Of a stretch of DNA of 64,000 nucleotides, positions 1-64,000 are shown in pieces. The DNA comes from Actinacidiphila glaucinigra. Its GTDB lineage: Bacteria; Actinomycetota; Actinomycetes; Streptomycetales; Streptomycetaceae. The stretch is taken from the NCBI RefSeq assembly GCF_900188405.1, contig NZ_FZOF01000003.1:124001-188000 (forward strand), written 5' to 3'. The translations under genes and the position numbers were made by a program. Every line of letters starts with the position of its first letter. Position 1 is the first letter of the stretch. Below the pieces are notes generated by a model. That model was not told the DNA's origin. It did no database searches and saw only the letters and a list, made by a program, of their open reading frames with translations.

Positions 1-428
1 GCGTAGACCTGGGACAGCTCCGGGGTGCCGCTCTCCGCCCACTCGTGGCCGGCCTCGACGACGTCGAGTTCACGGCCGGAGGCCAGCAGGATGACGGGCC
101 GGCCGTTGGGCCAGATCTGCCAGCTGGCGCCCGGCACGGTGCGCACGACGACCGTGCCGAGGTAGAGCCCGGCGTCGTTGCCGAGCCAGGACAGCTCGTC
201 CGGGTCGTCGCGCCAGCGCGGGACCAGCTGGTCCAGACGCTCCAAGGAGACGGACGTGTCGTCCAGTTCGACTCCCTCGGCCTCGGCCCTGGCACGCAGC
301 AGCTCGCACTCCGAGAGCAGTTCGGCGACTCCTTCCGGGTCCTCGGCGAGGGACTCCGGTACGGCCGCGCCGCGGACCTCGCCGTACCGTTTGCGCCACC
401 TGTCCAGGAAGGAGATGTCCATGGGCAT
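1..428 (-). CDS. Conserved actinobacterial protein (DUF6278-like), C-terminus outside window
   Basis: The reading frame runs leftward off the window edge, so the C-terminus is missing. About 140 residues are visible, beginning MDISFLDRWRKRYGE if the second ATG (422) is used or MPMDIS from the ATG at 428. The protein is acidic and soluble, with no signal peptide or membrane segment, and a tryptophan/aspartate-rich middle (RWRDDPDELSWLGNDAGLYLG). It resembles the Streptomyces DUF6278 family as I remember it; that is recollection, not a search. The upstream cupin gene's stop overlaps the 428 ATG by one base (TGATG), which implies translational coupling and favours that start. Function unknown. 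Confidence 0.7.
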   Translation of the reverse strand, partial: MPMDISFLDRWRKRYGEVRGAAVPESLAEDPEGVAELLSECELLRARAEAEGVELDDTSVSLERLDQLVPRWRDDPDELSWLGNDAGLYLGTVVVRTVPGASWQIWPNGRPVILLASGRELDVVEAGHEWAESGTPELSQVY

Positions 429-766
429 CAGCCTATGGCGTAGGCCTTCCGCAGTGTCTCGTGGACGGTCCATGTCGTGCTGTCTCCTTCGCGGAGGACG
501 CAGACGTCGCCCGGGCCGAGCTCCAGGGTCGGTCCGCCCTCCACCTCGACGGTGGCGCGCCCGCTGACGACCACGAACATCTCGTCCGCCTCGGTGTCGG
601 TCACCACGCCCGGGGTGATCTGCCAGATCCCCCTCGTGCGGGTGCCGTCGGGCGACCGCCACAGCACTTTCCCGGTCACCTCCGGCGAGCCGGAGACGAT
701 CTGCCCCGGATCCAGGGGCTCGGGTTCGAGCACGGCGGCGGCGATGTCGACGGAGAAGCTCTTCAT
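428..766 (-). CDS. Small cupin-domain protein
   Basis: A 112-residue single-domain cupin. The beta-barrel signature lies in the second half: a glycine-rich stretch TVEVEGGPTLELGPGDVCVLREGD corresponds to the second cupin motif. The middle segment SPDGTRTRGIWQITPG is typical of EutQ-like or DUF861-like cupins, which often lack the full metal-binding histidine set, and no HxH motif is visible here. It is probably cytosolic. Its stop codon overlaps the start of the next gene on the same strand. The promoter region is shared with the divergent SMI1-like gene at 875. The substrate cannot be read from the sequence. Confidence 0.8.
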   Translation of the reverse strand: MKSFSVDIAAAVLEPEPLDPGQIVSGSPEVTGKVLWRSPDGTRTRGIWQITPGVVTDTEADEMFVVVSGRATVEVEGGPTLELGPGDVCVLREGDSTTWTVHETLRKAYAIG

Positions 767-794
767 GGCCGGAGCGTACGCGCGGGCGTATGCC

Positions 795-825
795 AACGGT
801 AACGACACGTTGTATACGTTCCGTT
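795..825. promoter_or_regulatory. Near-perfect inverted repeat in the cupin/SMI1 divergent promoter
   Basis: AACGGTAACG at 795-804 faces CGTTCCGTT at 817-825, an inverted repeat with a one-base gap. The surrounding 790-850 block is unusually rich in ACGT/AACG half-sites, including TACGTAACGTA just to the right. It sits between divergent start codons (766 minus, 875 plus), so it could bind a repressor of either gene. No candidate regulator is adjacent. Confidence 0.4.
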
Positions 826-874
826 GCCGCACAATACGTAACGTAAGGCTGCACGGCGCGAGAAGGGCCACGCA

Positions 875-1756
875 ATGCGGGATGAACGGGAAGCCGGGGT
901 GCGGGAGGCGGACCGCGCCTGGCGCCTGCTGGAGGAGCTGGCAGCACGGGCCCCGGGGGCGGTGCGGCTGGCACCCGGCGCGGACGACGCCGAGGTCGCG
1001 GCATGGGGCGTGCCGCTGCCGCACGAGGTGCGGCACCTGGTCGGCAGGGTGAGGTCGATCCGCATCGGCGACTTGGAGGAGTACCGGCTGGCCCCCGAGC
1101 GCGGTCTGCACCCGGGCGGCTGGGCCGTGGGGCCGCCGGGCACCGCGCACCTGCTGCACGAGTCCGGCGGGGACACGCTCTTCGTCGACGTGGACGGGGA
1201 CACGGGTGCCTGGGGCCGGGTGTTCGCGGCCACCGGGGTCTTCCTAGACACCTGGGCGTACGTGGCGCCCTCGCTGGTCGACTGGGTCACCCTGCTCGCC
1301 GGGGCGGGGCTCGCCGCCCTGGACCGCATGGCGCCCGAGGCGGGACGGGAGTCAGGGCCCGGGCCGGTGTCGCTGCCGGAACGGGCGGACGGGACGGTCC
1401 CGGAGCACGCCGCGGTGCTGGAGCGGCTCGCCGAGACCTCGCACGTCTTCTCCTACCGGCCCGACGTGCGGGGCACCCCGGTGGGCCGGGCCCGCCCGGA
1501 GGCCGACCCGGAGCTGGCCGCCGTGCTGGCCGGGCTACCGGACGACGCCTTGGTGGTGGACCTGCGCGAGGTGGCGCACCCGGCCACCTTGCACCTGCCC
1601 TGCCCGCCGGGGCTGCGCGGCCACGTCGAATTCCAGCGCAGGGCCGGCGGGCGCTTCGCGGTGGGCCTCCCCCGGACCGGTCAGACGTCGAGGTCGACCA
1701 CGACCGGGGCGTGGTCGGAGGCGCCCTTGCCCTTGCGCTCCTCGCGGTCGACGTAG
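875..1756 (+). CDS. SMI1/KNR4 (SUKH)-type protein
   Basis: A 293-residue soluble protein with an ATG preceded by an AGAAGG ribosome binding site. The part WGVPLPHEVRHLVGRVRSIRIGD followed by GGDTLFVDVDG and WGRVFAATG is the SMI1/KNR4 pattern: a helix ending in LP.E, then a strand-rich core that places the gene product in contact with partner proteins. In bacteria the family includes many contact-dependent or polymorphic-toxin immunity proteins, but no toxin gene is next to it. The last ~25 codons (1681-1756) lie inside the 3' end of the convergent exonuclease gene, and the low-complexity tail there (TSRSTTTGAWSEAPLPLRSS) does not look like a conserved domain. Confidence 0.7.
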   Translation: MRDEREAGVREADRAWRLLEELAARAPGAVRLAPGADDAEVAAWGVPLPHEVRHLVGRVRSIRIGDLEEYRLAPERGLHPGGWAVGPPGTAHLLHESGGDTLFVDVDGDTGAWGRVFAATGVFLDTWAYVAPSLVDWVTLLAGAGLAALDRMAPEAGRESGPGPVSLPERADGTVPEHAAVLERLAETSHVFSYRPDVRGTPVGRARPEADPELAAVLAGLPDDALVVDLREVAHPATLHLPCPPGLRGHVEFQRRAGGRFAVGLPRTGQTSRSTTTGAWSEAPLPLRSSRST

Positions 1757-2460
1757 GCGTCGCCGACCGCCTTGCCGAAGGACTGGTTCGCGTAGACCAG
1801 GTCGATCCGCATGCCGCGGTTCTTGGGGAAGGCCAGCTGACGGTAGTCCCAGTAGGTGTAGGGACGGTCGTACTTCAGGGGGCGGGGCACCACGTCGCTG
1901 AGCCCGGCCTCGCGCAGGTGCGCCAGCGCCTCCCGCTCGGCGGGGGTGACGTGGGTCATCCCCTCGAAGACCGACGGGTCCCACACGTCCTCGTCGGTGG
2001 GCGCCACGTTGTAGTCGCCGAGGACGGCGAAGGGACGCTCGCCCGCCGCGTCCTGCGCGACCGCCGCGCGCAGCGCCTGGAACCAGCGCAACTTGTACGC
2101 GTAGTGCTCGTGGCCGACCTCACGGCCGTTGGGCACGTACACCGACCAGACCCGGACCGGGCCGCAGGTCGCCGAGACCGCGCGGGGCTCGTCGACCTCC
2201 TCGTACAGCGGGCCGCCGGGCAGGCCGACGACGACGTCCTCGAGCCCCACCTTGGACAGGAGGGCGACGCCGTTCCACCGGCCGGTGGCGTTGACGGCGG
2301 TCTCGTAGCCGAGGGCGCGCAGCTCGTCGAACGGGAACTGCTCCTCGGCGCACTTGGTCTCCTGGATGCACAGCACGTCCGGGCTGTTCTTCTCCAGCCA
2401 GGCCAGCAGCCGCGGCAGGCGGGCGGTGATCGAGTTGACGTTCCAGGTGGCGATGCGCAT
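1681..2460 (-). CDS. xth: Exodeoxyribonuclease III / AP endonuclease
   Basis: A 259-residue member of the exonuclease-endonuclease-phosphatase superfamily, which removes 3' blocks and cuts abasic sites in DNA repair. Visible signatures are WNVNSI near the start, the metal-binding IQETK (about residues 31-35), YVPNG (about 110), the catalytic LGDYNVAPTDEDV (about 145-157) and the C-terminal SDHAPVVVDL. Length and motif order fit XthA of actinobacteria. The gene is monocistronic by appearance, and its 3' end overlaps the convergent SMI1-like frame by 76 bases. Confidence 0.95.
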   Translation of the reverse strand: MRIATWNVNSITARLPRLLAWLEKNSPDVLCIQETKCAEEQFPFDELRALGYETAVNATGRWNGVALLSKVGLEDVVVGLPGGPLYEEVDEPRAVSATCGPVRVWSVYVPNGREVGHEHYAYKLRWFQALRAAVAQDAAGERPFAVLGDYNVAPTDEDVWDPSVFEGMTHVTPAEREALAHLREAGLSDVVPRPLKYDRPYTYWDYRQLAFPKNRGMRIDLVYANQSFGKAVGDAYVDREERKGKGASDHAPVVVDLDV

Positions 2461-2544
2461 GGACCCGAATGTACCGCCCGCCTACGACAACCGGTCCCGG
2501 GGCGTTCCCGGAGACCGTCCGCGGCAGGTCGCCGGCCTGGGACG

Positions 2545-3192
2545 TCAGCCCAGGTCGGTGCTGTCGCCGGAGGCCATCCTGTCGTGCTCCGCGCCGCCGA
2601 CGCCGGGCCCGTCGGGGCCGAGCAGCCGGTCGTACATGGTGCGGGCGAGGTCGTTGAGCAGCCCGTCGTGCACGTCGATGGCGCGGGCCGGCTTCACCTC
2701 GCGGAGGTAGTCGATGACCTCGGAGACCTTGTTCCAGGGCGCGTGCACGGGCAGCAGCAGCGTCTCGACGGACCGGCCGGGCACGGTCAGCGCGTCGCCG
2801 GGGTGGAAGAGGGAGCCGTCGACGAGGAAGCCGACGTTGGTGATGCGCGGGATGTCGGGGTGGATCACGGCGTGCATCTGGCCGTGCACCTCGACGTCGA
2901 AGCCGGCCGCACTGAAGGTGTCGCCCTCGCCGACGGTGTGGACCCGGCCCGGGAAGGCGGCCGAGACCTGGTCGGCGACGCTCTTCAGGGTCCAGATCTC
3001 GGCGGCGGGGTCGGCCTCCAGGGCGGCGCGCAGCTGCTGCTCGTTGAAGTGGTCCGGGTGCTCGTGCGTGACGAGGATCGCCTCGGCACCCACCGCCGCG
3101 TCCGGCTCGGTGAAGCCTCCGGGATCGATGACGAGCGCCCGCCCGTCCTTCTCCAGCCGCACGCAGGCGTGGCCCCTCTTCGTCAGCTTCAT
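2545..3192 (-). CDS. MBL-fold metal-dependent hydrolase
   Basis: A 215-residue metallo-beta-lactamase-fold protein of the UlaG/L-ascorbate-6-phosphate lactonase-like branch. The start MKLTKRGHACVRLE is typical of that group. The zinc motif THEHPDHF is at about residues 41-48, VHGQMHAVIHPD in the middle and FHPGD supply further metal ligands, and a final VHDG histidine completes the set. It is a cytosolic enzyme; the substrate is unknown. It stands alone on the minus strand between xth and the PcaL-like locus, with a good GAGGAG-type site before the ATG. Confidence 0.85.
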   Translation of the reverse strand: MKLTKRGHACVRLEKDGRALVIDPGGFTEPDAAVGAEAILVTHEHPDHFNEQQLRAALEADPAAEIWTLKSVADQVSAAFPGRVHTVGEGDTFSAAGFDVEVHGQMHAVIHPDIPRITNVGFLVDGSLFHPGDALTVPGRSVETLLLPVHAPWNKVSEVIDYLREVKPARAIDVHDGLLNDLARTMYDRLLGPDGPGVGGAEHDRMASGDSTDLG

Positions 3193-3319
3193 GACTCTCC
3201 TCCGGAGCGGTGATCCTTTGCATGGCCATCATGGCCGAGGCCCCGCGCGCCGCACACGCCGTATCCAGGTGGAGATGCCGATGGGCTGACGGGGCGACCA
3301 GGTCGCCGTGCGCGCGGGC

Positions 3320-4608
3320 TCACTCCCGTGGCCGAGTCTCCTCCCGGATGACCCGCCGCGCCACCGCGAAGGCGGAGGTGGCGGCGGGCACCCGCAGTAG
3401 ACGGCGGTGTGCAGCAGCACCTCCTCGATCTCGGCCGGGGTGAGGCCGCCGCGGAGCGCGGCCCTGGTGTGTGCGGCCAGTTCCGTGTGGTGGCCGCCGG
3501 CGACGAGCGCGGTCAGGGTGATGACGCTGCGGGTCCGCCGGTCGAGCCCGGGCCGGTTCCAGACCTCGCCCCAGGCGTAGCGGGTGACGAAGTCCTCGAA
3601 GTCCCCGGCGGCCTCCTCGGTCTCCTCGGCCGCCCGGTCGACGTATGCGTCGCCCAGGAGCTCGCGCCGGGTCCGGTCGCCCTCGGCGTACCGGTCCGGC
3701 CCGGCCGCAGTGCCGCCCTGGTACTGCGGGGCGGGCCGCGCAGGGGCCGCCGCCGGTGCCGGCTCGGGGACGAAGGGGGCGGGCTGCGCGGGTACGGCCA
3801 CGGCCGCGGGCTGCTCGGTCCAGGTGGCCTCGAAGTGGCGCGCGAGGAGCTCGCCCACGGCGGCGGGCTGTTCGACCGGCACCAGGTGCGAGGCTCCGGG
3901 GACGACCGCGAGCCGCGCGTCGGGTATGCCGGCGACCAGGGCCCGGGCGTCGGCCGGCGGCGTCACCTGGTCCTCGGCGCCGCCCAGGACCAGCGTCGGC
4001 ACGGTGATCAGGCCCAGCTCCGCGCGCACGTCGTAAGCGGCCAGCGCCTCGCAGGCGGCGATGTAGCACTCGGGGTCGACGGCGCGGGCCATCTGGACGG
4101 ACCAGTCCACGATGGCGGCCTGGACCTCACGGAAGGCGGGGGCGAACCAGCGCTCTGGGGCGCTCAGGGCGATCTGTTCCAGGCCGTTGGCGCGCACGAC
4201 CACCCCGAGCTGCCGCCAGGCGTCGGGCGTGCCGAAGCGGGCTGCCGAGGAGACCAGGGCGAGCGAGGCGACGCGCTGCGGGGCGCGCAGCGCGAGCTGG
4301 GTGCCGATGGCGCCGCCGAAGGCGCAGCCCGCGTAGCCGAAGCGCTCGACGCCGGCCTCGTCCAGGGTGCGCAGCAGGCGGTCGGCGAGGTCCGCGGTGG
4401 AGATGGAGGGGTCGGCGGGCGCACCGCCGTGCCCAGGGAGGTCGTACCGCAGGACCCGCCACTGCCGGGTCAACTCGGGTATCTGCCGGTCCCACATGTG
4501 CCACGTCGTGCCCAGTGAGGGGCCGAGGACCAGGACCGGCGCGTCCTGCGGGCCGTCGATGCGGTGCTGGAGGGTCTTGGGGCTCTGCTCGTCGCTCACT
4601 CGCTCCAC
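3320..4608 (-). pseudogene. pcaL: Frameshifted PcaL-type fusion: 3-oxoadipate enol-lactonase / 4-carboxymuconolactone decarboxylase
   Basis: Residues 1-265 are an alpha/beta hydrolase (GPSLGTTWHMWDRQIP, YDLPGHGG, GASHLVPVEQP with the catalytic histidine). A Pro/Ala-rich linker follows, then a CMD domain from about 310 (GEVWNRPGLDRRTRSVITL, GGLTPAEIEEVLLHTAVYCG). At about 3390-3392 the frame is lost: the DNA has a run of three C (GGG on the coding strand), and adding one more restores VPAATSAFAVARRVIREE and the stop at 3320. As read, the frame instead continues into a proline/arginine-rich tail to 3229. The nucleophile elbow reads GCAFGG, alanine 96 where the family has serine. No other pca genes are nearby. 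The start may be the GTG at 4599 instead of 4608. A sequencing error in the C run is possible. Confidence 0.75.
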
Positions 4609-4683
4609 GCTATCCAGGCGTTCGCGGGCGTCGACGGCCGGGCCCCGCGACGGCGCGGAACCCTTGGGGCGCCTGGGCGCCGA

Positions 4684-5214
4684 TCAGCGGAAGTTTATCG
4701 TGGACACGACATAGACCACGGGATGGTCCGTGTCGGAGAAGTCGACCGTGATGTTGTGGTCCGGCTTGTCGCCGTGCTGCTTGAGCTTGAGGCCCGCCCA
4801 CCGGCGGTCCGCGCCGAAGGTCCAGCGCACGGTGCGGGCCTGCTTGGGACTCACCGTCACGTCGGCGTCCGCGAGGGCGGAGCGGCTCTTGCCGTACTGG
4901 GCGAGGAAGGTGTCCAGGCCGCCCTGGTTGGTGCGGAACTGCACGTAGAAGGAGCTGGACGCCCAGTTGTTGGTCTCCAGGTACGCCACCGGATCCGAAC
5001 CGGACGGGATCGTCACCTCGTAGATCCGCCGCTGCACCTTGGTGGGCCACAGGTGGGTGAGCGTGGTGGCGGCGGCCTGCTGCTGTTTCTCCTCGCCGCT
5101 GTCCCGGCTCTGCTCCGCGGAGATGATCACATAGCCGATCGGGACCAGGATCAGCAGCGGGACGACCGTCCACTGCACCCAGCGCGGCGGCTTCCTCGGG
5201 GGCATGGCACTCAC
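4684..5214 (-). CDS. Single-pass membrane protein coupled to the ROK kinase gene
   Basis: A protein of about 176 residues with one N-terminal membrane segment (WTVVPLLILVPIGYVII) after a short basic stretch (PPRKPPR), so most of the chain should lie outside the membrane. The extracellular part is mainly beta-type and has no recognised catalytic motif. The GTG start at 5214 overlaps the stop of the upstream ROK kinase (GTGA), which implies co-translation; an ATG at 5205 is the alternative. I do not recognise the family. A role next to a sugar kinase is suggested only by position. Confidence 0.75.
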   Translation of the reverse strand: MSAMPPRKPPRWVQWTVVPLLILVPIGYVIISAEQSRDSGEEKQQQAAATTLTHLWPTKVQRRIYEVTIPSGSDPVAYLETNNWASSSFYVQFRTNQGGLDTFLAQYGKSRSALADADVTVSPKQARTVRWTFGADRRWAGLKLKQHGDKPDHNITVDFSDTDHPVVYVVSTINFR

Positions 5215-6329
5215 TTGCCGACAACCTTCGCGTAGCGCTCGTACCGCTCGACCCGCCGCCGGTTGGCCCGCCGGAAGCGGCGCGCGACCAGCCGCGCCAG
5301 ATCCGCGGCGCCGACCATCCCGGCCTCCGGGCCGAGCTGCGCCTTGACGATACGCGCCTCCGGCCGGTAGCCGCGCCCGGTCAGGTGGCGCCGGAACGCG
5401 TCGCGGGCCGGGGCGATCAGCAGGTCGTCGGCCGCGCTGACGCCGCCGCCGATGACGAAGCAGGAAGGGTCCAGGGCCGCGGCGAGGTTGGCGATGCCGA
5501 CGCCCAGCCACTGGCCGATGTCCTGGAAGAGCTCGACGCACATCGCATCACCCTCACGGGCGAGCTCCGTGATGAGCGGACCGGTGATCTCCCGCACCTG
5601 GCCGCCGACCCGGTCGATGATCCCGTACGCCACCGGGGACTCGGCCGCCGCCAGCTCGCGGGCCTCGCGCACCAGGGCGTTGCCCGAGCTGTACTGCTCC
5701 CAGCAGCCGCGGTTGCCGCAGGCGCAGCGGTGCCCGCCGGGCACCACCTGCATGTGGCCGAACTCGCCCGCGACGCCGTAGCGGCCCCGCTTGACATGGC
5801 CGTCCTCCAGGATGGCGCCGCCGATGCCGGTGCCGAGCGTGATCATGACGAGGTCGTTCTCGCCGCGGCCCGCGCCGAAGCGCCATTCCGCCCAGGCGGC
5901 GGTGTTGGCGTCGTTGTCCACCATGACGGGAACGCGCAGGCGCTCGGTGAGGCGGGCCTTCAGCGGCTCGTCACGCCACGACAGATGGGGCGCGAAGAGC
6001 ACCCGTGAGCGGTCCGCGTCGACCCAGCCGGCCGCGCCGATGCCGACGGCGTGCACGTCGTGGCGCTCGGACAGGTCGAGGACGAGCTCGGTGATGGTGT
6101 CCTCCACCACCTTCGGGCTCTTGCTCTTGTCCGGGGTCTCGGTGCGCAGCTTCTCCAGGATGTTGCCGTCCGCGTCGACCACGCCGGCCATCACCTTGGT
6201 GCCGCCGATGTCGATGCCGACGGTGGGGACGCGGGGCGCGGTGAGGTGTGAGCGGCGCTCACGGCGGCCCACCGTGCTCAGCAGTGTGGAGCTGCTGGAG
6301 GTGCGGGCGGCACCTCGGTACATGCTCAT
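5211..6329 (-). CDS. ROK-family sugar kinase (glucokinase-like)
   Basis: A 372-residue ROK kinase that would phosphorylate a hexose with ATP in the cytosol. The first 35 residues are a serine/arginine-rich extension not found in the usual ~315-residue enzymes. The ATP loop VGIDIGGTKVMAGVVD follows, then DNDANTAAWAEW with the catalytic aspartate, GTGIGGAI, and the zinc site CACGNRGCWEQ. It lies downstream of the CUT2 importer at 6528-9333 but is separated from it by a strong hairpin at 6498-6523, so it may have its own promoter. It could phosphorylate the imported sugar. Glucose versus another hexose cannot be decided. Confidence 0.88.
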   Translation of the reverse strand: MSMYRGAARTSSSSTLLSTVGRRERRSHLTAPRVPTVGIDIGGTKVMAGVVDADGNILEKLRTETPDKSKSPKVVEDTITELVLDLSERHDVHAVGIGAAGWVDADRSRVLFAPHLSWRDEPLKARLTERLRVPVMVDNDANTAAWAEWRFGAGRGENDLVMITLGTGIGGAILEDGHVKRGRYGVAGEFGHMQVVPGGHRCACGNRGCWEQYSSGNALVREARELAAAESPVAYGIIDRVGGQVREITGPLITELAREGDAMCVELFQDIGQWLGVGIANLAAALDPSCFVIGGGVSAADDLLIAPARDAFRRHLTGRGYRPEARIVKAQLGPEAGMVGAADLARLVARRFRRANRRRVERYERYAKVVGK

Positions 6330-6497
6330 CGGTTCACCCCCGTGGTTCCGATCCCGGACTCGGTCCCGAACTGCAGCTCGGTCGTCGCTCGCAAGGCTCG
6401 TCTCTCCGGGGTCGGGGGCGTTTCTCCGAGTGATTCTAAAGTGCCGGTGGTCGCGGGGGCGTGGCCCCGGCCCGCCGCGACGGCGGGCGGGTGCGCG

Positions 6498-6523
6498 GGG
6501 CGGGCGGCCGGGGCCGCCCGCCC
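6498..6523 (-). terminator. GC hairpin after the first CUT2 importer operon
   Basis: GGGCGGGCGGCC at 6498-6509 pairs with GGCCGCCCGCCC at 6512-6523, a 12-bp perfect stem with almost no loop. It lies immediately 3' of the ABC ATPase stop (6528) on the minus strand, with no U-tract, as is common in Streptomyces terminators. Confidence 0.65.
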
Positions 6524-6527
6524 GCCG

Positions 6528-7307
6528 TCACGGCGCCGGGCGGCGCAGCTCGTGGGCGAGGGCCTCCAGGTCCGTGCCTCCCGCCATCTCCCGGGTGAGC
6601 TCGTCCACCGTGATCCCGTCCCTGGTGTAGGAGCCGGTCATGGTGCCGCGGCGCAGCAGGACGAAGCGGTCGCCGACGAGGTGGGCGTGGTGGGGGTTGT
6701 GCGTGATGAGGACCACGCCGAGCCCGGCGTCCCGCGCCGCGGCGACGTACTTCAGGACGACGCCGGACTGCCGGACGCCGAGCGCCGCCGTGGGCTCGTC
6801 GAGGATGAGCACCTTGGCCCCGAAGTGCACGGCCCGGGCGATGGCGACGCACTGGCGCTGCCCGCCCGACAGGGTGCCGATGGGCTGGTCCACGTCGCGC
6901 AGGTCGATGCCCATGTCGCGCAGGGCCGTGCGGGTCGTCTCCCGCATCATGGCGACGTCCAGGCGCTTGAAGGGGCCGCGGCCCTTCCTCGGCTCGGAGC
7001 CGAGGAAGAAGTTCCGCCACACCGGCATCAGCGGGACGACCGCCAGGTCCTGGTACACGGTGGCGATGCCGTGGTCGAGCGCCTCGCGGGGGGACGCGTG
7101 GCGCACGGGCGCGCCCTCGATCTCGTAGCTGCCCCGGTCGTGCTGGTGCAGCCCCGCGATGATCTTGATCAGCGTGGACTTCCCGGCGCCGTTGTCACCG
7201 AGGACGCAGGTGATCTCCCCCGCGTGCACCTCCAGGGAGACGTCCTCCAGGGCGCGCACGTGCCCGTACGCCTTGCTGACGCCGGTCAGCTTCACCAGGG
7301 CCGTCAC
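6528..7307 (-). CDS. Sugar ABC transporter ATP-binding protein (single-domain, FrcA-like)
   Basis: A 259-residue ATPase of the CUT2 (ribose/fructose/inositol) class. Walker A is GDNGAGKS, the Q-loop is in [18 protein letters not shown], the signature is LSGGQRQ, Walker B is VLILDEP and the H-loop is ITHNPHH. Most CUT2 ATPases (RbsA, MglA) are tandem duplications of ~500 residues; this one has a single domain as in FrcA, so a homodimer is expected. The GTG start overlaps the permease stop (GTGA). It is closely similar to the second ATPase at 17369-18244, which points to duplication. Confidence 0.9.
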
Positions 7308-8326
7308 TTCGCCGCCTCCGCCCGCTTGCGGACCCAGGCGTTGAGCAGCGTCGCCAGCAGCAGCATGGCGCCCAGGAAGAACTTGAACCAGTCCGGGTTC
7401 CACTCGGCGTAGACGATGCCCTTGCTGGTCATGCCGAAGATGAACGCGCCGACCGCCGAGCCGATGGCGGAACCGTAGCCGCCGGTCATCAGACAGCCGC
7501 CGATCACGGCGGCGATGATGTACAGGAACTCGTTGCCGATGCCCTCTCCCGACTGCACCACGTCGAAGGAGAACAGCAGGTGCTGCCCGGAGATCCACGC
7601 GCAGAAGGCCACGGCCATGTAGAGGCCCGTCTTCGTACGGGTGACGGGGACGCCGACCGCGCGGGCCGCGTCGGGGCCGCCGCCGGACGCGAAGATCCAG
7701 TTGCCGGCGCGGGTGCGCAGCAGCACCCAGGTGGCGACGGCGACCAGGACGATCCACCACAGGATGGTGACCTGGAGGCCGACGTCGCCGATGGTCAGGT
7801 GCGAGGCGAACAGCGCACGCGCCGAGGCGAAGCCCTCCATGTCGGCGATGGACTTGGTGCTGACCGTCCCGTCGATGAGCTTGGTGAAGCCCAGGTTGAG
7901 GCCGGTGAGCATCAGGAAGGTGCCCAGCGTGATGATGAAGCTCGGCAGCTTGGTGCGGGAGAGCATGATGCCGTTGAAGAAGCCGATGGCGAGGGTGACG
8001 AGCAGCGAGACGCCGACGCCCACCCAGACGTTCGCCGTCATCTGGTAGCTGAACATCGACGACACCAGGGCGGAGGACGTCACCAGGACGCCCGCCGACA
8101 GGTCGAACTCGCCGCCGATCATCAGCAGCGCCACCGGCACCGCCATGATCCCGATGGTGGACGCCGCGTACAGGACGGTCCCGAGGCTCGCCGGCCGCAG
8201 GAAGGAGTCGGCGGCCACCGAGAAGAAGACGAAGACGGCCACGGCGCCGACGACCGCGCCCAGCTCGGGGCGGCCGAACAGGCGGTTCCCGAGCCGTCTC
8301 GGGGGCGCGAGGCTGTCCGCGGTCAT
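7304..8326 (-). CDS. Sugar ABC transporter permease (CUT2)
   Basis: A 340-residue polytopic membrane protein of the RbsC/FrcC family with about ten hydrophobic segments. Family marks are [22 protein letters not shown] (about residues 60-80) and the C-terminal [25 protein letters not shown]. It forms the membrane channel with the neighbouring ATPase. The ATG overlaps the binding-protein stop (ATGA). Large segments match the permease at 16281-17363 almost word for word, such as [12 protein letters not shown] and [14 protein letters not shown] versus [14 protein letters not shown], so the two systems are recent paralogues. Confidence 0.92.
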
Positions 8327-9333
8327 CGGGTGCCCCGCTTCGCGTAGTCCTTCAGCGCGGCCGCGTCGTCCTTGGTGACGATCTGCGGGCCGGTGAGCAC
8401 GGGCTTGCCGCCACCGAGGACGTCGGCGTTGTAGCGGTAGAGCCACAGCAGGTCGACGGCCTCGTATCCCTGCAGGTACGGCTGCTGGTCCACGGCGAAG
8501 CCGATGGTGCCGGCCTCCAGCGCGGCCGCGACCTGCCCGTTGAGGTCGAAGGTGTCGACCTCGGCCTGGCTGCCCGCCTGATCCTTCGCCTTGGCGGCGG
8601 TCGCGGCGTAGGGCGCGCCGAGGGTCACGACGGCGTCGATGGAGCGGTCGGCCGCCAGCTTGGCCTGGAGGGCGGACTGGACGTCGGGCATGTTGGTGCC
8701 GTTGACGTAGAGGTTCTCCGTCGTGCCCTCGATGGTGTTCTTCACGCCCGCGCAGCGCTGCTCGTGGCCGACGTTGCCCTGCTCGTGCAGCACGCACAGG
8801 ACGTGCTTCCTGCCGCGCTCCGTGAGCTCGTCGCCGACCGCCTCGCCGGCGATGGTCTCGTCCTGGCCGATGTGGGCCAGGGCCCCGAACTCCTTGGACT
8901 GGGCGGACCCGGAGTTGATGGTGATGACCGGAATGCCCGCCTTCTCCGCCTTCAGGACCACGTCCTTCATGGCCTCGGGCTTGGCGAGCGTGACGACCAG
9001 GCCGTCGACCTTCTGGTCGATGGCCGTCTGCACCAGCTGCGCCTGGTCCTTGCCCTGGTCGCTGTTGGAGTACAGGAATTTGATGTTGTCCTTGGCGGCG
9101 GCCTGCCGGGCGCCCTTCTGGACGATGTCCCAGAAGCTGTCGCCGGCACCGGCGTGGGTGACCATGGCGACCGTCCACTTCGGTGTGTCGACGGCCGAAC
9201 CGTTGGCCTGGGCCTCCTTGGCCCGCTGCTCCGCGCGCAGGCCTCCGGTGCTGCTGCAGCCCGCCAGCGCCACACCGATGACCACTGTCAGTAGCGCACC
9301 GAGCGCACGCTTTCCCCTGTTCGCGCTCTCCAC
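8323..9333 (-). CDS. Sugar ABC transporter substrate-binding lipoprotein (CUT2)
   Basis: A 336-residue periplasmic-binding-protein type 1 fold with a lipoprotein signal ([10 protein letters not shown], lipobox LAGC). Typical segments are [37 protein letters not shown], and the late [21 protein letters not shown]. These match the ribose/inositol/rhizopine binding group. The start is GTG at 9333 with AGGGAAAGG upstream. It is the first gene of the importer operon and lies downstream of the gntR gene, with a small inverted repeat between them. The ligand may be inositol or a hexose; the adjacency of a ROK kinase favours a hexose. Confidence 0.9.
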
Positions 9334-9351
9334 GTCGTGCCTTTCCCTGCT

Positions 9352-9370
9352 GGTCTTGGAACCGACCAAG
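9352..9370 (-). promoter_or_regulatory. Candidate GntR/HutC operator before the binding-protein gene
   Basis: CTTGG at 9355-9359 faces CCAAG at 9366-9370 across six bases, and the overlapping GGTC/GACC pair (9352-9355, 9364-9367) gives a second symmetry. It lies 20-40 bases upstream of the GTG at 9333 and directly downstream of a HutC-type gntR gene, whose family binds GGTC-type dyads. Assignment is by position and form only. Confidence 0.4.
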
Positions 9371-9419
9371 TATCCGTCACAGGGGGCGATGCTTGCGGAA
9401 GGGGGGGTTCCGCGGCCGT

Positions 9420-10220
9420 TCAGGCCCGTACGAGCAGCTGGAACTCGAAGGCGTAGCGGGAGGCGCGGTAGATGTGCGTGCCGTACTCGACGGCCCGTCC
9501 GGTGTCGTCGTACGTCGTCCGGCTCATGGTGAGCAGCGCCGCTCCCGGCTCCTCGGCGAGCAGCTCGCCCTCCGCCTCGGTGGCGCAGCGGGCACCGACC
9601 GACTGACGGGCGCTGTGCAGGGTGATCCCGGCGGCGCGCATCATGCGGTAGAGACCGGTGGACTCCAGCTTGGCGTTGTCCAGGGGGATGAGTCCGGGCG
9701 GCAGGTAGTTGCACATGTGGGCCATCGGCTCGCCATGGGTGAAGCGCAGCCGCTGGAGTACGACGACGTCACTGCCCTCCGCGATGCCGAGGGCGGCGGC
9801 GACCTGGGCGGTGGCCGGCTCGGTCTCGTTGCGCAGCACCTGGGTGGCGGGGCTCTGCCCGGCGGCCTGGAGGTCGTCGAAGAGGCTGCTCAGCTCCAGG
9901 GGCCGCTTGACCTGGCTGTGCACGACCTGGGTGCCCACGCCGCGCCGGCGCACCAGCAGCCCCTTGTCGACCAGGGACTGGATGGCCTGCCGGACGGTCG
10001 GCCGGGAGAGACCGAGGCGTCCGGCGAGTTCGATCTCGTTGCCCAGGAGGCTGCCCGGGGCGAGCCTGCCGTGCTCGATGGCGCCCTCCAGCTGCTGGGC
10101 GAGCTGGTAGTACAGCGGCACCGGACTGGAGCGGTCCACCTCGAACTCGAGCGGCGCGGACTCTGCTTTGGACACAGGGGGAGCGTATCCGCCGGTCTCG
10201 ATCTCAGGAAACTCTGACAT
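9420..10220 (-). CDS. GntR-family regulator, HutC subfamily
   Basis: A 266-residue regulator. The winged helix-turn-helix is at about residues 30-100 (PLYYQLAQQLEGAIEHGRLAPGSLL, LSRPTVRQAIQSLVDKGLLVRRRGVGTQV), followed by a UTRA ligand-binding domain (VLQRLRFTHGEPMAHMCNYLP to FEFQLLV). UTRA domains usually bind sugars or sugar phosphates. It is placed upstream of the CUT2 importer on the same strand and is the nearest regulator to the inositol genes, so it could control either or both. The start is ATG at 10220; GTG at 10223 is possible. Confidence 0.9.
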   Translation of the reverse strand: MSEFPEIETGGYAPPVSKAESAPLEFEVDRSSPVPLYYQLAQQLEGAIEHGRLAPGSLLGNEIELAGRLGLSRPTVRQAIQSLVDKGLLVRRRGVGTQVVHSQVKRPLELSSLFDDLQAAGQSPATQVLRNETEPATAQVAAALGIAEGSDVVVLQRLRFTHGEPMAHMCNYLPPGLIPLDNAKLESTGLYRMMRAAGITLHSARQSVGARCATEAEGELLAEEPGAALLTMSRTTYDDTGRAVEYGTHIYRASRYAFEFQLLVRA

Positions 10221-10322
10221 CACATTGTCCGAACATGAGGATCCACGCCTTCTCGAGGGCCTGTGGACGGGCCGGTGCGGTCGGTGGTGCGGGGTTCCGG
10301 GAGCGGGTTGCGGGGCGCCCCC

Positions 10323-12194
10323 TCACAGGTGGCGGCGGCGGTCGCCCAGGTGCCGCTCATAGGACTTGCGGGCCTCGACGGCCGCCTCGCGGGAGGCGGT
10401 CTCGGCGACCGGCACGTCCCACCACGCCTGGGCGGCGGGGGCCGTCGGTGTGGGGTCGGTCTCGACGTACACGCAGGTCGGACGGTCGGAGGCACGGGCG
10501 GCGGCCAGCGCCTCGCGCAGTTCGCGCACCGTTTCCGCGCGCAGCACGTCCATCCCGAGGCTGGCGGCGTTGGCGGCGAGGTCCACGGGGAGCGGGTCGC
10601 CGGTGAAGGAGCCGTCGGCGGCGCGGTAGCGGTAGGCGGTGCCGTAGCGCTCGCCGCCGACCTCGGAGGACAGTCCGCCGATGGAGGCGTATCCGTGGTT
10701 CTGGATGAGGAGGAGGTTGATGTTCAGGCCCTCCTGGACGGCGGTCACGATCTCCGTCGGCATCATCAGGTAGGTGCCGTCGCCGACGAGCGCCCACACG
10801 GGCCGGTCGGGCGCCGCCATCCGCACACCGATGGAGGCCGGGATCTCGTAGCCCATGCAGGAGTAGCCGTACTCCAGGTGGTACTGGCGCGGGGAGCGGG
10901 CGCGCCACAGCTTGTGCAGGTCACCGGGGAGGGAGCCGGCGGCGTTGATCAGCACGTCGTCGTCGCCGACCACCGAGTCCAGGGCGCCGAGGACCTGGGT
11001 CTGGGTGGGGCGGTCGGTGTCGTCCGCGGCGTACGCGGCGTCGACGACACGCTCCCAGCGCTCCTTGCCGGCGCGGTACTCGGCCTCGTACTCCGGCTCG
11101 ACGCGGTGTCCCGCCACGGCCTGCGCGAGGGCTTCGAGGCTCGTGCGGGCGTCGCCGACCAGGGTGCGGGCGCCGAGCTTGTGGGCGTCGAAGCCGGTGA
11201 TGTTGAGGTTGAGGAAGCGGACCCCGGGAGCGGCGAAGAGCGTGGAGGAGGCGGTGGTGAAGTCGGTGTAGCGGGTGCCCACGCCGATGACCAGGTCGGC
11301 GGTGCGCGCGATGTCGTCGGCGACGGCGGTGCCGGTGTGGCCGACGCCGCCGAGGTCGGCCGGGTGGTCGTGGCGCAGTGAGCCCTTGCCCGCCTGCGTG
11401 GAGGCCACGGGGATGCCGGTCGCCTCGGCCAGTGCCTCCAGGGCCGGCTCGGCCTCGCTGTGGTGGACGCCGCCGCCCGCGATGATCAGCGGACGCCGGG
11501 CGGTGCGCACCGCCTCGGCGGCGGCGGCGAGTTCGGCGGCCTCGGGGGCCGGGCGGCGTACGTGCCACACGCGCTCGGCGAAGAACTCCTCGGGCCAGTC
11601 GTACGCCTCGGTCTGGACGTCCTGCGGGAGGGCGAGCGTGACGGCGCCGGTCTCGGCGGGGTCGGCGAGCACCCGCATCGCCTGGAGCGCGGACGGGATC
11701 AGCGCCTCGGGCCGGGTGATCCGGTCGAACCAGCGGGAGACCGGGCGCAGCGTGTCGTTGACGGAGACGTCGCCGTACTGGGTGTGCTCCAGTTGCTGGA
11801 GCACCGGGTCGGGGACCCGGTTGGCGAAGGAGTCGCCGGGGAGCAGCAGCACCGGCAGCCGGTTGACGGTGGCGAGCGCCGCACCGGTGACGAGGTTGGT
11901 GGCGCCGGGGCCGATGGAGGTGGTGACGGCCTGCGCGGACAGCCGGTTGAGCTGGCGGGCGTAGCCGACGGCGGCGTGCACCATGGCCTGCTCGTTGCGG
12001 CCCTGGTGGTACGGCATCTCCTGCCGGTACTCCACCAGCGCCTGGCCGATGCCGGCGACGTTGCCGTGGCCGAAGATGCCCCACGTGCCGGCGACGAGCC
12101 GGCGGCGGACTCCGTCGCGCTCGGTGTACTGCGCGGACAGGAACCGCACCAGCGCCTGGGCGACCGTGAGGCGGCGTACGGACTGGCTGCTCAT
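10323..12194 (-). CDS. iolD: 3D-(3,5/4)-trihydroxycyclohexane-1,2-dione hydrolase
   Basis: A 623-residue thiamine-diphosphate enzyme that opens the ring of the inositol-derived diketone (third step of myo-inositol breakdown). The N-terminal ThDP domain holds FGHGNVAGIGQAL and HEQAMVHAAVGYARQ-like glutamate context (GRNEQAMVHAA). The middle domain is Rossmann-like (ARRPLIIAGGGVHHSEAE), and the C-terminal cofactor motif begins GDGTYLMMPTEIVTAVQ and ends about LLIQNHGYASIGGL. Length and order fit IolD. The start ATG overlaps the iolB stop (TGATG). Cytosolic. Confidence 0.95.
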   Translation of the reverse strand: MSSQSVRRLTVAQALVRFLSAQYTERDGVRRRLVAGTWGIFGHGNVAGIGQALVEYRQEMPYHQGRNEQAMVHAAVGYARQLNRLSAQAVTTSIGPGATNLVTGAALATVNRLPVLLLPGDSFANRVPDPVLQQLEHTQYGDVSVNDTLRPVSRWFDRITRPEALIPSALQAMRVLADPAETGAVTLALPQDVQTEAYDWPEEFFAERVWHVRRPAPEAAELAAAAEAVRTARRPLIIAGGGVHHSEAEPALEALAEATGIPVASTQAGKGSLRHDHPADLGGVGHTGTAVADDIARTADLVIGVGTRYTDFTTASSTLFAAPGVRFLNLNITGFDAHKLGARTLVGDARTSLEALAQAVAGHRVEPEYEAEYRAGKERWERVVDAAYAADDTDRPTQTQVLGALDSVVGDDDVLINAAGSLPGDLHKLWRARSPRQYHLEYGYSCMGYEIPASIGVRMAAPDRPVWALVGDGTYLMMPTEIVTAVQEGLNINLLLIQNHGYASIGGLSSEVGGERYGTAYRYRAADGSFTGDPLPVDLAANAASLGMDVLRAETVRELREALAAARASDRPTCVYVETDPTPTAPAAQAWWDVPVAETASREAAVEARKSYERHLGDRRRHL

Positions 12195-13099
12195 CAGGAC
12201 CTCTCGGGGGCTTCGCCGGGGGCGGCGGGGGCGGTGTACAGGGGCAGACGCGGGTCGACGGGCTGGTCCGGCCAGGTGTCCCGGATCCAGGCGTGGTCGG
12301 GGTGGTCGCAGATCAGCCAGGCGCGCTCCTCCCCCGGGCCCGCCATGACGTTGAGGTAGTACATGTCGTGGCCGGGGACGGCCATCGAGGGGCCGTGCCA
12401 GCCGTCGGGGATGAGGACGACGTCGCCGCCCCGGACCTCGGCGAGGACGTCGGTGCCCCGGCCGTTGCCGGAGGGCGAGACGCGCTGGTATCCGATGCCC
12501 TCCCTGCCGTGTGCCGGGGCGATCTCGAAGTAGTAGATCTCCTCCAGGCGCGATTCGCCCTCGCGGTCCTCGTCGTGCTTGTGCGGTGGGAAGGACGACC
12601 AGTTGCCCGCCGGGGTGAGCACCTCGACCGCGATCAGGCGGTCGCACTCGAAGACACCGGCGGCGCCGAAGTTGTTGACCTGGCGGCTGCAACTGCCGCT
12701 GCCCCGCAGTTCGACGGGGACGGCGGAGGCCGGTCCGTAGCGGGCGGGCAGCCGGCGTTCGCAGCGGGCTCCGGTCAGGGCGAAGCGGCCCCCGGAGGCG
12801 GTGGTGAGGGTCACCGTCTCGTCGCGCGGGACGTACGCGAAGTCGCTGACCGCCGTGAACACGCTCTCGCGCCCGGTGAGCCGGAACGTCTCGCCCTGGG
12901 CGGAGACCTCGCAGCCGCCGGAGAGCGGGAGCACGATCCACTCGCTGTCGCCGGTGGCGAACTCGTGCCGTCCGCCGGGCGGGAGGTCCAGGATCCGCAG
13001 CGAGGAGTGCTCCCAGCCGGCCCGGCCGGGGTCGACGTCGACGGCGTACGGGCCGGCGGCGGCCTTCCCGGCGGCCAGGTGGTTCTCGGTGCTGGTCAT
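12194..13099 (-). CDS. iolB: 5-deoxy-glucuronate isomerase
   Basis: A 301-residue bicupin enzyme that isomerises 5-deoxy-glucuronate to 2-deoxy-5-keto-gluconate. Conserved parts are SEWIVLPLSGGCEV in the first cupin, then NFGAAGVFECDRLIAVEVLTPAGNWSSFPPHKHDE, with the metal-binding histidines, EEIYYFEIAP, and PDGWHGPSMAVPGHDMYYLNVMAG in the second. It matches IolB in length and motif order. It is coupled by a one-base overlap to iolD downstream and sits 38 bases after the aldolase gene. Confidence 0.95.
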   Translation of the reverse strand: MTSTENHLAAGKAAAGPYAVDVDPGRAGWEHSSLRILDLPPGGRHEFATGDSEWIVLPLSGGCEVSAQGETFRLTGRESVFTAVSDFAYVPRDETVTLTTASGGRFALTGARCERRLPARYGPASAVPVELRGSGSCSRQVNNFGAAGVFECDRLIAVEVLTPAGNWSSFPPHKHDEDREGESRLEEIYYFEIAPAHGREGIGYQRVSPSGNGRGTDVLAEVRGGDVVLIPDGWHGPSMAVPGHDMYYLNVMAGPGEERAWLICDHPDHAWIRDTWPDQPVDPRLPLYTAPAAPGEAPERS

Positions 13100-13137
13100 G
13101 GCGTGGGCCTCGCACTTCTCGCGGTTCGACCAGGACT

Positions 13138-14016
13138 TCACAGCAGACCGACGGCGGTGTCGACGGCGGTCTCCACGCTGCCCTCCGGCGGGTAGAGCAG
13201 GGTGCGGCCGACGACCAGGCCCTGGACGGTGGGCAGCCGCAGCGCCTTGCGCCACTTCTCGTAGACCGCGTCCTGTTCCCTGCCCACCTCGCCGCCGAGC
13301 AGGACGGCGGGCAGGGTGGAGGCCTCCATGACGGTGGCCATGTCGTCGACGTCCTCGGTGACGGGCACCTTGAGCCAGGTGTAGGCGGAGGTCCCGGCGA
13401 GACCCGAGGCGATGGCGATGGACTTGGTGACGGCCTCCGCGCTGAGGTCGTTGCGGACCCGGCCGTCGACGCGGCGGGATATGAAGGGCTCGACGAAGAC
13501 CGGGAGCCGGTGCTCGGCCATCTCGTCGATGGCACGGGCGGTGGCGACCATGGTGCTCAGCGAGCCGCTGTCCTCGTAGCTGATGCGCAGCAGCAGCTTG
13601 CCCGCGTCGAAGCCGAGCCGGGCTATGTCCTGGGCGCGGTGGCCGGTGAAGCGGTCGTCGAGCTCGAAGGAGGCGCCGGCCAGGCCGCCGCGGTTCATCG
13701 ACCCCATGACGACCTTGCCCTCGAGCGCGCCGAGCAGCAGCAGGTCCTCCAGGATGTCCGCGGTGCCGAGGACCCCGTCCACACCGGGGCGGGAGAGCGC
13801 GGTGCACAGCCGCTCCAGCAGGTCGACGCGGTTGGCCATGGCGAACTCGCGGTCCCCCACGGCGAAGGCGCCCCGCGCGGGGTGGTCCGCGGCGAGGATC
13901 ATCAGCCGGCCGCTGTCGCCGACGAGCGGGCGCCGGACACGGCGGGCGGCGGCCTCGGCGATCGCCTCGGGGTGGTGGGTCCGCACCTTCACCAGGTCGG
14001 AGATGCTGATGCTCAA
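13138..14016 (-). CDS. Class I aldolase of the inositol locus (Cgl0159/DeoC-FbaB-like)
   Basis: A 292-residue (beta/alpha)8-barrel. The core contains MILAADHPARGAFAVG, GVLGTADILEDLLLLG, KLLLRISYED (candidate Schiff-base region), VFVEPFISRR, and TSAYTWLKVPVTEDVDDM with a second lysine. This family replaces IolJ in many actinobacterial inositol loci and would cleave 2-deoxy-5-keto-gluconate-6-phosphate to dihydroxyacetone phosphate and malonate semialdehyde; that activity is inferred from context. The most plausible start is TTG at 14016 with GAAAGTGAG six bases upstream, because no ATG or GTG lies between the iolC stop and the conserved SISDLVKVR. Confidence 0.8.
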   Translation of the reverse strand: MSISISDLVKVRTHHPEAIAEAAARRVRRPLVGDSGRLMILAADHPARGAFAVGDREFAMANRVDLLERLCTALSRPGVDGVLGTADILEDLLLLGALEGKVVMGSMNRGGLAGASFELDDRFTGHRAQDIARLGFDAGKLLLRISYEDSGSLSTMVATARAIDEMAEHRLPVFVEPFISRRVDGRVRNDLSAEAVTKSIAIASGLAGTSAYTWLKVPVTEDVDDMATVMEASTLPAVLLGGEVGREQDAVYEKWRKALRLPTVQGLVVGRTLLYPPEGSVETAVDTAVGLL

Positions 14017-14048
14017 GAGGAGCTCACTTTCGGGCAGAGGGCGGACCG

Positions 14049-14996
14049 TCAGCCGCGGCCGAGGAGGTCCTGGACCTCCGAAGCGGTGGGCATCGCGGAG
14101 GAGCAGGCGAGGCGGGAGGCCACGATCGCGCCCGCGGCGTTGGCATGGCGCATGATCCGTTCCAGGTCCCAGCCGGCGAGCAGCCCGTGGCAGAGGGAGC
14201 CGCCGAAGGCGTCGCCCGCGCCGAGCCCGTTGACCACCTCGACGGGTACCGGCGGCACCTCGGCGGTGGTGCCGTCGCGGTGGACGGCGAGCACGCCCTT
14301 GGGGCCCTGCTTGACGACGGCGAGTTCGACACCGGCGGCGAGCAGCGCCTCGGCGGCGGCGCGCGGTTCGCGGACCCCGGTGGCGATCTCGCACTCGTCG
14401 AGGTTGCCGACGGCGACGGTGGCCGAGGCCAGCGCCCGTGCGTAGTAGGGGCGGGCCTCTTCCGGGTCCTTCCAGAACATGGGGCGCCAGTCGAGGTCGA
14501 AGACGGTGGTGCCGCGCCGCGCCCTGGCCTCGAGGGCGGTGAGCGTGGCGGTGCGGCTCGGCTCGGCGCACAGTCCGGTTCCGGTCATCCAGAAGATGCG
14601 GGCGGCCCGGACGGCGTCCAGGTCCAGCTCGTCGGCGTGGATCTCCAGGTCGGGGGCCTTGGGGAGCCGGTAGAAGTAGAGCGGGAAGTCGTCCGGCGGG
14701 AAGATCTCGCAGAAGGTGACGGGCGTCGGGTACGCGGCGACCGGGGTGACGTAGCGGTCGTCGACCCCGAACTCCTTGAGCGCCTGGTGGCAGTAGGTGC
14801 CGAAGGGGTCGTCGCCGGTGCGGGTGATGACGGCCGTGCTGCGGCCGAGGCGGGCGGCGGCGACCGCGACGTTGGTGGCGGAGCCGCCGAGGAACTTGCC
14901 GAACGTCTCGACCTGGGGCAGCGGGACACCGGTCTGCAGGGGGTAGAGGTCCACCCCGATCCGGCCCATCGTGATCAGGTCGTACGGCTCGGTCAT
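14049..14996 (-). CDS. iolC: 5-dehydro-2-deoxygluconokinase
   Basis: A 315-residue PfkB (ribokinase) family kinase that phosphorylates 2-deoxy-5-keto-gluconate at C6. The N-terminal GRIGVDLYPLQTG and FLGGSATNVAVAAARLG form the substrate site, and the C-terminal VVNGLGAGDAFGGSLCHGLL holds the catalytic aspartate and anion hole. The DLYPLQ motif is typical of IolC as opposed to fructokinase. It is the first gene of the minus-strand iol operon (iolC-aldolase-iolB-iolD), divergent from the second importer. Confidence 0.95.
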   Translation of the reverse strand: MTEPYDLITMGRIGVDLYPLQTGVPLPQVETFGKFLGGSATNVAVAAARLGRSTAVITRTGDDPFGTYCHQALKEFGVDDRYVTPVAAYPTPVTFCEIFPPDDFPLYFYRLPKAPDLEIHADELDLDAVRAARIFWMTGTGLCAEPSRTATLTALEARARRGTTVFDLDWRPMFWKDPEEARPYYARALASATVAVGNLDECEIATGVREPRAAAEALLAAGVELAVVKQGPKGVLAVHRDGTTAEVPPVPVEVVNGLGAGDAFGGSLCHGLLAGWDLERIMRHANAAGAIVASRLACSSAMPTASEVQDLLGRG

Positions 14997-15084
14997 GGAC
15001 GTGACTCCTCGTCGTGTGTCACCGGGGGGTCGCTCTGCGGCCCTGTCAGGTCTAGCCCGCCCGGTCGCGGGATGTCAACACTAT

Positions 15085-15108
15085 GTCCTTACATACGAAC
15101 GTACCGTC
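15085..15108. promoter_or_regulatory. Inositol-locus operator motif, copy 1
   Basis: GTCCTTACATACGAACGT at 15085-15102, then a conserved GTC at 15106-15108, matches a reverse-oriented copy at 18273-18296 in 19 of 24 positions. It also contains ATGT-CCTT-ACAT (15083-15094) and TACG-AA-CGTA dyads. It lies between iolC (minus) and the binding-protein gene (plus), the correct place for one regulator to control both directions. Confidence 0.6.
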
Positions 15109-15157
15109 CACCGGAAGTCCGGGTCGTTATCTTGTCGTTACGTCGAGATGAATTGAT

Positions 15158-15177
15158 GTCTTGACAAAGTCTTGACA
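15158..15177 (+). promoter_or_regulatory. Direct repeat with -35-like box before importer 2
   Basis: GTCTTGACA occurs at 15158-15166 and again at 15169-15177, eleven bases apart, so on one face of the helix. Each contains a consensus -35 (TTGACA). With a 17-base spacer the second leads to TTTGCT at 15195-15200, a poor -10. It may be a promoter, a regulator's tandem half-sites, or both. Confidence 0.4.
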
Positions 15178-15270
15178 GGGGCCCTGGGGAGGGGTTTGCT
15201 CCCGTGCAGCACCCGGCCATGTGAACACGTCCGTCCCCTTCTCCCTCCCACCGCAGTGAGGTGCAGGAAC

Positions 15271-16284
15271 ATGGAACGCTCTCGCAGAAACCGTCGGATC
15301 TCCGCCGCCGCGGCCCTCTCCGCCGCCGCGCTCCTCCTCGCAGCCGGCTGTTCCAGCAGCTCAGGCGGTAAGAAGGCCGAGGAGTCGCCGGACACCGCCG
15401 CCGCGGGCAAGGCGGACACGCCGCGGATGAAGATCGCGATGGTCACGCACGCGGCCCCCGGCGACACCTTCTGGGACCTGATCCGCAAGGGCGCCCAGGC
15501 CGCCGCCGCCAAGGACAACGTGGAGCTGATCTACTCCAACGACCCCAACGCCGCGACCCAGGCCAACCTGATCCAGAACGCGATCGACCAGAAGGTCGAC
15601 GGGATAGCCGTCACCCTGGCCAAGCCTGACGCCATGAAGGACGTCGTCGCCAAGGCCGAGGCCGCGGGCATCCCGGTGGTCGGCTTCAACGCGGGCCTGG
15701 ACGACTGGAAGGACCAGGGGCTCCTGGAGTACTTCGGGCAGGACGAGAGCGTCGCCGGCGAGGCGCTGGGCGACAAGCTCAACGACCTGGGCGCCAAGCA
15801 CTACATCTGCGTGATCCACGAGCAGGGCCACGTCGCCCTCGAGGCCCGCTGCGCCGGTGTGAAGAAGACGTTCAAGGGGAAGACCGAGAACCTCTACGTC
15901 AACGGCACGGACATGCCGTCGGTGAAGTCCACGATCACCGCGAAGCTCAAGCAGGACTCCGGCATCGACTACGTCGTCACCCTGGGCGCGCCCTTCGCGC
16001 TCACGGCCGTCCAGTCGGTCGCGGACGCCGGCAGCGACGCCAAGGTCGGCACGTTCGACCTCAACAAGGACCTGGTCAAGGCCGTCAAGGACGGCGGGGT
16101 GCAGTTCGCCGTCGACCAGCAGCCGTATCTGCAGGGCTACCTGTCCGTCGACTCCCTGTGGCTGTACAAGACCAACGGCAACGTCAGCGGCGGCGGGGTG
16201 GCACCGGTCCTGACCGGCCCGGCCTTCGTCGACAAGGACAACGTCGAGTCCGTGGCCGCGTTCGCCGCGAAGGGCACCCGGTGA
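15271..16284 (+). CDS. Sugar/inositol ABC transporter substrate-binding lipoprotein (CUT2)
   Basis: A 337-residue type 1 binding protein with a lipobox (LLLAAGC) at about residues 23-29 after a basic start (ERSRRNRR). It is strongly similar to the protein at 8323-9333 (RMKIAMVTHAAPGDTFWD versus [18 protein letters not shown]; both have [12 protein letters not shown]). As the first gene of the plus-strand arm and divergent from iolC, it is the better candidate for the myo-inositol receptor. An AGGTGCAGGAAC site precedes the ATG. Confidence 0.92.
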   Translation: MERSRRNRRISAAAALSAAALLLAAGCSSSSGGKKAEESPDTAAAGKADTPRMKIAMVTHAAPGDTFWDLIRKGAQAAAAKDNVELIYSNDPNAATQANLIQNAIDQKVDGIAVTLAKPDAMKDVVAKAEAAGIPVVGFNAGLDDWKDQGLLEYFGQDESVAGEALGDKLNDLGAKHYICVIHEQGHVALEARCAGVKKTFKGKTENLYVNGTDMPSVKSTITAKLKQDSGIDYVVTLGAPFALTAVQSVADAGSDAKVGTFDLNKDLVKAVKDGGVQFAVDQQPYLQGYLSVDSLWLYKTNGNVSGGGVAPVLTGPAFVDKDNVESVAAFAAKGTR

Positions 16285-17363
16285 TCCCTGTGTCCCAGGC
16301 AGCCGCCCCCGCGGCGTCCCCCTCACCACCCGCGGCACCCGCCTCCGGGGCGGACGGCCGCACCGCAGAACGCTCGCTGCTGCGCAGGACACTGGCCCGC
16401 CCGGAGATCGGCGCGCTGATCGCCGCCGTCGCGGTCTACCTCTTCTTCTTCGCGGTGGCGCCGTCCTTCCGCGAGGCGGGCTCCCTGGCGACCGTGCTCT
16501 ACCAGGCGTCGGTCATGGGCATCATGGCGCTGCCCGTGGCCCTGCTGATGATCGGCGGCGAGTTCGACCTCTCGGCCGGCGTCGCGGTCACCGCGTCGGC
16601 CCTGACCGCGAGCATGTTCAGCTTCCAGCTCAGCATGAACGTGTGGACGGGCGTGGCCGTCGCCCTGGTGGTGTCCCTGGGCATCGGGGCGCTCAACGGC
16701 TACATGCTGGTGAAGACGGGGCTGCCCAGCTTCCTCATCACCCTGGCCACCTTCCTGATGCTGCAGGGCCTCAACCTGGCGGTCACCAAGATCTTCACCG
16801 GCAACGTCGCCACCGACTCCATCAGCGACATGGACGGCTTCGACCAGGCGCGCGCCGTGTTCGCCTCGGAGATCGGCGTCGGCGGTGTCCAGCTCAAGGT
16901 GACGGTGCTGTGGTGGCTGGGCTTCGCGGCTCTCGCCACCTGGGTGCTGCTGCGCACCCGGTTGGGCAACTGGACCTTCGCGGTCGGCGGGAACAAGGAC
17001 AGCGCGCGGGCGGTCGGCGTACCGGTGGCCTTCACGAAGATCGCGCTGTTCATGGCCGTGGGCTTCGGTGCCTGGTTCACCGGCATGCACCTGCTCTTCT
17101 CGTTCAACGCGGTGCAGTCCGGTGAGGGCGTCGGCAATGAGTTCCTGTACATCATCGCGGCGGTCATCGGCGGCTGCCTGCTCACCGGCGGCTACGGTTC
17201 GGCGATCGGCTCGGTGATCGGCGCCTTCATCTTCGGGATGGTCTCGCAGGGCATCGTGTACGCCAACTGGAACCCCGACTGGTTCAAGTTCTTCCTCGGC
17301 GTGATGCTCCTGATCGCGACCCTCGTCAATCTGTGGGTCCGCCGCACGGCGACCCGGAGGTGA
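16281..17363 (+). CDS. Sugar/inositol ABC transporter permease (CUT2)
   Basis: A 360-residue RbsC-type permease with about ten membrane segments after a ~40-residue alanine/proline-rich cytoplasmic tail. The family motif [22 protein letters not shown] is at about 75-96, and the C-terminal half repeats that of the permease at 7304-8326. The start is GTG at 16281 inside the binding-protein stop (GTGA); a second GTG nine bases later is possible. It works with the ATPase that starts six bases after its stop codon. Confidence 0.92.
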
Positions 17364-17368
17364 GCCCG

Positions 17369-18244
17369 ATGACCACTGCCACCACTGCCGGCGGCCCCGC
17401 CGCCGGCACCGAGCCCCTCGTCGAACTGGACGGGGTGGGCAAGAGCTACGGCAACGTCCGCGCCCTGCACGGGGTCGACCTGGCCGTCCGTCCGGGGCAG
17501 GTCACCTGCGTCCTCGGTGACAACGGCGCGGGCAAGTCCACACTGATCAAGATCATCTCCGGGCTGCACCGGCACACGGAGGGCGAGTTCCGCATCGACG
17601 GCGCACCCGTACGGCTGAACACCCCGCGGGAGGCGCTGGACCGCGGCATCGCCGCGGTCTACCAGGACCTCGCGACCGTTCCGCTGATGCCGGTCTGGCG
17701 GAACTTCTTCCTCGGCTCCGAGCTGACCCGCGGCCCCTGGCCCGTACGCCGCCTGGACATCGCCCGGATGAAACGGACCGCGGACGAGGAACTGCGGGCG
17801 ATGGGCATCGTCCTGGACGACCTCGAACAGCCCATCGGCACCCTCTCCGGCGGCCAGCGGCAGTCCGTGGCCATCGCCCGCGCGGTCCACTTCGGCGCGC
17901 GGGTGCTGATCCTGGACGAGCCGACCGCGGCGCTGGGCGTCAAGCAGTCGGGGGTCGTCCTGAAGTACATCGCGGCCGCACGCGACCGGGGCCTGGGCGT
18001 CATCTTCATCACCCACAATCCGCACCACGCGTTCATGGTGGGCGACCACTTCTCCGTGCTGCGGCTGGGCACCCTGGAACTGAGCGCGGGCCGCGAGGAG
18101 GTCTCCCTGGAGGAACTCACCAACCACATGGCGGGCGGCGCCGAGCTGGCCGCGCTCAAGCACGAACTGGCCCAGGTCCGCGGTGTCGACGTGGAGGAAC
18201 TGCCCGAACTGGAGGACCTGGCCGAGCGTCGCCCCTCCCCGTGA
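17369..18244 (+). CDS. Sugar/inositol ABC transporter ATP-binding protein (single-domain)
   Basis: A 291-residue CUT2 ATPase with one nucleotide-binding domain: GDNGAGKS (Walker A), [25 protein letters not shown] (signature), VLILDEP (Walker B), ITHNPHH (H-loop). The N-terminus carries a Thr/Ala/Gly-rich lead and the C-terminus has ~40 extra acidic residues ([16 protein letters not shown]) absent from its paralogue at 6528-7307. Short ATPases of this kind occur in fructose- and inositol-type importers. Confidence 0.92.
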
Positions 18245-18272
18245 GGGGCCGGCCCCGGGCCTCCCCCACCCT

Positions 18273-18296
18273 GACATGACGTCCGTATGTCAGGAC
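18273..18296. promoter_or_regulatory. Inositol-locus operator motif, copy 2, with 7-bp palindrome
   Basis: On the minus strand this reads GTCCTGACATACGGACGT followed after three bases by GTC, matching copy 1 at 15085-15108. On the plus strand it contains CTGACAT-N9-ATGTCAG (18271-18293), a perfect 7-bp inverted repeat. It is directly upstream of TTGACG (18303-18308) and of the TIM-barrel gene at 18438, so that gene and those after it probably have their own controlled promoter. Confidence 0.6.
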
Positions 18297-18437
18297 TAAC
18301 TCTTGACGGCTGCCCGGCCGGACGGCGAAGCTTCCAGCGGGACCACGGAGCTCCGCGGGCATCCGTACCACCGCCCTGACGGGCCGCCCTACCGAACCAC
18401 GACCGGTCCGCGGCGACCGGTGAGAGGAGCCCTCCTC

Positions 18438-19349
18438 ATGACTGCCCCCTCCCCCGTTCTGGACCGGATCCGGATCGGCTCCGCGCCCGACTCGTGGGGC
18501 GTCTGGTTCCCCGACGACCCGCAGCAGGTGCCCTGGCAGCGCTTCCTCGACGAGGTCTCCCAGTCGGGCTACGAGTGGATCGAGCTCGGCCCGTACGGCT
18601 ACCTGCCGACCGACCCGGCCCGGCTCACCGAGGAGACCGCTCGCCGGGGCCTGAAGGTCTCCGCGGGCACCGTCTTCACCTCCCTGCACCGCGGCCCGTC
18701 GGTCTGGGACGCCACCTGGGAGCACGTCGGCCAGGTCGCGGCGCTCGCCCAGGCGATGGACGCCCGGCACCTGGTGGTCATCCCGTCCTTCTGGCGCGAC
18801 GACAAGACCGCCGAGATCATCGAGCCGCGCGAACTCACCGCCGAGCAGTGGGGCCACCTCGCCACCGGCATGGAGCGGCTGGGCCGCCAGGTCCGCGACA
18901 CCTACGGCCTGGACATCGTGGTCCACCCGCACGCCGACACGCACATCGACACCGAGGAGCACGTCGAGCGCTTCCTCGACGCCACCGACCCGGGCCTGGT
19001 CAGCCTCTGCCTGGACACCGGTCACTACGCCTACTGCGGCGGCGACAGCGTCAAGCTCATCGAGACCTACGGGGAGCGGATCGGCTACCTGCACCTGAAG
19101 CAGGTCGACCCGGAGATCCTCGCCGACGTCGTCAAGAACGGCGTCCCCTTCGGCCCGGCCGTGCAGCGCGGCGTCATGTGCGAGCCGCCGGGCGGGGTGC
19201 CCGCCCTGGAACCGGTGCTGGCCGCCGCCCAGAGGCTGGGCGTCGACCTGTTCGCCATCGTCGAGCAGGACATGTACCCCTGCGAGCCGGAGCGGCCGCT
19301 GCCCATCGCGCAGCGCACCCGGAAGTTCCTGCGCTCCTGCGGTGCCTGA
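18438..19349 (+). CDS. TIM-barrel sugar isomerase/dehydratase of the inositol locus (IolE/IolH/IolI-like)
   Basis: A 303-residue xylose-isomerase-like TIM barrel starting at an ATG preceded by GAGAGGAG. Conserved parts are [15 protein letters not shown] near the N-terminus, [30 protein letters not shown] with metal-ligand histidines, [24 protein letters not shown] and VEQDMY. In inositol loci such proteins act as scyllo-inosose dehydratase (IolE) or inosose isomerase (IolI/IolH). Because no other IolE candidate exists in the locus, dehydration of 2-keto-inositol is the favoured role, by inference. Confidence 0.85.
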
Positions 19350-19380
19350 CGCACCGCCCACGAAAGGGAAGACACGCATC

Positions 19381-20400
19381 ATGACGCAGCACGGACCGCT
19401 CGGGGTCGCCGTCATCGGCACCGGCAAGATGGGCGCCGACCACGTACGCCGCATCAACGAGGTCGTGAGCGGCGCCCGGGTGACCGCCGTCGTCGACGTC
19501 GACGCCGAACGTGTGAAGGCGGTCGCCGACGGCATCGAGGGCTGCACGGCCTACACCGACCCCGCGGCGGCCATGGCCGCGGCCGACGTGGACGCCGTCC
19601 TGATCGCCTCTCCCGGCCCCGCCCACGAGGCGGCACTGCTCACCGCCTTCGAGCACGACCTGCCGGTGCTGTGCGAGAAGCCGCTCACTCCGGACGCCGC
19701 CTCCGCGCTGCGGGTGATGGAGGCCGAACAGCGGCTGGGGCACCGGCGGGTGCAGGTCGGCTTCATGCGGCGCTACGACGCGGAGTACACCAAGCTCAAG
19801 ACCCTGCTGGACAGCGGTGAACTCGGCCGGACGCTGATGCTGCACAACCGGCACCGCAACGCGAGCATCCCGTCCGGCTTCACCAACGCCAACCTCGTCA
19901 ACGACTCGCTCGTGCACGAGATGGACGTGACCCGCTGGCTGCTCGGCCAGGAGATCACCTCCGTGACCGTGCTGCGCCCGCGTCCGTCCTCGCACGCGCC
20001 CGAGGGCCTGGACGACCCGCAGTTCGTGGTCTTCGAGACCGACGGCGGAGCGGTCGTCGACGTGGAGGTCTTCCTCAACTGCGGTTTCGGCTACCAGGTG
20101 CAGGCCGAGGCGGTCTGCGAACGCGGCAGCGCCCGCATCGGCGACGCGCACGACCTGCTCGTCAACACCGCGGGCCGCTGGGGAGGCACGATCGCCCAGG
20201 ACTTCGTGGAGCGCTTCGCCGACGCCTACGACCGCGAGGTCCAGGCCTGGGTCGACGCCACCCGGCGCGGCGAGGTCACCGGCCCCAGTGTCTGGGACGG
20301 CTACGCCGCCGCGGCCGTCTGCGAGGCGGGAGTCCGCTCGCAGAGCGAGGGCGGGCGCGTCGAGGTCGAACTCGTCGACCGCCCGGCGTTCTACCGCTGA
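19381..20400 (+). CDS. iolG: Gfo/Idh/MocA oxidoreductase, inositol 2-dehydrogenase-like
   Basis: A 339-residue NAD(P)-dependent dehydrogenase. The Rossmann motif [17 protein letters not shown] begins at about residue 9, LCEKPLTPD (the catalytic EKP lysine) is at about 98, and [15 protein letters not shown] with [18 protein letters not shown] (the catalytic Asp/His pair) follows in the substrate domain. It matches myo-inositol 2-dehydrogenases in order and length. It is 31 bases after the TIM-barrel gene and would perform the first step of inositol oxidation. Confidence 0.9.
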
Positions 20401-20505
20401 GGGACGCACGTCCCCGGCCACCCCGGATCCGGCGCGGGTGGGGCGGTTACTCCCTGGCCGCCCCGCCCCCGCCTCCACCGCACCCGTGAGAAAGGCACCC
20501 CGTAC

Positions 20506-21543
20506 ATGCGCGTTGTCCTCTTCGGCGTCGGGCGCCTCGGTTCCTTCCACGCGGCCACCCTCCACGCCCATCCCGAGGTCTCCGAACTGGTCCTCGCGGA
20601 CGCCGACGCCGCGCGGGCCGCCGAGGCCGCCGCGCGACTCGGTGCCGGGGCCCGGGCGGCGGCCTCGGTCGACGCGGCGTTCGCGGGCGGCGCGGACGCG
20701 GTCGTCATCGCCTCGGCGACCGCCGCGCACGCCGGGCTGATCTCGCGCGCGGTGCGGGCCGGCCTCCCCGCCTACTGCGAGAAGCCGGTCGCCCTCGACC
20801 TGGAGTCGACGGTCGTCGCGCTGCACGAGGTCGAGGAGGCCGGCACCGTCCTCCAGATGGGCTTCCAGCGCCGCTTCGACCCCGGCTACCGCGCCGCCCG
20901 GGAGGCCGTCCGGGCCGGCCGGCTCGGACGGCTGCACACCGTACGTGCGCTGACCTCCGACATGGTGCCCCCGCCGCCGGAGTTCGTGCCGCTGTCCGGC
21001 GGGCTCTACCGGGACTGCCTGATCCACGACTTCGACGCGGTGCGGTGGGTGACCGGCCGTGAGGTCGTCGAGGTGTACGCCACGGGTGCCGACGGCGGGG
21101 CCGACTTCTTCCGCGCGGCGGGCGACGTGGACACCGCGGCGGCGCTCCTCACCCTCGACGACGGCACCCTCGCGACCGCCACCTCCACCCGCTACAACGG
21201 AGCGGGATACGACATCCGCATGGAACTCGCCGGATCGCTTGACCAGATCGCGGTCGGCGTCGGTCCCCGTACGCCGCTCACGTCCGTGGAACCGGGCGCG
21301 GCGCCGGGCGTGCCCGACCCCTGGACCGGGTTCGTGGACCGCTTCGGGGACGCGTACCGGGCGGAGATCGACGCCTTCCTGCGGGTGGTGACGGGCCGGG
21401 CGGAGAACCCCTGCGACGGGCGCGAGGCGCTCGACGCGCTGCTCGTGGCGGAGGCGTGCGAGGTCTCGCGCAGCGAGCGGCGGCCCGTCACGATCGCCGA
21501 GATGGCCGAGGTCGCGGAGCGCGCCGGCAAGCGCGCGGGATGA
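20506..21543 (+). CDS. Second Gfo/Idh/MocA oxidoreductase of the inositol locus
   Basis: A 345-residue dehydrogenase with VVLFGVGRLGSFHAATL (cofactor loop), YCEKPVALD (EKP), MGFQRRFDPGYRAAR and LYRDCLIHDFDAVRWVTG (catalytic region). It resembles a second inositol or scyllo-inositol dehydrogenase; several organisms carry two or more for different isomers. A short GC hairpin (about 20441-20467) lies in the 105-base gap to the preceding iolG and could reduce readthrough. It is the last gene of the locus. Confidence 0.88.
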   Translation: MRVVLFGVGRLGSFHAATLHAHPEVSELVLADADAARAAEAAARLGAGARAAASVDAAFAGGADAVVIASATAAHAGLISRAVRAGLPAYCEKPVALDLESTVVALHEVEEAGTVLQMGFQRRFDPGYRAAREAVRAGRLGRLHTVRALTSDMVPPPPEFVPLSGGLYRDCLIHDFDAVRWVTGREVVEVYATGADGGADFFRAAGDVDTAAALLTLDDGTLATATSTRYNGAGYDIRMELAGSLDQIAVGVGPRTPLTSVEPGAAPGVPDPWTGFVDRFGDAYRAEIDAFLRVVTGRAENPCDGREALDALLVAEACEVSRSERRPVTIAEMAEVAERAGKRAG

Positions 21544-21660
21544 CGCCGCGGGGCGCCTCGGGCACGTCACCCCCGCGGTCCGCCCCGGGTGGCGTGATCA
21601 CCTGCGCAGGTGCTTCCTGGGATGAGTCGGTCCCGGCTGTCCACGAGGGAAGAACCTTTC

Positions 21661-22329
21661 ATGGCGATGAAGGCCCAGGCGCTGCGCACGCCTCGAGCGG
21701 CGGGGCTGGTGGGGATCGCGTTCGCGGTGCTGATCGGCGCCGCCATCGTCCTGGTCCGGGCCTCCATCCCGAGCGGTGAGGGCGCGCTGACCGGCTCGCC
21801 GCTCAGCCTGTCCTCGCGCGGCGGCGTGCAGACGGCGCTGGCCCTCATCCCCTTCGCCGGCATCTTCTTCCTGTGGTTCATCGGCGCGGTGCGCGCGCAC
21901 GTCGGCCCGGGCGAGGACAAGTTCCTCTCGACGGTGTTCCTCGGCAGCGGCCTGGTGTTCGTCGCGACGCTCTTCGGCGCCGCCGCCGCGGCCGGCAGCC
22001 TGCTGGCCACCACGGAGATCGCCTCGCCCGGTACCCCGCGGGCCGAGCTGTCGTATTTCGGGCAGCACTTCACCTACAGCCTGCTGACGACGTACTCGAT
22101 GCGCATGGCGGCGGTGTTCGTGCTGTCGGCCTCGACCGTCGGGATGCGGCTGGGGTCGTTCCCGCGCTGGCTGGTGCTGCTGGGGTACCTCGTGGGCGTC
22201 ACCCTGTTGTTCGTGGTGCCGAACGTGCCGCTGGCCGAGCTGGTCTTCCCCCTCTGGGCGCTGGTCGTGAGCCTCCACATCGTGGTGGCGAGCTTCCGTT
22301 CCCGGCCGACGGGGCTGCCGGGCGCCTGA
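21661..22329 (+). CDS. Six-helix integral membrane protein of unknown function
   Basis: A 222-residue protein with about six hydrophobic segments (LVGIAFAVLIGAAIVLV; ALALIPFAGIFFLWFIGAV; VFLGSGLVFVATLFGAAAAAGSLLA; MRMAAVFVLSASTVGM; WLVLLGYLVGVTLLFVV; LVFPLWALVVSLHIVVA). There are no recognised catalytic motifs. The ATG at 21661 has GAGGGAAG nine bases upstream; ATGs at 21610 and 21622 in the same frame lack such a site. It is monocistronic and convergent with the methyltransferase gene 11 bases away. Confidence 0.8.
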   Translation: MAMKAQALRTPRAAGLVGIAFAVLIGAAIVLVRASIPSGEGALTGSPLSLSSRGGVQTALALIPFAGIFFLWFIGAVRAHVGPGEDKFLSTVFLGSGLVFVATLFGAAAAAGSLLATTEIASPGTPRAELSYFGQHFTYSLLTTYSMRMAAVFVLSASTVGMRLGSFPRWLVLLGYLVGVTLLFVVPNVPLAELVFPLWALVVSLHIVVASFRSRPTGLPGA

Positions 22330-22340
22330 GTGGCCGGCGG

Positions 22341-23078
22341 TCAGGAGGTCGTGCGGCGCAGCAGCAGCGTGACGAAGCCGAACCTGCCGCGGTAGCCGTG
22401 CAGCCACTCGGCGCGGTGGACGGCGGCGGCTTCGAGGGCGGCGCCGCTGTCGGGGTCGCCGGGGTGGTCCAGGGCCCACTCGGAGAGGGAGCCGGTCCAG
22501 GACCACTCGTAGTCGTCCCACTCGCGGACGGTGCTGACATGGGCGAGAACCGGGGTCCAGCCGTCCGCGACGATCCGGTCCACGGTGCTCGCCAGGTCCT
22601 CGTACTCCCCCAGCATGTCGACGAGGTCCGGGGTCGGTTCGCGCTCCCAGAAGCCGTCGCCGACGAGGACGGCACCTCCGGTGGCAAGGTGGGCGCGGGC
22701 GGCGGCGAGGGTGGGCAGGAGGCCGCCGAATGCGTGCGCGGCGCCGACGCTGAGGACGAGGTCGAAGGGGCGCTTCGTGGCGAAGTCGCCCGCGTCCTGT
22801 TCGTGGAGGGTCAGCCGGTCGCCGACGCCGAGCGCGGCGGCCTCGCGGGCCGCCTTCCGCAGTGCGCCGGTGTCCAGGTCGACGCCCTCCGCGGTGACGC
22901 CCGGGTGGCCGTCGAGGGCCCGCAGGAGCCAGGCGGCCTCCCCGCAGCCGAGGTCGAGGATGCGTTCGTCGCCGCGGCGCAGCGCCCTGCCGAGGAGACG
23001 GCGCACCACCGCGTCGTCGAGCGGCGCGGCGATGGGGTGGTGGGTGTGTGCGATGCGTGAGATGCGGCGACGGTCCAT
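22341..23078 (-). CDS. SAM-dependent methyltransferase (class I)
   Basis: A 245-residue enzyme with motif I ILDLGCGEAAWLL at about residues 40-52, acidic loop AEGVDLDTG, LHEQDAGDF and motif IV FDLVLSVGAAHAFGG. The late region contains EREPTPDLVDMLGEYEDLASTVDRI and WDDYEWSWTGSLSEWA, which is characteristic of small-molecule methyltransferases. A GTG at 23108 would add ten residues. The substrate is unknown. Confidence 0.85.
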   Translation of the reverse strand: MDRRRISRIAHTHHPIAAPLDDAVVRRLLGRALRRGDERILDLGCGEAAWLLRALDGHPGVTAEGVDLDTGALRKAAREAAALGVGDRLTLHEQDAGDFATKRPFDLVLSVGAAHAFGGLLPTLAAARAHLATGGAVLVGDGFWEREPTPDLVDMLGEYEDLASTVDRIVADGWTPVLAHVSTVREWDDYEWSWTGSLSEWALDHPGDPDSGAALEAAAVHRAEWLHGYRGRFGFVTLLLRRTTS

Positions 23079-23108
23079 CGGCGCAGCTTCGCAGGACGGG
23101 AGGTTCAC

Positions 23109-23483
23109 CGCATCCGGTTAATTCGGCTCGGGCGTGCAACGCGATCCGCGGCGGTGGCGGTTTCCCATTTCGCAGGGCTGTTACAGCGAGCGCGGCCGTC
23201 ACGGCGGCAGGGCCGTCAGGGCGGCAGGGCCGTCAGGGCCGCCACGGGGGAAGGGACATCCGGCATGGACAGGAAGATCGTCGGGACGGCGGGCCGGTGC
23301 GGTCCACCGCTACGGGCCCTGCTCCGCGCGTGGCGCGCCGAACGCCCCGTGGACGCGGACCGGGTCGCGGTCCACGCGGTGCCCGCACCGGCCCGGCCCG
23401 TCGGCGCGGCCGGCGGTGTCGTCGGATTGCGGCGGCCGCCGCGGGGTGGCCTTCCCCTCGGCCGCCGCCGGGAACCGGCCGTG
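23109..23483. other. Gene-free stretch with a 17-bp tandem repeat
   Basis: There is no convincing gene between the methyltransferase and the P450. A frame beginning MDRKIVGTAGRCG at 23265 has GGGGGAAGGGA upstream but becomes alanine/arginine-rich low-complexity sequence and runs on antisense through the P450 gene, so I do not call it. The notable content is the tandem repeat at 23203-23236. Confidence 0.6.
23203..23236. repeat. Two tandem copies of a 17-bp unit
   Basis: GGCGGCAGGGCCGTCAG occurs at 23203-23219 and again at 23220-23236, followed by GGCCGCC, with a partial copy (GCGGCCGTCA) before it. The repeat could form alternative hairpins, but no function is evident. Confidence 0.8.
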
Positions 23484-24695
23484 CTAGGCGCCGGGCGTGC
23501 CGGAGCCGGTGGGCGTGAAGCGCACGGGGAGCCGGCGTACACCGCGCATCAGCATGCCGGGCAGCCAGTCCAGCTTCACGGGATCGGCGTCGAGGGCGAG
23601 GTCGGGGCAGCGCTCCAGGAGGGCGCGGACGGCGACGCGTCCTTCGAGCCGGGCGAGCGGGGCGCCGAGGCAGAAGTGCAGGCCGTGCCCGAAGGCGACG
23701 TGGCCGCGGGTGTCCCGGCGGATGTCGAAGCGGTCCGCCTCGGGGAAGCGGCCCGGGTCGCGGTCGGCGGCGGCCAGGGCGACGAGGACGGGTTCGCGGG
23801 CCGGGATGACGGTGCCGGCGACGTCGACCGGTTCCGTCGTGAAGCGGAAGGTGGCGGTCTCCACCGGGCCGTCGTAGCGGAGCATCTCCTCCACGGCGCC
23901 GTCGATGAGGCCCATGTCGGCTCGCAGGAGCGCCAGTTGGTCCGGATGGGTGAGCAGCGCGCGGACACCGTTGGAGATCAGGTTGACCGTGGTCTCGTGT
24001 CCGGCGATCAGCAGCAGGAAGGCCATGCCGCTGAGCTCGGGGCGCGAGAGCCGGTCGCCGTCCTCGGAGGTGGTGCGGATGAGCGCGCTCATCAGGTCGT
24101 CGCCGGGCGCGCAGCGCTTGTCCTCGATCAGCTCGTGGAGGTAGGCCGCCAGTTCCTCGAAGGCGCTGCGCTCGGCCTCCGGTCCGGTCGGGGCGACGAC
24201 CTCGTTCGACCAGGCCCGGAAGGCCTCCCGGTCCAGGTCGGGGACCCCGAGCAGCTCGCAGATGACCGTGATGGGCAGCGGGTAGGCGAGCGCCTCGACG
24301 AGGTCGGCGGTGCCGTCCGGGCGGGCCAGCATCGCGTCGAGCAGCCCGGTGGTGATCTCCTCCACGCGCGGCGCCAGTTCCTCGACACGGCGGCCGGTGA
24401 ACTCCCTGGCCACCAGCTTGCGCAGCCGGGTGTGCTCGGGCGGGTCGGAGACGAGCATGTGGCGGCCGAGGAGTTCCTCGTCGTAGGACAGCCAGCCCAG
24501 TGCGCGGGAGTCCTTGGCGAACCGGGTGTCGGCGAGCGCGGCCCGGGCCTGGTCGTGGCCGACGATCAGCCACAGCTCCCCGACGTCGGCGGTGCGCACG
24601 CGGTGCACGGGCCCCTTCTCGCGGAGCCTGGCGTAGAAGGGATAGGGATCGGCGGTGAACTCCTCGCCGTAGACCGTGAGATCGACCGTGTCCAT
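23484..24695 (-). CDS. Cytochrome P450 monooxygenase
   Basis: A 403-residue soluble bacterial P450 of the CYP105/107 type. The I-helix oxygen-activation motif is LLIAGHETTVNLI (about residues 240-252), the ExxR is in VEEMLRYDGP, and the haem loop is FGHGLHFCLGAPLARLE with the cysteine ligand. The chain is complete. No ferredoxin or ferredoxin reductase gene is adjacent, so redox partners must come from elsewhere. No biosynthetic cluster surrounds it. An alternative start lies nine bases upstream. Confidence 0.95.
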   Translation of the reverse strand: MDTVDLTVYGEEFTADPYPFYARLREKGPVHRVRTADVGELWLIVGHDQARAALADTRFAKDSRALGWLSYDEELLGRHMLVSDPPEHTRLRKLVAREFTGRRVEELAPRVEEITTGLLDAMLARPDGTADLVEALAYPLPITVICELLGVPDLDREAFRAWSNEVVAPTGPEAERSAFEELAAYLHELIEDKRCAPGDDLMSALIRTTSEDGDRLSRPELSGMAFLLLIAGHETTVNLISNGVRALLTHPDQLALLRADMGLIDGAVEEMLRYDGPVETATFRFTTEPVDVAGTVIPAREPVLVALAAADRDPGRFPEADRFDIRRDTRGHVAFGHGLHFCLGAPLARLEGRVAVRALLERCPDLALDADPVKLDWLPGMLMRGVRRLPVRFTPTGSGTPGA

Positions 24696-24776
24696 GTGTC
24701 GCACGGTAACCCGGGGGCCCGGCGCGACACGTCACCCTGCGGGACGAGACACCCCGGACGGTCTCATCCGAAGGAC

Positions 24777-25754
24777 TCAGCCGATCGTGGCGGCACGCCA
24801 GGTCTTCTCGTCCGCCTCCAGGAGCGAGGCGACGAGAGCGGCGTCCGGCAGGGGTCCGTGGTCGGCGGCGACGCGCAGGGCGGAGGCCGCCGTCAGATGG
24901 CCGAGCCGAAGGGCGCGCTCCACGGGCAGGTCCCGCAGCAGACCGCTGAGGAATCCGGCGGCGAAGGCGTCCCCGGCGCCCACCGGTTCCGCCACCCGGA
25001 CGGTGAGGGCGGGCACGGTGTGGGCGTCCGTCCCGGTGAAGGCCGTGGCCGCGTGGGATCCGTCCTTGACGACGAGGACTCCGGGCCCGGGCAGCAGTTC
25101 ACGGACCGAGCGGGCGTCGGTGATCCGCTCGCCCCACAGTGCCTGGGCCTCGTCGAGGCCCACGAGGACGATGTCGGCCCGGTCGGCGAGCGGCCGCAGG
25201 ACGTCGGCGGCGGAGCGGCCGGTCCACAGCGCGGGGCGGTGGTTGACGTCGAAGCTGACGGGCCACGGGCGGTCGGGGCGCAGCGCCCGTTCGACGAGGG
25301 CGTGGCAGCCGGGCGACAGCGCGGGCGTGATGCCGCTGAGGTGGACGAGCGCGGCCCCGGTCAGTGCCGGGTCGTCGAGCACGTCCGGGGTGAGCGCCGA
25401 GGCGGCGGACCCCGCGCGGTGGTAGTGGACGCGGGTGCCGTGCGCGCCCGGGTCCTTGAGCAGGAGCCCGGTGGGCCGGGCGGGGTCGGTGCGCACCCCG
25501 GCGACATCGACGCCGCCCGCGGCGATCCGCGCTCGGACCCGCCGGCCGAAGGGGTCGTCGCCGACCGCGGAGACCCATCGGGCGGGGATGCCGTGGTCGG
25601 CGAGGTAGAGCGCGACGTTGGACTCGGCGCCCGCGATGTCGACGCGCAGCAGGTCCGCGTCGTCCAGCGGCCCGAGCGGGTCGGGGGCGAGGGCGGCCAT
25701 CGTCTCGCCGACGCAGACCACGGGTCCGGGTCGCAGCGTCCGGGGGGTGCTCAT
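24777..25754 (-). CDS. 2-keto-3-deoxy-gluconate/galactonate kinase (PfkB family)
   Basis: A 325-residue PfkB kinase. The start VVCVGETMAALAPDPLGPL and AGAESNVALYLADHG are typical of KDG kinases, as is VRVAEPVGAGDAFAAGFLSGLL with the catalytic aspartate. It is the last gene of the eleven-gene galactoside operon. Here the neighbouring galactonate dehydratase implies that the substrate is 2-keto-3-deoxygalactonate (KDGal) and the product KDPGal for the aldolase at 26651-27286. Specificity between the gluco- and galacto-epimers cannot be read from sequence. Confidence 0.88.
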   Translation of the reverse strand: MSTPRTLRPGPVVCVGETMAALAPDPLGPLDDADLLRVDIAGAESNVALYLADHGIPARWVSAVGDDPFGRRVRARIAAGGVDVAGVRTDPARPTGLLLKDPGAHGTRVHYHRAGSAASALTPDVLDDPALTGAALVHLSGITPALSPGCHALVERALRPDRPWPVSFDVNHRPALWTGRSAADVLRPLADRADIVLVGLDEAQALWGERITDARSVRELLPGPGVLVVKDGSHAATAFTGTDAHTVPALTVRVAEPVGAGDAFAAGFLSGLLRDLPVERALRLGHLTAASALRVAADHGPLPDAALVASLLEADEKTWRAATIG

Positions 25755-25763
25755 GGTGGCTTC

Positions 25764-26654
25764 CTAGGGGGTGTCGGCGCGGTCCGCCGGACGGTACGCG
25801 GCGGCCGGTTTGCCGGGCACGTCCACCCGGACGGCGAAGACGGCGCCGTCGAGCGGTCCCGGGGCGGCAAGGCCGATGTGCGCGCTGGTGACGAGGAGGG
25901 TCCGGCCGTCGGGGCCGCCGAGGCAGAGCCCGGCGGGCTGTCCCGCGGGCAGGTCGACGATCCGGTCGAGGCTGCCGTCAGGGAGGTAGCGGTGGGCCTG
26001 CCCGGTGCCCCAGACGGCGGTCCACAGCCCGCCCTCGCTGTCGGTGGTCATGCCGTCGGGGCTGCCCTCGGCGACGGTGACGAAGGTCTCGGGGGTGCCG
26101 AGGTCGCCGCTCGCGGGGTCGACGGGGTAGCGCCGGATGACGCCCCGGGCGCTGTCGGCGAGGTACATGACGGTGCCGTCGGCGGTGAAGGCCGGGCCGT
26201 TGGGGATCGTGACGTCCCGCAGCACGCGGGTGACGCGGCCGTCGCGGTCCAGGCGGTAGAGCGAGCCGGCGTCCGCGGTGGTGTCGTAGGCCATGCTGCC
26301 CGCCCAGAAGCGGCCGTGCGGGTCGGCGACGCCGTCGTTCATCCGCATCGGCACCGGGGCGTCGTCCTCGGGGCGGGCGATCCACTCGGCCCGGCCCGCG
26401 GGGTCGATGCGGCAGATGCCGGTGCCCGCGGCGGCGATCCAGTGGCCGGGGCAGCCCTCCACCGGCGCCACCGCGCCCAGCGGGAAGGGGAGTTGTGCGA
26501 CAACGGTGTGCGGGGAGGCGGGGCCGTCGGCGGCGGCGAGCAGCCGGCCGCTGAGGATGTCGGTGAGCACGGCGCGGCCGTCCGTCCAGCGGATGCCCTC
26601 GCCGAGTTCGAGGCGGTCGGTCCCCAGGACCGCAGGGGGCACGGTCGCGGTCAC
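25764..26654 (-). CDS. SMP-30/gluconolactonase-family sugar lactonase
   Basis: A 296-residue six-bladed beta-propeller lactonase. Metal-site regions are LGEGIRWTDGRAVLTDI (glutamate ligand), VPMRMNDGVADPHGRFWAGSM (asparagine ligand), TIPNGPAFTADGTVMYLADSARGVI (asparagine) and SPDGMTTDSEGGLWTAVWG (the catalytic aspartate region). In this operon it would hydrolyse D-galactono-lactone to D-galactonate. The GTG start overlaps the aldolase stop (GTGA). Confidence 0.9.
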   Translation of the reverse strand: MTATVPPAVLGTDRLELGEGIRWTDGRAVLTDILSGRLLAAADGPASPHTVVAQLPFPLGAVAPVEGCPGHWIAAAGTGICRIDPAGRAEWIARPEDDAPVPMRMNDGVADPHGRFWAGSMAYDTTADAGSLYRLDRDGRVTRVLRDVTIPNGPAFTADGTVMYLADSARGVIRRYPVDPASGDLGTPETFVTVAEGSPDGMTTDSEGGLWTAVWGTGQAHRYLPDGSLDRIVDLPAGQPAGLCLGGPDGRTLLVTSAHIGLAAPGPLDGAVFAVRVDVPGKPAAAYRPADRADTP

Positions 26655-27286
26655 GGACGGGCCTCCGCGCGGACGACGTCCAGGAAGGTGCGGGCCCGTT
26701 CACGCAGGGCCGTGACGTCGCCGCCCTCTGCGGCGTCACCGATCAGGGGCGATCCGACGCCGACGGCGACGGCGCCGCCCCGCAGGTACTCCGCGGCGGC
26801 CTGCGCGTCCACTCCGCCCACGGGAACGAACGGCAGTTCGGGGAAGGGGCCTCGCAGATCCCTCAGATAGCCGGGGCCGCCGGCGCTGCCGGCCGGGAAC
26901 AGCTTGAGGGCGTCGGCGCCCAGCCGCAGCGCCTGGAGGATGTCGGTGGGGGTCATCACCCCGGCGAGGACCGGGAGTCCGAGTTCCCGCCCGGTGGCGA
27001 TGCCGTCGCTGACCGCGGGGGTGACCAGGAAGGTGGCACCGGCCTTGTGGGCGGCCCGTGCGTCGTCCGCGCTGAGCACGGTTCCGGCCCCGAGGGTCGC
27101 GTCCGGGCCGAGCGCGGTCCGCGCCCGGGAGATGACGTCGAGCGCGTCACGCCCGCTGAGGGACACCTCGATGAGGGTGATCCCCTCCTCGACGAGGGTG
27201 AGCACGGTGGTCAGCGCGGCGTCCGGGTCGCTGCCGCGGACGATGGCGAGCAGCCGGTGGGCACGCAGCGCGGCGAGCAGATCCAT
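26651..27286 (-). CDS. KDPG/KDPGal aldolase (Eda/DgoA family)
   Basis: A 211-residue class I aldolase that splits 2-keto-3-deoxy-6-phosphosugar acids to pyruvate and glyceraldehyde-3-phosphate. The catalytic glutamate region is LIEVSLSGRDALD, followed by LGAGTVLSADDARAAHKAGATFLVTPA, and the Schiff-base lysine is in DALKLFPAGSAGG; FVPVGGVDA and GVGSPLIG form the phosphate site. Together with the kinase, dehydratase and lactonase it completes the oxidative galactose route. Confidence 0.92.
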   Translation of the reverse strand: MDLLAALRAHRLLAIVRGSDPDAALTTVLTLVEEGITLIEVSLSGRDALDVISRARTALGPDATLGAGTVLSADDARAAHKAGATFLVTPAVSDGIATGRELGLPVLAGVMTPTDILQALRLGADALKLFPAGSAGGPGYLRDLRGPFPELPFVPVGGVDAQAAAEYLRGGAVAVGVGSPLIGDAAEGGDVTALRERARTFLDVVRAEARP

Positions 27287-27312
27287 CCGACATCCCTTCT
27301 GGTGATGGGGGT

Positions 27313-28110
27313 TCAGGGGCGGCGGGTCGCGGTGACCGTGAGCCGCCAGACGACCTCGCCGGAGGGCGGGACGACGACCGTGTCGCCGTCCTCCGCCCCG
27401 GCGCGGTCGAAGACGCGGCCGAGCATCGGCTCGACGCCGATCGACCGGTACGGCGCGTCCTGGGGGAAGCCGCCGAGGTTGCGCCACAGGGCGACCGCGA
27501 CGGGAAGGCCGTCGGCCTCGACGGCCAGGTGCAGCGCGTCGGGGCCGTCGTGCACGGTCACGCCCGGGGTGAGGACGACCGCCCCGACGGCACTTCCGTC
27601 GTCCGGTCCGAGCCGGTCGAGGGGGATGCCCTCGACGCGCGGCCAGGCACCGGTGACCCAGCCCGCGCCCTCGTCCGGGTAGAGCCGGGTCTCCGTGCCC
27701 GCGTCGACGCCCAGCCAGGCGTCCGGGGAGAGTTCCAGCAGGGCGTGGGCGGCCCACACGAAGCGGTAGCCCGGTTCGGCGGTGAGCGTGTAGTCGGCGA
27801 CGGCGGCCCCCGCCCGCGAACTCAGGCGCCGGGTCAGCCGGAAGTCGGGGCAGTCCGCGACCTCCGCGTCCCCCTCCCGGCGCCAGGGCCGTGACCAGGC
27901 GTCCCCGTGGTCGGGCAGCCCGCGCACGGTGGGTACGCACTCCTCCAGGCCGCCGGCGTCGGCGAAGGGGTCGCCGGGCCGGACCCCGGGGCGGCGGGGC
28001 TCGTCGCGGTGCCAGAGCCATTCGCGGCCGCCCGCGGTCAGCGAGGTCCAGCGGCCGCCGTGGTCCGGGTCGGTGACCACGGCGACCGGGACCCGGTCAC
28101 CGGTCACCAT
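27313..28110 (-). CDS. Aldose 1-epimerase-like protein
   Basis: A 265-residue galactose-mutarotase-fold protein. Supporting parts are TSLTAGGREWLWHRDEP near the N-terminus, GLEECVPTVRG (a histidine/glutamate region), YRFVWAAHALLELSPDAWLGVDAGTETRLYPDEG, and ALWRNLGGFPQDAPYRSIGVEPMLG with the likely catalytic glutamate. It probably supplies the correct galactose anomer to the dehydrogenase. The ATG overlaps the dehydratase stop by seven bases, or GTG at 28107 overlaps it as GTGA. Sequence divergence from GalM leaves some doubt. Confidence 0.75.
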   Translation of the reverse strand: MVTGDRVPVAVVTDPDHGGRWTSLTAGGREWLWHRDEPRRPGVRPGDPFADAGGLEECVPTVRGLPDHGDAWSRPWRREGDAEVADCPDFRLTRRLSSRAGAAVADYTLTAEPGYRFVWAAHALLELSPDAWLGVDAGTETRLYPDEGAGWVTGAWPRVEGIPLDRLGPDDGSAVGAVVLTPGVTVHDGPDALHLAVEADGLPVAVALWRNLGGFPQDAPYRSIGVEPMLGRVFDRAGAEDGDTVVVPPSGEVVWRLTVTATRRP

Positions 28111-29249
28111 TCGGCGAAGGAGCCGTCGGCGTGCCGCCACACCGGGTTGCGCCAGGAGTGGCCCGAACGGTCCGCGGCGCGGACCGCGTTCTCGTCGATC
28201 ACGACGCCGAGCCCGGGCAGTTCGGTGCGGCGCGCCTGGCCGTCGACGAACCGGAAGGGCTCGGTGTCGACCAGGTAGGACAGCAGGTCGGCGTCCTTGT
28301 TGTAGTGGATGCCCCGGCTCTGCTCCTGGATCAGGAAGTTCGGCGTGGCGAAGGCGACCTGCAGGCTAGCGGCCAGCGCGATCGGACCGAGCGGGCAGTG
28401 CGGCGCCAGGTGCGCGCCGAACGTCTCGGCGAGCGAGGCGATCCGGGTGACCTCCGATATCCCGCCGGCGTGCGACAGGTCCGGCTGGGCCACGGCGATG
28501 CCCGCCGTCAGGGCCGGGAGGAAGTCCGCCCGCCCGTAGAGCCGTTCACCGGTGGCGAGCGGCACGGACGAGGCGGCGACCAGGCCCGGCAGCAGGTGCG
28601 CCTGCTCCGGCAGGACGGGCTCCTCGACGAACAACGGGTGCAGCGGGGCTATCTCGTGCAGCACGCGCCGCGCGTTGGCGGCGCTGAACCGTCCGTGGAA
28701 GTCGACCGCGACGTCCCGGTGCGGGCCGAGGGCCTCGCGGGCGGCCGCGACGCGCTGCACGACGGCGGCCGTCTCGGCCGGGCTGCCCAGCGGCGGGGTG
28801 CGCCCGGCGGCGTTCATCTTGACGGCCGAGAAGCCCGCCTCCACCTGGGCGTTGATCTCCTCCTTGAGCCGGTCCGGCTCGTCGCCGCCGACCCAGGCGT
28901 ACACCCGGACCGAGTCGCGGACGGGGCCGCCGAGCAGGGTGTGCACCGGAACGCCGAGGGCGCGGCCGGCGATGTCCCACAGGGCCTGGTCGATGCCGGC
29001 CACCGCGCTGGAGAGCACGGGCCCGCCCCGGTAGAAGCCGCCCTTGCTGAGCACCTGCCAGTGGTCCTGGATCCGCAGCGGGTCCTGGCCCACGAGGTGC
29101 TCGGCGAGCACCTCCACGGCCGTCCGCACCACCTCGGCCCGGCCCTCCACCACCGGCTCGCCCCAGCCGACGACGCCGTCGTCGGTCTCGATGCGGCAGA
29201 ACAGCCAGCGGGGCGGGACGAGGAAGGTCTCGACGCGCGCGATCTTCAC
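28104..29249 (-). CDS. dgoD: D-galactonate dehydratase
   Basis: A 381-residue enolase-superfamily enzyme (mandelate-racemase subgroup). The Mg ligands and acid/base residues are visible in VAVDFHGRFS, PLFVEEPVLPE and PLATGERLYGRADF, the final barrel strands carry QPDLSHAGGISE and HLAPHCPLGPIALAASLQVAFATPNF. DFHGR and the late histidine are the marks of DgoD as against gluconate or mannonate dehydratases. It converts D-galactonate to 2-keto-3-deoxygalactonate. The start overlaps the regulator's stop (ATGA). Confidence 0.92.
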   Translation of the reverse strand: MKIARVETFLVPPRWLFCRIETDDGVVGWGEPVVEGRAEVVRTAVEVLAEHLVGQDPLRIQDHWQVLSKGGFYRGGPVLSSAVAGIDQALWDIAGRALGVPVHTLLGGPVRDSVRVYAWVGGDEPDRLKEEINAQVEAGFSAVKMNAAGRTPPLGSPAETAAVVQRVAAAREALGPHRDVAVDFHGRFSAANARRVLHEIAPLHPLFVEEPVLPEQAHLLPGLVAASSVPLATGERLYGRADFLPALTAGIAVAQPDLSHAGGISEVTRIASLAETFGAHLAPHCPLGPIALAASLQVAFATPNFLIQEQSRGIHYNKDADLLSYLVDTEPFRFVDGQARRTELPGLGVVIDENAVRAADRSGHSWRNPVWRHADGSFAEW

Positions 29250-30007
29250 TGTGCCTGGCCGTCCTTCTGCTCGGCGGAACCGTCCGCGCCCTCGGGCGCC
29301 TTCGGGCCGCTGACCTTGTCGAGATCGCGCGTCGCCTGGTCGAGCAGGGCGCGCATGGCGTGTTCCGCGGCGTCCGGGTCCCGGTCGCGCACGGCGTCGA
29401 GGACGGCCCGGTGGCTGGGCACCGGGTCCTCGCTGTGCGGGGCGCTGTGCACGAGCTGGTCACGCTGGGCCAGGCCCGACTCGATGACCATCTCCATGCG
29501 TTCCAGCAGTTCGTTGTGGGTGGCCGCGAGCAGCGCCCGGTGGAAGGCGAGGTCGGCCTCCACGGCGTGGTTCGCGCCGCTCTCCTCGCCCATGGCGGTC
29601 AGTGCCGCCTCCAGCGCCTCCAGATCGGCGTCGGTGCGGCGGGCCGCGGCCAGGCGCACGGCGGCCGGTTCGATGATGCCGCGGACCTCGCCGAGGTTGC
29701 GCAGCAGCGCGGTGTCGGCGCCGGTGCCGCTGCTCTCGGAGAACTGCCAGCGCAGCACGTCGGCGTCGAGCAGGTTCCAGTCCGAGCGGGGCCGGACGAA
29801 CGTGCCGCGCTTCTGCCGCGCGTCGACCATTCCCTTGGCCGCGAGCACCTTCAACGATTCACGCAGAGCCGTCAGGCTGACGTCCAGCTCGCTCTGCAGG
29901 GCCGCCATGTCGAGCGTCGCTCCCTCGGGGATCTCGCCGCTGAGCACCCGGCGGGCGAGGGTCTCCACGGTCTGGCCGTGCACTCCCCGGCGCGCGTATG
30001 GCGTCAT
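29246..30007 (-). CDS. GntR-family regulator, FadR subfamily (DgoR-like)
   Basis: A 253-residue regulator. The winged helix is at about residues 10-75 (VETLARRVLSGEIPEGATLDMAALQSELDVS, TALRESLKVLAAKGMVDARQKRGTFV), and the all-helical FCD ligand domain follows with metal-ligand residues in EADLAFHRALLAATHN and SHRAVLDAVRDRD. FadR-type regulators of this form respond to sugar acids, consistent with galactonate or KDGal as the effector. Embedded in the operon it would control, so autoregulation is expected. The likely target is the repeated AT-rich element upstream of 36093. Confidence 0.9.
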   Translation of the reverse strand: MTPYARRGVHGQTVETLARRVLSGEIPEGATLDMAALQSELDVSLTALRESLKVLAAKGMVDARQKRGTFVRPRSDWNLLDADVLRWQFSESSGTGADTALLRNLGEVRGIIEPAAVRLAAARRTDADLEALEAALTAMGEESGANHAVEADLAFHRALLAATHNELLERMEMVIESGLAQRDQLVHSAPHSEDPVPSHRAVLDAVRDRDPDAAEHAMRALLDQATRDLDKVSGPKAPEGADGSAEQKDGQAQ

Positions 30008-30056
30008 GTGTTTGCCTTTCTTACTGTTCGGTCGGTGGCCGGTGCGTTCTGTTCCG

Positions 30057-30815
30057 TCAGGCCGAGGCCTTGGTGACGCTCCAGCCCCCGTCCACGAGCA
30101 GGTTCGATCCGGTGATGTAGGAGGCTTCGCCGGCGGCGAGGAAGGCGACGGCGGCGGCGACCTCCTCGGGAGTGCCGAAGCGGCGGGCCGCGGTCTCGGC
30201 GACGCTCGACTCGCGGTCGGCCTCCGGGACGCGGTCCCAGGCGGCGGTCAGGATCGGGCCCGGCAGCACCGCGTTGACGCGGACGTCCGGGCCGTACTCG
30301 ACGGCGAGCTGACCGCACAGCGACAGCAGGGCGCCCTTGCTCGCCGCGTACGCCGGGTGGCCGGGGATGCCGCGGTGGGCGTGGACCGAGGAGACCAGCA
30401 CCACCGCCCCCTGGTGCTCGCGCAGATCGGGCAGCGTCGCCTTCACGCCCAGGAAGGCGCCGGTGAGGTTGACCGACAGCTGCCGTTCCCAGGAGGCCAG
30501 GCTGGTCTCGTGGGCCGGCGCGACCGCCACCGTGTACGCGTTGCTGACCAGGACGCCGACGGGCCCGAAGGTGTGGGCGGCGGTGATCACCCGCGCCCAG
30601 TCGTCCTCGTCGGCGACGTCGGCGGCGACGAACAGGGCACGGGCCCCCTCCTTGCGCAGCAGTTCGGCGGTCTCCTCGCCGCGTTCGGCGTCGATGTCGA
30701 CGAGGACGACGGCCGCGCCCTCCGCCGCGAGGCGGGCCGCGCTTGCCGCACCGATGCCCGACGCGGCGCCGGTGACGACGGCGACGCGGTTGGTGAAACG
30801 GGCCGCTGGGTTCAT
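30057..30815 (-). CDS. Short-chain dehydrogenase, probable D-galactose 1-dehydrogenase
   Basis: A 252-residue classical SDR. The cofactor motif VVTGAASGIGAASA is at about residues 13-26, with D(I)D after strand 2 suggesting NAD preference, NAYTVAV in place of NNAG, and the active site serine in VVLVSSVHAHRG with YAASKGAL (Tyr/Lys). It ends DGGWSVTKASA. By position between the alpha-galactosidase and the regulator, lactonase and galactonate dehydratase, it should oxidise galactose to its lactone; no other dehydrogenase is in the operon. Confidence 0.8.
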   Translation of the reverse strand: MNPAARFTNRVAVVTGAASGIGAASAARLAAEGAAVVLVDIDAERGEETAELLRKEGARALFVAADVADEDDWARVITAAHTFGPVGVLVSNAYTVAVAPAHETSLASWERQLSVNLTGAFLGVKATLPDLREHQGAVVLVSSVHAHRGIPGHPAYAASKGALLSLCGQLAVEYGPDVRVNAVLPGPILTAAWDRVPEADRESSVAETAARRFGTPEEVAAAVAFLAAGEASYITGSNLLVDGGWSVTKASA

Positions 30816-30870
30816 GGGGTGGGACGTCTCCTGTTCGAGCGGGGGTGGGGGGAGGATTCTTCCGCTGTTG

Positions 30871-32982
30871 TCACTGCCGTGCCAGGACGGTCAACTCCGC
30901 GTCGTGTTCGGCGGTCCAGGCGAACGGCAGCCCGGAGTGGAGCAGGTACGCGCCGCTGTAGCGGGTGCCGGTGGCGGCGTCGGCGTAGACGGCGTCCGGT
31001 CGCAGCCCGCGCAGGCGGAGCCGGGCGGCCCGGCCGGGCACCAGGGGCGCTCCGTCGAGGAGGCCGGTGTTCCAGGCCGTCACCACCAGGCGGTCACCGC
31101 CCGGTTCCTCGTACTGGACGCCGCAGGTCGGGTCGGCGGGGCTGCCCAGCAGGTGGACCTCGCCGTGGTGGACGACGTCGCGGACCTCCTTGTAGCGGGC
31201 GATCCACCGCGCGGCCTCGGACCGCTGCCCGGGCGTCCAGTGGCGGATGTCGGCTCCGATGCCCAGCACGCCCGCCATGGAGTTGACGAAGCGGAAGGCG
31301 AGCGAGCGCGGCCGCGGGTCGAAGACACCGGGGGCGTCGGTGACCCAGGAACTCATGGTGTGCGGGGCGTGCGCGTGGAGGTATCCGTACTGGATGCGCA
31401 GCCGGTCCATGGGCGCGGTGTTGTCGCTGGGCCACACCACGTCGGTGCGGGCGATGGTGGCGTGCTCGACGCGCCCGCCGCCGCCCGCGCAGCCCTCGAC
31501 GGTGACGTGGGGGTGGGCGGTGCGCAGGTGGTCCAGGACGCGGAGGTAGCCGGCGATGTGCGCGGCGTCGAGGTCCTGGTGCTCGGGGTCGGCGCCCGCC
31601 GGGTGGCCGGGGCGGCCGCGCTCGGTGGGCGGACGGTTCATGTCCCACTTGAGATAGCTGATGGCATGGGAGCCGAGCAACCCGTCGAGCGTGCCGATGA
31701 CGAATTCCTGGACGTCCTCGCGTCCGAGGTCGAGCAGCAGCTGGTTGCGCACGAGCGTCGCGGGCCGGCCGTCGATCCGGTAGACCCACTCGGGGTGCTC
31801 GGCGTAGAGCTTCGAGCGGGGGCTGATCCCCTCGGGTTCGACCCACAGGCCGAAGTCCAGGCCGAGGGCGCGCACGTCCTCGACGAACCGGTCGAATCCG
31901 CCGGGGAATTCGGCCGGGTCCGGGTCCCAGTCGCCGAGGCCGCCGGTGTCGTCCGGCCGGCCGGTGAACCAGCCGTCGTCGACGACGAAGAGTTCGGCGC
32001 CGAGTTCGGCGGCGACCTTGGCGAGCTCCAGCTGGCCTTCGGCGTCGACGTCGAAGCCGGTGGCCTCCCAGGAGTTGTAGAGGACCTTGCGGGGCCGGTC
32101 CATGCGCTCGCCGGTCAGGTGCCGCTCATAGCGGTGCCAGACGCGGGCCAGGCCGTCGAGGCCGTCGGGGCTGAACGCGCAGGCCAGCCGGGGCGTGACG
32201 AGGGTGGCGCCGGGGGCGAGGCGGACGGCGCCCTCGTGGGGCACGCGGCCGGCCCGTACGCGCACCGCGCCGCCGGGCTCGGCGTCGGCGGTGATCCGCC
32301 AGTTGCCGGACCACTCCAGGGCGATCCCGTAGGTGGGGGTGGCGCCCTCGGCGGGGGCAGCGGCGTCCTGGATCGCGAGCCACGGGTGGTACGCGTGCCC
32401 GGCGGAGCCCTGGGTGCTCTCCATCTCGAAGCGCCCGCGCTGCACTTCCACGTCCCTGAGCTGGAACTCCTGGGACCACTGGCCGGCCAGGTAGGTCAGC
32501 CGCGCGCCGCCCTGGACGGGCACGTTGACGGCGGCGGAGTCGAAGCGCTCCAGCCGCACCTCGTCCTCGCCGGTGCAGGTCAGCTCCGTCCAGCGCAGGA
32601 CGACGTCGGTGCCGGGCACCGTCTCGTAGTGCAGCGCGGTACGCAGCCCGAGGAGGTCGTCGGCGAAGTCCAGGCGCAGGGCCCGGTCGCCGTCCTGGGT
32701 GGCTCCGTCGAACCGCCACCAGCTGCCGCGGTCGCCGCCGGGGCGGGAGGCGACCAGGTCGGCCCCGGTGAACGGCCGCAGCCCGTAAGGGATGTACTCC
32801 GCCGGGGCGGCGTCCGCGGGGGTGATGAAGTGGGTGCGGCGCGACCAGTCCATGGGCGACGGCCCATCCTCGGCGCCGTGCGGCCCCCAGGCGGCGAGTT
32901 CGGCCCAGCGGCCGTCGCCGCCGAGGGTGACGGCGTAGGTGGTGGTGTCGGTGCGCAGCAGCCACCGGTCGTGCGCGGTCAC
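30871..32982 (-). CDS. Alpha-galactosidase, glycoside hydrolase family 36
   Basis: A 703-residue intracellular GH36 enzyme without signal peptide. The N-terminal beta-sandwich is followed by the catalytic barrel: NSWEATGFDVD, FVVDDGWFTGR, GLWVEPEGISPRSKLYAEHPEW, the nucleophile aspartate in SYLKWDMNRPP, CAGGGGRVE, and the acid/base region DVVWPSDNTAPMDRLRIQYG with SSWVTDAPG. It would release galactose from imported raffinose-, melibiose- or galactomannan-derived oligosaccharides. The GTG start overlaps the permease stop (GTGA), so it is translationally coupled to the importer. Confidence 0.95.
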   Translation of the reverse strand: MTAHDRWLLRTDTTTYAVTLGGDGRWAELAAWGPHGAEDGPSPMDWSRRTHFITPADAAPAEYIPYGLRPFTGADLVASRPGGDRGSWWRFDGATQDGDRALRLDFADDLLGLRTALHYETVPGTDVVLRWTELTCTGEDEVRLERFDSAAVNVPVQGGARLTYLAGQWSQEFQLRDVEVQRGRFEMESTQGSAGHAYHPWLAIQDAAAPAEGATPTYGIALEWSGNWRITADAEPGGAVRVRAGRVPHEGAVRLAPGATLVTPRLACAFSPDGLDGLARVWHRYERHLTGERMDRPRKVLYNSWEATGFDVDAEGQLELAKVAAELGAELFVVDDGWFTGRPDDTGGLGDWDPDPAEFPGGFDRFVEDVRALGLDFGLWVEPEGISPRSKLYAEHPEWVYRIDGRPATLVRNQLLLDLGREDVQEFVIGTLDGLLGSHAISYLKWDMNRPPTERGRPGHPAGADPEHQDLDAAHIAGYLRVLDHLRTAHPHVTVEGCAGGGGRVEHATIARTDVVWPSDNTAPMDRLRIQYGYLHAHAPHTMSSWVTDAPGVFDPRPRSLAFRFVNSMAGVLGIGADIRHWTPGQRSEAARWIARYKEVRDVVHHGEVHLLGSPADPTCGVQYEEPGGDRLVVTAWNTGLLDGAPLVPGRAARLRLRGLRPDAVYADAATGTRYSGAYLLHSGLPFAWTAEHDAELTVLARQ

Positions 32983-33902
32983 TTGACGGCTCCGAGGTTG
33001 AGTCCGGCCACGAAGTGGCGCTGGAAGCGGAGGAAGACGGCCACAGTCGGGGCGGCGGCGATCACCGAGCCGGCCGCGATGACGTTCCACATGGAGACGT
33101 ACTGGCCCTGCAGTCCGATGAGGGACGCGGTGATGGGCATCTGGGTGTCGGTGCGCAGCACCGTGATGGCCCACAGCAGGTCGTTGAAGATCCAGGTGAA
33201 CGACAGGGCGCTCAGCGCGGCCAGCGCGGGGCGGGCCAGCGGCAGGATGATCCGCCAGTAGATCTGCCATGGGCCCGCGCCGTCGATGACGGCGGCCTGC
33301 TGGATCTCGCCGGGGATCGCCCGCATGAAGCCGTGCAGCACGAAGACGTAGAAGCCGACTCCGAAGCCGACCTGCACCCCGATCAGGGCGTACAGCTGGT
33401 CGTAGATGCCGAGCACTTCGCTGAGCTTGGAGACCGGGATCAGCAGGATCTGCGGGGGCAGCAGGTTGCCGCCGAGCATGAGCAGCAGCAGGACACGCCG
33501 GAACGGCAGGTCGTAGCGGCTGAGCCCGAAGGCGGCCATGGAGGCCAGGCCCAGGGAGAGCAGCACGCTGGGGATCGTGACCAGCAGGCTGTTGATGAGG
33601 GCGCGCTGCTGGCCGCCGTCCACCCACGCCTGGCGGAAGCCGTCGAGGGTGAAGGAGTGCGGCCAGCTGCCGACGCCGTGCGCGGCGATGTCGTCGAAGG
33701 TCCGGGTGCTGGTGACCAGCACGAGGACGATCGGCAGCAGCCACAGCGCGGACAGCAGGCCCGCGGCGAGGTGGAAGCCCGTGGTGCGCAGGGCACGGCC
33801 GCGCAGGACGGACCGGCGGGGCGCCGCGGCCGGAACCTTGGCGGTCCGGCCGTCGCCGTCGGACGGTTCCTCGACGCGCGCGGCGGCGTGGGTGGCGGTC
33901 AT
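32979..33902 (-). CDS. Galactoside ABC transporter permease (MalG type)
   Basis: A 307-residue inner-membrane permease of the CUT1 class with six membrane segments after a ~40-residue cytoplasmic lead. The EAA loop appears as IPGEIQQAAVIDGAGPWQIYWRIILPLARPALAALS. The C-terminal HFVAGLNLGAVK is typical of MalG-type partners. It is coupled to the MalF-type gene by a one-base overlap (TGATG). Energy would come from a shared MsiK-type ATPase, since none is encoded in the operon. Confidence 0.92.
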   Translation of the reverse strand: MTATHAAARVEEPSDGDGRTAKVPAAAPRRSVLRGRALRTTGFHLAAGLLSALWLLPIVLVLVTSTRTFDDIAAHGVGSWPHSFTLDGFRQAWVDGGQQRALINSLLVTIPSVLLSLGLASMAAFGLSRYDLPFRRVLLLLMLGGNLLPPQILLIPVSKLSEVLGIYDQLYALIGVQVGFGVGFYVFVLHGFMRAIPGEIQQAAVIDGAGPWQIYWRIILPLARPALAALSALSFTWIFNDLLWAITVLRTDTQMPITASLIGLQGQYVSMWNVIAAGSVIAAAPTVAVFLRFQRHFVAGLNLGAVK

Positions 33903-34798
33903 CAGTCGGCCTCCCGGAAGGCGCGCACGAGGTAGCTCGCGATGACGCCGAAGGCCAGCACGAAGATGACGACGGCGAGCGCGGAGCCGTATCCCAGGCG
34001 CAGGGACTGGAACGCGGTGGAGTACATGTAGGTGCTCAGCAGTTCGGAGGAGTGGTACGGGCCGCCGCGGGTGAGCGCCCAGACCACGTCGAACGAGCGC
34101 AGCGAGTCGATGACGATCACCGACAGGACGACCGCGTTGACGCTGCGCAGCTGCGGCAGCGTGATGTGCCGGAACTGCTGCCAGCGGGTGGCGCCGTCGA
34201 CCTTTGCCGCCTCGTACAGGGCGGGGTCGACGCCCTTGAGGCCGGCCAGGTACAGCACCATGACGTAGCCGACCTGCCGCCACAGCGCGGGCACGATCAC
34301 CGCGTAGAAGGCGGTGTCCTGGTCGGCGAGCCAGGCGTGCTTCCAGCTGCCGAGGCCGACGCCGTCCAGCACGTTGTTGATCAGGCCGTCCGGCTGGTAC
34401 ATGGCCTGCCAGACCAGCGCGGTGGCGACCAGCGAGAAGACCACCGGCAGGAAGAGCGCCGCCCGGTAGAACCCGACGCCGCGCCGCTCCTGCTGGAGCA
34501 GCAGCGCGGCACCGAGTCCCAGGGCGGCGGAGAGCCCGCCGAAGAGCACCAGCCACAGCACCGTGTTGATCGCGGCGGTGCGGAAGACCGGGTCGTGCAC
34601 CATCTCGCTGAAGTTGCCGAGGCCCACGAACTTCGGGGCCGCCAGGCCGTCCCAGGAGGTCAGGGACAGGTAGAAGCCCTGGAGGGCCGGCCAGAAGACC
34701 CAGAAGGCCTCGGCGAGCAGCGGGATGAGGACGAAGGCCAGGACCACCGGGGGCACCCGGGTGGCCCTGGACCGACGTGTGGAGCCGATCAGCGCCAT
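33902..34798 (-). CDS. Galactoside ABC transporter permease (MalF type)
   Basis: A 298-residue CUT1 permease with six membrane segments (VVLAFVLIPLLAEAFWVFWPALQGFYLS; LWLVLFGGLSAALGLGAALLL and others). The EAA loop is DPALYEAAKVDGATRWQQFRHITLPQLRSVN. It pairs with the MalG-type partner next to it. The ATG at 34798 has a GGAG nine bases upstream; a GTG at 34804 overlapping the binding-protein stop would add two residues. Confidence 0.92.
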   Translation of the reverse strand: MALIGSTRRSRATRVPPVVLAFVLIPLLAEAFWVFWPALQGFYLSLTSWDGLAAPKFVGLGNFSEMVHDPVFRTAAINTVLWLVLFGGLSAALGLGAALLLQQERRGVGFYRAALFLPVVFSLVATALVWQAMYQPDGLINNVLDGVGLGSWKHAWLADQDTAFYAVIVPALWRQVGYVMVLYLAGLKGVDPALYEAAKVDGATRWQQFRHITLPQLRSVNAVVLSVIVIDSLRSFDVVWALTRGGPYHSSELLSTYMYSTAFQSLRLGYGSALAVVIFVLAFGVIASYLVRAFREAD

Positions 34799-34800
34799 TG

Positions 34801-36093
34801 TCACTGGCTCCAGATCTTCTGTGCGCTGCGCTGCCACGTGGTGAGGATGGAGCCGATCTGCTTGGGCTTGGCCAGGTAGTGCACCAGCGCGGTGTCCGCG
34901 GTCGGCTGGAGGGCGTCGCTGGAGTCGCGGTTGAAGAACTGCGTCACGTCGGCGGCGCTCTCGATGAGCTTGCGGCCCTTGACCACCAGCGGGGTGCCCG
35001 CGTCCTTGGCGTCCGGGTGGGTGGGCAGCGCGGTGCCGGAGGAGTTCTTGAGGTAGAGCTCCTGCGCCTCAGCGCCGGCCAGGTAGCTCAGCAGCTCCTT
35101 GACGCCGTCGGCGCGCTTGCTGCGGGCGCTGGCGAAGTACCCGTCGGTGGGCGCCTCCTCGGCGACCGGCACCTTGGGGTCGATGATCGGGAACTGGAAG
35201 AAGTCCAGGTCGCCCAGGGCGTCCTTCGGCGCGGCATCGGCGAAGAAGGTGCCGATGAGCATCATGCCGGTCCGGCCCTGCAGCAGGGCAGTGGTGGCGT
35301 CCTGGAACGGTATCGCCGTGCCGTTGGGGTCGAAGTACGGGCGGGCCTCGTCCCACGTGTCGAAGACCTTGCGGACCTCGGGGTCGTCGAAGCGGTGCTT
35401 GCCCGCGAGCAGTTCGCGGTGGTACGTCGCACCGTTGACGCGGATGTTGAGGTAGTCGAACCAGGCGGAGGCCACCCACGGGGTGTCGCCGCCGGCGCCG
35501 AGGCCGATCGGGGCGACGCCCTTGCTCTTGAGCTTGTCGCACAGGTCGAGGAACTCGTCCCAGTTCTTCGGCTCCTGGACGCCCCACTTGGCGAAGTTGG
35601 ACTTCCGGTAGAACATGCCCCACCAGTAGTAGCTGGTGGGCACGAAGACCTTCTTGCCGCTGGAGGTCGAGGTGCACAGCTTCTTCAGGGCGTCGGAGTA
35701 GCCCGACAGCTCGGGCTTGCCCCAGATGTCGTCCAGGTCGAGGAGCAGGTCCTTCTTGGCGTACGACTCGGCGACGGAACCCGGGTACCAGGTGTAGATG
35801 TCCGGCGGGTTGGCCGAGGTGAGGTACGTCGGCAGCTGCGTGCGGAAGGTCTCCGACGCTACGGTGTTGAGCTTCGCCTCGGCCCCGCCGCTCTTGTTGA
35901 AGGCGGCCACGAGCTGCTGCATCGAGGTCTTCGCCTGCGGGGAGGAGAGGTTGGACTGCAGGGTCACCGGGCCGCCGGACTTTCCTCCGGAGGCGGACGG
36001 GCTCTGGGTGACGCAGCTGCTGAGCAGCGCGCCGGTGCCGACTGCGCCGGACACGGCGAGGAACCGGCGGCGGCTGGCGTTGAAGGCGGTCAT
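34801..36093 (-). CDS. Galactoside-binding lipoprotein of a CUT1 importer (TAT signal)
   Basis: A 430-residue extracellular solute-binding protein family 1. The N-terminus has a twin-arginine motif (SRRRFLAVSG) and lipobox (LLSSC, about residues 23-27), so it should be exported folded and lipid-anchored. The binding fold contains DIYTWYPGSVAESYAKKDLLLDLDD, SYYWWGMFYRKSNFAKWGV and GRTGMMLIGTFFADAAP. It is the first gene of the galactoside operon and has a promoter-like TTGACG-N18-CAGGCT upstream. Confidence 0.92.
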   Translation of the reverse strand: MTAFNASRRRFLAVSGAVGTGALLSSCVTQSPSASGGKSGGPVTLQSNLSSPQAKTSMQQLVAAFNKSGGAEAKLNTVASETFRTQLPTYLTSANPPDIYTWYPGSVAESYAKKDLLLDLDDIWGKPELSGYSDALKKLCTSTSSGKKVFVPTSYYWWGMFYRKSNFAKWGVQEPKNWDEFLDLCDKLKSKGVAPIGLGAGGDTPWVASAWFDYLNIRVNGATYHRELLAGKHRFDDPEVRKVFDTWDEARPYFDPNGTAIPFQDATTALLQGRTGMMLIGTFFADAAPKDALGDLDFFQFPIIDPKVPVAEEAPTDGYFASARSKRADGVKELLSYLAGAEAQELYLKNSSGTALPTHPDAKDAGTPLVVKGRKLIESAADVTQFFNRDSSDALQPTADTALVHYLAKPKQIGSILTTWQRSAQKIWSQ

Positions 36094-36190
36094 ATGTGCA
36101 CTCCCTTGGTGCCCACGGAACGGAGCTGAGGCCCCCTGACGGCCCGGCTCTGGGTGCGGCAGGAAGAGCCTGTCGCAGGGGTCAGCGTCC

Positions 36191-36211
36191 CGTCAAGATT
36201 AATTACTAATT
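36191..36211 (-). promoter_or_regulatory. AT-rich element fused to -35 box, copy 1 (galactoside operon promoter)
   Basis: On the minus strand AATTAGTAATTAATCTTGAC ends in a -35 (TTGACG, 36196-36191). An 18-base spacer leads to CAGGCT, a plausible -10, and the start codon is at 36093. The AT-rich part holds an ATTA-N5-TAAT dyad. In such GC-rich DNA it is either an operator for the FadR-type regulator, an UP-like element, or both. It matches copy 2 in 18 of 21 positions. Confidence 0.6.
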
Positions 36212-36596
36212 TATTTTCTGGAGGGTCCACCCTCGGGCCGAACAAGGCCCGGGGACACACCCATTGGTGCCGGATGGCACGGGTCGACGCAGGTGAAGCG
36301 GGGTGGAACGGGGTGGAACGGGTAAGGCCGGGTGCTGCGAGGCGCGGCGGGACGACGGTCGCGCGCGACTCAGAGCGCGGCCCGGTGGACGCGGCCGCCC
36401 ACCTCACGGGAGGTGGCGAACGCGGCGAGCCGTCGTCCACGACAGCCGAAGGCCGCCACGGCCCGCCGCGGTCGCGCCGCGCCTGCACGATGCGAAGCCA
36501 ATGGGTTCTCCCGGGAGTTGGGGGTACGGGACACCCCACTCCGGTCGTACCGGGCGTCGGTGCCACGGCGGAAACTGTGGCCGGACCCCCGAAGCC

Positions 36597-36617
36597 TGTC
36601 AATATTAATTGCTAATT
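36597..36617 (-). promoter_or_regulatory. AT-rich element fused to -35 box, copy 2
   Basis: Minus strand AATTAGCAATTAATATTGAC ends in TTGACA (36602-36597), and 17 bases further is CACAGT as a possible -10. It has the same orientation as copy 1, 406 bases away, pointing to the galactoside operon. It is also ~80-100 bases upstream of the plus-strand phosphatase start, so it may regulate that gene as well. Confidence 0.55.
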
Positions 36618-36694
36618 AACTTAAAAACGCGATCTTCCGGTGACCTGGAAGGGGTCCCGGCACCCGGCCCCGCGGGGTTCCGTAGGATGCGGCG

Positions 36695-37516
36695 ATGCCC
36701 CGCCCCCTCCTGGTCGCCACCGATCTCGACGGCACGCTCCTGCGCGACGACGGCACGCTCTCCGCCCGTACGCTGGACGCCCTGCGCGCCACGGCCGCCG
36801 CGGGCGCGGAGGTCGTCCTCGTCACCGCCCGGCCGCCCCGGTATCTCGACGCCCTGGCCGCCGCCACCGGCCTCACCGGGACCGCGGTGTGCTCCAACGG
36901 CGCGATCGTGTACGACATCGGCAGCCGCACCGTCACGGGGTCCACCCCGCTCGCCGCCCCCGTCGCGCGGAGCGTCGCCGCCGCCCTGCGGGACGCGGCG
37001 CCCGGCGTCGGCTTCGCCGTGGAGACGGGCCATCATCTGCGCTGGGCCCCGGGGTACGGGCACCACCTGCCCGAGGACGCGGACGCCGAACTCCCCGTAC
37101 GCTCCCTCGCCGAACTGTGGACGGCCCCTGGCCCCGTCGTGAAGCTGCTCGTCTGGTCCCCCGCGCTCGACGCGGACACCCTGCTGGCCGTCGCGGAGCG
37201 CGCCGCGGGCGGCGGGGCCCAGTTCACCCACTCCGGCGGCCGCGGCCTGCTGGAGGTCAGCGCCCGCGGCGTCACCAAGGCGGCCGCCCTCGCGGCCCTG
37301 TGCGCGGACCGCGGCATCCCGGCCGAGCGGGTCGTCGCCTTCGGCGACATGCCCAACGACCTGCCCGTCCTCACCTGGGCGGGCACCGCCTGCGCCGTCG
37401 CCAACGCCCACCCGGCCGTGCTCGCGGCGGTCCCCCACCGCACGGCCTCCAACGAGGACGACGGTGTGGCCCGCGCCCTGGAGCGGCTCTTCGGGGCAGG
37501 GGCGGGGGAGCACTGA
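36695..37516 (+). CDS. HAD-superfamily phosphatase, Cof subfamily
   Basis: A 273-residue hydrolase with motif I VATDLDGTLLRDDG at about residues 7-20 (two catalytic aspartates), motif II VLVTARPP, a C2 cap in the middle, motif III lysine in SARGVTKAAALAALC and motif IV VVAFGDMPNDLPVL. Cof proteins dephosphorylate sugar phosphates or flavin/pyridoxal phosphates. It is divergent from the galactoside operon across the element-rich intergenic region, which hints at a sugar-phosphate role, but the family is broad. Confidence 0.9.
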   Translation: MPRPLLVATDLDGTLLRDDGTLSARTLDALRATAAAGAEVVLVTARPPRYLDALAAATGLTGTAVCSNGAIVYDIGSRTVTGSTPLAAPVARSVAAALRDAAPGVGFAVETGHHLRWAPGYGHHLPEDADAELPVRSLAELWTAPGPVVKLLVWSPALDADTLLAVAERAAGGGAQFTHSGGRGLLEVSARGVTKAAALAALCADRGIPAERVVAFGDMPNDLPVLTWAGTACAVANAHPAVLAAVPHRTASNEDDGVARALERLFGAGAGEH

Positions 37517-37525
37517 CACACCGAA

Positions 37526-37560
37526 GGGCGGCGCCCGGTGGGACCTGCCGGGCGCCGCCC
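37526..37560. terminator. Bidirectional terminator hairpin
   Basis: GGGCGGCGCCCGG (37526-37538) pairs perfectly with CCGGGCGCCGCCC (37548-37560), 13 bp with a nine-base loop. It stands between the convergent phosphatase and ribonuclease genes and can serve both. Confidence 0.85.
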
Positions 37561-37583
37561 CGGGGACGGTGGACCGGGCCGCG

Positions 37584-38009
37584 TCAGCAGCCGTGGTCGA
37601 TCAGGTCGAACGTCACATAGTGGTCGCTCGTGTAGTAGTCCTCGTCGGCACCCTGGCCGGTGACGATCCGCCGGGCGCCGCGGGTCGAGGAGCCGGGCGT
37701 CTTGACCGTGTACTCGTGGTAGTAGCCGTTCGCGTGGGCGGGCAGCACGCCCTCGCGGTTCTGGAAGACCGTCCCGTCCTGCGGGTACGGGAACGGGCCG
37801 CCCTGGTCGATCAGCCGCAGCGTGGTGTGGGCCTGGGACGGCAGGTCGGAGTAGCAGATGTCACCGGCCGACGCGGCCGCGACGACCGCCGCGGCCGTGG
37901 TGCCGGCGGGCGCCGGGGCGGCGGTGGCGACGGCGGGGCCGCCGACGAGAAGGGCCGAGGCGAGGGCGCCCAGGGCGCCGATGCGAAGGATCCGTGGGGG
38001 GATTCTCAT
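37584..38009 (-). CDS. Secreted guanyl-specific ribonuclease (RNase Sa type)
   Basis: A 141-residue precursor: a Sec signal peptide (basic MRIPPRILR, hydrophobic core, cleavage near VATAA-AP), a short alanine-rich propeptide and a ~96-residue mature domain closely like Streptomyces aureofaciens RNase Sa. The core GPFPYPQDGTVFQNREGVLP and YYHEYTVKTPGSSTRG is nearly identical in pattern. The catalytic Glu is in YHEYTV, Arg in ARRIV and His in SDHYV. Cysteines in ICYSDLP and DHGC would form the single disulphide. No barstar-type inhibitor gene is adjacent. Confidence 0.93.
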   Translation of the reverse strand: MRIPPRILRIGALGALASALLVGGPAVATAAPAPAGTTAAAVVAAASAGDICYSDLPSQAHTTLRLIDQGGPFPYPQDGTVFQNREGVLPAHANGYYHEYTVKTPGSSTRGARRIVTGQGADEDYYTSDHYVTFDLIDHGC

Positions 38010-38096
38010 GGACTCAGGATGACGCGCGTAGAGCCTGTCATGTCAACGACAATCACGGGATGTTCCCCGGGAGTTCACACCTTCCGGCCGCCTGCC

Positions 38097-39020
38097 TCAG
38101 TCCGTGCCGCCCGCGCCCTCCGCCGCCTCGCGCAGGGCCTCCAGGACCGGGCGGAGCAGGGGGTGCTCCTCGGCGCCGCGGCGGACGGCGGCGAAGACGC
38201 GGCGGGTGGCGACGACGTCGTCGACGGGGTGGACCGCGACGCCGGACAGGTCCATGTCGCGCAGGGCGCTGCGCGGGACGAGGGCCACGCCCGCGCCCGC
38301 CGCCGCGAGGGCGACGACCGCGCGGAAGTCGTCGGAGGAGTGCTCCAGGCGGGGCTGGAAACCGGCGTACTCGCAGGCGAGGACGACCACGTCGTGGCAG
38401 GGGTTGCCGGGGTACGGGCCGATCCAGGTCTCGCCGGCGAGGTCGGCGACGCGGACGGAGCCCGTCCCGGCGCCGGCGAGGGGGTGGCCCGACGGGAGGA
38501 CGGCGTCGAAGGGCTCGGCGTACAGGGGGACGCGGGAGAGCCGCTGGTCGTCGGCGCGGGGGGCGCCGCGGTACTCGACGGCGACCGCGATCTCGGCGCG
38601 GCCGTCCAGCACCATGGGCAGCGACTCGTCGCCCTCGGCGTCCCGGACCCGGACCCGGATGCCCGGGGCGGTGCCGGCCAGGGCGGCGATGGCCGGGGCG
38701 AGCACCAGTGCGATGCCGGTGGCGAAGGAGGCCACGGTCACCTCGCCGGCGGCACCGGAGGTGTAGGCGGCCAGCTCGGCCTCGGCCCGTTCGAGCTGGG
38801 CGAGGACCGTGTTGGCGTGGGCGAGCAGGATCTCGCCGACGGGGGTGAGCTGGACACCGCGGCCGCCGCGCTCCAGCAGCCGGTGGCCGGTCTCGTGCTC
38901 CAGGGCCGCGAGCTGCTGGGAGACCGCGGAGGGGGTCAGATACAGCGCCGCGGCCGCGGCGGTCACCGTACGGTGGTCCGCCACGGCCCGCAGGGTCCGC
39001 AGCCGTCGTGCGTCAATCAC
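38097..39020 (-). CDS. LysR-family transcriptional regulator
   Basis: A 307-residue LysR protein. The HTH is at residues 1-60 (IDARRLRTLRAVADHRTVTAAAAALYLTPSAVSQQLAALEHETG), followed by the two-lobed effector domain. The GTG at 39020 is chosen because it gives the standard family N-terminus; ATG at 39041 would add seven atypical residues inside kbl. It begins four bases after the kbl stop on the same strand, so it is probably transcribed with tdh-kbl and may regulate them. Confidence 0.9.
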   Translation of the reverse strand: MIDARRLRTLRAVADHRTVTAAAAALYLTPSAVSQQLAALEHETGHRLLERGGRGVQLTPVGEILLAHANTVLAQLERAEAELAAYTSGAAGEVTVASFATGIALVLAPAIAALAGTAPGIRVRVRDAEGDESLPMVLDGRAEIAVAVEYRGAPRADDQRLSRVPLYAEPFDAVLPSGHPLAGAGTGSVRVADLAGETWIGPYPGNPCHDVVVLACEYAGFQPRLEHSSDDFRAVVALAAAGAGVALVPRSALRDMDLSGVAVHPVDDVVATRRVFAAVRRGAEEHPLLRPVLEALREAAEGAGGTD

Positions 39021-39024
39021 CCAT

Positions 39025-40218
<1,194 letters not shown>

Positions 40219-40280
40219 CGGGGTTCTCCCTGGGAAGCTGCGGGTGGTACGGGTGGGCCGTGCCCCGGGGGCCGGGAGGG

Positions 40281-41309
40281 TCAGGCGGTCCAGTCGAGGA
40301 CGACCTTGCCGCAGCGGCCGCTCGCCGCGTCGTCGAAGGCGGCGTCGAAGTCGCGGTAGGAGTAGCGGCCGGTGACCACGGGGGCGATGTCGAGGCCGCC
40401 CTCCAGCAGCACGGACATGGCGTACCAGGTCTCGAACATCTCGCGGCCGTAGATGCCCTTGATGGTGATCATCGACGTGACGATCTTGGCGAAGTCGACA
40501 GAGAAGTCCTCCGAGGGCAGGCCGAGCATCGCGATGCGGCCGCCGTTCGTCATGTTGGCGATCATGTCGCGCATGGCCTCGGGGCGGCCGGACATCTCCA
40601 GGCCGATGTCGAAGCCCTCGCGCAGGCCGAGCTTGCGCTGGCCTTCGGCGATGCTGGTCTCGGCGACGTTGAGGGCGAGGCTGACGCCGACCTTGCGGGC
40701 GAGTTCCAGGCGGTACTCGCTGACGTCGGTGATGACGACGTTGCGCGCGCCGGCGTGCCGGGCGACGGCGGCGGCCATGATGCCGATCGGCCCGGCGCCG
40801 GTGATCAGCACGTCCTCGCCGACCAGCGGGAAGGACAGGGCGGTGTGGACGGCGTTGCCGAACGGGTCGAAGATCGCCGCTATGTCGAGGTCGACGGGGA
40901 CCCGGTGCACCCACACGTTGGACGCGGGCAGCGCGACGTACTCGGCGAAGGCGCCGTCGCGGCCGACCCCGAGGCCGATCGTGTTGCGGCACAGGTGGCG
41001 GCGGCCGGCCAGGCAGTTGCGGCACTTGCCGCAGACGAGGTGGCCCTCGCCGCTGACGAGGTCGCCGGTCGTGATCTCGGCGACGTCGGAGCCGACGGCC
41101 GCGACCTCGCCGACGAACTCGTGACCGAGCACGAGCGGGGTGGTGACCGCCTGCTGGGCCCAGCCGTCCCAGGCACGGATGTGCAGGTCGGTGCCGCAGA
41201 TCCCGGTACGGAGCACCTTGATGAGGACGTCCCCGGGACCGATCTCCGGCTCCGGGACGTCCCGCAGCCACAGGCCGGGCGCGGCCTTCTCCTTCACCAG
41301 TGCCTTCAC
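40281..41309 (-). CDS. tdh: L-threonine 3-dehydrogenase
   Basis: A 342-residue zinc-dependent medium-chain dehydrogenase. The catalytic zinc site is [16 protein letters not shown] (Cys, and His/Glu in LGHEFVGEV), the structural zinc is held by the four cysteines of [15 protein letters not shown], and the NAD motif is [15 protein letters not shown]. The AWDGWA segment is diagnostic for Tdh. It oxidises threonine to 2-amino-3-ketobutyrate for Kbl. First gene of the tdh-kbl-lysR unit. Confidence 0.96.
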
Positions 41310-41558
41310 TCTTGCGACTCCTGCCGGCAGACGAGGGGTGGCCCGGCCCGCGCGGGGGGACGCGGACCGGGCACGAGGGAACCCGGGCGGAAGCGGCGGC
41401 GCCCGTCGGCGCCGGCTCGCGCGTTGCGCCGGGCAGACAGCAATCTGCCCGGCTTCGAGCGTTCAGTCCATCGATCTTTTCTTAAGCTCGGCAACAGCGC
41501 AGCTTCACGCTCGGCCGGAAGGGCGACACAGACCGCCGCCGACCGGCGTCGCGGCGGC

Positions 41559-42041
41559 TCAGCGCCGGCCGAGAGCGGCCAGCTGCGCGGTGATGGTGTC
41601 GGTGTCCTGGAAGGTCAGACCGATGCGGGCGACGTGCTTCCAGCGCACCAGGCCCTCCGCGTCCACGATGAAGACCGAGCGCTTGAGGCCCAGGCCCGGC
41701 ATGGTGACGCCGTAGGCCTTGGCCACCGTGCGCTCGGTGTCGGCGAGCAGCGGGAAGCGCAGGTCGCGCTTGCGGGCGAAGTGCTCGTGGCTGTCGAGGT
41801 CGCTGAAGTTGACGCCCCACACCGTCGCCCCCAGGTCGCGGAAGCGGTCCAGGTCGGAGGTGTAGGAGCAGAGCTGCTTGGTGCACACGGCCGAGTCGTC
41901 CCCGGGATAGAAGGCGAGCACGACGGGGGCGCCGCGCTGCGCGGACAGGGAGTACGCGCCGCGCTCGGCACCCGATCCGTCGAGCAGGACTCCCTGGAGG
42001 GTGAAGTCGGGGGCGGGGGTGCCGATCTCGGGCACGGGCAT
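41559..42041 (-). CDS. Peroxiredoxin (AhpC/TSA, BCP-like)
   Basis: A 160-residue thioredoxin-fold peroxidase that reduces hydroperoxides in the cytosol. The active site reads VVLAFYPGDDSAVCTKQLCSY, with the peroxidatic cysteine in VCTKQLC and a second cysteine five residues on as the likely resolving one (atypical 2-Cys BCP pattern). FPLLADTERTVAKAYGV and RSVFIVDAEGLVRW are typical. It is divergent from the tetR gene across a perfect palindrome. Confidence 0.92.
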   Translation of the reverse strand: MPVPEIGTPAPDFTLQGVLLDGSGAERGAYSLSAQRGAPVVLAFYPGDDSAVCTKQLCSYTSDLDRFRDLGATVWGVNFSDLDSHEHFARKRDLRFPLLADTERTVAKAYGVTMPGLGLKRSVFIVDAEGLVRWKHVARIGLTFQDTDTITAQLAALGRR

Positions 42042-42093
42042 GGGGGGTCCTCTCACAAGGGGGTGGCTCGGCGGGTCCGGAGAACTGCGAGAC

Positions 42094-42107
42094 AGAACGT
42101 TCGTTCT
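42094..42107. promoter_or_regulatory. Perfect palindromic operator between peroxiredoxin and tetR
   Basis: AGAACG-TT-CGTTCT is a perfect 6-bp inverted repeat about 42 bases upstream of the tetR ATG and 53 bases upstream of the peroxiredoxin ATG. Its form and place are typical for an autoregulating TetR protein that also controls the divergent gene. Confidence 0.7.
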
Positions 42108-42148
42108 TGCCGCGACGCTACGCGGTGCCGTCCGCTACCGTCAAGGAC

Positions 42149-42751
42149 ATGAGTGCCCCTCCCGCCGTTCCCCTCGTCACGTTCGCCGCCGCGGACGCGC
42201 CGCCGCGCGACCGCATCCTGGCCACCGCGGCCCGGCTGTTCTACACCGAGGGCATCCACGCGGTGGGCATGGACCGGATCGTCACGGAGGCGTCCACCAC
42301 CAGGGCGACGCTCTACCGGCACTTCCTGGGCAAGGAGCAGCTCGTCCTGAGCTACATCCAGGCCACCGACGAGCAGATCCGCGCCTTCACCACGGCGGCG
42401 CTGGAGGGTCTGGGCGCCCGGGAGGCCCTGGCGGGGGTGGCCGGCGCGCTCGGCGACCAGTTGTGCTCGCCGGGCTTCCGCGGCTGCCCGTTCCTCAACG
42501 CGGCCGCGGAGTACCCGGACCCGGCCGACCCCGTCTCGCGCGCGATCGTGGCCCACCGGGACTGGCTGCGGGGGCTGGTCGCCCGGCTGCTCGCCGAGGC
42601 GGGCGCCCCCGAGGCCGCCGAGGACGCGGCGACGCTGATGATGCTGCGCGACGGCGCCGTGATGACCGCGGCGCTGGGTGACGCGGACGCGGTACGCGCC
42701 TCCCTGGACCGGGCGGTCCGGCACGTCCTGCGCTCGGCCGGGGTGGGGTGA
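42149..42751 (+). CDS. TetR-family transcriptional regulator
   Basis: A 200-residue TetR protein. The HTH at about residues 20-65 reads RDRILATAARLFYTEGIHAVGMDRI then STTRATLYRHFLGKEQLVLSYI. The C-terminal domain has CSPGFRGCPFLNAAAEYPDPADPV, a cysteine-containing pattern (two cysteines six residues apart) seen in one TetR branch and possibly redox- or ligand-sensitive. The ATG at 42149 is chosen over 42107 because the latter lies in the operator. Confidence 0.9.
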   Translation: MSAPPAVPLVTFAAADAPPRDRILATAARLFYTEGIHAVGMDRIVTEASTTRATLYRHFLGKEQLVLSYIQATDEQIRAFTTAALEGLGAREALAGVAGALGDQLCSPGFRGCPFLNAAAEYPDPADPVSRAIVAHRDWLRGLVARLLAEAGAPEAAEDAATLMMLRDGAVMTAALGDADAVRASLDRAVRHVLRSAGVG

Positions 42752-42856
42752 GCGCTCCCGGCACGGCGCGGCCCGGCGCGGCCCGGGGCCGCCCGGTCGG
42801 CGCCGGTCGGCCTCCGCGGCGTGCGGGCCCCGCGCAAGGCAGCCTTCCGGCCGGGC

Positions 42857-43672
42857 TCAGCCGGCGTGGGTGGAGAACAGCCCGCCGGTCGGGCCCTGCT
42901 TGTCGCCGCCCTGGGCCTTCTTCAGGGCGTTGGCCAGGCCCTCGATGGTCATGGACTGCAGGATGACGCGGCCGTCGCCCTCCAGGGTCGCCAGCGACAG
43001 CCCCTCGCCGCCGAAGACGGCGTTCATGATCCCCTGCCGGTTGAGCCCGCCGATGCGCTGCACGCCGTAGCGGACGCCGTCCTCGAAGGCGACGATGCAG
43101 CCGGTGTCGACCTCGATGCGGCCGCCGAAGTCGGCGGGGTTGAGGTCGATGAAGTTGCCCGCGCCCGCGATGATCACCGTGCCGCGGCCGGTGAACTTCT
43201 CCAGGATGAAGCCCTCGCCGCCGCTGGTTCCCGTGCGGCCGCCCTGGAAGGCGATGCCGAAGTCGACGGTCGACTCGGCGGCCACGAAGGCGTCCTTCTC
43301 CGCGTACCAGGCGCGCGAGCCGTCCAGTTCCAGGGCGCGCATCTCGCCGGGCAGGACGCCCGCGAATCCGACGGTGCCCTCCCCGCCGCTCGCGCTGAAG
43401 TACTGGAAGGCGATGCTCTCGCCCGCCAGCATGCGCTGGCCGACCTGCATGGCCGTGCCCATCGCCTGGCGCAGCATGCCGCCCATGCCGCCGCCCGCCG
43501 CGCCGCCCTGGTCCTGGCGCTGGGCGCCGGGGCCGGCCAGCCGGGTGTCCATGCTCACGTTCGCGGTCTTGAACAGGAACTTCCCCGCCTCGCAGTAGAC
43601 GGTCTGGCCGGGCTGGAGGGTGCACACGGCCATCTGCATGGCGTTGCCGACGATCTGCTGCTTGAGGGTCAC
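42857..43672 (-). CDS. AIM24 / TIGR00266-family protein
   Basis: A 271-residue protein of the AIM24 beta-roll family. Visible family parts are TVYCEAGKFLFKTANVSMDTRL near the N-terminus, a Gly/Met/Gln-rich insertion (GGAAGGGMGGMLRQAMG), GEGTVGFAGVLPGEMRALEL, EGFILEKFTGRGTVIIAGAGNFIDLNP and VRYGVQRIGGLNRQGIMNAVFGGEG. Bacterial members have no firmly known biochemical role and are often near tellurium-resistance or stress genes; none are here. Confidence 0.88.
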   Translation of the reverse strand: MTLKQQIVGNAMQMAVCTLQPGQTVYCEAGKFLFKTANVSMDTRLAGPGAQRQDQGGAAGGGMGGMLRQAMGTAMQVGQRMLAGESIAFQYFSASGGEGTVGFAGVLPGEMRALELDGSRAWYAEKDAFVAAESTVDFGIAFQGGRTGTSGGEGFILEKFTGRGTVIIAGAGNFIDLNPADFGGRIEVDTGCIVAFEDGVRYGVQRIGGLNRQGIMNAVFGGEGLSLATLEGDGRVILQSMTIEGLANALKKAQGGDKQGPTGGLFSTHAG

Positions 43673-43705
43673 TGCGCTGCTCCGGGTGTCTCGGGGTGCT
43701 CTCGT

Positions 43706-44977
43706 TCAGACGGATGTACCCGACAACGAACGACCCGGACGATTCGATTCCGATTGCTCCTCCGGCCGTGCGGCGGGGGCGGGCGGGCGGCCGCCGGCGT
43801 CGAGGAAACGGGCGAGGGGCAGAGTGGCGGCGCCGACCGTGACGGCGTCCGTCCCGAGCCGGCCCAGTTCGATGGAGGTCTGGGCGCAGGGGTGGTGCAG
43901 CGCGTAGGCGGCGGTGGCCTCGCGGACGGCGTCCAGCAGCCGGGGGCCGATCATCAGCCCGGTCCAGCCGGACAGCACGATGCGCTCGGGGTTGAAGAGG
44001 TTGACGAGGTCGGCGATGCCGGCGCCGAGGTACTCGGCGGCCTCGTCGAGCAGCGCGACGGCGGCGGCCTCACCGGCCTCGGCGGCGGCGAGGAGGGCGG
44101 CGATCGCGGACTCCTCGCTCACCCCGGTGGGCGCGTCCCAGCGCTCGATGAGCGCCTCGGCGCCCACGTAGGCCTCCAGGCAGCCGCGGGCGCCGCAGCG
44201 GCAGAGCCGCCCGCCGACCTGGAGGGTGGTGTGGCCCCACTCCCCCGCGCTGCTGCTGGCGCCGCGGTAGGGCTTGCCGTCGGCGACCACGCACGCGCCG
44301 ACCCCGGAACCGAGCAGGGCGATCACGGCGTTGCGGGCGCCGCGGCCGGCGCCGAACCACATCTCGGCCTGGCCGAGGGTCTTGGCGCCGTTGTCGATGT
44401 GCAGCGGCAGGGCGGTGCCCTCGGCGAGCAGCGCGCCCAGGGGGACGGCGTCCCAGCCGATGGTCTGGCCGTGGACGACCGCGCCGGCGCCGCCGGTGCC
44501 CTGCTCGACGATGCCGGGGACGCCGATGCCGACGCCGAGCACGAGGGCGGGGTCGACCCGGGTGTCCTCCAGGACGACGGAGAGGCCGTCGAGGATGAGC
44601 TGGACGACGAGGGCGACGTCGTGGCCGCTGTCGGCCAGCGGGCGGTCGGTGGAGGAGAGTTCGGCGAGGGCGAGATCGAAGAGGGTGACGCGGACCCGGG
44701 TCTCGCCGACGTCGACGCCGATGAGGAAGCCGTGCCGGGGGGCGACCTTGAGCATGACGCGGGGGCGGCCGCCGTCGGACTCGACGGAGCCGGCCTCCTC
44801 GACGACGCCGTCGGCGATGAGCTCGGCCACGACGTTGCTGATGGAACCTGTGCTCAGTCCCGTGTCCCTGGCCAACTCCTGACGGCTGAGGGGTCCTTCG
44901 AAGTACAGGTGACGCAAGAGCGCCGAACGGTTGCCCCGCCGCAGGTCGCGTACGGTCCGCTTGCCTCGGTCTGCCAT
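43706..44977 (-). CDS. ROK-family transcriptional repressor
   Basis: A 423-residue regulator with an N-terminal MarR-like HTH (residues ~8-75: RDLRRGNRSALLRHLYFEGPLSRQELARDTGLSTGSISNVVAELI) joined to a ROK sugar-binding domain (LIGVDVGETRVRVTLFDL, DNGAKTLGQAEMWFG, zinc site CRCGARGCLEAYVG). It lacks the full kinase ATP loop of ROK kinases, as usual in repressors. It is divergent from the importer-glucosidase operon, and the perfect palindrome at 45046-45068 is its probable operator. Confidence 0.93.
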   Translation of the reverse strand: MADRGKRTVRDLRRGNRSALLRHLYFEGPLSRQELARDTGLSTGSISNVVAELIADGVVEEAGSVESDGGRPRVMLKVAPRHGFLIGVDVGETRVRVTLFDLALAELSSTDRPLADSGHDVALVVQLILDGLSVVLEDTRVDPALVLGVGIGVPGIVEQGTGGAGAVVHGQTIGWDAVPLGALLAEGTALPLHIDNGAKTLGQAEMWFGAGRGARNAVIALLGSGVGACVVADGKPYRGASSSAGEWGHTTLQVGGRLCRCGARGCLEAYVGAEALIERWDAPTGVSEESAIAALLAAAEAGEAAAVALLDEAAEYLGAGIADLVNLFNPERIVLSGWTGLMIGPRLLDAVREATAAYALHHPCAQTSIELGRLGTDAVTVGAATLPLARFLDAGGRPPAPAARPEEQSESNRPGRSLSGTSV

Positions 44978-45017
44978 GGTGCTCCCTCCCCGGCTGAATC
45001 TATCGCTGCGCCAAGTC

Positions 45018-45046
45018 TTGACGCCAGGTTTTCTCAGACGTTAAAT
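45018..45046 (+). promoter_or_regulatory. Promoter of the beta-glucoside operon
   Basis: TTGACG at 45018-45023 and TTAAAT at 45041-45046 are separated by 17 bases, close to a vegetative promoter. The predicted transcription start falls inside the palindrome that follows, so a bound repressor would block transcription. Confidence 0.6.
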
Positions 45047-45068
45047 CACGCCTTGAATTAAGGCGTGA
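45046..45068. promoter_or_regulatory. Perfect 9-bp inverted repeat, probable ROK operator
   Basis: TCACGCCTT (45046-45054) and AAGGCGTGA (45060-45068) are perfect complements around GAATT. It lies immediately downstream of the -10 and 49 bases before the binding-protein ATG, and the ROK repressor gene starts 69 bases away on the other side. Confidence 0.8.
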
Positions 45069-45116
45069 CGTTCTTCACTTCCCGAAGGCACCCACCCTGG
45101 AGAGGGATCCCCGGTC

Positions 45117-46433
45117 ATGCACATCACCCGTACCACGGCCGCCGCGACGCTCGCGGCCGCTCTCATCGCCTCCGCCACCGCGTGCGGCGGCGGCTCCTCG
45201 ACCGACGGCAGCGGCAACGGCAGCCCCAAGGAGCTCACCTACTGGGCCAGCAACCAGGGCGCCAGCCTCGAGGCCGACAAGGCGACCCTGACACCCGAGC
45301 TCGAGAAGTTCGAGAAGCAGACCGGGATCAAGGTCAAGCTCGAGGTCATCCCGTGGTCCGACCTGCTCAACCGGATCCTCGCCGCGGCCACCTCCGGCCA
45401 GGGCCCCGACGTCCTCAACATCGGCAACACCTGGTCCGCCTCGCTGCAGGCCACCGGCGCCCTGCGCCCCTTCGACGCCAAGGCCTTCGACGCCATCGGC
45501 GGCAAGGACCGCTTCGTCTCCTCGGCCCTGGGCGCGACGGGCGCCGAGGGCAAGGACCCGGCCGCGGTCCCGCTGTACTCGCTGGCGTACGGCCTGTACT
45601 ACAACAAGAAGATGTTCGCCGACGCGGGCATAGCCAACCCGCCCGCCACCTGGGACGAGCTCGTCGCCGACGGCAAGAAGCTCACCAAGGGCGGCAAGTA
45701 CGGCCTCGCCGTCGAGGGCGGCAACCTCTCCGAGAACGTCCACCACGCCTTCGTCTTCGGCAAGCAGCACGGCGCCGACTTCTTCGACGCCTCCGGCAAG
45801 CCGACCTTCACCACCCCCGAGGCGGTCACGGCCGTCAAGCAGTACATCGACTTCATCGCCAAGGACAAGATCACGGCCCCCGGCAACGCCGAGTACGCCG
45901 CCAACCAGTCCGTCGCCGACTTCGCCACCGGCAAGGCCGCCATGCTGCTGTGGCAGGCCGCCGGCTCCTCGCTGAAGTCCCACGGCATGAAGCCCGAGGA
46001 CTACGGCGTCGCCCAGGTGCCGTTCCAGACCGCGGGCGCCTCCGGCGACACCGCCGTGAACTCGATGGTCGCGGGCATCAACCTGGCCGTCTTCAAGAAG
46101 ACCGACAACGTCGACGGCGCGCTGAAGTTCGTGAAGTTCATGACCAGCGACGACGAGCAGAAGCTCCTCAACGGCACCTACGGCTCGCTCCCGCCGGTCA
46201 AGGCCGCCCAGTCCGACCCGGCCTTCGCCACCCCGGACCTGAAGGTCCTCGCGGACGCGCTCGCCAACAGCGCGGCGCCGCTGCCGCAGGTCGCCAACGA
46301 GAGCCAGTTCGAGACCGCCGTCGGCACCGCGATGAAGGACCTGTTCGCCGACGCCGCCGCCGGGAAGCCGGTCACCACCGAGAGCGTCAAGGCCGCCCTC
46401 GAAAAGGCCCAGCAGCAGATGCCGGCGTCGTGA
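45117..46433 (+). CDS. Beta-glucoside-binding lipoprotein of a CUT1 importer
   Basis: A 438-residue family 1 solute-binding protein with a lipobox (ASATAC, about residues 18-23). Characteristic parts are GQGPDVLNIGNTWSASLQATGAL, SLAYGLYYNKKMFADAGIANPPATWDELVADGKKL and VADFATGKAAMLLWQAAGS. Operon context (GH1, GH30) indicates beta-linked gluco-oligosaccharides, possibly gentiobiose or cellobiose. First gene of the operon. Confidence 0.92.
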   Translation: MHITRTTAAATLAAALIASATACGGGSSTDGSGNGSPKELTYWASNQGASLEADKATLTPELEKFEKQTGIKVKLEVIPWSDLLNRILAAATSGQGPDVLNIGNTWSASLQATGALRPFDAKAFDAIGGKDRFVSSALGATGAEGKDPAAVPLYSLAYGLYYNKKMFADAGIANPPATWDELVADGKKLTKGGKYGLAVEGGNLSENVHHAFVFGKQHGADFFDASGKPTFTTPEAVTAVKQYIDFIAKDKITAPGNAEYAANQSVADFATGKAAMLLWQAAGSSLKSHGMKPEDYGVAQVPFQTAGASGDTAVNSMVAGINLAVFKKTDNVDGALKFVKFMTSDDEQKLLNGTYGSLPPVKAAQSDPAFATPDLKVLADALANSAAPLPQVANESQFETAVGTAMKDLFADAAAGKPVTTESVKAALEKAQQQMPAS

Positions 46434-46447
46434 GCGTGAAGGAACCC

Positions 46448-47458
46448 ATGACCGCCACCGTGCCGCCCGTCCGGCACAGCTCCAAGACGCCTTCCCCCGG
46501 CGGCCGGCGGGCCGCCGGGGGGAGGACCCCGCTGTCGCGGCTGCGCCTGCCGGCGCGGCTGCGGCGCGCGTCGCTCCCGTACGTCCTGCTTCTGCCGGCC
46601 CTCGCGCTGGAACTGCTCATCCACCTCGTGCCGATGGTCGTCGGCGTGGTGATGAGCTTCAAGGAGCTCACCCAGTTCTTCATCAGCGACTGGTCGGCCG
46701 CCCCCTGGAAGGGCCTGGACAACTACCGCGTGGCGGTGGACTTCAACGCCCCGGTCGGCGAGGACCTGCTCAAGTCCTTCCTCGTCACCTGCGAGTTCAC
46801 GGTGCTGGCGGTCGGGCTGTCCTGGCTGTTCGGCACCGCCGCCGCGATCCTGATGCAGGACGCCTTCCGCGGCCGCGGGCTGCTGCGCGCGGTCTTCCTG
46901 GTGCCGTACGCGCTGCCGGTCTACGCGGCGGTGATCACCTGGTCGTTCATGTTCCAGCGGGACACCGGCATGATCAACCACGTCATCCACGACCAGCTCC
47001 ACCTCACCGACGGCCGGCCGTTCTGGCTGATCGGCGACAACAGCTTCTTCGCGCTGGTGACGGTGTCGGTCTGGCGGCAGTGGCCGTTCGCGTTCCTGTG
47101 CCTGATGGCCGGTCTGCAGAACATCCCGCGCGAGCTGTACGAGGCGGCGGCGATGGACGGCGCCGGGATCTGGCAGCAGATCCGCAGGATCACCCTGCCG
47201 TCGCTGCGCCCGGTCAACCAGGTGCTGGTGCTGGTGCTGTTCCTGTGGACGTTCAACGACTTCAACACGCCCTATGTGCTGTTCGGGCGAGCCGCGCCGG
47301 ACGCCGCGGACCTGATCTCGATCCACATCTACCAGTCGTCCTTCGTGACCTGGAACTTCGGCTCCGGCTCGGCGATGTCCGTGCTCCTGCTGCTGTTCCT
47401 GCTCGTCGTGACGGTGCTCTACCTGCTCGCCACCTCCCTGAGGAGGAAGGATGCCTGA
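46448..47458 (+). CDS. Beta-glucoside ABC transporter permease (MalF type)
   Basis: A 336-residue CUT1 permease with a ~45-residue basic/proline-rich N-terminal tail and six membrane segments. The EAA loop is IPRELYEAAAMDGAGIWQQIRRITLPSLRPVNQ. The ATG at 46448 follows GTGAAGGA; a GTG at 46430 overlapping the upstream stop is possible. Its last eight bases overlap the next permease gene. Confidence 0.92.
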   Translation: MTATVPPVRHSSKTPSPGGRRAAGGRTPLSRLRLPARLRRASLPYVLLLPALALELLIHLVPMVVGVVMSFKELTQFFISDWSAAPWKGLDNYRVAVDFNAPVGEDLLKSFLVTCEFTVLAVGLSWLFGTAAAILMQDAFRGRGLLRAVFLVPYALPVYAAVITWSFMFQRDTGMINHVIHDQLHLTDGRPFWLIGDNSFFALVTVSVWRQWPFAFLCLMAGLQNIPRELYEAAAMDGAGIWQQIRRITLPSLRPVNQVLVLVLFLWTFNDFNTPYVLFGRAAPDAADLISIHIYQSSFVTWNFGSGSAMSVLLLLFLLVVTVLYLLATSLRRKDA

Positions 47459-48311
47459 CGCCCGCAGCCCCATGGCCGCGCCGCGCTCCTTCGTGTGGAC
47501 CCGGCGGATCGTGCTGACCGTGCTGACGGCCTTCGCGCTGGCGCCGGTGTTCGTCATGGTCGTCTCGTCGCTGAAGCCGCTGCAGGACGTGCAGGGCCCG
47601 TTCCGCTGGTTCCCCAGCGGCTTCACCCTGCGCCCGTACGCGGACATCTGGCACACCGTGCCGCTCGCCCGGTACTTCGTGAACTCGCTGCTCGTGGCGG
47701 GTGGGGCGACGCTGTGCTCGGTGGCGGTGGCGATCTTCGCGGCGTACGCCGTGAGCCGCTACGACTTCAAGGGGCGCCGCTTCTTCTCGGTGACGATCCT
47801 GTCCACCCAGATGTTCCCCGGCATCCTCTTCCTGCTGCCGCTCTTCCTGATCTTCGTCAACCTCGGGAACGCCACGGGCATCGCCCTGTACGGCAGCCGC
47901 GGCGGCCTGATCCTGACCTACCTCACCTTCTCGCTCCCCTTCTCCATCTGGATGCTGGCGGGCTACTTCGACTCGATCCCCCGGGACCTGGACGAGGCCG
48001 CCATGGTCGACGGCTGCGGGCCGCTGGGCGCGCTGTTCCGGGTGGTCGTCCCGGCCGCCGTGCCCGGCATCGTCGCGGTCTGCGTGTACGCCTTCATGAC
48101 GGCCTGGGGCGAGGTGCTGTTCGCCTCCGTCATGACCAACGACACCACCCGCACCCTCGCCGTCGGCCTGCAGGGCTACGCCACGCAGACCGACGTGTAC
48201 TGGAACCAGGTCATGGCCGCCTCGCTCGTGGTCAGCGTGCCCGTCGTCGCCGGGTTCCTGCTCCTGCAGCGCTACCTCGTCGCCGGGCTGACCGCCGGCG
48301 CCGTCAAGTGA
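47451..48311 (+). CDS. Beta-glucoside ABC transporter permease (MalG type)
   Basis: A 286-residue CUT1 permease with six membrane segments. The EAA loop is [31 protein letters not shown] and it ends [11 protein letters not shown]. It overlaps the upstream permease gene by eight bases with GAGGAAGG before the ATG, so the two are translated together. No ATPase gene follows; a shared multiple-sugar ATPase (MsiK type) is the likely energy source. Confidence 0.93.
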
Positions 48312-48352
48312 GCCCCACCGCCCCTCAGCGTCACCCGAACGAAAGGCAGTCC

Positions 48353-49711
48353 GTGACCCTCGACCTCAGCGCCCTCCCCGACGGATTCGTGTGGGGCGCC
48401 GCGACGGCCGCGTACCAGATCGAAGGAGCCGTGGCCGAGGACGGCCGAGCGCCCTCCATCTGGGACACCTTCTCCCGCACTCCGGGGAAGGTCGCGAACG
48501 GCGACACCGGCGACGTCGCCTGCGACCACTACCACCGGGTGCCGGAGGACATCGGCCTGATGGGCCGGCTCGGCCTGGACGCGTACCGCTTCTCCCTCGC
48601 CTGGCCGCGCGTGATGCCGCAGGGCGGCGGGCCGGTCAACCCCGCGGGCCTGGCCTTCTACGACCGCCTGGTCGACGCCCTGCTGGAGGCGGGCATCACC
48701 CCCTTCCCGACCCTGTACCACTGGGACCTGCCGCAGGCGCAGCAGGACCGCGGCGGCTGGCCGGAGCGGGAGACCGCGCTGCGCTTCGCCGAGTACGCGG
48801 CCGTGGTGGCCGAGCGGCTCGGGGACCGGGTCACCCACTGGGCCACGCTCAACGAGCCGCTGTGCTCGGCCTGGATCGGCCATCTGCAGGGCGTGATGGC
48901 CCCCGGCCTCACCGATCTGAAGGCCGCCGTCCGCGCCTCGTACCACCTGCACCTGGGCCACGGGCTGGCGGTGCAGGCGCTGCGCGCCGCGGTCCCGAAC
49001 GCCCAGGTCGGCATCGTCAACAACCTCAGCCCCTGCGAGCCGGCCTCCGACCGGCCCGAGGACGTCGCCGCGGCGCTGCGCTCCGACGGGCACACCAACC
49101 GCTGGTGGCTGGACCCGATCCACGGCCGCGGCTACCCCGAGGACATGCTGGAGCTGTACGGGGTCGAACTGCCCGTCCAGGCAGGCGACATGGAGACGAT
49201 CGCGGCGCCGCTGGACTGGCTGGGCCTCAACTACTACTTCCGCGACATCGTCGCCGACGACCCGGCGGGGCCGGTCCCCCACACCCGTGCCGTACGCGTC
49301 CCGGACGTCCGCCGCACCGCGATGGACTGGGAGGTGCACGCCGGCGGCCTGGAGCGGCTGCTGCTGCGGCTGACCGAGGAGTACGGCGCCCGCAAGATCT
49401 ACGTCACCGAGAACGGCTCGGCGTACGAGGACCGCGTCGGCCCCGACGGGCAGGTCCACGACCCCGAGCGCACCGCCTACCTGGAGGAGCACCTGGCGGC
49501 CTGCGCCCGCGCCGTGCGCGGCGGTGCCCCGCTCGCCGGCTACTTCGCCTGGTCGCTGCTGGACAACTTCGAGTGGGCGTACGGCTACGACAAGCGCTTC
49601 GGCCTCGTCCACGTCGACTACGAGACCCAGCGCCGGACCGTGAAGGGCAGCGGCCGCCGCTACGCCGACATCATCGCCGCCCACCGCGCCCGCGCCCGCA
49701 GCGCGGCCTGA
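48353..49711 (+). CDS. Beta-glucosidase, glycoside hydrolase family 1
   Basis: A 452-residue intracellular GH1 enzyme. The N-terminal signature [15 protein letters not shown], the acid/base glutamate in [15 protein letters not shown] (TLNEP) and the nucleophile in [10 protein letters not shown] (TENG) are all present, with [26 protein letters not shown] near the end. It would split imported beta-glucosides to glucose. GTG at 48353 has GAAAGG seven bases upstream; GTG at 48308 (overlapping the permease stop) would add 15 residues. Confidence 0.95.
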
Positions 49712-49756
49712 CCTCCCTCGTCATCCCGTCTCCACCCCCCACACAGGAGATCCGCG

Positions 49757-51712
49757 ATGCCACACCACCCCCACACCGGACGCCTGATCGCCGTGCTCGC
49801 GGCGGTCGCGGCGGTCTTCGCCGGATTAGTGCTCGCCGGACCTGGGGCGGCCGCCGCCACGGCCGTCCAGGTCACCATGACCACCACCTCCGACGGCAAA
49901 ACCGTCGTGCAGGGCCTGCAGACGCAGACCCCGGCCGCCTTCGAGGCGGGCAACGGCAGCGGCGGCACGGTCATCACGGTGGACCCCGCCGCCCGCTACC
50001 AGCCCTTCGAGGGCGGCGGGGCGTCCTTCACCGACAGCGCCGCCTGGCTGATGAACTCATCCGGCGCGCTGTCGGCGGCCACCCGTGACGCCACCATGCG
50101 CAAGCTGTTCTCCCCCACGGAGGGCATCGGCCTGGGCTTCCTGCGCAACCCGATGGGCGCCTCGGACATCGCGCGCAGCCACTACACGTACGACGACACC
50201 TGCTGCGACCTGTCGGACTTCTCCATATCCCGGGACCTGGCCGACGTCCTGCCGATGACGCAGCGGGCGCGGCAGCTCAACCCCGACCTGAAGGTCATGG
50301 CGGTGCCGTGGTCGGCGCCGGCGTGGATGAAGGACAACGGCAGGCTGACCCAGATGGGCAAGCTGCGGCCCGAGTACTACGACACGTACGCGCAGTACTT
50401 CGTGAAGTACCTGCAGGCGTACGAGCAGCGCGGCGTCCACGTCGACTACGTCTCGGTGCAGAACGAGCCGCAGTGCTGCGGCGCGAACAGCAACTACCCC
50501 ACCATGGAGTGGACGGCGGCCACGCTGCTGGACTTCACCAGGAACCACCTCTTCCCGGCGTTCCGTTCGGCCGGGATCACCACCAAGGCGCTGATCCACG
50601 ACTGGAACCACGGCGACTGGAACACCACGGGCGCCGGCCAGCTCGCCGACGCCGCGCTGCGCGGCGACCCGCTCTTCGGGGGCGTCGCCTGGCACGGCTA
50701 CACCCCGACCCCGCCGAACTACGCGCTGGGCAGCACGATCCAGAGCCAGTACCCGGGCGTGGCGCAGTACGAGACGGAGCACTCCGGCGGCACGTGGGTG
50801 GGCGACCAGCAGCTGGAGGACCTGCGCGACATCACCGGCTTCACCCGCAACTGGGCCCGCGCGTACGTGAAGTGGTCGCTGGCGCTGGACCAGGCCAGGG
50901 GCCCGCACGCGGGCGGCTGCGACAGCTGCAGCGGGCTGATCACGGTGCACAACGGGGACGCGCGCAGCGGGCAGGTCGACTACACCGTCGAGTACTACAC
51001 GATGGGGCAGCTGACGAAGTTCGTCCGCGCGGGCGCGGTGCGGATCGGCAGCAACGCCACCGACCCCGTGTGGAACACCGCCTTCGTCAACAGCGACGGG
51101 CAGCGGGTGCTGGTCACCCACAACTCCTCGTCGTCCACCCAGCAGGTCACGGTCCGCGAGGCCGGGCAGCACTTCAGCTACAGCCTGCCCGCCCGCGCCA
51201 CGACCACCTTCACCTGGTCCGGCGCGCCGACCGGCGGCGGGGGCGGCGACGGGGACGGCATCAGCACCTCCGCCTGGTACCAGGTGGCCGGCGCCGGCTC
51301 GGGCAAGTGCGTGGACGCCAAGGACCGGGGCACCGCCAACGGCACGGCGGTGCAGCAGTGGAGCTGCGTGGCCGGGCAGGCCAACCAGCAGTGGCAGTTC
51401 CGCCCGGTCGACGGCGGCTACTACCGCGTCGTCAACCGCAACGCGACCGCCACCGAGCAGGTCTGGGACGTCACCGGTGGCGCGTCGGCGACGGGCGACT
51501 CGGTGCCGCTGCAGACCTGGCAGTGGTCCTCGGGCGCCAACCAGCAGTGGAAGCCGGTGCTCCAGGCGGACGGTTCGTACGTCCTCACGGCCCGGCACAG
51601 CGGCAAGTGCCTGGACGTCGCGTCCGCTTCGGCGGCCGACGGCGCCCTGCTGCAGCAGTACACCTGCAACGGCACCGCAGCCCAGTCCTTCCGGCTGACG
51701 CCGGCGGGCTGA
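49757..51712 (+). CDS. Secreted GH30 beta-glucanase with ricin-type lectin domain
   Basis: A 651-residue exported enzyme: signal peptide (about residues 1-34), GH30 barrel with side beta-domain (~70-490), a glycine linker, and a ricin B-type trefoil (~515-650) with repeated QxW elements (NQQWQF, NQQWKP). GH30 marks are RYQPFEGGGASFTDSAAWL, LGFLRNPMGASDIA, MAVPWSAPAWMKDNG, the acid/base E237 in VSVQNEPQCCG and the nucleophile in YETEHSGG. Related enzymes are endo-beta-1,6-glucanases or glucosylceramidases. It is 45 bases after GH1, suggesting extracellular production of the importer's substrate. Confidence 0.9.
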   Translation: MPHHPHTGRLIAVLAAVAAVFAGLVLAGPGAAAATAVQVTMTTTSDGKTVVQGLQTQTPAAFEAGNGSGGTVITVDPAARYQPFEGGGASFTDSAAWLMNSSGALSAATRDATMRKLFSPTEGIGLGFLRNPMGASDIARSHYTYDDTCCDLSDFSISRDLADVLPMTQRARQLNPDLKVMAVPWSAPAWMKDNGRLTQMGKLRPEYYDTYAQYFVKYLQAYEQRGVHVDYVSVQNEPQCCGANSNYPTMEWTAATLLDFTRNHLFPAFRSAGITTKALIHDWNHGDWNTTGAGQLADAALRGDPLFGGVAWHGYTPTPPNYALGSTIQSQYPGVAQYETEHSGGTWVGDQQLEDLRDITGFTRNWARAYVKWSLALDQARGPHAGGCDSCSGLITVHNGDARSGQVDYTVEYYTMGQLTKFVRAGAVRIGSNATDPVWNTAFVNSDGQRVLVTHNSSSSTQQVTVREAGQHFSYSLPARATTTFTWSGAPTGGGGGDGDGISTSAWYQVAGAGSGKCVDAKDRGTANGTAVQQWSCVAGQANQQWQFRPVDGGYYRVVNRNATATEQVWDVTGGASATGDSVPLQTWQWSSGANQQWKPVLQADGSYVLTARHSGKCLDVASASAADGALLQQYTCNGTAAQSFRLTPAG

Positions 51713-51718
51713 CCGGCC

Positions 51719-51761
51719 CCGCGCGGCGCCGACGTACGAGGGAGACGCCGGCGCCGCGCGG
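51719..51761 (+). terminator. Terminator hairpin 1 after GH30 gene
   Basis: CCGCGCGGCGCCG (51719-51731) pairs perfectly with CGGCGCCGCGCGG (51749-51761), 13 bp with a 17-base loop, starting seven bases after the GH30 stop. Confidence 0.8.
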
Positions 51762-51769
51762 CACCAGCA

Positions 51770-51801
51770 CCCCCTCCGGGGCACCGGGGCCCCGGAGGGG
51801 G
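51770..51801 (+). terminator. Terminator hairpin 2 after GH30 gene
   Basis: CCCCCTCCGGGG (51770-51781) pairs with CCCCGGAGGGGG (51790-51801), 12 bp with an eight-base loop. It follows hairpin 1 by eight bases and isolates the glucanase operon from the Imm21-like gene. Confidence 0.75.
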
Positions 51802-51834
51802 CTCACCGTCGGCGGCGGGCGCCAGACTTGCGCC

Positions 51835-52422
51835 ATGGATGCCTTCACGCGTGACGTGCCCGCGCCGGCCCTGCCCGCCCCCGCGTGGGTGGAGTCGATG
51901 GGCGGCCCGCTGGTCGCCGTCCCCGTCTCCGCCCTGGCCGCCTGGGGCGGCTGCGCGGAGCGGGGGACGGTCGTCGGCGACGGGAACGCCCCCGACGACT
52001 ACGACCGGGCCTGCGCCGTGGACGACCTGGCGGGCGTGGTGCCCGTCGGCGGCGACGGCGTCCGGGCGCTGGTCCTCGGGGACCTGCCCGCCACGACCTG
52101 CTACCTCACCGCGCGCCGGGCTTTCCTGCGCTGGGGAGGCGCCGACTCCGAGGCCGAACTCGTCGCGGCGGCCGAGGTGGTCCTCGCCGATCCCGCCGTC
52201 GAGTGGCAGGAGTGCGGGACGTGGGAGACCGACGGGCCCGCGGTGCTCATGGACTCCGCCGAGGCGGGCGGCCTGCTGGGCGTCGAGTACCCCGGCGGCG
52301 GCATGCCCGAACAGGCCGCCGTCCCGCTGCCTCCCGGCCGCTGGGCGGTCCAGGCCGTCGAGACGACGGTCGGCGACCGCACCTCGCTCGGCCTGGTACG
52401 GCTCGTGCCGGCCGCCCCCTGA
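51835..52422 (+). CDS. Imm21-like immunity protein (orphan)
   Basis: A 195-residue soluble acidic protein. The segment WVESMGGPLVAVPVSALAAWGGC near the start, then DYDRACAVDDLAGVVPVG and ALVLGDLPATTCYL, with FLRWGGADSEAEL, fits the Imm21 family of polymorphic-toxin immunity proteins as I know it. Such proteins normally lie next to the toxin they neutralise, but both neighbours here are metabolic genes, so it is either an orphan or has another role. It stands alone, convergent with the allantoicase gene. Confidence 0.75.
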   Translation: MDAFTRDVPAPALPAPAWVESMGGPLVAVPVSALAAWGGCAERGTVVGDGNAPDDYDRACAVDDLAGVVPVGGDGVRALVLGDLPATTCYLTARRAFLRWGGADSEAELVAAAEVVLADPAVEWQECGTWETDGPAVLMDSAEAGGLLGVEYPGGGMPEQAAVPLPPGRWAVQAVETTVGDRTSLGLVRLVPAAP

Positions 52423-52431
52423 GCAGGGCCG

Positions 52432-53541
52432 TCAGGCCAGGTCCTCCCACCGCCGGACGAGGCGGTCGGCGCCCGCCCCGGTCAGCGAGCCCCACAGGCG
52501 CAGGCGGGCGATGCCGCCGTCGGGATAGGTCTCCAGGCGCACGTGGGTGGCGGGCGGGACGCCGACCACGAAGCGGTGGACGGTGTCGGGTTGCAGGGGG
52601 GTGCGGGGCAGGATCTCGAACCACTCGCCGTCCTCGCCGTCGCGGCCGAGCAGGGCGGCCCAGCCGGCGGCGTTGCCCTTGTAGTAGCCGGTGTCGATCT
52701 CGACGGCGCGGACGGTGCCCTGCCCGGCGAGGCGGTAGCGCGCCCAGTCGTGGCCCTTGTCGCGGCGGCGGCGGGTCTCCCAGCCGTCGCCCATGCGGCG
52801 GGAGGTGCCCGGCAGGATGGGGTTGACCGGGGAGGAGTAGAAGCGGTCGGAGACGTCCTCGGGGGCGCCGCCGTTCTCCAGCGCGACCAGGTCGAAGGTG
52901 CCGAGCGCGGTCAGCCACGCCGGGTCGGGGACGACCTCGCCGTGGACGCGCAGCCGGGCGATGCCGCCGTCGGGGAACTGCTTGAGCCGCAGGTGGGTGA
53001 AGCGGCGCTCCACGGCCGCCTCGAAGCCGTTGGCGGCGTGGCCGCCGACGGCCGTGCGGGGCACGAGTTCCGTCCACTCCACGCCGTCGGCGAGAAGGTC
53101 CCCGGGCGCGGCGGACAGGGGCGCGCAGGTGGCCTCGACGGCGATCTGCTGCGGGTGGTTGCCGCGGAAGTGGGCGGTGTCCACGACCACGCCCCGCACG
53201 ATCCCGGGGGCGGCGAGGCGGATCAGCGCCCAGTCGTGGTCGGCGTCGGCGGGGTGCGGGTCGGCGGCGTCGGCGCCGCGGCGGCGGCGGGTCTCCCAGC
53301 CGTCCATGACCTGCCCCTTGTGGCCGAAGTGCTCGGCGCGGAACTCGGGCCGCCCGGGGACGAGCAGGTTCTCCCGTTCGGCGAAGAACTCGTCGTTGGC
53401 GGCGATCACCCCGGCGCCCAGGCGCCGGTCGGCGAGGTCGACGAGACCCGTGAAGGGCAGGTCGGCGCCGCGGTAGTCGGCGTAGGGGTCCCCTCCGGGG
53501 TACGGCTGGGCGGCGCCGGTGTACCGGGGTGTGGCGGTCAC
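52432..53541 (-). CDS. alc: Allantoicase
   Basis: A 369-residue enzyme made of two repeated jelly-roll domains, which converts allantoate to ureidoglycolate and urea. The repeats are visible: [12 protein letters not shown] with [30 protein letters not shown] in the first half and [43 protein letters not shown] in the second, each with PDGGIARLR. The N-terminus has [20 protein letters not shown]. It overlaps the allantoinase stop by four bases (ATGA). Confidence 0.96.
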
Positions 53542-54899
53542 GCGTTCTCCCTTGTGATGAGGCGGCCGGAGGGGTCGGTCGGGGTGCCGTGGTCGGCGAT
53601 CCGCTCACCGCGCAGCCAGGTGCTCCGTACGACCCCCTGGAGGGTGCGGCCCGCGTAGGCGGTGACCTGGTTGCGGTGGTGGAGCGCGGCCGGGTCCACG
53701 GTGAAGCTCTCGTCGGGTGAAAGGACGGCGAAGTCGGCGTCGTGGCCGGGCGCGACGGCGCCCTTGGTGGTGAGCCCGGCGAGGCGTGCCGGGCCCCGCG
53801 CCATCCAGCGGACCACGTCGGCGAGCGTGGCGCCACGCCGGCGGGCCTCGGTCCAGACGGCGGGCAGGCCGAGCTGGAGGGAGGAGATCCCTCCCCAGGC
53901 GGCGCCGAAGTCGCCGGTGTCGAGGTGCTTGAGGTCGGCGGTCGAGGGCGAGTGGTCGGAGACGACGCAGTCGAGGGTGCCGTCGAGCAGGCCCTGCCAC
54001 AGGGCCTCCCGGTTGCCCGCCTCGCGGATCGGCGGGCAGCACTTGAACTGGGTCGCGCCGTCGGGGACCTCCTCGGCGGTGAGCGTCAGGTAGTGCGGGC
54101 AGGTCTCGGCCGTCAGCCGCACGCCGTCGCGGCGGGCGGCGGCGATCAGGGGCAGCGCCTCGGCGGAGGACAGGTGCAGGACGTGCACCCGGCAGTCCAG
54201 GCGGCGGGCGAGGGCGATCAGCGCCTCGACGGCGGCGTTCTCGGCGGCGCGGGGGCGGGAGGCGAGGAAGCCGGCGTATGCGGGGCCGGAGGGCTGCGGG
54301 GCGCCCAAGATGAGCCGGGGGTCCTCGGCGTGGACGATCAGCAGCCCGTCGAAGCGGGCGATCTCGCGCATCGCCTCCTCCAGTTCGGAGGGGCCGAGCT
54401 GGGGGAACTCCTCGACGCCGGAGGGCAGCAGGAAGCACTTGAAGCCGAAGACCCCGGCCTCGTGGAGGGGGTGCAGGTCCTTGGCGTTGCCGGGGACGGC
54501 GCCGCCCCAGAAGCCGACGTCGGTGTGGATCCGGCCGCGGGCGGCGGCGCGCTTGACCTCCAGGTGGGCGGTGGTGGTGGTCGGCGGGATGCTGTTGAGC
54601 GGCATGTCGACCAGGGTCGTGACGCCGCCGGCCGCGGCCGCCCGGGTGGCGGTCTCGAAGCCCTCCCATTCGCTGCGCCCGGGGTCGTTGACGTGGACGT
54701 GGGTGTCGACCAGGCCGGGGAGCAGGGCGTCCGTGCCGAGGTCGACCAGTCGCGCGCCGGGCGGGGGCTCTGTCCCGTACGGCAGGACGGCGGCGATCCG
54801 GCCGCCCGCGACGGCCACGTCGGCGGGGCGCTCGCCCTGCGGGGTGACGACCCGCGGTGAACGCAGCACGAGCTCGATCGCGTCAGCGGCCTCGGACAC
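53538..54899 (-). CDS. allB: Allantoinase
   Basis: A 453-residue amidohydrolase that opens allantoin to allantoate. Zinc-site motifs are [16 protein letters not shown] (HxH) at about residues 50-65, the carboxylated lysine region [56 protein letters not shown] and VVSDHSPS (final aspartate). The start is GTG at 54899 with GGAAGGGGAACCC before it; an ATG at 54953 would run through the operator dyad and is rejected. The first gene of the allB-alc operon. Confidence 0.96.
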
Positions 54900-54930
54900 G
54901 GGTTCCCCTTCCACCGGCGTCGCACAGAAA

Positions 54931-54947
54931 TTCAACGTTCTGTTGAA
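54931..54947. promoter_or_regulatory. Operator dyad before allantoinase
   Basis: TTCAAC-GTTCT-GTTGAA is a perfect 6-bp inverted repeat 32 bases upstream of the allB GTG. The left half plus spacer, AATTCAACGTTCTGT, recurs almost exactly in reverse before malate synthase (59493-59510). The adjacent divergent IclR regulator is the likely ligand. Confidence 0.65.
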
Positions 54948-55026
54948 ATGCATCCTCCGCTCGCGCGCGAGCCGCCGTCAACCCCTTCCCCGGCGCCGCA
55001 CGCGGCCTCGGCAGTACAGTTGGAGA

Positions 55027-55043
55027 ATTCCACCCAATGGAAT
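55027..55043. promoter_or_regulatory. Inverted repeat before the IclR regulator gene
   Basis: ATTCCA-CCCAA-TGGAAT is a perfect 6-bp inverted repeat 116 bases upstream of the regulator's GTG and 128 bases from allB. IclR proteins commonly bind such GGAA/TTCC dyads, so it may be an autoregulatory site. It differs in sequence from the 54931 dyad. Confidence 0.5.
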
Positions 55044-55158
55044 GCGTTTTCCGCGCTCACCGGCCGCCGCCGCGCCCACGACCGCCCCGAACAGCGGTCA
55101 CCTGCCTGGTCAGGGCCGGTAGGCTGCACCATCACCACCGTCCGCCTGGGGAGGAAAC

Positions 55159-55923
55159 GTGGCGTCAGACCGCGCCGGGGGCGTGCAGTCCCTCGAACGC
55201 GCCTTCGACCTGCTGGAGCGGATGGCCGACGCGGGCGGCGAGGTGGGCCTCAGCGAACTGTCCGCGAGCAGCGGGCTGCCGCTGCCCACGATCCACCGGC
55301 TGATGCGCACCCTGGTCGACTGCGGCTACGTACGCCAGCAGCCCAACCGCCGCTACGCGCTGGGGCCCCGGCTGATCCGCCTCGGCGAGAGCTCGGCCCG
55401 CCTCCTGGGCACCTGGGCCCGCCCCTATCTGGCGGAGCTGGTCGAGGCGACCGGCGAGACCGCCAACATGGCGCTCCTGGACGGCGACGAGGTCGTCTAC
55501 GTCGCCCAGGTCCCCTCACGGCACTCGATGCGGATGTTCACCGAGGTCGGACGGCGGGTCCTGCCGCACTCCACGGGCGTCGGCAAGGCCCTGCTGGCGC
55601 ACGTCCCGCCGGAGGAGGTACGCGCCCTGCTGGCCCGCACCGGGATGCCGGCGGCCACCGAGCGGACCATCGTCGACCCGGACGCCTTCCTCGCGGAACT
55701 GGAGCACATCCGCGCCCAGGGCTACGCCGTCGACGACAACGAGCAGGAGGTCGGGGTCCGCTGCCTGGCGGTCACCGTCCCCGACTCCCCGACGGCCGCC
55801 GCCATTTCCATCTCCGGACCCGCCGGACGGGTGACCGAGGCGGCCACGGAGAAGATCGTGCCGGTGCTGCAGGGCGTGGCACGGCAGCTGTCGACCGCGC
55901 TGGCCAGCAACGGGACGCCCTGA
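55159..55923 (+). CDS. allR: IclR-family regulator of allantoin genes (AllR-like)
   Basis: A 254-residue IclR protein. The HTH (residues ~10-65: VQSLERAFDLLERMADAGGEVGLSELSASSGLPLPTIHRLMRTL) precedes the effector domain with VYVAQVPSRHSMRMFTEVGRRVLPHSTGVGKALLAHVP and GYAVDDNEQEVGVRCLAVTVP, including the conserved late cysteine. It is divergent from allB-alc. AllR proteins sense allantoin or glyoxylate; which one cannot be read here. GTG start with GAGGAAA upstream. Confidence 0.92.
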   Translation: MASDRAGGVQSLERAFDLLERMADAGGEVGLSELSASSGLPLPTIHRLMRTLVDCGYVRQQPNRRYALGPRLIRLGESSARLLGTWARPYLAELVEATGETANMALLDGDEVVYVAQVPSRHSMRMFTEVGRRVLPHSTGVGKALLAHVPPEEVRALLARTGMPAATERTIVDPDAFLAELEHIRAQGYAVDDNEQEVGVRCLAVTVPDSPTAAAISISGPAGRVTEAATEKIVPVLQGVARQLSTALASNGTP

Positions 55924-56774
55924 ACGCACGCGGTCGGCGCGGCGGCCGCGCCGGTGGCCGCGCCGGTGGGCGGGTGCGGGTTCGTCCCGCGCCCTTCGGG
56001 CGCGAAGCGGCCGGCTGCGGACGGGAGCGTGGGGCGCACGGCCGGTCGGCGGTGTGCGGGCGGGTTCGCGGTGGGGGTTCGGGCTCCGCAGCGGGCTGCC
56101 TTTCCGTCGGCGTGGGTCTCGTTGCCGTCCGCGGGTGCAGACGGCCGCTTCCACGCCTTCGGTGGGTGGTGGGCGCGCCCGCCGCGACCGGCGTCTGCGG
56201 CTGCTCCGGGGTGCTGTCGAGCGGCGGGCGCAAGATCGGGCCCGCTTGCGCCGACATGTTCGGTGGAACAGAGCCCGATCTCGGAAGTCCACCCACCGAG
56301 CCCCGTGCCTGCCGGGGAAGCTCCCGCAGACGCAGGTCAGGGCGGGCGCGCCACCCACAAAGGGTGGGCGTGGTACCGGCCGTCTGCACCCGCGGACGGC
56401 GACGAGACCGCAACCGTACGAGCAACCGGCCCCGCTCCGGCGTCGAACCCCCGCCACGAACCCACCCGCACCGCGCCGAGAAGGGCGCGAGACGACGGGA
56501 AAGCCGCCCAGCGACGCCTGCCACGCCCTGCGCCGCGCTGGAGTGCCGGCCGGGGGGACCCGCCGCACCGGGAAGCCGAGGTGGCCGCGGACGCCGCGAA
56601 AGCCGGGGCCCACATCGGGCCGAGGGCGGACCCGCACGGCCGGGGCCGCGTCGGCAGCGTGGGCAGCGGTAACCGCACAGGCACGTCGTCGTGCCGCCGC
56701 GGCGGCTTGACCTCGAGCGCACTCCAAGGCCTACGGTCGTCACCGTAGCGACCACGACCCCGGACGGGGGGACC
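55924..56774. other. 851-base gene-free block containing a long palindrome
   Basis: No gene is supported on either strand. Open frames exist in all directions, but they are arginine/proline/alanine-rich and mirror one another because the DNA is palindromic (both strands translate to LVAVRGCRRP in one frame). See the repeat entry at 56050-56475. The right part (56480-56774) holds only the promoter of the LLM gene. Confidence 0.7.
56050..56475. repeat. Long imperfect palindrome (about 425 bp) centred near 56262
   Basis: The two halves are imperfect reverse complements. The best arm, 56116-56146 (from GTCTCGTTGCCGTCCGCGGG to GCAGACGGCC), matches the complement of 56378-56408 in 30 of 31 positions. 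Outer arms 56062-56081 and 56444-56463 match 18 of 20. Inner arms around 56175-56200 and 56320-56352 and AGATCGGGC/GCCCGATCT near the centre also correspond. All pairs share one centre, so it is a single folded-back structure, with small indels. Confidence 0.8.
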
Positions 56775-57656
56775 ATGCAACTGGGCTTGCACCTCACGAA
56801 GTTCGACCATCCCGCAGGACCGGCCGGGCTCGCGCCCGCGCTGGCCGCGGCAGGCGAGGCCGCCGAGTCGGCCGGCGCGGGCTGGCTGTCGGTGATGGAC
56901 CACTACTTCCAGATGGAGAACAACGGCGGCGCCGAGGCCGCCATGCTGGAGGCCTACACGACGCTGGGCTTCCTCGCCGCCCGGACCTCCTCCGTGCGGC
57001 TCGGCGTCCTCGTCACGGGGGTCACCTACCGCCACCCCGGCCTGCTGGCGAAGATCGCGACCACCCTCGACGTCCTGTCCGGCGGGCGGGCGACCCTGGG
57101 GCTCGGCGCGGCCTGGTACGAGCGTGAGCACCTGGGCCTGGGCGTGCCCTTCCCGGCGCTCGCGGAGCGCTTCGAACGGCTGGAGGAGACCCTGCGGATC
57201 TGCCTGCAGATGTGGGACGGGGACGACGACGGCCCCTTCGAGGGCACGCACTACTCCCTGGCGGAGACCCGCAGCGCCCCGGCCTCGGTGAGCACACCCC
57301 GCCCGGAGATCATGATCGGGGGCGGCGGTGAGCGCAAGACGCTCCGCCTGGTCGCCCGGTACGCGGACGCCTGCAACCTCTTCGCCTCCTCGGCCGCCGA
57401 GGTCGCGCACAAGCTGGACGTGCTGCGCGCCCACTGCGACGAGGCCGGACGCGACTACGAGCGGATCCGCAAGACCATGCTCTTCGTCGGCGACTCCATC
57501 CGCGACGGCGACACCGACGCCTTCGTCGCCGACATGGCCGGCTACGCCAAGCTCGGCGTCGACACGGTCATCGTGGTGCCGCCGGACGCCGAGCCGGCCG
57601 GCTGGATCGACAGCCACTGCGCACCGGCCGTCCCCCGGCTGGCCGAACTCGGCTGA
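56775..57656 (+). CDS. LLM-class F420/flavin-dependent oxidoreductase
   Basis: A 293-residue luciferase-like monooxygenase-fold protein, F420-binding subclass. Supporting parts are MQLGLHLTKFDHP, GWLSVMDHYFQ, ARTSSVRLGVLVTGVTYRHPGLLAKIATTLDVLSGGRATLGLGAAWYEREH (the classical LLM block), and PEIMIGGGGERKTLRLVARYADACNL. Its hydride-transfer substrate is unknown. It is monocistronic, and convergent with the small gene at 57679 across a terminator. Confidence 0.92.
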   Translation: MQLGLHLTKFDHPAGPAGLAPALAAAGEAAESAGAGWLSVMDHYFQMENNGGAEAAMLEAYTTLGFLAARTSSVRLGVLVTGVTYRHPGLLAKIATTLDVLSGGRATLGLGAAWYEREHLGLGVPFPALAERFERLEETLRICLQMWDGDDDGPFEGTHYSLAETRSAPASVSTPRPEIMIGGGGERKTLRLVARYADACNLFASSAAEVAHKLDVLRAHCDEAGRDYERIRKTMLFVGDSIRDGDTDAFVADMAGYAKLGVDTVIVVPPDAEPAGWIDSHCAPAVPRLAELG

Positions 57657-57667
57657 CCGGCCCGGCG

Positions 57668-57699
57668 GGCACCCCGCGTCACCGGGGACGCGGGGTGCC
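57668..57699. terminator. Bidirectional terminator inside the 3' end of the small gene
   Basis: GGCACCCCGCGTC (57668-57680) pairs perfectly with GACGCGGGGTGCC (57687-57699), 13 bp with a six-base loop. It serves the convergent LLM gene, and its right arm encodes the last residues (FGTPRPR) of the gene at 57679-57999. Confidence 0.8.
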
Positions 57700-57999
57700 G
57701 AACAGCTCGATCGCCCGCCGCACCTCGGTGAGGGCGCCGGCCAGGGCACTGACGGAGCCGAGCGCCCCGGCGATCACGAGCAGGCCGCGGCGCAGCCGCG
57801 GGACGTCCGGGACACCGGCGTCCGCGGCGGCGGCCAGCGCGGAGAGCTCGTCCTCGGCGATGTGCCGGTCCGGTAAGTTGCCGCGGTATCCGGCGAGTTC
57901 ACGGCGACAGCGGGCGACCGCGGCCCGCAGGGCGCTCACCCTCGGGTCGAGGGTCCCGTCGTCGTCCACCGCCGCGCGGGCGGCCACGTCCTTCACCAC
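57679..57999 (-). CDS. Small actinobacterial protein (DUF5955-like)
   Basis: A 106-residue helical protein: charged N-terminal half (VRCRRELAGYRG-type arginine-rich helix, DRHIAEDELSALAAAADAG) and a hydrophobic helix (LLVIAGALGSVSALAGALTEV). The start is GTG at 57999, with GGGGGA eight bases upstream; a GTG at 58014 is possible. It resembles the DUF5955 family of streptomycetes as I recall it. Function unknown. Confidence 0.7.
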   Translation of the reverse strand: MVKDVAARAAVDDDGTLDPRVSALRAAVARCRRELAGYRGNLPDRHIAEDELSALAAAADAGVPDVPRLRRGLLVIAGALGSVSALAGALTEVRRAIELFGTPRPR

Positions 58000-58163
58000 T
58001 GATACGTCCCCCACAGGTAGGCCCCCGATGTTTCCCCATGGCCGGCCGGCCCCATCCGGTCCGCCGTATCGGGGAGGACAGTAAACGCGACGGAGCGCTT
58101 CCCCCGCTATACGGAGAGCGAAATCCGCCGTAACTTCCTTCGCCACGTGACGACTTGCCGACA

Positions 58164-58817
58164 TCAACGTCCGGGACCCGCGATCCGGTTCCAGTCGGCG
58201 AGCCGCCAGTCCCCCGCGCCGTCGCGCCACCAGCGGGCCATCGAGGCGTTGACCACGCGGGCGTCGCCGGGCGGCGGGGTCCCGAGCAGGCGGCACAGTG
58301 CCAGCACCACCGCGTCGTGCGTGACGACCAGCACGGGCGGGCCCGGGCGGGCGACGGCCTCCCCCAGGAAGTCCCGGACGCGGGCCTCGACGTCCCGCGG
58401 CGACTCCCCGCCGGGCGGACGGTAGGCGGCCTCGCCCTCACGCTCGCGCCGCAGCGCCTCCTCGGGGAAGCGCTCGCGCACCCCTTGCGGGGTGATCAGC
58501 TCCAGCAGGCCCATGCCGCGGTCCCGGAGGCGTTCGTCGTAGGTGACGGGCAGCGGTTCGCGGCCCGCGGCCGCCCCGGCCTCCTCGACGGCGCGCAGGG
58601 TCTGCCGGGCCCGCTCGAAGGGCGAGCAGCGGACACGGCCGGGCGCCTGCGCACCGGGCAGCGTCAGCAGGTCACGGCCCAGCCGCGCCGACTGCTCCCG
58701 CCCGAGCGCGGTCAGCGCCACGCCGGCGTCCCGGACCCCGTCCAGGGACCTGCCACGGGCGAAGGCGGCGTTGGCCTCGCTCTCGCCGTGGCGTACGGCG
58801 ATGATCCAGCTCGTCAT
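58164..58817 (-). CDS. Histidine phosphatase superfamily protein
   Basis: A 217-residue phosphoglycerate-mutase-like phosphatase. The catalytic RHG motif is in IIAVRHGESEANAA, the second arginine is in VRCSPFERARQTL, the acid glutamate is near DERLRDRGMG and the second histidine is in VLVVTHDAVVLALC. It ends in an MARWWRD segment common in actinobacterial members. The substrate is unknown. It is divergent from the MobA-like gene with 44 bases between them. Confidence 0.88.
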   Translation of the reverse strand: MTSWIIAVRHGESEANAAFARGRSLDGVRDAGVALTALGREQSARLGRDLLTLPGAQAPGRVRCSPFERARQTLRAVEEAGAAAGREPLPVTYDERLRDRGMGLLELITPQGVRERFPEEALRREREGEAAYRPPGGESPRDVEARVRDFLGEAVARPGPPVLVVTHDAVVLALCRLLGTPPPGDARVVNASMARWWRDGAGDWRLADWNRIAGPGR

Positions 58818-58861
58818 GGCCGGTCCTTTCCCCCGCCCCCCGTCCACGGTATCCAGGGGGC

Positions 58862-59506
58862 ATGGAACGCGACGCGAGCACGGGCACGGTGGCCGGGCTG
58901 CTGCTGGCCGCCGGCGGGGGCAGGCGGCTGGGCGGCCGCCCCAAGGCGCTGCTGGAGTACGGCGGCCGCCCGCTGGTCGAGCACACGGCGCGGGCGCTGC
59001 GGGCCGGCGGCTGCGGCCCCGTCCACATCGTGCTGGGCGCGGACGCCGCGCAGGTGCGCGAACGGGCCGCCCTGGACGACTACGCCGTCACCGTGAACCC
59101 GCACTGGGAGCAGGGCATGGGTTCCTCGCTGCGCGCGGGCCTGGAGGCACTGGCCGGCACCGGCGCACCGGCCGTGGTCGTGGCACTGGTGGACCAGCCC
59201 GGGATCGGGGCCACGGCGGTGGCCCGGGTGGTGGGCGCGTACGCCTCGCCGCGCACCCTCGCCTCCGCCTCGTACGGCGGCAGGCGGGGCCACCCGATCC
59301 TGCTGGGCTCCGCCCACTGGGCGGCGATCGCCGCGAGTGCGGTGGGGGACCAGGGGGCACGCTCCTACCTGAGGCGGCACGAGGAGGCGATCGCACTCGT
59401 CGAGTGCGGGGACATCGCGGTCCCCGCCGACATCGACACCCCGGACGACCTGCGGCTGCTGGCGGACCCGCCGGAGCCCCCTGCACCGGGTGCCACAGAA
59501 CGTTGA
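58862..59506 (+). CDS. MobA/MocA-like nucleotidyltransferase
   Basis: A 214-residue NTP-transferase with the signature [29 protein letters not shown] at residues ~14-42 and ALVDQPGI (metal-binding aspartate) in the middle. The late [14 protein letters not shown] and [21 protein letters not shown] fit MocA-type molybdenum-cofactor cytidylyltransferases. These mature molybdo-hydroxylases such as xanthine dehydrogenase, so a link to purine breakdown with allantoinase and allantoicase is plausible but inferred. Its stop is 175 bases before malate synthase. Confidence 0.88.
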
Positions 59507-59510
59507 ACTT
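59493..59510. promoter_or_regulatory. AllR-like motif before malate synthase
   Basis: The minus-strand sequence AAGTTCAACGTTCTGTGG matches the allB operator region (54929-54946) in 16 of 18 positions. It lies across the 3' end of the MobA-like gene and about 172 bases upstream of the malate synthase ATG. The second dyad half is degenerate here. Confidence 0.6.
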
Positions 59511-59681
59511 CCGCAATGCAAAAACTATGCTCCACCCAGCAGAAGCGCCCGTACGGTCGGCGCGCCTCGCAGCCGAAACCCGCCCCGTCCGGCACCCCGT
59601 GCCAGGGCCGGGGCGCGGTGGCCGCCCGGCTCCTCCGGCCGCACGGCACCACCCCTCATCGGCAAGAGGAGAGTCAGGTTC

Positions 59682-61304
59682 ATGTCCGCATCAGGGCCCG
59701 CACCGCACGCCGTCGTCGCCGACACCGCACCCCCCGTCGAGCGCGCGGAGGAGGTGCTGACCGACGGGGCGCTCGCCTTCCTGGCCGAACTGCACCGCCG
59801 GTTCGCGCCCCGCCGCGCCGAACTCCTCGCCAAGCGCGGGGAACGCCGCGCCGAGATCGCCCGCACCGGCACCCTGGACTTCCTCCCGGAGACCGCCCAC
59901 ATCCGCGAAGGCGACTGGCGCGTCGCCGACGCCCCCGCCGCGCTGAACGACCGCCGGGTGGAGATCACCGGCCCCACCGACCGCAAGATGACCATCAACG
60001 CCCTCAACTCCGGCGCCCGGATCTGGCTCGCCGACTTCGAGGACGCCTCCGCCCCCACCTGGGAGAACGTGGTCGGCGGCCAGGTCAACCTGATCGACGC
60101 CTACGAGCGCCGCATCGACTTCACCTCCCCCGAGGGCAAGTCCTACGCGCTGAAGGACGAGAGCGAACTCGCCACCGTCGTCGTGCGCCCGCGCGGCTGG
60201 CACCTCGACGAACGCCACCTGACCGTCGACGGCGAACCCGTCCCCGGCGCCCTCGTCGACTTCGGCCTCTACTTCTTCCACAACGCGCAGCGCCTGCTCG
60301 CCAAGGGCAAAGGCCCCTACTTCTACCTCCCCAAAACCGAGTCCCACCTCGAAGCCCGCCTGTGGAACGACGTGTTCGTCCTCGCCCAGGACCTCCTCGG
60401 CGTGCCACAGGGCACCATCCGCGCCACCGTCCTCATCGAGACGATCACCGCGGCCTTCGAGATGGAGGAGATCCTCCACGAACTGCGCGACCACGCCTCC
60501 GGCCTCAACGCCGGCCGCTGGGACTACCTGTTCTCCATCGTCAAGAACTTCCGCGACGCCGGCGAGCGCTACATCCTGCCCGACCGCAACGCCGTGACGA
60601 TGACCGCGCCCTTCATGCGCGCCTACACCGAACTGCTGGTCCGCACCTGCCACAAGCGCGGCGCCCACGCCATCGGCGGCATGGCCGCCTTCATCCCCTC
60701 CCGGCGCGACCCCGAGGTCAACGCGGTCGCCTTCGAGAAGGTCAAGGCCGACAAGGACCGCGAGGCCCACGACGGCTTCGACGGCTCCTGGGTCGCCCAC
60801 CCCGACCTCGTGCCCATCGCCCGCGCCTCCTTCGACGCCGTCCTCGGCGACCGGCCCCACCAGAAGGACCGGCTGCGCGAGGACGTCCACGTCACCGCCG
60901 CCGACCTGCTGGCCGTCGACTCCCTCGACGCCAAACCCACCTACGAGGGACTGCGCAACGCCGTCCAGGTCGGCACCCGCTACATCGAGGCCTGGCTGCG
61001 GGGCATGGGCGCCGTCGCCATCTTCAACCTCATGGAAGACGCCGCCACCGCCGAGATCTCCCGCTCCCAGATCTGGCAGTGGGTCAACGCCGGCGTCGTC
61101 TTCGCCGACAACGGCGAGAAGGCCACCGCCGACCTCGTGCGCTCCCTGGCCGACCGGGAACTCACCGCCATCCGCGAGGAGACCGGCGAGCAGGCCTTCG
61201 CCGCCGGCCGCTGGCAGCAGGCCCACGACCTGCTCCTGAAGACGGCACTCGACGAGACCTACGTCGACTTCCTGACGCTGCCGGCCTACGAACTGCTCGA
61301 CTGA
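59682..61304 (+). CDS. aceB: Malate synthase (A-type)
   Basis: A 540-residue enzyme that condenses glyoxylate with acetyl-CoA to malate. The A-isoform block [28 protein letters not shown], then [55 protein letters not shown] (acid residues for Mg) and the late [17 protein letters not shown] with the catalytic aspartate are all present. The length fits MS-A. AGAGGAGAG precedes the ATG. With allB/alc it disposes of glyoxylate from allantoin, and the shared upstream motif suggests joint control. Confidence 0.97.
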
Positions 61305-61315
61305 ACCACGCGCCG

Positions 61316-61341
61316 CTCTCCCCGGCCACCGCCGGGGAGAG
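61316..61341 (+). terminator. Terminator hairpin after malate synthase
   Basis: CTCTCCCCGGC (61316-61326) pairs perfectly with GCCGGGGAGAG (61331-61341) around CACC, 12 bases after the stop codon. Confidence 0.85.
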
Positions 61342-61420
61342 CCGCCGCGCGCCGCGAGACTTCCCGCGACCCCGGGAAAAGCCGGGCAGCCGGCGCGCGA
61401 CCGCTGGCATGATCGTCGCC

Positions 61421-62032
61421 ATGCCAGCACCCCGACCGCGCGCCGTGCGGCCCAGCCTGTACATCTCGGTGGACATCGAGGCGGACGGGCCCATCCCCGG
61501 CCCGTACTCGATGCTCAGCCTCGGGGCCGCCGTCGCGGGCCGGCAGGACGCCGGCGGATTCACCGCCGCCGACCCCGAACGGGACACCTTCTACCGCGAA
61601 CTGCGCCCCACCGGGACCGAGACCGACCCGCAGGCACTCGCCGTCAGCGGCCTGGACCGGGCACGCCTGACCACCGAGGGCAGCGAACCGGCCGCCGCAA
61701 TGGCCGAGTTCACCGCATGGGTGGGCACCGTCAGCGAAGGCGCCCAGCCCGTCATGACCGGCTACCCCGCCGCATACGACTGGATGTTCCTGTACTGGTA
61801 CCTCATCCGCTTCACCGGCTCCAGCCCCTTCGGGCACTCCGGCTGCCTCGACATGAAGACGCTGTACGCGGCCAAGGCCCACGTGCCGCTGCGCGCCGTC
61901 GCCAAGGCCACCATGCCCCGCGAACTGCTCTCCCGCCGCCACCACACCCACCACGCCCTCGACGACGCAGTCGAGCAGGCCGAACTCTTCGCCAACCTCA
62001 TGAACTGGAAGGGCACCGCGCATGCCCTTTGA
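61421..62032 (+). CDS. DEDD-type 3'-5' exonuclease-like protein
   Basis: A 203-residue nuclease-fold protein. Exo I is LYISVDIEADGPI (Asp/Glu pair), the middle contains a YPAAYDWMFLYWYLI segment (Exo II-like aspartate) and Exo III is HHTHHALDDAVEQAELF (HxxxxxD). It is thus DEDDh-like and probably acts on nucleic acids. ATG at 61409 is an alternative start, and neither has a clear ribosome site. Its last 11 bases overlap the methyltransferase gene, so the two are co-translated. Confidence 0.85.
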   Translation: MPAPRPRAVRPSLYISVDIEADGPIPGPYSMLSLGAAVAGRQDAGGFTAADPERDTFYRELRPTGTETDPQALAVSGLDRARLTTEGSEPAAAMAEFTAWVGTVSEGAQPVMTGYPAAYDWMFLYWYLIRFTGSSPFGHSGCLDMKTLYAAKAHVPLRAVAKATMPRELLSRRHHTHHALDDAVEQAELFANLMNWKGTAHAL

Positions 62033-62627
62033 CCACAACGACCACTACCACCGGCTGCTCCTGCGCAAGGTCCCGCCCGGCGCGCTCACCGCCCTGGACG
62101 TCGGCTGCGGCACCGGCCGCTTCGCCCGGCGCCTGGCCGCCCGCGGACTGCGGGTCGACGCGATCGACGCCTCCCCCGAGGCCGTGGCCGCGGCCGGAAC
62201 CGCACCCGGGGTCACCTTCCGCACCGCGGACGTCACCCGCGTGGACCTCCCCCCGGCCCACTACGACGTCATCACCTGCCTGGCCGCCCTGCACCACATG
62301 CCGCTCGCCACGGTCACCGCACTGCGCGCCGCGCTCGCCCCCGGCGGCACCCTGCTCGTCCTGGGCTGCTATCCCGAACGCACCCCCGCCGACTGGGCGG
62401 TGAGCCTGACGGCCGTCCCCGTCAACGCCGCCGCCCGGCTGGCCGTAGCCGCCGCCGACCGGATCCGCGGCCACGAACCGCAGCCGGTCCGGGCCCCCGT
62501 ACGCCCACCGGGCACACCCCTGCCGCAGATCCGCACCGAAGCGGCGCGCCTGCTGCCGGGCAGCCGTATCCGACGCCTGCTGTTCTGGCGCTACCTGCTG
62601 GTGTACCGCGACGGCACGCCCGGCTGA
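62022..62627 (+). CDS. SAM-dependent methyltransferase (class I)
   Basis: A 201-residue enzyme with motif I ALDVGCGTGRFARRLAARG at residues ~24-42, VDAIDASPEAV (acidic loop), FRTADVTRVDLP and ITCLAALHHMPL. The C-terminal half is basic (RPPGTPLPQIRTEAARLLPGSRIRRLLFWRYLLVY), typical of small UbiE/ArsM-like methyltransferases. It overlaps the exonuclease gene by 11 bases. The substrate is unknown. Confidence 0.9.
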   Translation: MPFDHNDHYHRLLLRKVPPGALTALDVGCGTGRFARRLAARGLRVDAIDASPEAVAAAGTAPGVTFRTADVTRVDLPPAHYDVITCLAALHHMPLATVTALRAALAPGGTLLVLGCYPERTPADWAVSLTAVPVNAAARLAVAAADRIRGHEPQPVRAPVRPPGTPLPQIRTEAARLLPGSRIRRLLFWRYLLVYRDGTPG

Positions 62628-62637
62628 CCGGCCCCGC

Positions 62638-62958
62638 TCAGGCCTGGCCGGTGTCGAAACGGCTGACCTTGCCGCCGTCCACGGTGAAACGCCACTTCGT
62701 GCGCATCTCACCCCACGCGTCGTTGCGGTAGTCCGCGATGAGGGTGAGCCCCGCCGAGTCCTGGGACTGCACGTCCATGTGGCCGTGGGAATCGAAGATC
62801 TCCCGCTCCGCCCACTCCTGCAGGTCGCGGTCGGAACCGTCGTCGGACATCGTCGCGTTCTCGGCGAGCGCGGCCTCGAAGGCCTCCCGGTCCCCGGCGT
62901 TCACCGCCGAGACGAAGGCGCGGACGGCCGGTTCGTTGAGGGCGTCGGTGCGGATCAT
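62638..62958 (-). CDS. SnoaL/NTF2-like small protein
   Basis: A 106-residue single-domain protein: an N-terminal helix (NEPAVRAFVSAVNAGDREAFEAALAENATMSDDG) followed by beta strands (AGLTLIADYRNDAWGEMRTKWRFTVDGGKVSRFDTGQA). This is the alpha+beta cone fold of SnoaL/NTF2-like proteins. No catalytic residues can be assigned. It is convergent with the methyltransferase. Confidence 0.82.
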   Translation of the reverse strand: MIRTDALNEPAVRAFVSAVNAGDREAFEAALAENATMSDDGSDRDLQEWAEREIFDSHGHMDVQSQDSAGLTLIADYRNDAWGEMRTKWRFTVDGGKVSRFDTGQA

Positions 62959-63145
62959 CGCTGCTGCTCCCTGTGCTCACGGGTCGTGCCACCAGCCTCG
63001 CCCGAGCGGCCCCCGCGCGCTACCCGGGGCCGGGCGGCCCGCCTGCCGTTCACCCGCGGGGACCGCCACGACTGGCCACGCGACGGGACCACGGCGACCC
63101 TGGGATCCAGCCCGGCGGCCCGACAGCGACGGCAGGAGCACACGC

Positions 63146-64000
63146 GTGGCGAGTGGGGGCGAGGACCTCACCGACGAAGGACGCGACGTCCTGCGGTACG
63201 TCCGGCTGCTCCCCGTCGTGCTGCTCGTCGGCGGCTTCCTGGTCGACTACCTGACCCCCGCCCAGTTCAGCGCCACCGCCTTCTACTCCGTCGCCCCCAT
63301 GCTCGCCGCCCCCCTGATGTCCCTGCCCGGCACCGTGCTGGTCGGAGTGGGCGCCATCGCCGCCGACGCGGGCATCCTCGCCCACTTCGGATACATCGGC
63401 GGCCCCGGCGGCATCAGCGAACTGCTGTCGATCTGCGCCGTCGCCGTCGTCGCCGTGTTCATCAACCGCCTGCTCCACGTCCGCGAGGTACGGCTGCGCT
63501 CCGCGCGCAGCGTCGCCGCCGCCGTGCAACGCGCCGTGCTGCCCGTTCCGCCGCGGCAGGTCGGGCTGTACCGCATCGCCGCCCGCTACGAGACCGCCGA
63601 GGCCGAGGCGGAGATCGGCGGCGACCTCTACGCCGTCCAGGACACCCCCTACGGGCTGCGCTGCATCATGGGCGACGTACGCGGCAAGGGCATGGCGGCC
63701 GTGGAGGCGGCCACCGTCGTGCTCGGCGCGTTCCGCATGGCCGCCGACGAGGAACCCACCCTCGCGGGGGTGGCGGCCCGCATGGACCGGGCGCTGTGGC
63801 GCGAGGCCGAACGCCGCGAGGGCATGGACCGCCTGGAATGGTTCGTCACCGCCGTCCTCGCCGAATTCCCGGCCGACGGCACCGGGCTGCGCCTGGTCAA
63901 CCGCGGGCACCCGCCCCCACTGGTGCTGCACCAGGGCGCCGTGCGCTGCGCCGAACCGGCCGGCCACGCCCTGCCCCTCGGAATGGGCCTGTGCGAGGCC
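63146..64000 (+). CDS. Membrane PP2C-type (SpoIIE/RsbU-like) phosphatase, 3' end outside window
   Basis: About 285 residues are visible from GTG at 63146 (GGAG at 63135) before the window ends. Residues ~18-110 hold three or four membrane segments (LLPVVLLVGGFLVDYL; LAAPLMSLPGTVLVGVGAIAADAGILA; LLSICAVAVVAVFINRLL). The phosphatase domain starts with QRAVLPVPPRQVGLYRIAARYETAEAEAEIGGDLYAV (metal aspartate in GGDLY) and GLRCIMGDVRGKGMAA (GDVxGKG). Such proteins dephosphorylate anti-anti-sigma factors in sigma-B-like partner switching. Confidence 0.93.
   Translation, partial: MASGGEDLTDEGRDVLRYVRLLPVVLLVGGFLVDYLTPAQFSATAFYSVAPMLAAPLMSLPGTVLVGVGAIAADAGILAHFGYIGGPGGISELLSICAVAVVAVFINRLLHVREVRLRSARSVAAAVQRAVLPVPPRQVGLYRIAARYETAEAEAEIGGDLYAVQDTPYGLRCIMGDVRGKGMAAVEAATVVLGAFRMAADEEPTLAGVAARMDRALWREAERREGMDRLEWFVTAVLAEFPADGTGLRLVNRGHPPPLVLHQGAVRCAEPAGHALPLGMGLCEA

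Follow-up and report, generated by a model that had tools for sequence, protein, structure and literature searches.

The long palindrome between an IclR-family regulator gene and a luciferase-like monooxygenase gene in the window (the whole analyzed stretch of DNA, 64,000 nucleotides) is probably a decayed copy of a non-autonomous, MITE-like foldback transposable element. Related sequences were found at 33 loci of the window's own genome and element-free sites in its relatives, which agrees with the initial annotation's suspicion of an old mobile element. The label MITE-like was chosen because no parent transposase with the same ends was found, and a lost or divergent parent is conceivable.

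Structure of the window copy and its repeat family

An inverted-repeat search placed the center of the palindrome at position 56262, and the arms of the foldback of about 425 bp first reported there were recovered. The interval originally proposed, 56050-56475, does contain palindromic sequence but was too narrow, and the end motifs together with the alignment to the family consensus gave a true extent of about 55965-56513, with end B on the left and a degraded end A on the right. The earlier span was limited because the right arm, compared with the consensus, has a 48-bp deletion near 56479 that took away the partner of the outer left part (approximately 55990-56045), so that this part had seemed unpaired. 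End B (GGTGGGCGGGTGCGGGTTCGTCCCGCGCCCTTCGGGCGC, plus strand, two mismatches to the motif) occupies 55965-56003 and includes the subterminal hairpin at 55989-56003 (plus strand), while the degraded end A (56474-56513, minus strand, 12 mismatches to the motif) adjoins the deletion. Between the ends, an outer block pairs 56046-56081 (plus) with 56444-56479 (minus) over 36 nt at 86% complementarity, an inner block pairs 56115-56205 (plus) with 56319-56409 (minus) over 91 nt at 82%, and a central inverted repeat at 56233-56281 flanks the loop with arms 56233-56254 and 56260-56281 (77% complementary). By eye, the strongest paired stretch is GGTCTCGTTGCCGTCCGCGGGTGCAGACGGCCG, which agrees with its partner at 32 of 33 positions. 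The folding energy of 56000-56520 was −363 kcal/mol, compared with −292 for shuffled sequences (SD 8.1; z = −8.8), and 0 of 100 shuffles folded as well.

The element starts around 41 bp past the stop codon of the upstream regulator gene (55159-55923, plus strand; designated allR in the initial annotation). The downstream monooxygenase gene (56775-57656, plus strand) has a start inferred by the gene caller, in a reading frame open from 56691. The palindrome itself had been described as free of genes, and indeed no protein domain was found by Pfam in the three long frames crossing the window copy.

When positions 55920-56560 were used to query the window's own genome (G000; 9.8 Mb in 80 contigs), 123 matches were obtained, corresponding to 33 main loci including the window and a few marginal short ones. 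The other loci were examined as 8-kb segments designated L060 to L091. Each copy matched on both strands because the element is palindromic. Full palindromes of about 510-670 bp were found at 27 of the 33 loci, a truncated copy at one (L075), a fragment at another (L087), and single arms at four (L063, L080, L083, and L086). This search, which the initial annotation had recommended, substantiated its repeated family and removed the alternative of a single-copy sequence. An internal-arm pattern with up to three mismatches had 49 matches in G000, all within known loci, and the census is therefore close to complete. The 569-bp family consensus is 91% self-complementary, and the 28 palindromic copies are 80-90% identical to it, with a mean pairwise identity of 79% and a best pair of 87%. 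The LVAVRGCRRP proteins, which the initial annotation had likened to hypothetical proteins of other Streptomyces genomes, are frames of the repeat, and so are open reading frames predicted across the element. Going by exact matches to the end motifs, the family is not spread through Streptomyces generally.

Two types of outer end were recognized, A (GGTGGTTCGGCTGTCSCGCCGTCTCGCGCCCTNCGGGCGC) and B (GGTGGGTGGGTGCGGGTTCGTCTCGCGCCCTTCGGGCGC), and in full elements two ends face one another, in the combination A..A or A..B. Both types share a subterminal hairpin, GCGCCC-TTC-GGGCGC, with a 6-bp stem and a 3-base loop. It appears in the conserved ends as GCGCCCTTCGGGCGC, with the end-hairpin sequence GTCTCGCGCCCTTCGGGCGC, and is preceded by CGTC. 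The end block containing the hairpin is about 95% conserved, and conservation is only 71-87% over the three 20-bp blocks that follow. In a subfamily (L068:3638-4233, L071:3696-3734, and L082:4576-4615), the end hairpin reads GCTCCCTTCGGTCGC in place of GCGCCCTTCGGGCGC; this paired change disrupts two stem pairs, yet is seen in several copies. As initially noted for the window, no target-site duplication was seen at this or any other copy when all flanks were listed; no young copy is present, and such duplications fade with age. A CTAG duplication candidate at L082 was dropped, as the other loci did not have it.

The many dispersed non-coding copies with inverted-repeat ends, and their presence or absence at orthologous sites, are characteristic of MITEs. 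The family is apparently undescribed and adds a new MITE-like foldback to an already known kind of genomic parasite. A literature search whose coverage excluded most subscription papers yielded no description of this foldback family.

The distribution of the family is narrow. G000 contains 35 matches to motif A and 17 to motif B. Motif A had a single further match in G001, the closest relative, and none in 33 other genomes of the genus, and motif B had one in G028. The internal-arm pattern at the same tolerance occurred once in G001 and never in the 33 other congeners. An exact scan of the end motifs in 84,980 species genomes, a collection that may omit records very near the window's genome, matched outside that genome only Actinacidiphila oryziradicis and Streptomyces humicola; the matched A. 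oryziradicis contig is the G028 contig, and the window itself most likely comes from an Actinacidiphila. The viral, plasmid, and phage collections contained no match to the element. G001 retains two partial copies, one at the ortholog of L060 and one at that of L087. The G000 copy at L060 resembles its G001 counterpart no more closely than it does its paralogs.

Orthologous sites, age, and proposed mobility

The coding DNA of G001 is around 92% identical to that of G000, and four-fold sites differ by 16.7%. Among 11 matched palindromic or fragment loci of G000, the element was absent from G001 at nine, including the window locus, which measures approximately 105 bp in G001 and 787 bp in G000. 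At L081, L082, L090, and L091, the matching flanks in G001 were separated by only 5-51 bp, whereas at L061, L085, L088, and L089 G001 had other sequence in place of the element. The search for empty sites in close relatives, which had been suggested as a check, was thus successful. The junctions with the empty sites are unclean, as the sequence from the stop codon to the end of the element usually cannot be aligned, and consequently the exact inserted segment cannot be given.

The gene pair at L090 had a short spacer or none, and no element, in G001, G029, G010, G016, G023, G027, G033, and G004, so that this copy was gained in the G000 lineage. At the other sites, the presumed polarity is based on the congeners lacking the family. 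The G001 counterpart of L085 (L135:15894-17268) is a coding-like sequence of about 1.4 kb between the same neighbors, and near its right end lies GGTGCCGGTGGGTGGGTGCCGG, which resembles the outer end of the family. At L089, a second foldback family is found in G001 where the window's family is found in G000. At the convergent L090 site, G028 has a different spacer (L163, between the matches at 1310 and 1501), which is about 190 bp long and contains inverted repeats of its own, GGCGTTGTG...CACAACGCC. In this genus, hairpin repeats may generally settle at the ends of convergent genes.

The copies differ by about 14% from the consensus and about 21% from one another, which indicates an old burst. 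Assuming that the rate of spacer evolution does not exceed that of four-fold sites, the burst was roughly as old as the split between G000 and G001, or somewhat older.

In the proposed mechanism, an enzyme acting in trans (a transposase or a nuclease), which was lost or not found, would recognize the conserved ends, and the family would have spread in a burst at about the time when the G001 lineage split off, or later. Copies inserted behind genes would have survived or been preferred, at sites that presumably tolerate a 600-bp hairpin. No autonomous partner was found, as the end-motif matches in G000 were all in known non-coding copies. Transposition and its date were not seen directly, given the lack of a transposase, a duplication, and an autonomous copy, the unclean junctions, the age of the copies, and the relations of the L060 copy.

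Position behind genes and decay of the arms

The neighboring genes were identified using a simple home-made codon-usage caller, and placement was counted for 29 copies, excluding those with a single arm. Convergent gene pairs flanked 18 copies, compared with 12% of all neighboring pairs (p = 3e-10), and gene 3′ ends made up 45 of the 58 flanks (p = 1.5e-5), where the p-values ignore errors of the caller. Nine further copies were located between tandem genes and two between divergent genes. The gap to the element was typically 5-50 bp after 3′ ends and typically more than 100 bp ahead of gene starts. REP families likewise sit behind genes (PMC3733652), and the placement therefore fits a tolerance of, or a preference for, insertion behind genes.

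The same placement could also be read as function. The element would then be a bidirectional transcription-terminating or 3′-end-stabilizing element under selection, in which each arm provides a hairpin and a G-rich tail behind a gene and two back-to-back arms serve convergent genes. Besides the convergent pairs, the excess of 3′ ends, and the short gaps, this explanation is favored by the strong folding and by the single arms found behind genes in relatives. We nevertheless consider it rather unlikely, since relatives manage without the element between the corresponding genes, a tolerance of insertions would lead to the placement just as well, REP families being placed alike (PMC3733652), and the arms show neither covariation nor a G.U bias.

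The latter point comes from a pairing test in which the partners were fixed from the consensus. Bases were paired at 76.6% within an element, and combining left and right arms from different copies gave 75.7%. The two arms thus decay as independent sequence, which argues against a maintained RNA or cruciform, whereas an incidental effect on transcription stays compatible. Mismatches of the G.T and A.C types were equally frequent (293 vs. 283), indicating no selection at the RNA level on either strand. Double changes exceeded the expectation under independence (208 vs. 93), and this excess was attributed to shared subfamily variants because pairing between copies was almost equally high. A free self-alignment had given 81-90% self-complementarity per copy, which looked like co-evolving arms, but the effect disappeared with consensus-fixed pairing.

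An Rfam search of the element gave nothing near threshold, and no canonical terminator (a stem-loop followed by a T run) was found in it. The family therefore shows neither the compensatory changes between arms nor the known-family match of a structured RNA, and the RNA-structure or terminator reading of the initial annotation was not sustained. Covariation between the arms is absent, which it had named as a refuting condition, but this speaks against structural selection only and not against a mobile element. The independent decay of the arms is as expected of inert insertions, and under the preferred interpretation, a decayed MITE-like foldback, the element would block read-through between convergent genes only incidentally, if at all.

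An origin from a REP/BIME-like or IS200/IS605-derived family, in which a Y1 (HUH) transposase acts on the subterminal hairpins in single-stranded DNA, also seems unlikely. It would account for these hairpins, the lack of target duplication, and the REP-like placement behind genes, and two Y1 transposase genes are present in G000. Neither has the family ends beside it, and a Y1/RAYT-type transposase was consequently rejected as the parent. Moreover, the element is far larger than REPs, and its hairpin is unlike that of the CGTC class, which has a stem of 8-9 bp and a loop of 4-5 bases (PMC3733652). A chance inverted repeat or decayed-gene remnant is extremely improbable. Long open frames cross the element in several phases, as expected in high-GC DNA, and count in its favor, but the copy number of the family refutes it, and the folding far beyond that of shuffles and the three crossing frames without a Pfam match also speak against it.

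A second foldback family and comparison with known systems

A second foldback family, with elements of 400-1300 bp, is bounded by inverted pairs of GTGCGGGTTGTTTGCGCCTGCGGCGGGC ends that are separated by roughly 240-1300 bp, as in L086:3281-4439 (G000) and L138:13627-14181 (G001). Its ends were found 54 times in G000, 55 times in G001, and not in 33 other congeners, with two lone matches among 115 genomes of the other genera of the bacterial family. It is similar to the window's family in its inverted end pairs and, by eye, in its outer end GGTKGNTGNGTGCGGGT, which resembles end B and is followed by a GC-rich hairpin, but has a different interior and is about equally abundant in G001.

The four single arms of the window's family sit inside copies of this second family. 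Each of these copies contains a fragment consisting of the galK 3′ end, a spacer, and one arm of the window element (L063:4054-4455, L080:3884-4369, L083:3678-4160, and L086:3578-3982; 82-98% identical to the galK locus L064). In L080 and L083, around 490 bp match L064 at 86-87%, and L063 and L086 have the same match with an internal gap. Judging from these alignments, a piece of host DNA was captured by the second family and then multiplied, and this multiplied capture is the best evidence that foldbacks of such build move. We tentatively propose, with more doubt than confidence, that large foldbacks with related ends (GGTKGNTGNGTGCGGGT and a GC-rich hairpin) might form a superfamily that targets convergent gene 3′ ends, moves without target duplication by an unrecognized, probably hairpin-recognizing enzyme, and captures host gene ends. 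If true, it would be a bacterial counterpart of gene-capturing (Pack-type) MITEs.

Unusually long spacers downstream of genes in this lineage are explained by inserted copies of a large palindromic repeat, which is missing from a sister species at the same gene pairs. With their two foldback families, G000 and G001 form a natural pair for studying the tolerance of dozens of half-kilobase palindromes, and allow one to ask which enzyme spreads foldbacks and whether convergent genes become insulated.

Eukaryotic foldback transposons, such as Tetris, consist mostly of long inverted arms. They belong to another domain of life, and no relation is claimed. IS200/IS605-type elements share with the window's family a subterminal hairpin near each end and the lack of target duplication, but the latter has long inverted arms, no coding copy, and no Y1 gene with its ends. 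REP/BIME elements and CGTC- or GTAG-tagged palindromes are also palindromic, intergenic, and located mostly between convergent or tandem genes near 3′ ends, and the window's family likewise has CGTC before its hairpin. However, REPs are units of 20-40 bp (PMC3733652), while the window's family measures 570 bp, its 6-bp stem and 3-base loop do not match the CGTC class, and no RAYT gene with such ends was found. Prokaryotic MITEs, for example Chunjie of Geobacter and QMITE1/2 of Coxiella, typically stay below 500 bp and have terminal repeats that measure about 4-30 bp (PMC10969869). While the window's family differs from them in being palindromic over nearly its whole 570 bp and in having no target duplication and no known parent, it shares with them the non-coding, dispersed, and mostly intergenic copies, numbering in the tens, and the inverted-repeat ends conserved above the interior.
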